From positions 1 to 35,141 of the forward strand of contig JAVJQK010000002.1 in NCBI GenBank assembly GCA_040218145.1: a stretch of 35,141 nt of DNA, read 5' to 3'. This document shows, piece by piece, positions 1 through 35,141 of this stretch; the first letter of the stretch is position 1; every line of letters starts with the position of its first letter. Made by a program: the position numbers and the translations under genes. This DNA is from Sandaracinaceae bacterium (lineage in GTDB: Bacteria > Myxococcota_A > Polyangia > Polyangiales > Sandaracinaceae). A model generated the notes under the pieces. That model searched no databases, was not told the origin of the DNA, and was given only the letters and a program-made list of their open reading frames with translations.

Positions 1-1
1 G

Positions 2-2548
2 AACATGCTGGAGCTGTCGATGGACCTCGAGGGGGACCTCGGGGTGGACTCGATCAAGCGGGTGGAGATCCTGGCCGCGATGCGCGAGCGCGCGGGCGAC
101 CTGCCCGACGTGGATCCGGCGGAGCTGGGCAAGCTGCGAACGCTCCGGGAGATCGTCGAACGGGTGGGGGCCGGCGCCTCGAACGACGACGAGGCGGAGG
201 CCACGACGCGCGCCACGCCGTCCGGGCCCTCGTCGCAGCCGCCGCCGCAGATGCGGTGGGCGCTGCGGCTCGAGCCCGCGCCGAGCTCGGGCTTCGCGCT
301 CCAGGGCTTGCTCGACGCGAAGAAGGTCGCGGTGGTCGACGCCGGCTCCGGGCTCGCCGAGCTCGTCGCAGACAGGCTCCTGCAGCGCGGGATCCCGGCC
401 GCGGCGGCCGCGCCGGACGCGAGCACCGACGGGGTGATCTTCCTCGGTGGGCTCGTGGACGCGGACGGAGTCGAAGACGCCACCCGTGTGCAGCGCGCGG
501 CGTTCGAGGCCGCGAAGGCCGTCGCCGCGAAGCTGACCACGGAGCCCGGCGTCTTCGTCACGGTGCAGGACACGGGCGGCGACTTCGGCCTCTCCGGGTC
601 GGAGCGCGCGTGGCTCGGCGGCTTGCCGGGGCTCGTGAAGACGGCCGCGCAGGAGTGGCCGCACGCGGGGACCCGCGCGATCGATCTCGAGCGGGGCGGA
701 CGCGACGCGGCGCAGCTCGCCGACGTCCTCGTGGACGAGCTCCTCACGGGAGGGACACCGCGCCCTCGCGGGGCCTCCGGTGGAGGGACGGAGGTCGCGC
801 TCCGGGCCGACGGCGCTCGCGCCACGCTCATCAGCTACGCCGCGCAGACCGAAGCTGGCTCGCCGCGCGTCCACGCGCGCTCGGTGATCCTCGCCTCGGG
901 TGGCGCGAGGGGCGTCACGGCGGCCACGCTCGTGGCGCTCGCCGAGGCGTCGAAGGCGCGCTTCGTCTTGCTCGGGCGCACCGCGCTCGAGGAGGAGCCC
1001 GCCGCGTGCGCGTCGGCGGAGGGCCAGCCGGCCATCCTGGAGGCCCTGCTCGCGGACGCGAAGGCGAACGGAGAGACGGTGTCGCCGAGGGAGCTCGGCG
1101 CGCGCGCCAAGCGCATCCTCGCCGGGCGCGAGGTCCGCGACACGCTCGCCGCCATCGAGCGCGCGGGCGGCCGCGCGCGGTACGTGGCCGCCGACGTGCT
1201 CGACGGCGACGCGATCCGCGCGGCGCTCACCGAGGTGCGGGCGGACTGGGGCCCGATCACCGGCATCGTGCACGGCGCGGGGCTGCTCGCCGACAAGCTC
1301 ATCGCCGACAAGCCCATCGACGACTTCGACCGCGTCTTCTCCGTGAAGGTCGAGGGCCTGCGCACGCTCCTCGACGCCACCTCCGAGGACCCCCTCGAGG
1401 TGCTCCTGGCCTTCTCGTCCGTGGCGGGCCGCTGCGGCAACCGCGGCCAGTGCGACTACGCGATGGCCAACGAGACGCTCAACAAGGTCGTCGCGCTGGA
1501 GGCCTCGCGCCGGAACGGGCTCTTCGCCCGGAGCCTCGGGTGGGGCCCCTGGGAGGGCGGCATGGTGACGCCGGGGCTGCGCGCTCACTTCGAGCGACTC
1601 GGGGTGCCGCTCATCCCGCTCGAGACCGGGGCGCGCATGCTCGTGGACGAGCTGGCGGACGAGAGCGACAGCGTCGAGCTCGTGCTCGGCGGCGAGCCGC
1701 GGCCGGAGGCGCTCGCGAGCGCGCCCGCGGGCGCCGCCGCGGAGCAGCGCTTCGACGTGCTGGTCGATCGGCGCGCGTTCCCGGCCATCGACGACCACCG
1801 CGTCAGAGGCCTGCCCGTGCTCCCGGTCGCGCTCGTCATCGAGCTCTTCGCGCGCGCGGTCGAGGCGGCGCGGCCCGACCTCGTGTTCAACGCGGTCGAG
1901 GACCTCCAGGTGCTGCGCGGCGTCCCCCTCGAGGCGTACGACACGACCGGGGATCGCGTCGCGGTGCGGGTCACGCAGGTGTCCAACGGGGAGGGCGTGG
2001 TCCTCCGGCTGGAGCTCCTCGACGGCGACGACCGCGTCCGATACTCGGCGCTCGGAACCGCCGAGCCGCAGGCCGCGTCCTCGGGTCGGGTGCCGGCGCG
2101 ACCGCGAGGTCTGTCGCGCTTCGAGGGCACGGTCTACGACGGCGTCTCGCTCTTCCACGGCGACGCGTTCCAGGTGATCCAGGGCCGACCCGAGGTGGGG
2201 GAGGCCGGCGTCGAGGCGACGCTCTCGGGCGCGACCTCGCGCGGCTGGGCGAGCGGCGCCTGGCAGACGGACCCGGCGCTCGTCGATGGCGGCCTCCAGC
2301 TCGCGCTCCTCTGGACCTGCCACCGCGAAGGCGGCGCCGCGTTGCCGACCTCGGTCAAGAGCTTCCGGCGCTTCGCGCGCGGGCTCGCGGTCGGCGACGT
2401 GCGCGCGGTCCTCGCGAAGGTCGAGCATCACGGCGAGCGCAGCCTCTCCGATCTCGTGCTCGTCGACGCGTCGGGGGCGGCGCTCGCGGAGCTCCGCGGG
2501 GTGGAGGTGCACGTCTTGCCCGGCTCACGGACGCCGACCCGGGCCTGA
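2..2548 (+). CDS. pfaA: PUFA synthase subunit PfaA/Pfa2-type, C-terminal part (ACP-KR-DH), 5' truncated by window edge
   Basis: The reading frame is already open at the left edge, so this is the 3' part of a larger gene. Residues below count from the ATG at 5. The window opens inside an acyl carrier protein: GDLGVDSIKRVEI holds the phosphopantetheine serine. A ketoreductase follows at about 100-560, with nucleotide-binding GGARGV at 299-304, catalytic Ser472 in FSSVAG and Tyr485 in CDYAMANE (13-residue spacing, as in PKS KRs). The C-terminal third is a PKS-type hotdog dehydratase with His598 (DDHRVRGLPVLP) and Asp761 (DPALVDGG). In PfaA proteins known order is KS-MAT-tandem ACPs-KR-DH, so the KS, MAT and other ACPs should lie just outside. 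The gene ends 24 nt before the PfaC-type gene, so the two are probably cotranscribed. Myxobacterial papers call this pfa2. An ordinary type I PKS module is less likely given the neighbour. Confidence 0.9.
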   Translation, partial: NMLELSMDLEGDLGVDSIKRVEILAAMRERAGDLPDVDPAELGKLRTLREIVERVGAGASNDDEAEATTRATPSGPSSQPPPQMRWALRLEPAPSSGFALQGLLDAKKVAVVDAGSGLAELVADRLLQRGIPAAAAAPDASTDGVIFLGGLVDADGVEDATRVQRAAFEAAKAVAAKLTTEPGVFVTVQDTGGDFGLSGSERAWLGGLPGLVKTAAQEWPHAGTRAIDLERGGRDAAQLADVLVDELLTGGTPRPRGASGGGTEVALRADGARATLISYAAQTEAGSPRVHARSVILASGGARGVTAATLVALAEASKARFVLLGRTALEEEPAACASAEGQPAILEALLADAKANGETVSPRELGARAKRILAGREVRDTLAAIERAGGRARYVAADVLDGDAIRAALTEVRADWGPITGIVHGAGLLADKLIADKPIDDFDRVFSVKVEGLRTLLDATSEDPLEVLLAFSSVAGRCGNRGQCDYAMANETLNKVVALEASRRNGLFARSLGWGPWEGGMVTPGLRAHFERLGVPLIPLETGARMLVDELADESDSVELVLGGEPRPEALASAPAGAAAEQRFDVLVDRRAFPAIDDHRVRGLPVLPVALVIELFARAVEAARPDLVFNAVEDLQVLRGVPLEAYDTTGDRVAVRVTQVSNGEGVVLRLELLDGDDRVRYSALGTAEPQAASSGRVPARPRGLSRFEGTVYDGVSLFHGDAFQVIQGRPEVGEAGVEATLSGATSRGWASGAWQTDPALVDGGLQLALLWTCHREGGAALPTSVKSFRRFARGLAVGDVRAVLAKVEHHGERSLSDLVLVDASGAALAELRGVEVHVLPGSRTPTRA

Positions 2549-2572
2549 GCCGGCGCGAGAGGAACCCGATTG

Positions 2573-5500
2573 ATGTCCTTCGCTCCGATCGCGATCGTCG
2601 GTCGCGCCTGCCTCCTGCCCGGCGCGCACTCCCCACGAGCGCTCTTCGACCTCGCCCGCGCGGGGCGAGATCAGCTGACGGACGCGCCGGCCGGCCGATG
2701 GCGCGTGCCCGACGCGCACGTCGTCACGACGGCGACGCGAGGCGCGCTGGACCACACGTGGACCCGGCGCGGCGGCTACGTCGAGGGGTTCTCGTTCGAC
2801 CCCGAGGGCTACCGCGTCGCGCCGGACGCGCTCCTCGGCGTCGACCCGCTCGTCCACTGGGTCCTCGACACCGCGCGGCGCGCGCTCGTCGACGCGGGCG
2901 CGCTCGAGCTCGACGCGAGCCGCACGGGCGCGGTGCTGGGCAACCTCTCGCTCCCCTCGAGCGGCGCGTCGCGCTTCGCCGAGCGCGTCTGGCTCGGAGC
3001 GCTCGCGTCACGGGTCGGGCTCCCGCCCACCGACGCGCGCGACCGCTTCAACAGCGGGCTCCCCGCCCACCTGCTCGCGCAGGCGCTCGGCCTCGGTGGT
3101 GGCGCGTACGCGCTCGACGCCGCGTGCGCGTCTTCGCTCTACGCCATCGAGCGCGCGTGCCGTGATCTGCAGGCGGGTCGCGCCGACCGCATGCTCGCGG
3201 GGGCGGTGAACCGCGCCGATGATCTCTTCATCCACGTGGGCTTCTGCGCGCTCGGCGCGATGAGCAGGACCGGCCGGAGCCGGCCCTTCCACGAGGGGGC
3301 CGACGGACTGATGCCCGGCGAGGGCTGCGGCGTCGTGGTGCTCGAGCGCCTGGACGACGCGGTGCGCGCGGGCCGCACGATCCACGGGGTGATCCGCGGG
3401 GTCGGTCTCGCGAACGACGGCCGCGGCAAGAACCTGCTGGCGCCCTCCGAGGAGGGGCAGGCGCGCTCGATGCGGCTCGCCCTCCAGCAAGCGGGGCTCG
3501 AGCCGAGCGACGTCGCGTACGTCGAGTGCCACGCGACCGGGACCGGGGTCGGCGACGCGACGGAGCTCGCCTCGATGCGCGCGGTCTACGGCGAGCGTCC
3601 GATGCCGGTCGGCTCGCTCAAGGCGAACATCGGCCACCTGATCACCGCCGCGGGCGTCGCCGGGCTCCTGAAGCTCCTCGAGTCGCTGCGTGAAGGCGTC
3701 TTCCTTCCGACCCCGCACCTCGACGTGCCGAGCGCCGCGCTCACCGCCTCGCCGTTCGAGACGCTCGACCGGCCATCCGCGTGGAGTGGCCCGCGTCGCG
3801 CGGGGCTGAGCGCGTTCGGCTTCGGCGGCAACGACGCGCACCTGCTCGTCGAGGCCTACGAGCGCGACCGGGCCTTCGCCGCCGTGCCCGCGACGCCGCG
3901 GAGCCCCGTCGTGGTGGTCGGCCTCGGCGCGCGGGTGGGCGACGGGCAGTCGGTCGCCGACTTCGAGCGTGTGCTCCACGACGGGCGCCCGCTCGGCCCC
4001 GCGGAGCGTGTCCGCATCCCGATGAGCGAGCTGCGCTTCCCGCCGACCGACCTCCAGAAGGCCAGCCCGCAGCAGACGATGCTGCTCGCCGCCGCGCTCG
4101 AGGCGGTGACCGGGATCGCGCTCCCCGGCGAGACGACCGGCGTGTTCGTCGGCTACGGCTGCGACCCGCAGATCGCGCGCTGGGGCGCCCGCTGGCGCGC
4201 CCGCTCGTGGGGAGACGCGCTCGGCGCCGACGAGGCCTGGGTCCGCGCCGCGGCCGACGCCTTCGGGCCGCCGCTCGAGGCGCCGCACGTGGTCGGCACG
4301 CTCCCGAACATCCCCGCGAACCGACTCAGCTCCCAGCTCGCGCTCACGGGCCCGAGCTTCACGACGTCGTCGGAGGAGCTCAGCGGGATCCGCGCGCTGG
4401 AGATCGCGGTCGACGGACTGCGCCGCGGCGAGCTGGACGCGGCCGTGGTCGGCGCGGTGGATCTCTCGAACGAGCCCGTGCACCAGGCCGCGCTGGGCAA
4501 CCAGGACACCGCGGACGCCGCGGTCGTGCTCGTGCTCCGGCGGCGCGACGACGCGCTGCGCGCGGGCGAGCTCATCCTGGGAGAGATCGACGTCTCCGAC
4601 GGCGACGCGCCGGCCTTCGCGACCGGGCTCCCGCGCGCCCACGCGGCCGCGGGGCTGGTCGAGGTCGCCGGCGCGCTCGTGGGCGTCGGCCGCGGTCGTC
4701 GCCGGGACGGAAGCGCGTGGGCGGACGCCGAGCGACGCCTGCGGGTTCGGATCGACGCGCTCGGTGGACAGACCGCCGCCGTCGAGATCCTCGCGCGCGG
4801 CGACGCCGTGCCCGCCTTCCCCGAGGCGCTCGAGACGCCGGCGCTCGAGCTGCCGGTCCACCCCGCTCCCGTGAAGCTGCCGCCGATCGCGGCCCCCGTC
4901 CCCGATAGGCCCCCCATGCAGAAGATGGCTCCCGCTCCCGCGCTCCCCCCGACGTCGTTCGACGCTGCGCCCGCGCCACTGACGCGGAGGGCCACCGAAG
5001 CGGTGGCGCAGGCGCCGGCCGCCCCGGCGGCGCCGACGGTCCCGGCGCTGGCGTCGCCGACGGTCATGCAGGCCAGCGGGATGCCCACGGACATCCCGCC
5101 GGGCAGCTGGCTCGCCGCCTTCACGGCCCAGCAGCTCCGGCTGGCCGACGCGCACCGCGTGTTCGTCGAGCAGCAGGCCGCGCTTCACCAGCGATTCCTG
5201 TCGACGTTGCAGGCGCCGTTCGGCGCGGCCGGCGCCGAGAGCGCACCCGCGCTGGGGTTCGCACCGTCTGCCGGGACCGCTTCCGCCACCGCATCCGCTT
5301 CCGCCACCGCGCCCGCTTCCGCCACCGCGCCCGCATCCGCTGCCGCGCCCGCATCCGCTGCCGCGCCCGCATCCGCTGCCGCGCCCGCATCCGCTACCGC
5401 TACCGCGCCCGCATCCGCATCCGCTGCCGCATCCGCTGCCGCGCCCGCATCCGCTGCCGCGCCTGCATCCGCTGCCGCGCCCGCATCCGCTGCCGCGCCC

Positions 5501-8500
5501 GCATCCGCTACCGCGCCCGCATCCGCTACCGCGCCCGCATCCGCTACCGCATCCGCTGCCGCGCCCGCATCCGCTACCGCGCCCGCATCCGCTACCGCAC
5601 CCGCTGCCGCAACCACGCCCGCCGCCGCTCACGCTTCCGCGGCTTCCGCGCTCCCGGTCTCCGCGCGGACGCAGGCGAGCGGCGCCGCACGGTCGGACGA
5701 GCTGCCGCTCGCGTTCCGGCCGCGCGGGCCGTCCTTCCCTCGGGAGGCGCTCGAGATCCACGCGAGCGGCCAGATCAGCGCCATCTTCGGCGAGCGGTTC
5801 GCCCAGCAGGACGGCTACTCCGTCCAGGTGCGCATGCCGGAGCCGCCGCTCCTCCTCGCCGACCGGTGCACCGGCATCGACGCGGAGGCGGGCTCCATGG
5901 GGAAAGGCACGTGCTGGACCGAGACCGACGTGCGGGCGGACTCCTGGTATCTGCACGACGGGCACATGCCGGCCGGGATCATGGTGGAGTCCGGGCAGGC
6001 GGACCTCTTCCTGATCAGCTACCTCGGGGCCGACTTCCTCAACGCAGGGGAGCGGGTCTACCGCTTGCTCGGTTGTGAGATGACCTGGCTCGGGGATCTC
6101 CCGAAGATCGGGGAGACGCTCGTCTACGACATCCACATCGACGGCCACGCCGCGCAAGGAGACGTGCGGCTCTTCTTCTTCCGCTACGACTGCCACGTGC
6201 GGCGGGCCGACGGCACCACCCGGCCGGCGCTCCAGGTGCGCGGAGGACAGGCCGGCTTCTTCACGGAGGAGGAGCTCGCGGACTCCGCCGGGATCCTCTG
6301 GCGGCCGGAGACGCAGGAGATCGCGGCCGACGCGCGCGTCGATCCGCCCGCCGTGCCCGAGCCGAAGCGCCGCTTCGAGCGCGCCGACCTCGAGGCCTTC
6401 GCGGCGGGGCGCCCGTGGGAGTGCTTCGGGCCGGGCTTCCTCCGGACTCGCACGCACACCCGCACGCCGCGCATCCAGGAGGGGCGCATGCTCTTCCTCG
6501 ACACCGTGGAGGTGCTCGACCCGGAGGGCGGCCCGTGGGGGCGCGGCTACCTCAAGGCCGTCACCCCGATCTCGCCCGACGACTGGTACTTCGCCGGTCA
6601 CTTCAAGAACGACCCCTGCATGCCCGGCACGCTGATGCTCGAGGGCTGCGTGCAGGCGATGGCCTTCTACCTCTCGGCGCTCGGGTTCGGCGTCGACAAG
6701 GACGGCTGGCGCTTCCAGCCGATCGAGCACGAGACCTACTCGCTGCGCTGCCGCGGTCAGGTGACCCCGACGAGCGAGGAGCTCACGTACGAGATCTTCG
6801 TCGAGGAGCTCCACGACGGCCCGGAGCCGCTGATCTACGCGGACCTGCTCTGCACGGTCGACGGGCTCGGCGCGTTCCACGCCCGGCGCTTCGGCTTGAA
6901 GCTCACCCCGAGCTGGCCGCTCAGCAGCCAGCCGGAGTTGCTCGCCGAGGGCGCGAACGACCCGCGCGCGGCGGTGGCGACCTACCGGGACACGGCGCCG
7001 TTCCGCTTCGACATGCCGTCGCTGCTCGCCTGCGCGTGGGGGCCGCCGTCGACCGCGTTCGGCCCCATGTACGAGCGCTTCGATGGCGTGCGCCGCACCC
7101 CACGGCTGCCGGGCCCGCCTTATCTCTTCGCCTCGCGGGTCACCGAGGTCGCCGGCGTCATGGGCGGCATGGAGAGCGGCTCCACCATCGAGCTCGAATA
7201 CGACGTACCCGAGGACGCCTGGTACTTCGACGAGAACGGCGCGCGGGTGATGCCCTTCGCGGTGCTCCTCGAGGCCGCGCTCCAGCCGTGCGGATGGACC
7301 GCGAGCTACATCGGCAGCACGCTGACGAGCGACTCCGATCTCCTCTTCCGGAACCTGGACGGCAAGGGGACCATCACGGCGGAGGTCTTCCCCGAGAGCG
7401 GGACGCTCCGGACGGTGGTGAAGGTCCGGAGCATCTCTGCGTCGAGCGGCATGATCATCGAGTCCTTCGACGTGCGCTGCTACCTCGGCGAGACCGAGGT
7501 CTACCAGCTCGACACCGTCTTCGGCTTCTTCCCGCCCTCGGCGTTCGCGAACCAGGCGGGGCTCCCGACCACGGAGGCGCAGCGCGCGCTCTTCGATGCG
7601 CCCTCGAACGTGCACGTCGACCTGACGTCCGAGTCCGCGCCGGCGCGCCGCGGCACGCTGCGGCTCGCCGACTCGATGCTCCTCATGATCGACCGGGTGA
7701 CGTACCTCGATCCGGAGGGGGGCGCCGAGGGCCTCGGCGCGCTGCGCGCGGAGAAGGACGTCGACCCCGACGAGTGGTTCTTCAAAGCGCACTTCTATCA
7801 GGACCCGGTCCAGCCGGGCTCGCTCGGCATCGAGGCGATGCTGCAGCTCCTGCAGTTCTTCATGATCGAGGCGGGGCTCGGCGAGGGCATCGCGCACCCG
7901 CGCTTCGAGGGAATCGCGACCGACCTCCCGCACGTCTGGAAGTACCGTGGGCAGGTCGTGCCCGAGAACACGCTGATCTCCACCACGCTGGAGATCGTCG
8001 AGACCGGCACGGACGACAAGGGCGCGTACGCGCTGGCCGACGCGTCGCTCTGGGCGGACGGGAAGCGCATCTATGAGGCGCGGCGGCTCGGCATGCGCAT
8101 CGTCCCCGGCCAGGCCGACAATCTCGATGACTCGGGAGAGGAGCGGCTCGACCCCGAGGTGGACAGCTGGCTCTGCGACCACCGGCCGACCTACACCGCC
8201 CCCGCGCTCCCCATGATGAGCATGGTCGACCGCATGATGGCGGCCGCGCGTCGCGAGCGTGGCGACGTCGACGGCCTGCACGAGCTGGAGGTCCTGCGCT
8301 GGGTCGTCGTCGACGGCCCGACGCGGATCCGCACCGAGGTCGACCCCGGCGCGGCCGATGGCGCGGAGGTGCGCCTCCTCGTGTGGCGTGACGCGCAGAC
8401 CCCGGCGCTCTCGCGCTTCGAGGTCGCGGCGCGCGCGAAGGTCGGCGCGCCCGCTCCCCTCGCGCCGCTGGAGCCGCTCGGTGAGGTCCGCGCCGTCGAC

Positions 8501-10207
8501 CCCTACGCGGGCGACCGGCTCTTCCACGGTCCGGCCTTCCACCTCGCGACGTCGCTCGAGATGGGGGAGGGCGGGGCGCGCGCGTCCCTCGACCCCGCGG
8601 CGGGCGCCGTGCCCTTCGGCGCGTTGCATCAAGGCTTGCTCGACGCGGCGACCCACGCGATCCCGCACGACGACTTGAGCGCGTGGTCGAGCGAGATCGG
8701 CGACGACGTGGTGGGCTACCCGCGCCGCCTCGACGTGCGCTTCGACGGGGACGCGCCGCGCCAGGGCGCCGTCCGCTGTGAGGCGCGCTTCGTCGGCTTC
8801 GAGGCCGAGGACCGTCGGTTCCCCGTCTTCCGGGTTCAGCTGGTGCACGACGAGCGCGTGTTCGCCGACATGCGCCTGGTCGAGATCCTCATGCCCAAGG
8901 GCCCGATCGGCCGGGCCGCGCCGATCGACCGCCGCCGCTTCCTCGAGGGCCGAGCGCCAGCCCGGGAGGAAGGCGCCGAGCGGGTCGCGCTCTCGCGGCG
9001 TGAGGGTGACGCGACCGTGCTCGACCCGCGAGACGTCGCGCTCAGCGACTGGTTCCCTGGCACGGTGGAGGCCGTCTATGGCGGCGCAGAACCGCGCGTG
9101 ATCGCGGTCCAGGAGCACGTCGCCGCCCGCCGCGGGACCCACCCGTCGTGCGTCGAGGTGCGCGGCGCCGTCGCGGTCGACCGCCACGCGCCGCTCCTCG
9201 CCCACCCCGTCCGGGTCGAGGAGACGGAGACCATCGTGGTGCGAGACGCGGGGCCGCCGCGGCTCGACCTCGGCCCCGTCGCCGCGTTCTGGCGGGACTA
9301 CTTCGGCGTCGGCGAGTGGCCGGTCGAGGACCTCTACTACGGCCTCATCGAGCGCTTCGTCGCCGGCTTCCACGTCGAAGACCCGGCCGCGCTGGCCCGG
9401 CTCCGCGGCCAGGGCGTGCTCTACCTGGGCAACCACCAGACCGGCATCGAGTCGCTGATCTTCTCGATCGTGGCGTCGGCGCTGCAGGGCGTGCCCACGC
9501 TGACGCTGGCGAAGACGGAGCACCGCACGAGCTGGCTGGGCGAGCTGATCGCGCACTGCTTCTCGTACCCTGGCGTCACTGACCCCGGCGTCATCACCTA
9601 CTTCGACCGGAGCGATCCGACGTCGCTCCCGCGCATCGCGAAGGAGCTGGCGTCGAGCGCCGCGGCCAAGAGCCTGATGGTCCACGTCGAGGGGACCCGG
9701 GCGCACTCCGCGCGCCACACCGTGCAGAAGATGAGCGGCATCTTCTGCGATCTCGCCATCGAGGCCGGGGTCTCGATCGTGCCCGTGCGCTTCAGCGGCG
9801 GGCTGCCCGTCGAGCCGGGGCCGGAGAAGCTCGAGTTCCCGGTCGGCATGGGCCGTCAAGACTACTGGCTCGGTGCGCCCATCGCCCCGTCGGAGCTGTC
9901 GTCGCGGCCCTACAAGGAGCGCATCGACCTCGTGGTCGCGCGCATCAGCGGGCTCGGCCCCGACGCGGCGGAGGAGCGGCCGTGTCCGCCCGACGTCGCG
10001 CTCGACGCGCGGGTGCGCGCGCGCGCCGCGGCCGGCACGCCGGTCGGTCTGGCCGCCATCGTCGAGACGCTCCGCAGCCGCGACGCGGTCGGCGCCGACG
10101 CACAGCGCCTGCTCGACGCGATCGAGAGCCCGCCCGCGGACTGGGGCAACGACGGCAAGGCACGTTGGCTGGCGCGGACGGCCGAGATGCTCTCCCCGCG
10201 CCGCTGA
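2573..10207 (+). CDS. pfaC: PUFA synthase subunit PfaC/Pfa3-type with fused C-terminal AGPAT acyltransferase
   Basis: This 2544-aa iterative synthase subunit has, in order: KS at about 5-435 (Cys185 in DAACASSLY, His320 in CHATGTG, Lys350 and His355 in KANIGH); chain-length factor at about 440-745, where Glu602 replaces the KS cysteine (GPSFTTSSEE); an Ala/Pro-rich linker with a short helical stretch (842-880) and an A/S/P/T repeat (902-1026); four FabA-like hotdogs at about 1045-1845 with His1131 (HDGHMPAG), His1343 (FAGHFKNDP), Asn1555 in the third, and His1740 (FKAHFYQDP); a PS-DH-like double hotdog at about 1860-2105 (His1870); and an acyltransferase at about 2233-2472 with NHQTGIES (2287-2294) and VEGTR (2372-2376). 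The C-terminal AGPAT is known from terrestrial myxobacterial PUFA synthases (pfa3) and absent from marine gammaproteobacterial PfaC. GAGAGGA at 2557-2563 fits ATG 2573; TTG 2570 is also possible. Confidence 0.92.
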   Translation: MSFAPIAIVGRACLLPGAHSPRALFDLARAGRDQLTDAPAGRWRVPDAHVVTTATRGALDHTWTRRGGYVEGFSFDPEGYRVAPDALLGVDPLVHWVLDTARRALVDAGALELDASRTGAVLGNLSLPSSGASRFAERVWLGALASRVGLPPTDARDRFNSGLPAHLLAQALGLGGGAYALDAACASSLYAIERACRDLQAGRADRMLAGAVNRADDLFIHVGFCALGAMSRTGRSRPFHEGADGLMPGEGCGVVVLERLDDAVRAGRTIHGVIRGVGLANDGRGKNLLAPSEEGQARSMRLALQQAGLEPSDVAYVECHATGTGVGDATELASMRAVYGERPMPVGSLKANIGHLITAAGVAGLLKLLESLREGVFLPTPHLDVPSAALTASPFETLDRPSAWSGPRRAGLSAFGFGGNDAHLLVEAYERDRAFAAVPATPRSPVVVVGLGARVGDGQSVADFERVLHDGRPLGPAERVRIPMSELRFPPTDLQKASPQQTMLLAAALEAVTGIALPGETTGVFVGYGCDPQIARWGARWRARSWGDALGADEAWVRAAADAFGPPLEAPHVVGTLPNIPANRLSSQLALTGPSFTTSSEELSGIRALEIAVDGLRRGELDAAVVGAVDLSNEPVHQAALGNQDTADAAVVLVLRRRDDALRAGELILGEIDVSDGDAPAFATGLPRAHAAAGLVEVAGALVGVGRGRRRDGSAWADAERRLRVRIDALGGQTAAVEILARGDAVPAFPEALETPALELPVHPAPVKLPPIAAPVPDRPPMQKMAPAPALPPTSFDAAPAPLTRRATEAVAQAPAAPAAPTVPALASPTVMQASGMPTDIPPGSWLAAFTAQQLRLADAHRVFVEQQAALHQRFLSTLQAPFGAAGAESAPALGFAPSAGTASATASASATAPASATAPASAAAPASAAAPASAAAPASATATAPASASAAASAAAPASAAAPASAAAPASAAAPASATAPASATAPASATASAAAPASATAPASATAPAAATTPAAAHASAASALPVSARTQASGAARSDELPLAFRPRGPSFPREALEIHASGQISAIFGERFAQQDGYSVQVRMPEPPLLLADRCTGIDAEAGSMGKGTCWTETDVRADSWYLHDGHMPAGIMVESGQADLFLISYLGADFLNAGERVYRLLGCEMTWLGDLPKIGETLVYDIHIDGHAAQGDVRLFFFRYDCHVRRADGTTRPALQVRGGQAGFFTEEELADSAGILWRPETQEIAADARVDPPAVPEPKRRFERADLEAFAAGRPWECFGPGFLRTRTHTRTPRIQEGRMLFLDTVEVLDPEGGPWGRGYLKAVTPISPDDWYFAGHFKNDPCMPGTLMLEGCVQAMAFYLSALGFGVDKDGWRFQPIEHETYSLRCRGQVTPTSEELTYEIFVEELHDGPEPLIYADLLCTVDGLGAFHARRFGLKLTPSWPLSSQPELLAEGANDPRAAVATYRDTAPFRFDMPSLLACAWGPPSTAFGPMYERFDGVRRTPRLPGPPYLFASRVTEVAGVMGGMESGSTIELEYDVPEDAWYFDENGARVMPFAVLLEAALQPCGWTASYIGSTLTSDSDLLFRNLDGKGTITAEVFPESGTLRTVVKVRSISASSGMIIESFDVRCYLGETEVYQLDTVFGFFPPSAFANQAGLPTTEAQRALFDAPSNVHVDLTSESAPARRGTLRLADSMLLMIDRVTYLDPEGGAEGLGALRAEKDVDPDEWFFKAHFYQDPVQPGSLGIEAMLQLLQFFMIEAGLGEGIAHPRFEGIATDLPHVWKYRGQVVPENTLISTTLEIVETGTDDKGAYALADASLWADGKRIYEARRLGMRIVPGQADNLDDSGEERLDPEVDSWLCDHRPTYTAPALPMMSMVDRMMAAARRERGDVDGLHELEVLRWVVVDGPTRIRTEVDPGAADGAEVRLLVWRDAQTPALSRFEVAARAKVGAPAPLAPLEPLGEVRAVDPYAGDRLFHGPAFHLATSLEMGEGGARASLDPAAGAVPFGALHQGLLDAATHAIPHDDLSAWSSEIGDDVVGYPRRLDVRFDGDAPRQGAVRCEARFVGFEAEDRRFPVFRVQLVHDERVFADMRLVEILMPKGPIGRAAPIDRRRFLEGRAPAREEGAERVALSRREGDATVLDPRDVALSDWFPGTVEAVYGGAEPRVIAVQEHVAARRGTHPSCVEVRGAVAVDRHAPLLAHPVRVEETETIVVRDAGPPRLDLGPVAAFWRDYFGVGEWPVEDLYYGLIERFVAGFHVEDPAALARLRGQGVLYLGNHQTGIESLIFSIVASALQGVPTLTLAKTEHRTSWLGELIAHCFSYPGVTDPGVITYFDRSDPTSLPRIAKELASSAAAKSLMVHVEGTRAHSARHTVQKMSGIFCDLAIEAGVSIVPVRFSGGLPVEPGPEKLEFPVGMGRQDYWLGAPIAPSELSSRPYKERIDLVVARISGLGPDAAEERPCPPDVALDARVRARAAAGTPVGLAAIVETLRSRDAVGADAQRLLDAIESPPADWGNDGKARWLARTAEMLSPRR
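5277..5652. repeat. 18-bp tandem repeat array encoding an (A-S-A-A/T-A-P)n linker inside pfaC
   Basis: The DNA is an imperfect tandem array whose core unit is GCATCCGCTGCCGCGCCC (18 bp, six codons), with variants GCTACC for GCTGCC and a few 12-bp deletions or 6-bp insertions. All size changes are multiples of three, so the pfaC frame is kept. It encodes a flexible Ala/Ser/Pro/Thr linker of roughly 125 residues between the chain-length factor region and the first FabA-like hotdog. Such linkers between megasynthase domains are common, but a nearly pure DNA repeat of this kind is a hotspot for slippage, so length may differ between strains or be misassembled. The same GC(N)TCCGC core occurs in two other arrays in this window. 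Confidence 0.9.
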
Positions 10208-10249
10208 ACGCACGCGCTCGAGGGGGCGGCGCTTTCCACGGCCGCGCCG

Positions 10250-11308
10250 GTGCGCTATCGCGCCGGGGTGGCGGACGACTGGAGCATTCGACGCGTCCTG
10301 GACTGGACGGCGAAGGACTTTCGCGAGCGAGGCCTCGGCTCGCCGCGGCTCGACGCCGAGCTGATCGTCGGCGACGCGCTCTCGCTGAACCGCGTCGGGC
10401 TCTACCTGGAGCTCGATCGCCCGCTGAGCGACGAGGAGCTGGTCGCGATCCGCGACCGGGTGAAGCGCCGGCGAGGGCGCGAGCCGGTCGCCTACATCGT
10501 CGGGCACCGCGAGTTCTGGGGCCGGCGCTTCGACGTCAGCCCCGCGGTCCTCGTGCCTCGGCCCGACACCGAGACCCTCGTGCAGCGCGCGCTCGATCTC
10601 GTGCCAAAGCCGCCGAAGCGGCGCTTCCTGCCGCCGGAGCCGGAGCCGGAGCCGGAGCCTGGGCCGGCTGCCGAGGGCGAGAGCGCGGAGGACGTCCCGG
10701 CCGCGCCGGAGATGGCGATCGAGCCGCCGCCGGAGGCGCTGGAGGCGCCGCCCGAGCTCGCCGAGCCGCCGCAGGACCCGGCCATGAAGCCTCGGGAGGC
10801 GCGCATCCTCGATCTCTGCACCGGGAGCGGCTGCATCGGCCTGACCCTCGCCGCGGAGCGCCCGCACGTGCGCGTGGATCTCACCGACGCCTCGGCCGAG
10901 GCGCTCGCCGTCGCGCGACAGAACGCCGAGCGGCACGCGCTGGGCGATCGCGCTCGCTTCCTGGAGGGCGACCTCTTCGCCCCCGTCGGGGACGCCGCGT
11001 ACCACCTGATCGTGTGCAATCCGCCTTACGTGACGGAGGCCGAGCTCGCCGAGTGTGATCCCGAGGTGCGGGACCACGAGCCGCGCATGGCCCTGGTGCC
11101 CGGCCCTGGCGGGCTGGAGCTGATCGAGCGGCTGGTCGCGGAGGCCGGCGCGCACCTCGAGCGCGGGGGCACGCTGCTGATCGAGGTCGGGGCCGATCAG
11201 GCGCGCCGCGTGGAGCAGCTGGCCGCCGCGCAGCCGTGGTGCGCCGAGACCCGGGTGCACGAGGACCTCGGCGGCATCGAGCGCGTGGTCGAGGCCCGCC
11301 GCGGCTGA
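10250..11308 (+). CDS. prmC: Release factor glutamine N5-methyltransferase PrmC (HemK)
   Basis: PrmC methylates the glutamine of the GGQ motif in release factors RF1 and RF2 using SAM, in the cytoplasm. The N-terminal helical domain (about 7-80) and the segment REPVAYIVGHREFWGRRF, followed by VLVPRPDTE, are typical of PrmC. SAM motif I is DLCTGSGCIG at 188-197 and the diagnostic NPPY is at 257-260. At 352 aa it is longer than the usual 280-300 because of an inserted stretch of about 65 residues (about 118-183) rich in Pro, Glu and Ala, including a (PE)n run, between the N-terminal domain and motif I. The GTG at 10250 is used here; GTG 10268, giving an N-terminus of MADDWSIRRVLDWT, is an equally good alternative, and neither has a clear ribosome binding site. 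It lies 42 nt after pfaC on the same strand and converges with the VWA gene, with only 7 nt between the stops. Confidence 0.93.
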   Translation: MRYRAGVADDWSIRRVLDWTAKDFRERGLGSPRLDAELIVGDALSLNRVGLYLELDRPLSDEELVAIRDRVKRRRGREPVAYIVGHREFWGRRFDVSPAVLVPRPDTETLVQRALDLVPKPPKRRFLPPEPEPEPEPGPAAEGESAEDVPAAPEMAIEPPPEALEAPPELAEPPQDPAMKPREARILDLCTGSGCIGLTLAAERPHVRVDLTDASAEALAVARQNAERHALGDRARFLEGDLFAPVGDAAYHLIVCNPPYVTEAELAECDPEVRDHEPRMALVPGPGGLELIERLVAEAGAHLERGGTLLIEVGADQARRVEQLAAAQPWCAETRVHEDLGGIERVVEARRG

Positions 11309-11315
11309 CGGTCTC

Positions 11316-13340
11316 TCAGGCCGAGGCGCGCGCCAGGTGCGAGGCGCGGAGACGCAGGGCGGCCTCCGCGATGGCGAGCAGGCCGACGAGGAGGAAGAGC
11401 CACGGCGCGAGGGGGCGCACCGCGGTGGTGCTCGAGGTCTGCGCGCCGCGGGCGTCGGTGCCCTCCGGCACGTCGCCCGGCGTCAGATCGGACTCCTCGG
11501 CCGGCGCCGCGACGAGGAACGCGAGCCGCGCCTCCTCGTGCAGCGGCCGGTCGGTGGTCGCGACCTGGACCCGGTAGACGCCGGCCGCCACCGTGTCCTC
11601 CAGCGCGACGCTCTCCCCCAGGTCGTCGCCGCGCAGATCGCGGAGCTCGCCCGCGGGGCCGCTCACGCGGAGCCGGACGACCCCGGCCGGCGGGCGGAGG
11701 CGGATCGCGGTGCCGGGCGCGATCGGCGCGTCCGGGGTGCTCGCCCGCGGCGCGAGTCGACGGGCCATGCGCGCCACCAGCGGGAGGAAGCCGGGCCGGT
11801 AGGGGAGCGTGGTCCACTCGTCGCCGAGCGTGGTCGCGCTGAGCGCCACGCGGCCGTCGCCGTGCCTCCCGAGCAGGAGCGCGGGGCTGTCGTCGGCGAA
11901 GCGCAGGACCACCTCGGCGTCGGGGTCGACGCCCTCGAAGCCGACGCGGCGGCGGGTCTGCGTGCCCTCCAGACCGCTCGCCCCGGCGGGAAAGAGATCG
12001 TGCCCGGGGGCGGGGACGGGGCCCTCCACCTCGCTCGAGATCGCGGGCTGAGGGCGCGCCGGGAGCAGCTCGCCGAGCCGCGCCTCGACCTCCCGGGCGT
12101 CGAAGTGATCCCCCGGCGCGATCCACAGCCCGCCGCCCGCCTCCACGTGCGCGGCGAGCCGCTCGGCCACGCGCCGCGAGGGGGTGGGCGCGTCGACGAG
12201 CACCACGACCTCGGCGTCGGCCAGGTCCATGGCGGCGAACGTGTCCGGGTCCACGCTGCGTCGGCTCAGGGCGCCCTCGTCGTCGGGCGCGAGATCGAGC
12301 GCGCGGTCGAGGAAGCGCGCCTCGTCTCCGGACGCGTCCCCGTGCACGAGCAAGACCCGCACCCCCGCCGGCGGGCGGAGCAACACCGGCCGGGTGTCGT
12401 CGGCGTCGAGCGCGTCGTCGACCTCGAGCACCACCGCCGCGCCGGGCTCGTCCGCCGAGACGGGGGCGTGCAAGGTCGCGCGAGCGCCGCCCCGCTCGAT
12501 CGCAACCTCCGTGCGCACCAGCGCCTCGCCCGCCCGCTCCAGGCGCAGCGGCAGACGCTGCCCCTCGAAGTCGGCGCTCGCGCGGATCTCGACCGCGATC
12601 GAGACCTGACCGGGCGTGGTCGGATCCGGCGTCGCGCGCGCGAGGACCACCGCGGCGTTTCGCGCGTCCACGTCTTCGCCCACGCGCTCGAACTGCACCG
12701 AGACCCCGGGCCCGGGCGGGCTCGCGTCCTCCGCGCCGGCGTGGGCGGCCAGATCGCTCAGCACCACGATCCGGCGATCGGCGTGCCGGGCGCCCGCCAG
12801 CTCGCGCTCCGCGCGCTCGAGCGCCGCGGCCAGGTCGCTCCCGCGGGCGCTGCGCTCGGGGATGGCGGCGAGCGCGCGCGCCGCCCGGTCCAGCTCCGTC
12901 GTCCGGCTCACCAGGGTGCGGGGCGACGCGCCACCGAGCACGATGGCCACCTCCGAGCCGCCCGGCAGGCTGCTCACGATGGCGTTGGCGCGCTCCACCG
13001 AGCGGGCGAGCAGGGTCGGCTCGCCGCGGCCCGCCATCGACATCGAGTCGTCGATCACGATCGCCACGCTGGCCACCGAGCCGTCTCCGTACGCCAGCCG
13101 CTCGCGCACGAACGGCCCCGCGATGGCGAGCGCGGCGAGCGTGATCAGGAGCACCCGCACGATGAGGAGCAGGAGGTCGACCAGCCGCACCCGCCGCTTG
13201 CTCGAGGCCTCCGCGCGCCGCAGCAACGCCACGGTCGGCAGCCGGCGCCGGGGAAGATCCTGGCGGCGCAGCAGGTGGGCGATCACCGGCAGCGCGGCGG
13301 CGGCCAGCGCGAGCAGCGCGAGCGGGGCTTCGAAGCCCAT
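11316..13340 (-). CDS. BatA-like membrane protein with von Willebrand factor A domain
   Basis: A 674-aa protein starting MGFEAPLALLALAAAALPVIAHLL, the usual BatA-type N-terminal domain, with membrane segments at about 6-24 and 56-78. The VWA domain follows with a complete MIDAS motif DDSMS (Asp97, Ser99, Ser101), so metal-dependent ligand binding is plausible. Residues of about 290-640 form an extended region with beta-rich and flavodoxin-like/glutamine-amidotransferase-like patches (LLVHGDASGDEARF, GGGLWIAPGDHF). A last membrane helix lies near 645-665 (PWLFLLVGLLAIAEAAL). It is the final gene of the five-gene minus-strand operon, 3 nt after the DUF58 stop. In MoxR systems VWA proteins like this act with the AAA+ ATPase and DUF58 protein on the assembly of envelope or metal-binding targets; the actual client here is unknown. 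Confidence 0.85.
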   Translation of the reverse strand: MGFEAPLALLALAAAALPVIAHLLRRQDLPRRRLPTVALLRRAEASSKRRVRLVDLLLLIVRVLLITLAALAIAGPFVRERLAYGDGSVASVAIVIDDSMSMAGRGEPTLLARSVERANAIVSSLPGGSEVAIVLGGASPRTLVSRTTELDRAARALAAIPERSARGSDLAAALERAERELAGARHADRRIVVLSDLAAHAGAEDASPPGPGVSVQFERVGEDVDARNAAVVLARATPDPTTPGQVSIAVEIRASADFEGQRLPLRLERAGEALVRTEVAIERGGARATLHAPVSADEPGAAVVLEVDDALDADDTRPVLLRPPAGVRVLLVHGDASGDEARFLDRALDLAPDDEGALSRRSVDPDTFAAMDLADAEVVVLVDAPTPSRRVAERLAAHVEAGGGLWIAPGDHFDAREVEARLGELLPARPQPAISSEVEGPVPAPGHDLFPAGASGLEGTQTRRRVGFEGVDPDAEVVLRFADDSPALLLGRHGDGRVALSATTLGDEWTTLPYRPGFLPLVARMARRLAPRASTPDAPIAPGTAIRLRPPAGVVRLRVSGPAGELRDLRGDDLGESVALEDTVAAGVYRVQVATTDRPLHEEARLAFLVAAPAEESDLTPGDVPEGTDARGAQTSSTTAVRPLAPWLFLLVGLLAIAEAALRLRASHLARASA

Positions 13341-13343
13341 GGC

Positions 13344-14246
13344 TCAGCCGAACCCCTTCCGCCGCGCGCTCGTCAGCACGCTGGCGAGGGTGGTCTCGAC
13401 CGGCTCGTCCGTGCGCGCGAGCACGTAGCGGGCGCCGAGGGAGACGCACTTGCTCCGGCACCCCGCGAGGAAGGCGCCGACCTCGCGCAGGTAGGCGTCG
13501 CGCAGCGCCTCCGGGTCGGCGTCGAGCGCGGCCTCTCCTTCGAAGCCCTCGAAGCGCGCCGGGTCGTCGAAGGGCAGCTCCAGCTCGTCCGGATCCATCA
13601 CCTGGAAGACGATGACCTCGTGCCCGTGCCCCACGAGCCACGAGAGCGGCTCGAGCGCGCGCTCGTCGAAGTCGAGCAGGTCGCTCGCGAGCGCGATCAG
13701 CCCCCGGCGCCCCGCGCGCTCGGCGACCTGCGTCAAGCTGGCGTGCAGCGACGTCTCTGTGCCCATCACCGGCGGCTCGGACAGGGCGCGGAGGATCTCC
13801 TCCAGGTGCGCTGGCTTGGTGCGGGGTGGGAGCCGGTCTCGGATGGCGGTGTCGAAGACGGCGAGCCCGGCCGCGTCGCCCTGGCGCACGAGGATGAGCG
13901 CGAGCGAGGCGAGGAGGGTGGCGGCGTGCTCGGACTTGGTCCGGCGCCCCTCTCCCGCGTAGGCCATCGAGCCGGAGCGATCGACGACGAGCGTCGCCCG
14001 CAGGTGCGTCTCCTGCTCGAAGCGCTTGATCTGGTGCCGGTCGCTGCGCGCGTAGGCGCGCCAGTCGAGCAGCCGCAGGTCGTCGCCGGGGCGGTACTCG
14101 CGGTGCTCGACGAAGACCACGCTCGCGCCGCGGTGCGGGCTCTTGTGGATCCCGCTGAGCAGGCCGTCGACGGCCTTGCGCGCCGTCACCGAGAGGTTCG
14201 CGACGCGCTTCGCGACCTCGGGGTCGAGCGCGCGCCCCTCGCTCAC
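13344..14246 (-). CDS. DUF58 domain protein (VWA-like partner of MoxR)
   Basis: A 300-aa soluble protein. It shows the DUF58 signature YRPGDDLRLLDWRAYARSD at 51-69 and a VWA-type metal site DRSGSM at 89-94 (Asp89, Ser91, Ser93). It begins with GTG at 14246, overlapping the MoxR stop by four bases (GTGA), which indicates translational coupling. DUF58 proteins are almost always encoded beside MoxR AAA+ ATPases and are thought to act as adaptors in chaperone-like complexes. No membrane segment is evident, so it is probably cytoplasmic and works at the membrane with the VWA protein downstream. The gene order MoxR, DUF58, BatA-like is the classic arrangement. Confidence 0.93.
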   Translation of the reverse strand: MSEGRALDPEVAKRVANLSVTARKAVDGLLSGIHKSPHRGASVVFVEHREYRPGDDLRLLDWRAYARSDRHQIKRFEQETHLRATLVVDRSGSMAYAGEGRRTKSEHAATLLASLALILVRQGDAAGLAVFDTAIRDRLPPRTKPAHLEEILRALSEPPVMGTETSLHASLTQVAERAGRRGLIALASDLLDFDERALEPLSWLVGHGHEVIVFQVMDPDELELPFDDPARFEGFEGEAALDADPEALRDAYLREVGAFLAGCRSKCVSLGARYVLARTDEPVETTLASVLTSARRKGFG

Positions 14247-15316
14247 GGCTTCACGGCCTCGAGGATGGCGTCGATCACGTCCGTGGCGCGCACGCCCTCG
14301 GCCTCGGCGCGAAAGCTCGCGACGATGCGGTGACGGAGCACGGGGTGGGCCAGCGCGCGGACGTCGTCGGCTTCGGCCGCGAAGCGCCCGTCGAGGACCG
14401 CGCGCGCCTTGGCCCCGAGGATGAGCGCCTGGCTCGCGCGGGGGCCGGCGCCGAAGGCGACGAAGGTCTTCACGGCCTCGGGCGCGCTCGGCGCGTCGGG
14501 CCGGGAGGCGCGGGCGAGGGCGACCGCGTGCGCGACCACGTGGGGCGCGACGGGAACGCGCGGCACGAGCTCCTGCAACGCGAGGATCTCGTCGCGTCCC
14601 AGCACCGCCTCCGGGGCGTCGAGCACCGGCGCCGTGGTGCGCTGGACGATCTCGACCTCCTCCGCCTCGCTCGGGTAGCCGACGTCGATCTGGAAGAGGA
14701 AGCGGTCGAGCTGCGCCTCGGGCAGGGGATAGGTGCCCTCCTGCTCGATGGGGTTCTGGGTGGCGAAGACGAGGTAGGGCGGCTCGAGCGGGTAGGTCTT
14801 GCCGCCCGCCGTCACGCGCCCCTCGGCCATCGCCTGCAGGAGCGCGGCCTGGGTCTTGGGGGGCGTGCGGTTGATCTCGTCGGCCAGGAGCACGTTGGTG
14901 AACACCGGCCCGCGCACGAACCGGAAGCGGCGCTCGCCCGTGGCCGCGTCCTCCTCCAGCACGTCGGTCCCGGTGATGTCGCTCGGCATCAGGTCGGGCG
15001 TGAACTGGATGCGGTTGCTCTCGAGCGAGAGCACCTCGGCCAGGGTGGTGATCAGCAGCGTCTTGGCCAGCCCGGGCACGCCGACGAAGAGGCCGTGCCC
15101 CCGCGCGAAGAGGCTGATGAGCATCAGCTCGATGACGTCCTTCTGACCGACGATGCGCTTCTCGAGCTGCTCCACGATGCGCAGCCGCGCCTCGGCCAGG
15201 CGGGCGACCTGGGCGACGTCGTCGTGGTCCTTGCCGTTCGTCTTGGCGACCGGATCCGCGTCGCGAGGGGCGACGTCCGGCTGAGGCTCGGTCTCGGGGC
15301 TGGAAGCTTCGGTCAT
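14243..15316 (-). CDS. MoxR-family AAA+ ATPase
   Basis: From ATG 15316 this is a 357-aa MoxR ATPase. Walker A is GVPGLAKT at 79-86 and Walker B is LLADE at 143-147, followed by INRTPPKTQAALLQAMAEG, and the sensor 1 region reads FATQNPIEQEGTYPLPEAQLDRF. The C-terminal lid (RPDAPSAPEAVKTFVAFGAGPRASQ) is also typical. The frame stays open upstream to a GTG at 15346, which would add ten residues; neither start has a convincing Shine-Dalgarno sequence. The first 35 residues are polar and acidic, likely disordered. MoxR ATPases remodel partner proteins in concert with VWA-domain proteins; here the partners are the next two genes. Confidence 0.93.
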   Translation of the reverse strand: MTEASSPETEPQPDVAPRDADPVAKTNGKDHDDVAQVARLAEARLRIVEQLEKRIVGQKDVIELMLISLFARGHGLFVGVPGLAKTLLITTLAEVLSLESNRIQFTPDLMPSDITGTDVLEEDAATGERRFRFVRGPVFTNVLLADEINRTPPKTQAALLQAMAEGRVTAGGKTYPLEPPYLVFATQNPIEQEGTYPLPEAQLDRFLFQIDVGYPSEAEEVEIVQRTTAPVLDAPEAVLGRDEILALQELVPRVPVAPHVVAHAVALARASRPDAPSAPEAVKTFVAFGAGPRASQALILGAKARAVLDGRFAAEADDVRALAHPVLRHRIVASFRAEAEGVRATDVIDAILEAVKP

Positions 15317-15368
15317 CGGAGGTCGCGAACGTATACCGCTCGACACGGCCTGTCGCTATGGAGTGGCC

Positions 15369-16943
15369 CTATCGCGCGGGGCTGCCGCCGAGCTGCTGAC
15401 ACGACTGGCGCTCCTGCGTCCGCTCGGCGTCGTCGTCCGCGGCGACCGACAGATCGCAGTGGGGCTGGGGGTCGAAGGGGTTGATCCGGATCGCCTCGCG
15501 CAAGGCGTCTCGCGCCAGCGCGCGATCCCCGAGGGCGAGCCACGCGGCGCCCGAGACGGCCCAGGTGGGCGCGTGATCCGGGTAGCGCTCGCGGAAGCGG
15601 GCGAGGGCGCGCACGGCCTCGGCGGGCTCCCCGCCGGTCAGCGCGGCGCGGGCGAAGCGCGCGGCCACGATCGGATCGTCCGGCGCCAGCTCGTTCGCGC
15701 GGCCGTACTCCACCGAGGCGGCGCGCGGGCGGCGGCGATCCCAGAGCAGGTCGCCGAGCCGGAGGTGACGCCGCGCGCGCTCCTGCTCGACGTCCTGCGC
15801 GTCGTCGGGCTCGCCGGGGCCTTGCCGGAGCCGCAGCCCCATCAGCCGCGGCGCGTCGCCCTCGGGGGCCGGTCGATCACGCAGCGCGGCTTGCCAGCTG
15901 CGCTCGAGCTCGGCGAAGGGCGAGCCCGCGACGGCCGCCATCGCCTCGCGCGCGTCGGTGCCCTCGGCCACGCGGCGGATCGCGTCGCGCAGCCCCTCTC
16001 CGCCGTGCTCGCCGTGGAAGCGCTCCACGAAGGTGGCGACCTGCGCGAACGCCAGCGCGGCCTGCTCCTGGGAGGGGAGCCGCGCGATCGACGGATGCAG
16101 GCGGTCGAAGGGCAGGAGCGAGCCGTCGCGCACGGCCGAGGTCAGGAGCGCCTCCGCGGCCGGATCGAGGTGCGCGGCCGGCGCCTCGCCACGCCATCGA
16201 CGCTCCAGGAACTTCGCGACGCCCTCCTGCAGCCAGACCGGCGCGCGGTCACGAGACGCCCGAGACAAGAACAGGTGCACGAGCTCGTGCCCGATGGTGT
16301 CCATCCAGGGGTAACCGCGGACCAGCGCGCGCGGCGAGGTCACCATCAGCCGGTCCCACTTGCACAGCGCGATGGTGCCGGTGGTCTCGATGTCCCGCAC
16401 CGTCAGGGTCGAGACGTCGGCGAGGCTCGCCGCGCTCGGGTAGATCTCGAGCCGGAGCGGGCCGGGGACACGCACCCCGAGATCCGCGCTGAGCGCCTCG
16501 TCCGCCGCGCGCATCGCCTCGATCGCGTAGGGGACCAGCACCGCGTCCGGCCCCGGCGCGTGCTTCACGACGTAGCGCCCGTCGGCAGAGCGGGCGGTGA
16601 CGAACCCGCGCGTGGCGTCGCGCGTGGCGACGATCAGCGCGCGCAGGGAGGCCCGATCGTCCGGGCTCCGCAGCCGCGCGCCGTCCCCGGCCGCTTCCAC
16701 GTCCTGGGCCGCGCCCGCGTAGTCCCCCTGGTAGAAGCGCAGCATCCCGCGCTCGAAGCGCACGTCGGGATCCTCGGGGTGCTCGCGCGCCAGCCGCGTG
16801 ACCGTGCGCTCGGCGTCCTCGAGGCGGAGCTCGCTCAGCGCGTCCGCCGCGTCGCGCAGCGCGCGCCCGTCCGCGCCGGAGGGGAGGGCGGACGCGCTCG
16901 CGGGGAGGGCCAGGCAGAGCAACACCAGCGCGCGGCGCGTCAT
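15369..16943 (-). CDS. Secreted TPR protein with gluzincin (peptidase MA-like, HExxH) metalloprotease domain
   Basis: A 524-aa protein with an N-terminal signal sequence (RRALVLLCLALPASASA, no lipobox). A TPR-like segment covers about 30-90. A gluzincin domain follows with HELVH at 219-223 and the downstream glutamate in WLQEGVAKFLE (Glu240), the pattern of M61/peptidase MA-like zinc proteases. The C-terminal third (about 385-500) holds further TPR repeats (RHLRLGDLLWDRRRPRAASV, FARAALTGGEPAEAVRAL). It is probably periplasmic or surface-exposed. Its ATG overlaps the stop of the DUF4175-type gene by four bases (ATGA at 16940-16943), and MoxR follows after a short gap, so it belongs to the same operon. 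The long frame that continues upstream of this ATG is only an out-of-frame shadow of the DUF4175-type gene. Confidence 0.85.
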   Translation of the reverse strand: MTRRALVLLCLALPASASALPSGADGRALRDAADALSELRLEDAERTVTRLAREHPEDPDVRFERGMLRFYQGDYAGAAQDVEAAGDGARLRSPDDRASLRALIVATRDATRGFVTARSADGRYVVKHAPGPDAVLVPYAIEAMRAADEALSADLGVRVPGPLRLEIYPSAASLADVSTLTVRDIETTGTIALCKWDRLMVTSPRALVRGYPWMDTIGHELVHLFLSRASRDRAPVWLQEGVAKFLERRWRGEAPAAHLDPAAEALLTSAVRDGSLLPFDRLHPSIARLPSQEQAALAFAQVATFVERFHGEHGGEGLRDAIRRVAEGTDAREAMAAVAGSPFAELERSWQAALRDRPAPEGDAPRLMGLRLRQGPGEPDDAQDVEQERARRHLRLGDLLWDRRRPRAASVEYGRANELAPDDPIVAARFARAALTGGEPAEAVRALARFRERYPDHAPTWAVSGAAWLALGDRALARDALREAIRINPFDPQPHCDLSVAADDDAERTQERQSCQQLGGSPAR

Positions 16944-19915
16944 CGGAGCAGCCCCTCGTAGTAGCGCCTCACGGCGTCCTCGTAGCCCTCGGGCGGGGCC
17001 TCGCGCATGGCGTCGAGCAGGCGCCGACGCATCTCCATCGGGCCCTCGAACTGGTCCGCGTCCGGGATGTCCACGGGGCGGCGGAAGTCCGGCTCGCTGC
17101 TGCCGCCCTCGCCCCCCTGGCCGCCGCTCTGCTGCTCGTTCTCCAGCCGCTCGCGCAGCTCCGTCAGGCGCCGCGCCGCGTCCTCCTGGTGGCGCGCGGA
17201 CTCGAGCGGGTCTCCGCCCTCGAGCGCCCGGTTCGCCCGCTGCATCGACTCCGCGACCTCGTTCAGCTCCCGCGCGGCGTCTTCGCTCAGCGGTACGCCC
17301 TCGTGCCCGCGGTCGAACTCGCCGCCGAGCCGCTCCGCGGCGTCGCGGGCGAGGCGCTGCCGCTCGAGGTCGCTCCGCATCTGCTCGCGGTCCGCCGGCT
17401 CGAGGTGCGAGGCGACGTCGGGGAGGGCCTCGTCGAGGCGGCGCCGCAGCTCGCGCAGGTTGCGGTCGGCGTTGCGCGCCTCGCGCGCGTCCTCGCGGGT
17501 CTCGCCCTCGCGTCCGGGGAACATCAGCGCCGAGAGGTCGAGGTCGCGGGACAGCGACGACAGATCCTGGGCCGCCGCCTCGCTCATGCGTCGCGCCTCG
17601 CCCAGATCGCCGGCCGAGAGCGCGTCCTGGGTGTCGATGAGGCGCTGGCGCGCGCGGTCGTAGGCGTCCTGCTCGAAGCCGGCGAGCCGGTCGCGGTCCA
17701 CGTTCTCGAGCGCCTCCCGCACGCTCCCGGCCTCCTGCGCGAGCTGGCGGCCCACCCGGTTGTCGCGCCCGCCGATGGCCTCGAGGGCCCGGTGCGCGGC
17801 CCGCCCGCGCCGCTCGGTGCCCCGGCCAGCGAGCTGCTGCTGCTCGGTCTCGAGCCCCGCGAGCGAGTCCATCGCGTTGGCCATCGCGCGCTCGCGCGGA
17901 CCGAAGCGCGCCTCGACGAAGCTCTGCTCGGTCTGGCCGAGGGCGCGTGCGATCTGATCGATCTGCCGCTCGAGCTGATCGACGAGCCGCTCGGCCCCCT
18001 CGAGGTCCCCGCGGTGGATCGCCTCCGACAGCTCCGCCAGGGCGTTCGCGGACTCCTGCGTCGGCATCTCGCCGCCGGCGTTCATGAACTCCTGGGGCAC
18101 GCTCGTGCCCATCTCCGCCATGCGCTGCATGAGCGCCTGCATCCGCGCCTGGGCCCGCGCGATCGCCGCGAGCAGCTGCTGCCGCGCCTCGGGGGAGTCG
18201 GTCCGCCGCAGCTCGGAGAGGAGCGAGCGGATCTCGCGGCGGATCTGCTCGAGCTCCCGCGCGATCTCGGCCGCGTCTTCGACCCGGGCCCGCCCGACGA
18301 GATCGTCGAGGCTGAGCACGTCGTCTTCCAGCTCGCTCACCATGCGCCCGTCGACCGCCTCGCGCTCCGCGAGCGGCGCCACGCGCCGGCCGTTCGCCAC
18401 GCGCTCCGCCTGCAGCAGCCGACGCACCCGGCCCGCCATCGACGTGAACACCGACACGTCCGAGGCGCGGACGCCCTCCTCGCCGCGGAGCGCGTCGGCG
18501 TGCTCCCGCAGCGCGGCGATGAAGCCGTCGGTCGGCGGGCGCAGCGCCTCGAAGCGCTCCTTGGACGCCGCCTCCGCCTCCGGCACCGGCCGCTCGAGGT
18601 GGTCGGCCAGCAGGTGCAGCCCGCGGTCGAGGAGGGCCTCGAGCCCGGCCAGACGCTCGGATCTGCGCGAGGCCTCGCTCGCGATGTGAATCGTCAGCTC
18701 CGCAGACCGGCCGAGGTTGGGCCCGCTGACGACGTCGCCGTCCCGCGCCTCCACCCAGACCGTCACCGCGTCGCCGGGTTGGGCCCCGAGGAGCGCGAGA
18801 TCCAGCGGGGCGCTGCTCGTCTGATCCCGGGGCTGCTCGCCGGGGTCGAAGCTGGCCACGCGGCGCCGTCGCTCCTCGCCGCGGGGATCGCGGACGACGA
18901 GGTCGACCGACGCGACGCCCACGTCGTCGATCACCATCCACGTGACCGCGACCTCCTCCGGCCCGTCGAGCACCAGATCGTCCGCGGGGTCGATCAGGGA
19001 GACGCGCGGGGCCTCGTCGGCGATCACGCGCACGTCTCGGGAGGTCGCGTCACGCACCCAGTCCCCCTCGGGGCGCCGAAGCCGGAGCGCGATGGGGCCG
19101 TCCTCGCGCGCGACGAAGCGTCCGAACCAGCCTCCGGACTCGCTGCGCTCCATGGGCGTCAGCCGACCGCCGATCCGCAGCGCCGCCTCCGTGGCGGCGA
19201 GCTGGGGCGTGGCGCGGATCTCGATGGAGGTGCCGCGCGGGACCTCGAGCAGGCTCGGATCGACGACGGTCACCGAGGGGCGGTCGAGGTAGCCGGGGTA
19301 GACGATGTGAGCTTCGACGTCGCCGAACGCCACCACCACGCGATCGCCCAGCGCGTCGCGCTCGCCGGGGTGGATGAGCGAGTAGGCGCCCGCTCGGCCG
19401 CGCTCACTCGCGAGGAGCGCGAAGGCGAGCGCGGCGCCGATCAACCCGAGCGCCACCGTGCGGTGCCGCAGGCGACGCCAGCGCACGATCTGTCGCGGAG
19501 GGTGCTGCGCGAGCACCGCCCGGACGCGCGCCTCGTGGGCCCGGATCAGCGGCTCGGACGACCCGTCCATCGGGCCGCGCGTCAGCTCCCACGCGGTGCG
19601 CGCGGCGCTGGGCAGGGTGGGGTCCGCGTCGCCGAGCAGCCGCGCCACGCCGGCGCCGCGCAGGGGGCCGAACGCCCGCCAAGCCCAGACGGACACCGCG
19701 CCGAGGGCGATCGCGACCATCGCCCAGGCCAGGAGCGCGCCGCTCGCGTCGCCGAGCGGTCCGACCACCATGGCGCCGGTCGCGAACACCAGGCTGGCGG
19801 CGCCGAGCGCGAGCAGGCTCGCCCGCACTGCGTGCACGAGCGCCGCGCGCCGCCTCAGGCGAGAGAGGTAGGCGTCCACGGGCGGGTCGGGGGGCTGCGC
19901 GCCGGGAGCTGCCAC
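16940..19915 (-). CDS. DUF4175-type membrane-anchored coiled-coil protein
   Basis: A 991-aa protein with two membrane helices near the N-terminus (about 32-52 and 59-80) and a third at about 151-170. A beta-rich periplasmic part at about 180-420 follows (VYPGYLDRPSVTV, IEIRATPQL, VTWMVIDDVGVASVDLVV). The rest is mostly long Arg/Glu/Gln-rich coiled coil. The C-terminus has a low-complexity Gly/Ser/Gln linker and the ending RRYYEGLLR, both typical of DUF4175 proteins. These are regularly encoded near MoxR-DUF58-VWA genes; their role is not established. It is the first gene of the minus-strand operon, and overlaps the protease gene by four bases. Start is a GTG at 19915. A TATGTT at 19927-19922 on the minus strand lies so close that a leaderless transcript is conceivable, but this is weak. 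Confidence 0.82.
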   Translation of the reverse strand: MAAPGAQPPDPPVDAYLSRLRRRAALVHAVRASLLALGAASLVFATGAMVVGPLGDASGALLAWAMVAIALGAVSVWAWRAFGPLRGAGVARLLGDADPTLPSAARTAWELTRGPMDGSSEPLIRAHEARVRAVLAQHPPRQIVRWRRLRHRTVALGLIGAALAFALLASERGRAGAYSLIHPGERDALGDRVVVAFGDVEAHIVYPGYLDRPSVTVVDPSLLEVPRGTSIEIRATPQLAATEAALRIGGRLTPMERSESGGWFGRFVAREDGPIALRLRRPEGDWVRDATSRDVRVIADEAPRVSLIDPADDLVLDGPEEVAVTWMVIDDVGVASVDLVVRDPRGEERRRRVASFDPGEQPRDQTSSAPLDLALLGAQPGDAVTVWVEARDGDVVSGPNLGRSAELTIHIASEASRRSERLAGLEALLDRGLHLLADHLERPVPEAEAASKERFEALRPPTDGFIAALREHADALRGEEGVRASDVSVFTSMAGRVRRLLQAERVANGRRVAPLAEREAVDGRMVSELEDDVLSLDDLVGRARVEDAAEIARELEQIRREIRSLLSELRRTDSPEARQQLLAAIARAQARMQALMQRMAEMGTSVPQEFMNAGGEMPTQESANALAELSEAIHRGDLEGAERLVDQLERQIDQIARALGQTEQSFVEARFGPRERAMANAMDSLAGLETEQQQLAGRGTERRGRAAHRALEAIGGRDNRVGRQLAQEAGSVREALENVDRDRLAGFEQDAYDRARQRLIDTQDALSAGDLGEARRMSEAAAQDLSSLSRDLDLSALMFPGREGETREDAREARNADRNLRELRRRLDEALPDVASHLEPADREQMRSDLERQRLARDAAERLGGEFDRGHEGVPLSEDAARELNEVAESMQRANRALEGGDPLESARHQEDAARRLTELRERLENEQQSGGQGGEGGSSEPDFRRPVDIPDADQFEGPMEMRRRLLDAMREAPPEGYEDAVRRYYEGLLR

Positions 19916-19956
19916 GCCGCGAACATAGCAAGGTCGGCCTGGTCACGCCGGTCTCG

Positions 19957-19986
19957 TTGACCTGAGATCGAGGCGCTGGATATAGT
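19957..19986 (+). promoter_or_regulatory. Sigma-70-like promoter for the coiled-coil gene at 20012
   Basis: TTGACC (19957-19962) and TATAGT (19981-19986) are separated by 18 nt, a close match to the housekeeping consensus in an otherwise GC-rich 96-bp divergent gap. A transcript would start near 19993, about 19 nt before the ATG at 20012. The -10 sits in a small inverted repeat (GGAcTATATCC on the minus strand), so the same bases could contribute to a promoter firing toward the DUF4175-type operon. Confidence 0.6.
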
Positions 19987-20011
19987 CCGCCTCCGCTTCC
20001 GTGACGGATCG

Positions 20012-22846
20012 ATGACCACGAACGCCTCCGAACGCGACTTCGCCGAGCTCGCGCTCGCCGTCTACCTCGAGGAGCTGGCTTCCGGCCGGCGCGTCCTCTA
20101 CGTGGGCGATCCCGACAGCCCCGCCGCCGAGCGCCTGTCCAAGGCCGCCTCGCATCTGGAGGTCGTCACCCCCGGCGGGAGCGCCCGCGGCACACGCCGG
20201 GGCGGTCGCGTCCGCACGCGGCCCTGGCCGTCCCGCGAGGACGAGGGTCGCTGGGACCTGGTGGTGGTGCCCGACCTCCCGGGCGCCGGCCTCGCCCGCG
20301 ACGTGGAGACGATCGCGGGCTGGCTCGCGGAGGACGGCGTGCTCGTCGCTGGCACCCCGGACCCGGAGGGACCCGCCGGGCACGAAGACGCCCTGGGCTA
20401 CGAGGAGCTGTTCGACCTCCTCGAGGACAGCTTCGACGCCGTCCGCATGATCGGGCAGGCGCCGTTCCACGGCTTCAGCGTGGTGGACTTCGATCCGCCG
20501 GGCGGCGAGCTCGAGGTGACCTTCGACGGCTCGCTCCTCGAGGGCGCGGGCGAGCGCGCGCAGCGCTACGTGGCCCTCTGCGGCGATCGGGACGTCGTGG
20601 TCGACGCGTACGCGGTGATCCAGACGCCCGCGTCCGAAACGGCCCCGCCGGCGGTCTCGAGCGAACCTGCAGAGGAGTCGAGCCCGGAGCTGCAGGAGGC
20701 GCTCGACGCCGCCAACCTTCACGCCGAAGAGCTCGAGCGCGAGCTGGAGGAGGCGCAGAAGTCGATCGAGGCGGCCCGCGCGGACGTCGAGCGGGCCCGG
20801 AAGCGCGAGGCCGAGACGCGCGGGCGTGTCGACGAGCTGCGCGCGGAGGCCGAGTCGCTCTCGAAGCAGCTCGCGCGGCCGCCGGCCGAGGACAGCGGCG
20901 ACGACGAGTACGTGCGGCTCGAGACGGCGCTGCACGAGCGGGGACAGGAGCTGACCCAGGCGCGCGCGGAGATCGAGCGCCGCGGCGTGCTGGTGCGGGA
21001 TCTCGTCGAGGAGATGCGCACCCTGCGCAAGCACGGATCGGTCTACCCCGGCGCGGGCGGCTCGGAGCCGCCGCCCGGAGGCCTCGGCGGCTTCGGTGTG
21101 CGCACCACGATGGAGATCCACCCCGACGCGATGCACGCCGCGTTGCATGGGCAGGTCGCCGACGCGGTCGAGCGCGCGGTGGCGGCGGAGGCCGAGCGGA
21201 CCGCGCTCCAGTTCCGCCTCGACGAGGTGCGGGGCGAGCTGGCCGTGGCGGAGAACCGCGCCGCGCAGGAGACGGACGAGCGCGGCCGCATCGAGGCGGC
21301 GCTGCGGGGCACGGTGCGCGGCCTGAACGCGCGGCTCGCAGAGGTCACCGAGATGTACCAGCTCACGCAGGCGCGCCTGGCGCTCTGCGAGGAGGACCGC
21401 TCGAGCGCCGAGCGTCGCGCACACGAGCGCGAGCGACAGATGGCGGAGCTGCGCGAGCAGCTCGAGCTCGAGATGGCGCGCTACCGCGTGCGCGAGAGCG
21501 CCGACGACCGCGCCGACGGCGCGGGCACCGTCACGGCGGAGGACCTGCTGCGCCTCGAGCGCGTCGAGCGCGAGGGCGCCGCGCGCGAGGGTCAGCTCAT
21601 GGGCGCGCTGCTCGCCTGCCAGGAGCGCCACGCCGAGCTCGCCCTTCGCCAGCGACAGGCCGGGCTCGAGGCGCAGCTCGCGCGCGAGGCGCTGCTCGAG
21701 ATCGAGGAGCGCGTCGAGGGGATGCGGCGCGGCTACGAGGCCCGGGTCGCGGAGCTCGTCCTGGAGCTGAGCGCGCTCGGAGGGAGCGCGGAGCGCGCGG
21801 TCGTGCACACGGGCGAGCTGGGCGCGCGGCTCGAGCGCGCCGAGCGTGAGGGCGCCGCCCTGCGCGGCGAAGCGGCTGGACTGCGCCTGCGTCTCGCCGA
21901 CCGCGAGGCGGCGGTGGAGTCCCTCCGCGCCCAGGTCCCGGAGCCGGGCGACCGGCGGCGGGGAGATCGCCGCACCACGGATCGCCAGGAGAGCGACCGG
22001 CCGGAGAGCGAGCCCACCCCGCCCAAGAGCGGCAGCCGCGTGATCGTGATCGGCCGCGGCGCGACGACCGAGCCAGACGAGCCCGAGGAGACCGGCGCGC
22101 AGGCGGCCGAGGCGGAGCACGCGACGCTCGCGGCGCGCCTCGACGAGGCTCAGGCCGAGATCGACACGTTGCGCGGACGCGCCGACGCCCTGGCGCGGCA
22201 GCTGGCCGAGGCGCTCGAGGCGGCCTCTGCGCGCGACGAGGAGGGGCCAGACCCCAGGGTCGCGCTCTCGGCCCGCGACGGCATCATCTCCCGCCTGCAG
22301 AGCCAGCTCTCGCACGGGGCCGAGCAGCGGCGTCGCCTCCAGCGCGAGGTCGACGCCTTGCGTGCCCAGCTGAGCGAGCACCGGGAGACCGTCCAGTCCA
22401 CCGAGGCCGTCGCGGACGTACGCGTCGAGGAGTCGACGCGCGAGCTCGAGGAGCTCACCGAGCGTCTCGAGCGGAGCGAGGCCGAGCGCCGCGACGCGAT
22501 GACCGCGCTCGAAGAGGCGCGAGAGATCCTCACCCGCGTGATGCGCTCGCTGCCCGAGGAAGACGACGACGTCGCCGTCGGTGGCCAGGCCGAGGCGCGG
22601 CGCCTGCGCGACCGCATGGCCCAGCTCGACGCCGAGGCGGCCGATCGCGAGGTCCTCCTCCGCTCCCTGACCGCCCAGCTCCAGGAGCGCGATGACCGCA
22701 TCCGCGCGCTCGAGCGCATGGCCAACGGCAACGGCGCCCCGGCCGGCCAGGACCGCAACGAGCTCGAGGCACGCTTGCTCGAGATGGAAGAGCGAGTCGC
22801 GCGGCTGACCGAAGAGCTGGAACACGAGCGCCGCCGCTCCCTGTAG
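20012..22846 (+). CDS. Large coiled-coil protein with N-terminal methyltransferase-like domain, function unknown
   Basis: A 944-aa protein. Residues of about 8-210 look like a Rossmann/SAM-methyltransferase fold: GRRVLYVGDPDSPAAERL where motif I should be, then WDLVVVPDLPG and AGWLAEDGVLVAGTPDPEG as in the strands following motif II. The glycine-rich SAM loop is poor (VGDPDSP instead of GxGxG), so catalysis is doubtful. From about 225 to the end it is long heptad-rich coiled coil (Glu/Arg/Ala/Leu), interrupted by a Gly/Pro segment at about 345-372 (GAGGSEPPPGGLGGFG) and a Pro/Ser/Arg segment at about 650-695 that contains SRVIVIGRG. No signal peptide or membrane helix is seen. Long coiled-coil proteins with small globular heads act as scaffolds in myxobacterial polarity and motility, but no such family can be named here. 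It has its own promoter and no cotranscribed neighbour. Confidence 0.8.
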   Translation: MTTNASERDFAELALAVYLEELASGRRVLYVGDPDSPAAERLSKAASHLEVVTPGGSARGTRRGGRVRTRPWPSREDEGRWDLVVVPDLPGAGLARDVETIAGWLAEDGVLVAGTPDPEGPAGHEDALGYEELFDLLEDSFDAVRMIGQAPFHGFSVVDFDPPGGELEVTFDGSLLEGAGERAQRYVALCGDRDVVVDAYAVIQTPASETAPPAVSSEPAEESSPELQEALDAANLHAEELERELEEAQKSIEAARADVERARKREAETRGRVDELRAEAESLSKQLARPPAEDSGDDEYVRLETALHERGQELTQARAEIERRGVLVRDLVEEMRTLRKHGSVYPGAGGSEPPPGGLGGFGVRTTMEIHPDAMHAALHGQVADAVERAVAAEAERTALQFRLDEVRGELAVAENRAAQETDERGRIEAALRGTVRGLNARLAEVTEMYQLTQARLALCEEDRSSAERRAHERERQMAELREQLELEMARYRVRESADDRADGAGTVTAEDLLRLERVEREGAAREGQLMGALLACQERHAELALRQRQAGLEAQLAREALLEIEERVEGMRRGYEARVAELVLELSALGGSAERAVVHTGELGARLERAEREGAALRGEAAGLRLRLADREAAVESLRAQVPEPGDRRRGDRRTTDRQESDRPESEPTPPKSGSRVIVIGRGATTEPDEPEETGAQAAEAEHATLAARLDEAQAEIDTLRGRADALARQLAEALEAASARDEEGPDPRVALSARDGIISRLQSQLSHGAEQRRRLQREVDALRAQLSEHRETVQSTEAVADVRVEESTRELEELTERLERSEAERRDAMTALEEAREILTRVMRSLPEEDDDVAVGGQAEARRLRDRMAQLDAEAADREVLLRSLTAQLQERDDRIRALERMANGNGAPAGQDRNELEARLLEMEERVARLTEELEHERRRSL

Positions 22847-22859
22847 CTCACGGCCCACC

Positions 22860-23335
22860 GCCGCGTCCGTCGCCAGCTCCGCGTCCGCTACGGCGTCCAC
22901 CGCGTCCGCCCCCGCCCCCGCGTCCGCCACCGCGTCCGCGTCCGCCCCCGCGTCCGCGTCCGCCCCCACGTCCGCGTCCGCCCCCGCCCCCGCGTCCGCC
23001 CCCGCCCCCGCGTCCGCGTCCGCCCCCGCCCCCGCGTCCGCCACCGCGTCCGCATCCGCATCCGCGTCCGCCACCGCATCCGCGTCCGCCACCGCGTCCG
23101 CATACCGCGTCCGTCGCCAGGTCCGCCTCCGCGTCCGCCACCGCGCCCGCCACCGGTACCGCGTCCGCCCCCGCGTCCGAGTCCGCTACCGCGTCCGCCC
23201 CCGCGTCCGCCCCCGCGTCCGAGTCCGCTACCGCGTCCGAGTCCGCTACCGCGTCCGCCCCCGCGTCCGAGTCCGCTGTCGCGTCCGAGTCCGCTGTCGC
23301 GTCCGCCGTCCGCTGCCGCGTCGTCATCACGCCCG
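22860..23335. repeat. Hexamer-based GC satellite, intergenic (GCGTCCGCCCCC-type units)
   Basis: About 475 bp made almost wholly of mixed hexamers: GCGTCC, GCCCCC, GCCACC, and, in the right half, 18-bp units of the type GCGTCCGAGTCCGCTACC. Read on the plus strand it gives Ala-Ser-Ala-Pro-like codons, but the frame shifts near 23103 and there is no credible start codon or ribosome binding site. On the minus strand it gives Asp-Ala or Gly-Arg runs depending on frame. It starts just after the stop of the coiled-coil gene. I see no gene here. It resembles the pfaC linker and the right-end repeat in sequence. Confidence 0.75.
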
Positions 23336-23350
23336 CATGAGCCGAGCGAG

Positions 23351-23514
23351 GGCGGCCAGCTTTCGCGAAGCGAAAGCGCGAGCCGCAGGGGCCCCAGCGC
23401 CCCGCGCTGGGGTCGGCGGCAAAGCGCGCGGAGCGCGCGACCCGCCGTAGTCGGGAGGGGGCCCCCATTGGCGCTTTGCCCAATGGGGGGAGGGCCTGCG
23501 TTCAGGCCCTCCAA
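23351..23514. repeat. Hairpin-array repeat element, copy 1 of 3
   Basis: A 164-bp element made of successive inverted repeats. These are GCTTTCGC/GCGAAAGC (23359-23377, 3-nt loop); CCCCAGCGC/GCGCTGGGG (23392-23412, 3-nt loop); CGGCGG (23414-23419) pairing with CCGCCG (23442-23447) around an inner GCGCGC-GGA-GCGCGC (23424-23438); GGGGGCCCCC (23457-23466); CCCCCATTGG/CCAATGGGGG (23462-23489, 8-nt loop); and GGAGGGCCTG/CAGGCCCTCC (23489-23512, loop CGTT). More than half the bases can pair. It is followed by AAGAAAAAA. It lies between convergent genes. Possible roles: bidirectional transcription barrier, REP/BIME-like site, miniature mobile element or structured RNA. Confidence 0.85.
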
Positions 23515-23522
23515 GAAAAAAC

Positions 23523-23675
23523 GCGCAAAGCGAAAGCGCGAGCCGCGGGGGCCCCAGCGCCCCGCCGCTGGGGTCGGCGACCGAGCGCGCGGAGCGCACG
23601 AATCGCCGTAGTCGGGAGGGGGCCCCCATTGGCGCTTTGCCCAATGGGGGGAGGGCCTGCGTTCAGGCCCTCCAA
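23523..23675. repeat. Hairpin-array repeat element, copy 2 of 3 (diverged, 5' shortened)
   Basis: A 153-bp copy lacking the first ~11 bp (GGCGGCCAGCT) of copies 1 and 3. It retains the other hairpins. Differences from copy 1 include one inserted C in the CCCCAGCG/CGCTGGGG loop and a paired change in the central stem, CGGCGA (23575-23580) with TCGCCG (23603-23608), where copies 1 and 3 have CGGCGG with CCGCCG. One further change (GCGCAC at 23593-23598) breaks a pair in the inner stem. The last 65 bases, covering the CCCCATTGG and GGAGGGCCTG hairpins, are unchanged. Confidence 0.85.
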
Positions 23676-23683
23676 CGAGAACA

Positions 23684-23847
23684 GGCGGCCAGCTTTCGCA
23701 AAGCGAAAGCGCGAGCCGCAGGGGCCCCAGCGCCCCGCGCTGGGGTCGGCGGCAAAGCGCGCGGAGCGCGCGACCCGCCGTAGTCGGGAGGGGGGCCCCA
23801 TTGGCGCTTTGCCCAATGGGGGGAGGGCCTGCGTTCAGGCCCTCCAA
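23684..23847. repeat. Hairpin-array repeat element, copy 3 of 3
   Basis: A 164-bp copy nearly identical to copy 1. The visible differences are one base in the first hairpin loop (TTTCGCAAAGCG) and a G for C in the GGGGGGCCCC tract. It ends in the GGAGGGCCTG-CGTT-CAGGCCCTCC hairpin followed on the plus strand by a run of about ten A. On the minus strand the T-run therefore precedes the hairpin, so it is not an intrinsic terminator for the peptidase gene whose stop lies 26 bp to the right. Confidence 0.85.
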
Positions 23848-23873
23848 AAAAAAAAGGAAGAGGCTCGCTCCCC

Positions 23874-24941
23874 CTATTCGTCGCTCTCGGCGTCGTCGTT
23901 CTCGTCGCCGTCGGAGGCGATCGAGCCGGGGCCCTCGTCTTCGAGCGCGGCGGAGCCTTCGCCCGCCTCTTCCGCGCCGTCGTCGCCGCCCATGCCCGCG
24001 CTGCGGACCTGCTCGCGGGTGGCGTCCCCGGGGGCCGCCTGACCGCGACGCTGGTAGCGCGGGGCCTCGCCGGGGCGGGACCAGTCGACCCAGTAGGCGC
24101 TGCGGTCGCGCACGTCGATGTGCACGAAGTGGCTGCGCGGATAGAAGCCCACGCCGACGCGGTCGAAGCTGCGCAGGTAGTCACGCACCGCGTGGTTCGG
24201 TACGCCGCGCACGCGGATGTCCAGCGCGTGCCCCTGGGTGTGGCGGCTGCTCTCGCGCGTGTTGCCGCCGGAGTGTCGGTAGCCGCTGACGATGGTGATC
24301 TGTCGGCCGCCGAAGTGGTCGGACACGCGCGCGAGGATCTCGACGAGCCGTGTCGGAGGCAGAGGGCCGAGGCGCCCGTTTCGGCCGTGGAGGCGCGGGC
24401 GCATCATCTCGCGAAGCCTGCGGCGCGCGACCCGGCGCGCGCGACCGCGCGAATCGACCAGCCGGACGCGGAGGCGTCGGTCCAGGGTTCGGCGGTAGAG
24501 CACGGCCACGCCTGGGTGGCGCGGCTCTCCCCACCGCCGCGCCGCCTGCTGGCGCTCCTCGCTCGCGTCGAACCCGGGGAGCCGCAGCCGCTGGCCGATC
24601 CGGAGGGTGGAGCCGTCCCGCAGCCGGTTCAGCCGCCGCAGGTCGCGCACGCTGCACTCGTGGTCGCGGGCGATGCTCGCGAGAGTGTCACCGCGCGCGA
24701 CGTAGTGGACCCCGCGCTCCGGGATCCGCAGCACCTGGCCGGGGCGGAGCTGGGCGTCGCGGGAGAGGCCGTTCGCCGCCGCGAGGCTGGTCACGCTGAC
24801 CTCGTAGCGGCGCGCGACGCGGGCGAGGCTCTGACCCGAACGCACGGTGTGCTCGCGCTGCGCGTGGGCGACGCCGTCCAGGGCAAAGAAGGAGAGGAAG
24901 AGGAGGGCGGCCAACCACCCGCTGCGGACTACCGTTGCCAT
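23874..24941 (-). CDS. Secreted LysM-LysM-YcbK/DUF882-type peptidase
   Basis: A 355-aa protein. A signal peptide covers 1-27 (WLAALLFLSFFALDGVAHA). Two LysM peptidoglycan-binding repeats follow, at about 30-74 (HTVRSGQSLARVARRY...LRIP) and 78-122 (HYVARGDTLASIARDH...LRLP). A DUF882/YcbK domain, related to M15 peptidases, lies at about 195-290, with zinc-site residues in SRHTQGHALDIR (His234, Asp241) and FVHIDV (His274). The last 60 residues are acidic and low-complexity (Glu/Asp/Gly/Ser), unusual for the family. It likely cleaves or remodels peptidoglycan in the periplasm. It is transcribed away from the HTH gene, from a 204-bp divergent gap with an AT-rich patch. Downstream lie the hairpin repeats. 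Confidence 0.88.
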   Translation of the reverse strand: MATVVRSGWLAALLFLSFFALDGVAHAQREHTVRSGQSLARVARRYEVSVTSLAAANGLSRDAQLRPGQVLRIPERGVHYVARGDTLASIARDHECSVRDLRRLNRLRDGSTLRIGQRLRLPGFDASEERQQAARRWGEPRHPGVAVLYRRTLDRRLRVRLVDSRGRARRVARRRLREMMRPRLHGRNGRLGPLPPTRLVEILARVSDHFGGRQITIVSGYRHSGGNTRESSRHTQGHALDIRVRGVPNHAVRDYLRSFDRVGVGFYPRSHFVHIDVRDRSAYWVDWSRPGEAPRYQRRGQAAPGDATREQVRSAGMGGDDGAEEAGEGSAALEDEGPGSIASDGDENDDAESDE

Positions 24942-25075
24942 GGCGCGGCGAGAGGGCTACGGGGAGCGCGCGACCCGCGCAAGGTGGCGGCTCGATTTTG
25001 CCCCTTCGCTCCCGGCCATGCCCTGCCGAGGCCGATCGCCCCCCGACCCGCTCGGAGGGGCCGAAACCGGTCTCA

Positions 25076-25137
25076 ATTACGCATAACTTAGGCATAATTA
25101 GGCCCAAATTATTCACTATTTCTTGACGATCAGGGGA
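25076..25137 (+). promoter_or_regulatory. AT-rich divergent control region with overlapping direct repeats and Shine-Dalgarno for the HTH gene
   Basis: Between the peptidase gene and the HTH gene (24942-25145) lies a sharply AT-rich patch at about 25076-25123 in an otherwise very GC-rich sequence. It contains near-direct repeats GCATAACTTAGGC (25081-25093) and GCATAATTAGGC (25092-25103), flanked by AATTA/TAATT, which looks like an operator. Weak promoter matches are TTAGGC (25088) with TATTCA (25110) and, separately, TTGACG (25123). AGGGGA at 25132-25137 is a well-placed ribosome binding site for ATG 25146. The rest of the gap shows nothing specific. Confidence 0.45.
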
Positions 25138-25145
25138 ATCGGGTA

Positions 25146-25694
25146 ATGATGACGTCCGGCGCGGGAAACCCGCCGTGGAGCCCCATGGAGCACGAGGACG
25201 AGTCGCCGGCGATGCTCGAGGCACCGCACCCCAGCGAGGCCCGGCGCACGCGTGTCGAGAACGCGTCGGCGGGTGATGGCGGCGGCGGAACGGCGCCACG
25301 CGGGGCCGAAGGCAGCGCGCTGGATACGCGCGCTCCCGAGACCCGAGGCCCTGATACGCGAGGGTCGGAGGGTCTCACGCGCGAGTCCGAGCGCTCGGTC
25401 GCGGCCAAGTCGGCGGAGAAGCCGGCCGCCGACAAGCTGGTCGAGAAGCCGGCGCCGGCCAAGAAGAAGCGGCCCCAGAAGGGCCCGGGGTCCAACCCGA
25501 ACAACGTCCGCAAGCTCCGGATCGAGCGCATGATGTCGAAGGCGGAGCTGGCCCGGCGCGCGAACCTCTCGGTCCTGACCATCGATCGGGTCGAGAAGGG
25601 CTACGGCTGCCGCATGGACACCAAGCGGAAGATCCTCGAGGCGCTCGGGCTGAGCCTCGGCGACCGCGTTCGGGTGTTCGGCGAAGAGGAGTGA
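25146..25694 (+). CDS. XRE-like helix-turn-helix DNA-binding protein with disordered N-terminus
   Basis: A 182-aa protein. The first 115 residues are low-complexity (Pro, Ala, Glu, Lys, Arg) and probably disordered. Residues of about 120-176 form a lambda-repressor/XRE-type HTH: VRKLRIERMMSKAELARR, then SVLTIDRVEKGYG and TKRKILEALGL, closing with GDRVRVFGEEE. ATG 25146 is followed directly by another ATG, with AGGGGA eight bases upstream; ATG 25185 is a further in-frame option. It sits 126 bp before pilM on the same strand and is divergent from the LysM peptidase, so it may regulate either unit or itself. No phage or toxin-antitoxin partner is adjacent. The role in pilus control is inference from position only. 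Confidence 0.82.
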   Translation: MMTSGAGNPPWSPMEHEDESPAMLEAPHPSEARRTRVENASAGDGGGGTAPRGAEGSALDTRAPETRGPDTRGSEGLTRESERSVAAKSAEKPAADKLVEKPAPAKKKRPQKGPGSNPNNVRKLRIERMMSKAELARRANLSVLTIDRVEKGYGCRMDTKRKILEALGLSLGDRVRVFGEEE

Positions 25695-25820
25695 GCCCCC
25701 GCGCGCAGGCTCGATTCGAGGCCCGATTCGGGGCTTTGTCGAAAAGAGGCGGTCCCGACGCGCCCATGTAATCCTTCCTCGGTGTCGAGAACTGGCTCGG
25801 CGCGGGACGGGGCGTAGGCG
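25695..25820 (+). promoter_or_regulatory. pilM upstream region with 12-bp near-tandem repeat
   Basis: Two adjacent 12-mers, TCGATTCGAGGC (25711-25722) and CCGATTCGGGGC (25723-25734), share CGATTCG with a 12-bp period. The second forms a short GCCC/GGGC hairpin followed by only three T, a poor terminator. TGTAAT at 25767-25772 resembles a -10 box but has no matching -35 at normal spacing. This could be an operator or a leaky terminator between the HTH gene and pilM. Confidence 0.3.
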
Positions 25821-26873
25821 ATGTCGGAAGGCAAGAACCTGGTCGGAGTCGACATCGGCTCGCATTCGATCAAGGTCGCGGAGATCAAGGAGAAGCGGGG
25901 AGGCGCCCGCTCACTCGTTCGCTTTGGGTATCACCCTCTGCCGAGCGACACGATCGTCGACGGCCACATCATCAACTCCGGCGCGGTCATCGAGGGGCTC
26001 CAGAAGCTCTTCCACAAGGCGCGGCGCAAGGACGTCGCCCTGCGCGTGAGCGGACACTCCGTGATCATCAAGAAGATCACGATGCCGCAGATGACCATCG
26101 CGGAGCTCCAGGAGCAGATCACCTGGGAGGCGGAGCAGCACATCCCCTTCGACCTGGCGGAGGTCCAGATCGACTGGCAGGTGCTCTCGCAGCGCCCCGA
26201 GCAGGGGCAGATGGACGTGCTCCTCGTCGCCGCGAAGAAAGAGGAGATCAACGACCTCACGAACCTCGCGAGCGAGGCGAAGCTGCGGCCCAGGGTCGTC
26301 GACCTCGACGCGTTCACCGTTCAGAACGCGTTCGAGGCAGGGTACGGGCCGCCGCCGTTGGACCAGACCGTCGTGCTCCTGCACGTCGGCGCGTCCCTGA
26401 CGACGCTCAACATCCTCGCCGAGGGATCGACCTCGTTCACGCGCGACATCGCCAACGGTGGCAACCAGATCACCGAGGAGATCCAGCGGAGCCTCGGGAT
26501 CAGCGCCGAGGAGGCCGAGGCCTACAAGTGCGGCGGGGACGGGCGAGGGCTGGTGCCGCGCGAGGTGCCGGAGATCATCGGTACGGTGGTCGAGCAGCTC
26601 GCGGGCGAGATCCAGCGGTCCCTCGACTTCTACCTGGCGACGAGCGGCGGGGGCGAGATCAGCCGCGTGCTCGTCTCGGGCGGCACCGCCAACATTCGCG
26701 CGCTCCTCGACGCGATCGAGCGCCGCTGTCGGGTCCCGGTGGAGCGGCTCGATCCGCTGCGCGTCGCCACGCCCGACAAGGGCGTCGACCCCGCGCTGTT
26801 GCAGGCGCGCGCCCCAGAGTCCGCGGTCGCCATCGGGTTGGCGCTCCGCAAAGAACGGGAGAAGCGGGCATGA
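25821..26873 (+). CDS. pilM: Type IV pilus assembly protein PilM
   Basis: A 350-aa actin-like cytoplasmic ATPase of the type IV pilus alignment complex. The first phosphate loop is LVGVDIGSHSIKVAEI near the N-terminus. Other PilM hallmarks are ITWEAEQHIPFDLAEVQIDWQVL and VVDLDAFTVQNAFE, then VLLHVGASLTTLNI (second phosphate loop) and RVLVSGGTANI. Length is normal for the family. PilM binds the N-terminal NLLP motif of PilN, which is encoded next. Its stop overlaps the pilN start (ATGA, 26870-26873), so the two are translationally coupled. ATG 25821 gives the expected N-terminus. Confidence 0.97.
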   Translation: MSEGKNLVGVDIGSHSIKVAEIKEKRGGARSLVRFGYHPLPSDTIVDGHIINSGAVIEGLQKLFHKARRKDVALRVSGHSVIIKKITMPQMTIAELQEQITWEAEQHIPFDLAEVQIDWQVLSQRPEQGQMDVLLVAAKKEEINDLTNLASEAKLRPRVVDLDAFTVQNAFEAGYGPPPLDQTVVLLHVGASLTTLNILAEGSTSFTRDIANGGNQITEEIQRSLGISAEEAEAYKCGGDGRGLVPREVPEIIGTVVEQLAGEIQRSLDFYLATSGGGEISRVLVSGGTANIRALLDAIERRCRVPVERLDPLRVATPDKGVDPALLQARAPESAVAIGLALRKEREKRA

Positions 26874-27514
26874 TCCGCATCAACCTCCTCCCCGGCGCTC
26901 GCCGGCAGTCGGCCTCGACCGGCGGTGGCAGTCAGGGCTGGATCATCGCCTACCTCGTGGCGGCCGTCCTGACCATCGTCGTGCTGGTGGTGGTCTACAT
27001 GGGCAAGAACCGTGTGCTCGAGGAGCAGCGCGCGCGCAACGACGCGCTCACCGCGCAGGCGACGGAGCTCGAGCAGCAGTCGGCGAACATCGACGCGGTG
27101 CGGGCGGAGCTCGAGCAGAGCCGTCAGCTCGAGACGGTGGTGAGCGACCTGCAGCGCGCGCGCTACGGGCCGACCGCCGTCCTGATGGAGATGTCGCAGA
27201 TCCTCAGCGTGGGCGGGGGACCGACCGTCGATCCGCAGCGCCTCGAGGAGATCCGGCGGCGCAACCCGCTCGCCGGCGTGAACCCGAGCTGGGATCCGCG
27301 TCGCCTCTGGCTGCGCGAGTTCCGTGAAGAGAACCGCGAGTGCTCGGTGACGGGTCTCGGCCGGACCAATGAAGACGTGGCCGAGTTCCTCAAGCGGCTG
27401 ACGCTCAGCGAGAAGTTCGAGCAGGTGCAGCTCGTCAAGACCGAGCACACCGAAGACAACGAAACCGGGCTGGACCTCATCGCGTTCGAGCTCGACTGCC
27501 GGGTGATCTACTGA
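26870..27514 (+). CDS. pilN: Type IV pilus assembly protein PilN
   Basis: A 214-aa bitopic inner-membrane protein. It begins with MIRINLLPG, the conserved cytoplasmic peptide that docks into PilM, then one membrane helix at about 27-46 (IIAYLVAAVLTIVVLVVVYM). A periplasmic coiled coil (about 48-95) and a C-terminal ferredoxin-like domain follow. The frame stays open upstream inside pilM, but the ATG at 26870 gives the family-typical start. It overlaps pilM by 4 nt and pilO by 1 nt (TGATG). Confidence 0.95.
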   Translation: MIRINLLPGARRQSASTGGGSQGWIIAYLVAAVLTIVVLVVVYMGKNRVLEEQRARNDALTAQATELEQQSANIDAVRAELEQSRQLETVVSDLQRARYGPTAVLMEMSQILSVGGGPTVDPQRLEEIRRRNPLAGVNPSWDPRRLWLREFREENRECSVTGLGRTNEDVAEFLKRLTLSEKFEQVQLVKTEHTEDNETGLDLIAFELDCRVIY

Positions 27515-28158
27515 TGGCGACGCCGAAATCAGGTGGAGATCAGTCCTTCGCGCGGCTGCCCGCGGCGGCCAAGGCCGCGCTCGGGCTGGGCCTCGTCGCG
27601 CTGATCGGCGCGGTCTACTACTTCGCGCTGCATCTCAGCCTCGACGAGGAGATCGAGACCGCGCAGAGCCAGCACACGCAGCTCGAGCAGCGCATGTCGG
27701 CGGCGCGCGAGCGCAACGCCGAGTACGTCCGGCTCCGCGAGCAGGTCTCGCAGCGCGAGGGGCTCGACCGGGCGAACCTCCGCGCGCTCCCGCAAGACGC
27801 AGAGACGGCGGCGTTCCTCCAGGATCTCAACCGGATCGCCGAGCTGAGCGGCCTGCAGATCCGCCTCGTCGAGCCGCGCCCCGAGGAGCCGGACGAGCAC
27901 TACGTCAAGCTCCCGGTCAACCTGCAGATCACGGGCAAGTACCACCAGGTCAGCCGCTTCTTCTACAACATCAGCCGCCTCGATCGCCTCATCAGCATGG
28001 AGAACATCCAGATCTCCAACCCGCGCGCCGAGGCGAGCGAGCAGACGGACGGCTCGACCATCGTCGACGTCGACGTCCTGGCCACCACCTACCGCCGCCC
28101 CGACGCGCCGGAGCCGCAAGCGGCGGCGCCGACGCCCGCGGGCGCACCGGGGACCTGA
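27514..28158 (+). CDS. pilO: Type IV pilus assembly protein PilO
   Basis: A 214-aa inner-membrane protein with a single membrane helix at about 20-40 (AAKAALGLGLVALIGAVYYFAL), a periplasmic coiled coil at about 45-85, and a ferredoxin-like domain containing LPVNLQITGKYHQVSRFFYNIS, a recognisable PilO segment. PilO dimerises with PilN in the periplasm and contacts PilP. The C-terminal tail is Pro/Ala-rich. The ATG shares one base with the pilN stop, and pilP follows after 3 nt. Confidence 0.95.
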   Translation: MATPKSGGDQSFARLPAAAKAALGLGLVALIGAVYYFALHLSLDEEIETAQSQHTQLEQRMSAARERNAEYVRLREQVSQREGLDRANLRALPQDAETAAFLQDLNRIAELSGLQIRLVEPRPEEPDEHYVKLPVNLQITGKYHQVSRFFYNISRLDRLISMENIQISNPRAEASEQTDGSTIVDVDVLATTYRRPDAPEPQAAAPTPAGAPGT

Positions 28159-28161
28159 GCC

Positions 28162-28818
28162 ATGCGCACCACGACACGATGTTTGCTCGCCTGCGCGCTT
28201 CTCCTCGGCCTCGCCGGCTGTGAAGAGGAGAACATCCAGGTCGGACGCAGCTTCCAGCCGGAGGCGCCTGTCGCGCCCGTCGCGCCGGGCGCCGGGCCAG
28301 GTGAGGAGGCGGAAGGCGAAGAGGCCGACGCCGGCCCGCAGCTCCCGCAGTACCGCGACGAGGACTTCGTCGAGGCGGACAGCAACCGCGACCCCTTCCA
28401 CTCCTACGCCGCGATGTTCGTCTCCCGGAGCAGCGAGACGGATCGCGGGAGCGGTCGTGACGTCGTCATGCCGGAGACGAGCATCGACGAGATGCGCCTG
28501 CTCGGGATCGTCAGCGGCGTGTCCAACCCGCGCGCGATGCTCGCGGACGCCGAGGGCGTCGGGTACACCGTCCGGCGCGGTGACTACATCGGGCGCTCCG
28601 AGGTGGTGCAGGCGGGCGGCACGGAGAGCTTGCCGGTGACGCTGAACTGGCGCGTCGACCGCATCCGGCCGGACTCGATCATCCTGGTCCGCGAGGATCC
28701 GACGGCGCCGAACCGGCCGCCGCTCACGCGCGTGATCCCGCTGCGGAGCGAGGACGAGCAGGCGGCGCGCGGCGAATTGCGCACGCGCGGCGTGACCGAG
28801 CCGAGCGCCGAGCGCTGA
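28162..28818 (+). CDS. pilP: Type IV pilus lipoprotein PilP
   Basis: A 218-aa lipoprotein with a signal peptide and lipobox LAGC (Cys20). A Pro/Glu-rich linker of about 60 residues follows, then the HR-type beta-sandwich domain of PilP: MRLLGIVSGVSNPRAMLADAEG and YTVRRGDYIGRSEVV. PilP links the PilN/PilO complex to the periplasmic N-domains of PilQ. The C-terminal tail after about 190 is charged and poorly conserved in appearance. It is the last gene before a strong hairpin that separates it from pilQ. Confidence 0.95.
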   Translation: MRTTTRCLLACALLLGLAGCEEENIQVGRSFQPEAPVAPVAPGAGPGEEAEGEEADAGPQLPQYRDEDFVEADSNRDPFHSYAAMFVSRSSETDRGSGRDVVMPETSIDEMRLLGIVSGVSNPRAMLADAEGVGYTVRRGDYIGRSEVVQAGGTESLPVTLNWRVDRIRPDSIILVREDPTAPNRPPLTRVIPLRSEDEQAARGELRTRGVTEPSAER

Positions 28819-28850
28819 GTCGAAGCGCGCCGCTCGAGAAGGTCCCCCGC

Positions 28851-28910
28851 GAAGGCCGCTGCTCCGACGGAGCGGCGGCCTTCTGCGCGTCCGCGCTGCA
28901 CCGTTTTTTT
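28851..28910 (+). terminator. Strong hairpin plus T-run between pilP and pilQ (terminator or attenuator)
   Basis: GAAGGCCGCTGCTCC (28851-28865) pairs with GGAGCGGCGGCCTTC (28869-28883) over 15 bp, including one G-T wobble, around a 3-nt loop. A second small GCGCG/CGCGC hairpin follows, then seven T at 28904-28910. The T-run is about 20 nt beyond the main stem, farther than in a classic intrinsic terminator, but directly after the second hairpin. It would end or reduce the pilMNOP transcript before pilQ. Confidence 0.6.
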
Positions 28911-28976
28911 GCGCCGTCGGGCCCTCGCCCGCGAAGATTTCATTCGCATCCGTCCGAAAGACGACGAGAGGAGCTC

Positions 28977-31226
28977 ATGCGACGCAAGAAGTGTGTCTAC
29001 GTCGAGCGCGGGCCCGGGAGGGCCGCGCCGATCACGAGGAGGCTGTGGGTCGGCCTGCTGACCTTGGCCTTCGCCGCGCCGGCTGCCGCGCAATCTGCGC
29101 CGGCCGTCGTGCGCACGCTCGGCGTGTCGGGCGGCGCGGAGCGGGCAGAGGTCGTGCTGGAAGGCGACTTCGACGTGCCTCGCTACGCCCTGCGGACGCG
29201 GGATGGAGGGCGCGTGGTGGCGCTCGAGCTCGAGGGGGCGCGGCTCCCCGATGACGGGCTCGCGGTCAGCGGCGCAGCCGGCCTCGTGGAGAACAGCGCG
29301 AGCAGCACCACGGCGCGCGGCGTCGTGGTCACGCTCGGGCTGAGCCGCGCGGTGACGCCGCGCGCGCGTGCCTCTCGGGGACGCGTCACGCTCGTGCTCG
29401 AGCCCGCGGGCGCCGAGCAGGCGGAGGCGGAGACGGCGGCCACCGGCGGTCACCCCGAGATCCGCAGCGTGCACGTCGAGCGGCGTGACGGACGCGATCG
29501 GGTGGTCATCGAGCTCGACCGCGCCGCGCGCTTCCGTACGCTGCCGATGGCCTCCGGGCCGGCCCGCCTCGTCATCGACGACGCGCGAGTGGGGGAGGGC
29601 GTCGCCTCCGAGCTCCGCGTCGACGACGGGGAGGACCTGCTGGTGCGCGCGGTGCGCGTCCGGGGCGGCGGGAGCCGCGCCACGGTCGAGGTCGAGCGCC
29701 TCGAGGGCGCGCGCGGCACCGCCATCCGCGAGGGCAACCGCATCGTGTGGTTGTTCTCGCCGGGGGAGGGGCGCCAGGCCCGCCCGCGCTCGCGCGCCAT
29801 CGCCCGCGAGGCGTGGGCCGACGCGGACGGGCTCGAGGGAACCGAGATCGTCGAGGGCGACGAGGTCGCCGCGTTCCTCACCGACGTGCCCATGCAGATC
29901 GGTCGCGCTCGCGGCTCTCGTCGCTACCGCGGCCGGCGCATCGACCTCGACTTCCACAACGCGGACATCCACAACATCCTGCGCCTGATCGCGGAGGTCG
30001 GCGGCGTCAACATCGTCACGAGCGACGACGTCAGCGGCAGCGTGACCATCCGCATGCGGAACGTCCCGTGGGACCAGGCGCTCGACGTCATCCTGCAGGC
30101 CAAGGGGCTGGGCATGGTCCGGCGCGGCAACCTCATCCGGGTCGCGCCGCTCTCCACGCTGGAGAAGGAGCGGGAGCTCGCGATCGCGCGGCAGAAGCAG
30201 CAGGTCGAGCTGGCGCCGCTCGAGACGCGGCTCATCCCGGTGAGCTACGCGACGGCGACGGATCTGTCTCCGCGGGTGCAGGAGCTGCTCACGACCCGCG
30301 GCAACGTCAGCGTCGACGAGCGCACCAACGTGCTCATCGTGCGCGACACCATCGACAGCCTCGACGACATCGAGGAGCTCGTCCGCACGCTCGACACGCA
30401 GACGCCGCAGGTGCTCGTCGAGGCGCGCATCGTCGAGGCGACCAGCCAGTACGTACGCGACGTCGGCATCCAGTGGGGCGGCAACGTCATCGCCTCCACC
30501 GCGACCGGGAACCCCACGGGGCTCATCTTCCCGGCCAACGTGGGCGTGACCGGCGGCAACTACGATCAGAACTCGCCGACCGCCGGCCTGACCCCCTTCG
30601 CGCAGCGGGTGGCGACGCCCAACTACGCGGTGAACCTCCCCGCACAGACCGCGACGGGCAGCGGCGGCGCGCTCGGGCTCACGCTCGGGAGCCTCGGCGG
30701 GACGGTCAACGTCAACGTGCGGCTGAGCGCGGCGGAGTCCACGGGCGTCGTCCGGATCATCAGCTCGCCGCGCATCCTGACCCTCGACAACCACGAGGCG
30801 CACATCGCGCAGGGCACGCTCATCCCGTACTCGCAGATCAGCGCGCAGGGCGTCCAGACCGCCTTCCAGGAGGCCAAGCTCGAGCTGCGGGTGACGCCTC
30901 ACGTCACGGCGGACGGCTCGGTCTCCATGCACGTGAAGGTCACGCGTGACGAGCCCGACTTCACCCGCACCTCGGCGCGGGGCGACCCCACCATCCTCAA
31001 GCGGGAGGCGGAGACGCACCTGCTGATCGAGGACGGCCACACCGCGGTGATCGGCGGCATCTACACCCGCAACACCGGCCGCAACGTCGACCAGGTGCCG
31101 TTCTTCGGGGACATCCCGATCCTCGGCGTGCTCTTCCAGCGTCGCCGCGTGCGCGACGAGCGGAACGAGCTGCTCATCTTCCTGACCCCTCGAATCGTCA
31201 ACCGCGCCGAGTCGCTCAGACGATAG
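28977..31226 (+). CDS. pilQ: Type IV pilus outer-membrane secretin PilQ
   Basis: A 749-aa secretin that forms the outer-membrane channel for the pilus. It has an extended N-region and signal peptide (about 1-38, ending in AAPAAAQ). Two AMIN-like peptidoglycan-binding domains lie at about 45-135 and 158-260. The STN/N0 domain starts near 320 (RIDLDFHNADIHNILRLIAE), the N1 domain lies at about 415-490 (NVSVDERTNVLIVRDT), and the secretin core runs from about 490 to the end (QVLVEARIVEATSQYVRDVG ... VPFFGDIPILGVLFQ, NELLIFLTPRIV). GAGAGGAG (28966-28973) is a strong ribosome binding site. It is separated from pilP by 158 bp containing a terminator-like hairpin, so it may have its own promoter, although no clear one is seen. 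Confidence 0.97.
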   Translation: MRRKKCVYVERGPGRAAPITRRLWVGLLTLAFAAPAAAQSAPAVVRTLGVSGGAERAEVVLEGDFDVPRYALRTRDGGRVVALELEGARLPDDGLAVSGAAGLVENSASSTTARGVVVTLGLSRAVTPRARASRGRVTLVLEPAGAEQAEAETAATGGHPEIRSVHVERRDGRDRVVIELDRAARFRTLPMASGPARLVIDDARVGEGVASELRVDDGEDLLVRAVRVRGGGSRATVEVERLEGARGTAIREGNRIVWLFSPGEGRQARPRSRAIAREAWADADGLEGTEIVEGDEVAAFLTDVPMQIGRARGSRRYRGRRIDLDFHNADIHNILRLIAEVGGVNIVTSDDVSGSVTIRMRNVPWDQALDVILQAKGLGMVRRGNLIRVAPLSTLEKERELAIARQKQQVELAPLETRLIPVSYATATDLSPRVQELLTTRGNVSVDERTNVLIVRDTIDSLDDIEELVRTLDTQTPQVLVEARIVEATSQYVRDVGIQWGGNVIASTATGNPTGLIFPANVGVTGGNYDQNSPTAGLTPFAQRVATPNYAVNLPAQTATGSGGALGLTLGSLGGTVNVNVRLSAAESTGVVRIISSPRILTLDNHEAHIAQGTLIPYSQISAQGVQTAFQEAKLELRVTPHVTADGSVSMHVKVTRDEPDFTRTSARGDPTILKREAETHLLIEDGHTAVIGGIYTRNTGRNVDQVPFFGDIPILGVLFQRRRVRDERNELLIFLTPRIVNRAESLRR

Positions 31227-31246
31227 ACGGCGCGACGGACGGTGCC

Positions 31247-31288
31247 GAACGAGCCGCCAGCCCCCTGGGTTGGCGGCTCGCTTCGTTC
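31247..31288 (+). terminator. Hairpin after pilQ
   Basis: GAGCCGCCA (31251-31259) pairs with TGGCGGCTC (31271-31279) around an 11-nt loop that can itself pair CCC with GGG. GAAC (31247-31250) and GTTC (31285-31288) extend it with a bulge. No T-run follows, so termination may be incomplete and aroKB may still be reached by readthrough. The remainder of the pilQ-aroKB gap shows nothing definite. Confidence 0.5.
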
Positions 31289-31385
31289 CGTCCAAGCGTC
31301 CTCGTCGTCGCTCCTCGACTCGCACGCCGATGTCTCGCGGCGAATCGGTCACCTCCTCTGTGGCGAGGTATTAGGATGGGCGGCG

Positions 31386-32966
31386 ATGGAACGCTGGATA
31401 TTCCTTTCGGGCATGATGGGCTCGGGCAAGTCGACCGTGGCGGTCGAGGTCGCGCGTCGCCTGGACGCGGAGGCCATCGACCTGGACGCCCGGCTCGTCG
31501 CCCGGATCGGCAAGAGCATCGCCGAGATCTTTCGCGACGAAGGAGAGGTCGCCTTCCGGCAGCTCGAGGCGGAGGAGCTCGAGCGCCTGCTCGACGAGGA
31601 GGCGCCGAAGGTGGTGGCCCTCGGCGGCGGCACCGTGCTCCGGAGCGAGAGCCGTGCGCGCCTCCTCCGCCGTGGCGTGCTCGTGACGCTCACCGCGCCG
31701 GCGGCGGAGCTCGTGCGGAGGGTGGCGGGCAACGCGGAGCGCCCCCTCCTGGCCCGCGGCGAGACGGTGCGGGTGATCGAGGGGCTGCTCGCCGAGCGCG
31801 CGAGCGTGTACGCCGAATGCCACGCGGCCATCGCGACGGCCGGCCGGAGCGTGGAGACGATCGCGGCGGACGTGCTGAGCGTCGCGGCGCGGCCTCCGGT
31901 CCCCGTCTGTCTGGGCGCGCGAACCTATCGGGTCGAGATCGGCGGGGGCTTGCTCGGAGAGCTGCGCGCGCACGTCGCCGCCTATCTCCCGGCGAAGGTC
32001 GTGATGGTCACCGACGAGCACGTGCTCTCGCCGTGGGGCGAGCGCGCGGAGGCGGAGGTGCGCGCGGCGGGGCGCGAGGTCGTGCGCGTGGTGCTCACCC
32101 CGGGCGAGGAGCACAAGCGCATCGGCGCGGTGGAGCAGATCTGGGACGCCGCGCTCCAAGCGCAGGTCGACCGGGACGCCGCCGTCCTCGCCGTCGGCGG
32201 CGGCGTGGTGGGGGACCTCGCGGGCTTCGCGGCCGCCACGCTGCTGCGCGGAGTGCGCTTCGCCCAGTGTCCGACGAGCCTGCTCGCCATGGTCGACGCG
32301 TCCGTCGGCGGCAAGACCGGCTTCGATCGCGACCAGGGCAAGAACCTGGTCGGCGCGTTTCACCAGCCCGAGGTGGTCCTCTGCGACGTCGATACCCTCA
32401 CCACTCTGCCCGACGCCGAGCTGGCCGCGGGGCTCGCCGAGGTGGTGAAGTCGGCGTGGCTCGACGGTGAGGAGGCGGTCGCCGCGCTCGAGCGAGACGC
32501 CGATGCGCTCTCGCGCCGTGACCCGACGGCGCTCGAAGCCGCGATCCGTCGCTCGGTGTCGCTGAAGGCACAGATCGTGGCCGAGGACGAGCGCGAGTCG
32601 GGGCGCCGCGCCGTGCTGAACCTGGGCCACACCGTCGGCCACGCCATCGAGGCGGCGCGGGAGTACCGCGGGATCCGGCACGGTGAAGCGGTCGCGCTCG
32701 GCATGATCGCCGCCTTCCGGGTGAGCGCGTCGCAGGGGGACGCGGAGGCGGCCGCGCACGAGGAGCGGGTGCGCGCGCTGCTCGCCCGGCTGGGGCTGCC
32801 GACGGACCTCGGCGCGTGGATCGAGGAGGGCACCCTCGACTGGATGGCGCACGACAAGAAGCGTCGCGGCGGCAAGGTCCGGTTCGTCGTGCCGGGCCGG
32901 CCGGGTCAGGTCGAGCTGGTGCCTCTGAGCGTGGCCGACATCCGCAGGGCCATGGAGCGCCGGTAG
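31386..32966 (+). CDS. aroKB: Bifunctional shikimate kinase / 3-dehydroquinate synthase (AroK-AroB fusion)
   Basis: A 526-aa fusion of two shikimate-pathway enzymes. Residues of about 1-165 are shikimate kinase: P-loop GMMGSGKST at 9-17, shikimate-binding DLD at 32-34, GGGTV, and the lid RPLLARGE. Residues of about 172-526 are 3-dehydroquinate synthase: VVMVTDEHV, GGGVVGDLAGFAAA near 270, DASVGGKTGFD, GLAEVVKSAW, and metal ligands in NLGHTVGHAIEA and RHGEAVALG. AroB makes 3-dehydroquinate from DAHP and AroK phosphorylates shikimate three steps later, so this is not a consecutive-step fusion. ATG 31386 puts the P-loop at the usual distance; an open extension to 31242 runs through the post-pilQ hairpin and is unlikely to be translated. 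aroK-aroB after pilMNOPQ is the order seen in many gammaproteobacteria, there as separate genes. Confidence 0.95.
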   Translation: MERWIFLSGMMGSGKSTVAVEVARRLDAEAIDLDARLVARIGKSIAEIFRDEGEVAFRQLEAEELERLLDEEAPKVVALGGGTVLRSESRARLLRRGVLVTLTAPAAELVRRVAGNAERPLLARGETVRVIEGLLAERASVYAECHAAIATAGRSVETIAADVLSVAARPPVPVCLGARTYRVEIGGGLLGELRAHVAAYLPAKVVMVTDEHVLSPWGERAEAEVRAAGREVVRVVLTPGEEHKRIGAVEQIWDAALQAQVDRDAAVLAVGGGVVGDLAGFAAATLLRGVRFAQCPTSLLAMVDASVGGKTGFDRDQGKNLVGAFHQPEVVLCDVDTLTTLPDAELAAGLAEVVKSAWLDGEEAVAALERDADALSRRDPTALEAAIRRSVSLKAQIVAEDERESGRRAVLNLGHTVGHAIEAAREYRGIRHGEAVALGMIAAFRVSASQGDAEAAAHEERVRALLARLGLPTDLGAWIEEGTLDWMAHDKKRRGGKVRFVVPGRPGQVELVPLSVADIRRAMERR

Positions 32967-33016
32967 GGGCGAGGCGGCCGCGAGCCCCGACGCGGGGTCA
33001 TCAGATGGCGGCTTAT

Positions 33017-33046
33017 TTGGTGAGGCCGACCGGGCCTCGCTAAAGT
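33017..33046 (+). promoter_or_regulatory. Candidate promoter with inverted repeat in the spacer, upstream of the lipoprotein gene
   Basis: TTGGTG (33017-33022) and TAAAGT (33041-33046) are 18 nt apart, in a locally AT-richer stretch beginning TTATTT at 33013. The spacer holds GAGGCC (33022-33027) and GGCCTC (33033-33038) with a 5-nt loop. The inverted repeat could be an operator, or alternatively a weak terminator for aroKB. A start near 33053 would give a leader of about 32 nt that includes the GGAGGAAG ribosome binding site. Confidence 0.4.
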
Positions 33047-33084
33047 GTTCCCCGAGCGCGCGTCGGGCGCGCCCCGGAGGAAGC

Positions 33085-33771
33085 ATGCTGCGTCATCGCT
33101 GGATCATCGTCTCGCTGCTCACCGCCCTCGCCGGCTGCGCGCCCGGCAACCCTGGCGGGGCGGTGCTGAACGTGGTCGCCCCGGACGACCAGTGCATCGT
33201 CGCGGTGGGGAACACCTCCTTTCCGAGCGGGAGCTACGATCCGTCCGCCCCGGAGCCGTACGTGGCGTCGGTGCGTGTGGCCAATCAGCTGCTCAACCTC
33301 AGCGCGACAGGCGCGGGCGGGCCGCCCATGGCGGACCCGAACCCGATGCGCGTGACCGAGGCCGAGATCGAGATTCGAGACATCTCGGGCAACCCGATCG
33401 GCGGGTTCGGCAACCCGTTCCGGGTGCCCGTCAGCGGCGACGTGATCCCGAGCTCCGACGGAATGACGGCGGGCGAGGGCATCGTGACCTTCGAGATGAT
33501 TCCCCGTGGAGTGGCGGCCATGCTCGCGCCGTTCGCGGGGAGCACGGTCGTCGTGTCGACGGTGCTGTTCGGGCGCACGCTGGGGGACGCGGCGATCGAG
33601 TTCCCGGAGTTCCTCTTCAACATCGATCTCTGCGCGGCGGGTGGGTGCCTGCAGCGCTGCGTCATGGACACGGAGGGTGCGGCCCTGTGCCAGAACGCGT
33701 GCCGCCCGGGGCAGGACACCATGCACCTCTCCTGCGAAGCGAGCTACGGCGAGTGCATCGCGACGATGTAG
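33085..33771 (+). CDS. Putative lipoprotein of unknown function
   Basis: A 228-aa protein with a signal peptide and lipobox LAGC (Cys18, MLRHRWIIVSLLTALAGC). The mature part is beta-rich (EAEIEIRDISGN, GIVTFEMIPRG) and has a C-terminal Cys-rich segment with eight cysteines between about residue 186 and 224 (LCAAGGCLQRC, CQNACRPGQD, SCEASYGEC), suggesting disulphide bonding outside the cytoplasm. GGAGGAAG lies just upstream of the ATG. It is a single gene with its own candidate promoter, convergent with the following gene. I do not recognise a named family; lipoproteins of this style are frequent in myxobacteria. Confidence 0.75.
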   Translation: MLRHRWIIVSLLTALAGCAPGNPGGAVLNVVAPDDQCIVAVGNTSFPSGSYDPSAPEPYVASVRVANQLLNLSATGAGGPPMADPNPMRVTEAEIEIRDISGNPIGGFGNPFRVPVSGDVIPSSDGMTAGEGIVTFEMIPRGVAAMLAPFAGSTVVVSTVLFGRTLGDAAIEFPEFLFNIDLCAAGGCLQRCVMDTEGAALCQNACRPGQDTMHLSCEASYGECIATM

Positions 33772-33778
33772 CCCTCCG

Positions 33779-33796
33779 GCTCACCGGCCGGTGAGC
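33779..33796. terminator. Perfect 18-bp palindrome at the convergent gene junction
   Basis: GCTCACCGGCCGGTGAGC is a perfect palindrome that begins 8 bp after the lipoprotein stop and contains the stop codon of the minus-strand gene (TCA at 33781-33783). It could act as a bidirectional terminator hairpin, though it has no loop bases and no T-run, or as a protein-binding site. Confidence 0.35.
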
Positions 33797-35141
33797 GCGA
33801 ACGCGGTCAAGGAAGCCATGACCGCGTCCTCGGTCAGCAGCTTCGCGAGCGCACCCGGGCTGTCGAGGGTGACGCCGCGCTGCGAGGCCAGCCGCGTGAG
33901 GGCCACGCCGAGGTCGCCGCACGCGAGGAGCCCGGCGCGCGCGCCGCTGATGAGCGCGGCGCGCCTCGCCGCGCCGTAGTCCTCGAGGTGCTCCGTGCTG
34001 GCCAGGAGCTCCCGGATCTGCGTCTGGCCGCGGGGCGGGATGGTCCGCCAGAGATCGGCCGCGAACCCCGCCGCCTCGCGGTCCACGCTGCCGTTGCCGT
34101 CCGCGGGGCCGAAGGCCGCGAGCACGCCTCCGATCACGGTGCGCGCGCGCTCGGGCTCGAGGGTCGCGAGCAGGATGTGATCGGGCTGCGTCAGCTCGAG
34201 CGCGCGCCCCAGCGCGAAGCGCATCTCGGTCTCGGTCTCCGCGAACCCCGCGCCCGCGAGCAAGGTCGGGGGGGAGGTGCGCGCGATGCGCAGCTCCGCC
34301 GCCTCCTTGCGGTCGAAGTAGAACGCAGGGAGATCATCGCGTCCGAGCGCGTCGAGGACGTGCGCGAACGCCCGCGCCTCGGGGGTGGTGGCGACGCGCG
34401 TGACGCGATCGTTGGGCTGCGGGAGCTTGCGGGGCGCGCGCCGGAAGAGCGGCGCGGCCTGCTCCCAGAGGACACGCCAGATCTCGCGCACGGGATCCTC
34501 GCCGGGCTCGCGCACCAGGCTGGCGACGCGGTCGCGAGAGGGAGGCGGCACGGGAGGGGGAGGCGGGCCATCCACGAAGCGCGCGAGCAGTGAGCGGGCG
34601 TGGCTGGCGATGCGCCCCGCGTTCGCGCGGTCGGCGGCGTCGATGAGGGCGGCCAGGGTCTCGAGATCCCCGGGCGCGAGGAGGAAGGCGCGCTGGAGCT
34701 GGGCGAGGGCGGCCCGAGGGTCGCGTATCTGCTCGGCGGCGGCGCGGAGCGCCACGGGATCTTCCTGCTCGGGCTCGCTGGGGGAGATGGCGGGCTGCCA
34801 GCGACCGAAGGTCGGCGAGCGACGGGGCGCGCGGCGGGCATCGGAGGAGGGGCTCGAAGGAGCCTCGGAGGGCAGCTCGGCTGCTCGCGCATCTGCCTCC
34901 GCCTGCGCTGCGGCGGCGGCCTGGGCTTCTGCTTCCTCGGCGGCGGCTCGCGCTTCTGCTTCCTCGGCGGCGGCTCGTGCCTCCGCGTCTGCTTGCGCCT
35001 GCGCTGCCGCCGCTTCCGCTTCCGCCGCCGCTTCCGCTTCCGCCGCCGCTTCCGCTTCCGCCGCCGCTTCCGCTTCCGCCGCCGCTTCCGCTTCCGCCGC
35101 CGCTTCCGCTTCCGCCGCCGCTTCCGCTTCCGCCGCCGCTT
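33781..35141 (-). CDS. TPR-like protein with Glu/Ala-rich repeat region, 5' truncated by window edge
   Basis: On the minus strand the frame is open from the window end to the stop at 33781 (at least 452 aa), so the start lies outside. From the upstream side it has a perfect (EAEAAA)n repeat, then degenerate Ala/Glu/Gln-rich sequence (EEAEARAAA), a Pro/Ser/Arg linker (PSSPSSDARRAPRRSPTFGR) and helical TPR-like repeats (DPRAALAQLQRAFLLAPGDLETLAALIDAAD). After a poly-Pro stretch (VDGPPPPPVPPPSRD), a helical C-terminal domain of about 240 residues follows that I do not recognise (DHILLATLEPERARTVIGGV, TEDAVMASLTAFAL). A GTG at 34755 would give an isolated 324-aa product, but no ribosome binding site supports starting there. 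Large TPR proteins with such Ala/Glu-rich spacers are common in myxobacteria. Confidence 0.75.
   Translation of the reverse strand, partial: AAAEAEAAAEAEAAAEAEAAAEAEAAAEAEAAAEAEAAAEAEAAAAQAQADAEARAAAEEAEARAAAEEAEAQAAAAAQAEADARAAELPSEAPSSPSSDARRAPRRSPTFGRWQPAISPSEPEQEDPVALRAAAEQIRDPRAALAQLQRAFLLAPGDLETLAALIDAADRANAGRIASHARSLLARFVDGPPPPPVPPPSRDRVASLVREPGEDPVREIWRVLWEQAAPLFRRAPRKLPQPNDRVTRVATTPEARAFAHVLDALGRDDLPAFYFDRKEAAELRIARTSPPTLLAGAGFAETETEMRFALGRALELTQPDHILLATLEPERARTVIGGVLAAFGPADGNGSVDREAAGFAADLWRTIPPRGQTQIRELLASTEHLEDYGAARRAALISGARAGLLACGDLGVALTRLASQRGVTLDSPGALAKLLTEDAVMASLTAFALTGR
35013..35141. repeat. Perfect 18-bp tandem repeat, at least seven copies, encoding (EAEAAA)n on the minus strand
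   Basis: The unit CTTCCGCTTCCGCCGCCG recurs without change at 35013, 35031, 35049, 35067, 35085, 35103 and 35121, and runs off the window edge. On the minus strand it encodes Glu-Ala-Glu-Ala-Ala-Ala, which should form a long single alpha-helix. Perfect identity indicates recent expansion or ongoing homogenisation. Copy number may vary and may be misassembled. Confidence 0.92.

Follow-up and report, generated by a model that had tools for sequence, protein, structure and literature searches.

A multi-hairpin repeat family found close behind stop codons in relatives of Sandaracinus

The array and its neighbours

The window, i.e., the whole stretch of DNA analysed here (35,141 nucleotides), is one of the 148 contigs that make up the 11.06 Mb genome of a Sandaracinaceae bacterium (G000, the host genome). 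Three hairpin-rich copies of a ~160-bp unit lie at 23351–23847, where the original prediction had placed them; they are direct copies beginning at 23351, 23512 (in register) and 23684, with spacings of 161 and 172 bp. The orientation that matters is opposite to the one in which the array was originally read: it is the reverse complement, namely the sense of the gene at whose 3' end the array lies. This gene (23874–24941, minus strand) encodes a LysM and peptidase M15 protein, and a spacer that is T-rich in gene sense (23848–23873, minus strand) stands between its stop codon TAG (23876–23874) and the element. The gene-distal copy 1 (23351–23514, minus strand, 185.9 bits with the covariance model) and the gene-proximal copy 3 (23684–23847, minus strand, 184.7 bits) are 98.8% identical. 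Copy 2 (23522–23675, minus strand, 145.2 bits) is 94% identical over query positions 14–164; its plus-strand 5' end is replaced, and as it lacks the unit's first 13 bases, its first hairpin is broken. On the distal side, a GC-rich simple array of 6-bp units (22857–23326) is followed by a neighbour gene without Pfam match (20012–22846, plus strand). The setting between convergent genes, part of the original prediction, is true at the window and incidental to the element, since in other genomes the element is often followed by a co-directional gene.

Simple GC-rich arrays of this 6-bp type are general in the host genome and occupy many of its intergenic regions, with or without the element (22857–23326 in the window; L107:3500–3800; L241, L249 and L250). 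A special tie between them and the element was considered and rejected, as such arrays are common elsewhere (42 Tandem Repeats Finder rows, many of them overlapping, in 320 kb).

Folded as DNA, the plus strand is predicted to form five consecutive hairpins with a minimum free energy of −66 kcal/mol (z = −5.6; none of 200 shuffled sequences was equally stable), and RNA folds of 150-nt pieces gave z-scores of −3.8 for the plus and −2.7 for the minus strand. In copy 1 these hairpins are H1 (23352–23386; GCGGC..CTTTCGC gaa GCGAAAG..GCCGC), H2 (23391–23413; CCCCAGCG..CGCTGGGG), H3 (23414–23447), which holds the compensatory pair 23419–23442 treated below, H4 (23462–23488; CCCCATTGG..CCAATGGGG), which belongs to the cross-genus core, and H5 (23489–23512; GGAGGGCCTG cgtt CAGGCCCTCC). 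Read in gene sense, H5 is the first hairpin past the stop codon and H4 the second.

Next to H4 lies the G-run GGGNGGGGGG (plus strand, 23452–23461 and equivalent positions), which is unpaired yet conserved, with a variable middle base in G004; it is possibly a G-quadruplex or a C-rich protein site. The idea that the unpaired C-run pairs instead with the first arm was dropped, as this pairing is not preserved in G004.

A repeat family in the host genome and its relatives

A BLAST search with one copy, the check proposed for further copies, returned 103 matches in the host genome, ~60 of them near full length, and a covariance model built from 35 copies returned 120. Many host contigs terminate inside arrays of the element, which accounts for many contig breaks in these assemblies. 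The same model found 32 matches in G097 (Sandaracinaceae MED-G138, the same species as the host) and 52 in G004 (ACE_MYX11). With a pattern for the two-hairpin core (GGAGGG..CCCTCCCCCC..GGGGNCCCC in gene sense), matches were found in 12 of the 184 genomes of the order, and the reversed control pattern gave none. The highest counts were those of G034 (85), the host genome (60), G004 (27) and G097 (21), followed by G006 (18), G001 (12) and G002 (7), with 1–4 in each of the remaining five; G001 is a single contig of 10,327,335 bp and G006 consists of two contigs. The core also occurs in Enhygromyxa salina SWB007. Most genomes share the skeleton and have stem sequences of their own. The three repeats of the window are hence members of a large family found in relatives of Sandaracinus.

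Searches of Rfam at the gathering score and at E-values up to 5 returned sub-threshold noise only, and the plasmid search gave no match. The viral contig collection held two core-pattern matches only, one of which, a core-like double hairpin (L339:6986–7055), lies 9 nt past a predicted stop codon. In the non-subscription literature covered by the search, we found no publication on this family, and a text search of the Sandaracinus amylolyticus genome paper (PMC5010890) found no mention of such repeats. Neither Rfam nor the searched papers yielded such a family for this Myxococcota order.

Covariation and the nature of the folded molecule

The compensatory change named in the original prediction, from G23419–C23442 to A23580–T23603, can be read directly from the sequence, and the broken inner pair that it reported for copy 2 (GCGCGC/GCGCAC) is present as well. 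Across the host copies, pair 23419–23442 occurs as G–C, A–T or C–G. Within the host genome, seven pairs change on both sides (38 cells vs. 10.5 in shuffles), for instance from T–A to G–C in H4 and from C–G to T–A in H5, so that the proposed covariance-model check found both-sided changes in excess of shuffles. Across genera, double changes occur in 43 of 56 pairs (21.5 in shuffles) and add up to 347 cells, a number reached in none of 500 shuffles, and 95.3% of cells are paired vs. 78.7% in shuffles and 35–48% in slid structures; these cross-genus figures lean towards the structure, because the alignment is model-based and was fitted to it. The within-genome alignment (A1) was not fitted to structure and agrees with the cross-genus result. 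A MAFFT alignment of the cross-genus core (A2), in which H4 was not aligned by structure, was excluded from the counts. Conservation of the folded form, which the original prediction had proposed, is thus backed by strong covariation both within the genome and across genera. Given this covariation and the many further copies, the refuting conditions of the original prediction that the analysis covered do not refute it.

Counted on either strand, G–U pairs come to ~1%; the folded tRNAs of this genome reach 7%. This scarcity suggests a role, or arm-to-arm copying, of the hairpins as DNA; both a strand-symmetric constraint and arm-to-arm copying of DNA hairpins would give this pattern, and few founders per genome together with a high GC content also reduce G–U.

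Position relative to stop codons

The key feature, absent from the original prediction, is a near-fixed position just past the stop codon. In G004, the offset between the stop codon and the first hairpin is 6 nt (the mode) at 12 of 21 loci and 7 nt at two more, and a truncated copy occupies the gap at several of the remaining ones. Sense loci within 12 nt of a stop codon amount to 9 of 11 in G001, 14 of 17 in G006, 4 of 4 in G002 (all with offsets of exactly 9 nt) and 14 of 17 in G004; random placement in the same intervals gave means of 0.06–0.90, and in 20,000 draws no random count was as high as the observed one. Overall, offsets range from 2 to 12 nt in several genera and are mostly 6–9 nt, and nearly all copies share one orientation relative to the gene.

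The anchored stop codons are TGA, TAG or TAA, which argues against TGA as a simple DNA target. At G004 gene junctions (TGA|GTCTTC..), compared with tandem junctions (..CTCGAT|GTCTTC), the unit starts directly after the stop codon; a stop codon supplied by the element itself was discarded as an explanation, as it is absent from the tandem junctions. Housekeeping genes are among those that the element follows: pyrG and pyk are examples, and others we take to be rpoZ and atpD, named by eye from their sequences.

Anchoring is looser in the host genome, where the offset is at most 16 nt at ~40% of the sense loci and is 28 nt in the window, across the T-rich spacer; about one quarter of the clusters precede a gene start, and others are far from any stop codon. 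Some host copies follow tRNA genes or other T-tracts, and one array stands behind what we take, by eye, to be an SRP RNA gene and its T-tract terminator. At this SRP-like locus (L133 vs. L077), an additional single H5 hairpin with a T-tract is inserted in one strain. Elsewhere in the host genome, a 7-kb cluster of 19 tRNA genes is interspersed with hairpin elements (L059, G000:C126:106000–117000). In G034, which belongs to another family and has the highest count, anchoring was weaker among the nine sites with a predicted upstream gene.

The last three codons beside the element show clustered synonymous differences in gene ends that are otherwise near-identical. Examples are ATC TTG ATC TAG vs. 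ATT CTC ATT TAG (L143:2850–2890 vs. L231, G000:C50:~360740) and, in pyk, CAC CGC TTG TAG vs. CAT CGG CTC TGA (L330 vs. L331).

Turnover between species and within arrays

None of the stop-proximal element genes of G001 matches an element locus in G006, a second species of the same genus. For instance, pyrG carries the element in G001 and lacks it in G006 (99% protein identity) and in seven other genomes, while pyk carries it in G006 and lacks it in G001 (97% protein identity). At the pyk locus, the far-side flanks are 95.6% identical and the whole intergenic region of ~140 nt is replaced by ~170 nt; this presence/absence pair yielded no clean empty site and no target duplication. Orthologues of the LysM gene in G001, G002, G003, G004 and G006 have no element. 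Within one species (G000 vs. G097), positions are shared, nearly all of the 20 G097 loci being placeable at element-bearing loci of the host; the two genomes differ in copy number, in partial hairpins and in stem alleles. At the edge of the element, gene neighbourhoods change between strains or between sister species, as they would at rearrangement breakpoints (L128 vs. L111; L321 vs. L322).

Array members are mostly not local duplicates: identity is 0.917 within and 0.905 between arrays, and for 13 of 19 members the nearest relative lies in another array. In addition, the gene-proximal copy outscores the most distal one in 15 of 22 arrays (Wilcoxon, p = 0.002). These data are best explained by repeated arrival on the stop-codon side; part of the pattern could also be produced by widespread gene conversion, which could explain allele mixing without movement.

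Interpretation

The reading that we rate somewhat above even is that of a dispersed, non-autonomous multi-hairpin repeat family, REP-like, that occupies gene 3' ends; the original prediction had listed a REP/BIME-like site and a non-autonomous mobile element among its options, and these are the best class. The reading builds on the observed position, fold, turnover and array structure, from which we infer an enzyme, a mode of insertion and an effect on mRNA. New copies would come from elsewhere in the genome and either land or be retained where a gene has its stop codon, and older ones would be displaced away from it and then decay. The element may be moved as folded DNA by some factor, as in single-strand transposition that recognises hairpins. 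Its retention at gene ends would cost the host little, and the mRNA may be protected or terminated there.

Less probable, yet a serious possibility, is an RNA element of the 3'-UTR owned by the host, a terminator or mRNA stabiliser that selection keeps at one distance behind the stop codon and that spreads only through recombination and gene conversion, with no mobility enzyme. Such an element would account for the sense orientation and the 6–9 nt offset from TGA, TAG and TAA alike, for the housekeeping genes upstream, for the allele mosaics and for an element that evolves faster than its flanks between strains. It is harder to reconcile with G–U pairs that are equally rare on the gene-sense strand, unlike in structures selected as RNA, with hairpins that have no trailing U-tract, several copies standing behind an existing T-tract terminator, and with sister species that carry the element on different gene sets.

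We are more doubtful still of a mobile DNA element aimed at the exact end of the translated gene (any stop codon, one orientation, near-fixed offset), for which insertion would read where translation or the transcript stops, instead of a DNA sequence, and would stack new copies there. An architectural DNA site of the BIME kind (for gyrase, IHF or replication), merely tolerated at gene ends, is unlikely: it would suit the symmetric pairing at the DNA level, the intergenic location and the conserved G-run next to H4, and it gives no reason for orientation and spacing relative to the stop codon. An independently transcribed gene for a structured small RNA is very improbable, for the fold is conserved as it would require, but wobble pairs are rare, Rfam has no match, arrays hold degraded copies and the position is tied to upstream genes. 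An assembly artefact or mere minisatellite expansion, which contigs ending in arrays and adjoining simple arrays might have suggested, is refuted by copies in the one- and two-contig genomes G001 and G006, and single copies in unique flanks and recurrence at the same loci in a strain assembled independently also speak against it.

What the family shows is a repeat whose genomic location follows stop codons and not sequence. If movement is confirmed, the question becomes how the element locates gene ends; if function is confirmed, it would be a modular 3' end for these GC-rich bacteria.

Comparison with known systems

In an intrinsic terminator, a GC-rich hairpin is followed by a U-tract, whereas here the T-rich stretch precedes the first hairpin in gene sense and none comes after. 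Terminal inverted repeats, a trait of the MITEs of DDE transposons, were not seen in the unit, and the pyk pair shows replacement with no duplication. Integron attC sites are folded DNA placed right after a stop codon, in which structure is kept over sequence. Unlike these, the element is scattered behind housekeeping genes, has five hairpins and forms no cassette array. Group IIC introns (PMC10190682) insert behind terminator stem-loops and thus share the preference for structured gene 3' ends, and some host copies likewise stand behind a T-tract terminator; the element, unlike these introns, is only ~160 nt long and noncoding, and no intron RNA was recognised in it.

The closest comparison is with the REP/BIME sequences of Enterobacteria, Pseudomonas and Stenotrophomonas that are associated with RAYT, likewise dispersed intergenic palindromes with tens to hundreds of copies and complementary changes. 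REPs measure 20–40 nt, compared with ~160 nt and five hairpins here, and BIME units alternate, whereas our arrays are direct and head-to-tail. The GT(A/G)G or CGTC head of REPs has no counterpart conserved across genera (for GT(A/G)G, the host copies hold GTAG and the G004 copies lack it at that place); GTAG-tagged REPs may provide a TAG stop codon (PMC3733652). According to PMC2817692, inverted REPs always flank RAYT genes, an arrangement of gene and two flanking inverted repeats that this family does not show: the genes with strong Y1_Tnp hits in G000 and G004 were considered as a RAYT/IS200 partner and rejected, as they lack the element at both ends, and an apparent link between strong Y1_Tnp hits and high copy number involves three genomes only. 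Since the RAYT comparison failed, the family is likened to REPs in its working and not classed as one.

As in some REPs, copies lie close to stop codons, with far stricter anchoring: in E. coli, ~11% of predicted REPs fall within 15 nt of a stop codon (PMC12306157). The string of hairpins most likely works as REPs do, by analogy as a barrier that holds off 3'-to-5' decay and/or run-on transcription at the 3' end of the mRNA, and with the first hairpin so near to the stop codon, the terminating ribosome may be touched as well. Stop-proximal REPs are reported to stall ribosomes, in the account that PMC12306157 gives of its ref. 17, and the first hairpin of those REPs likewise lies within 15 nt of the stop codon, a distance that in the present family is conserved at 6–9 nt and followed by several hairpins.
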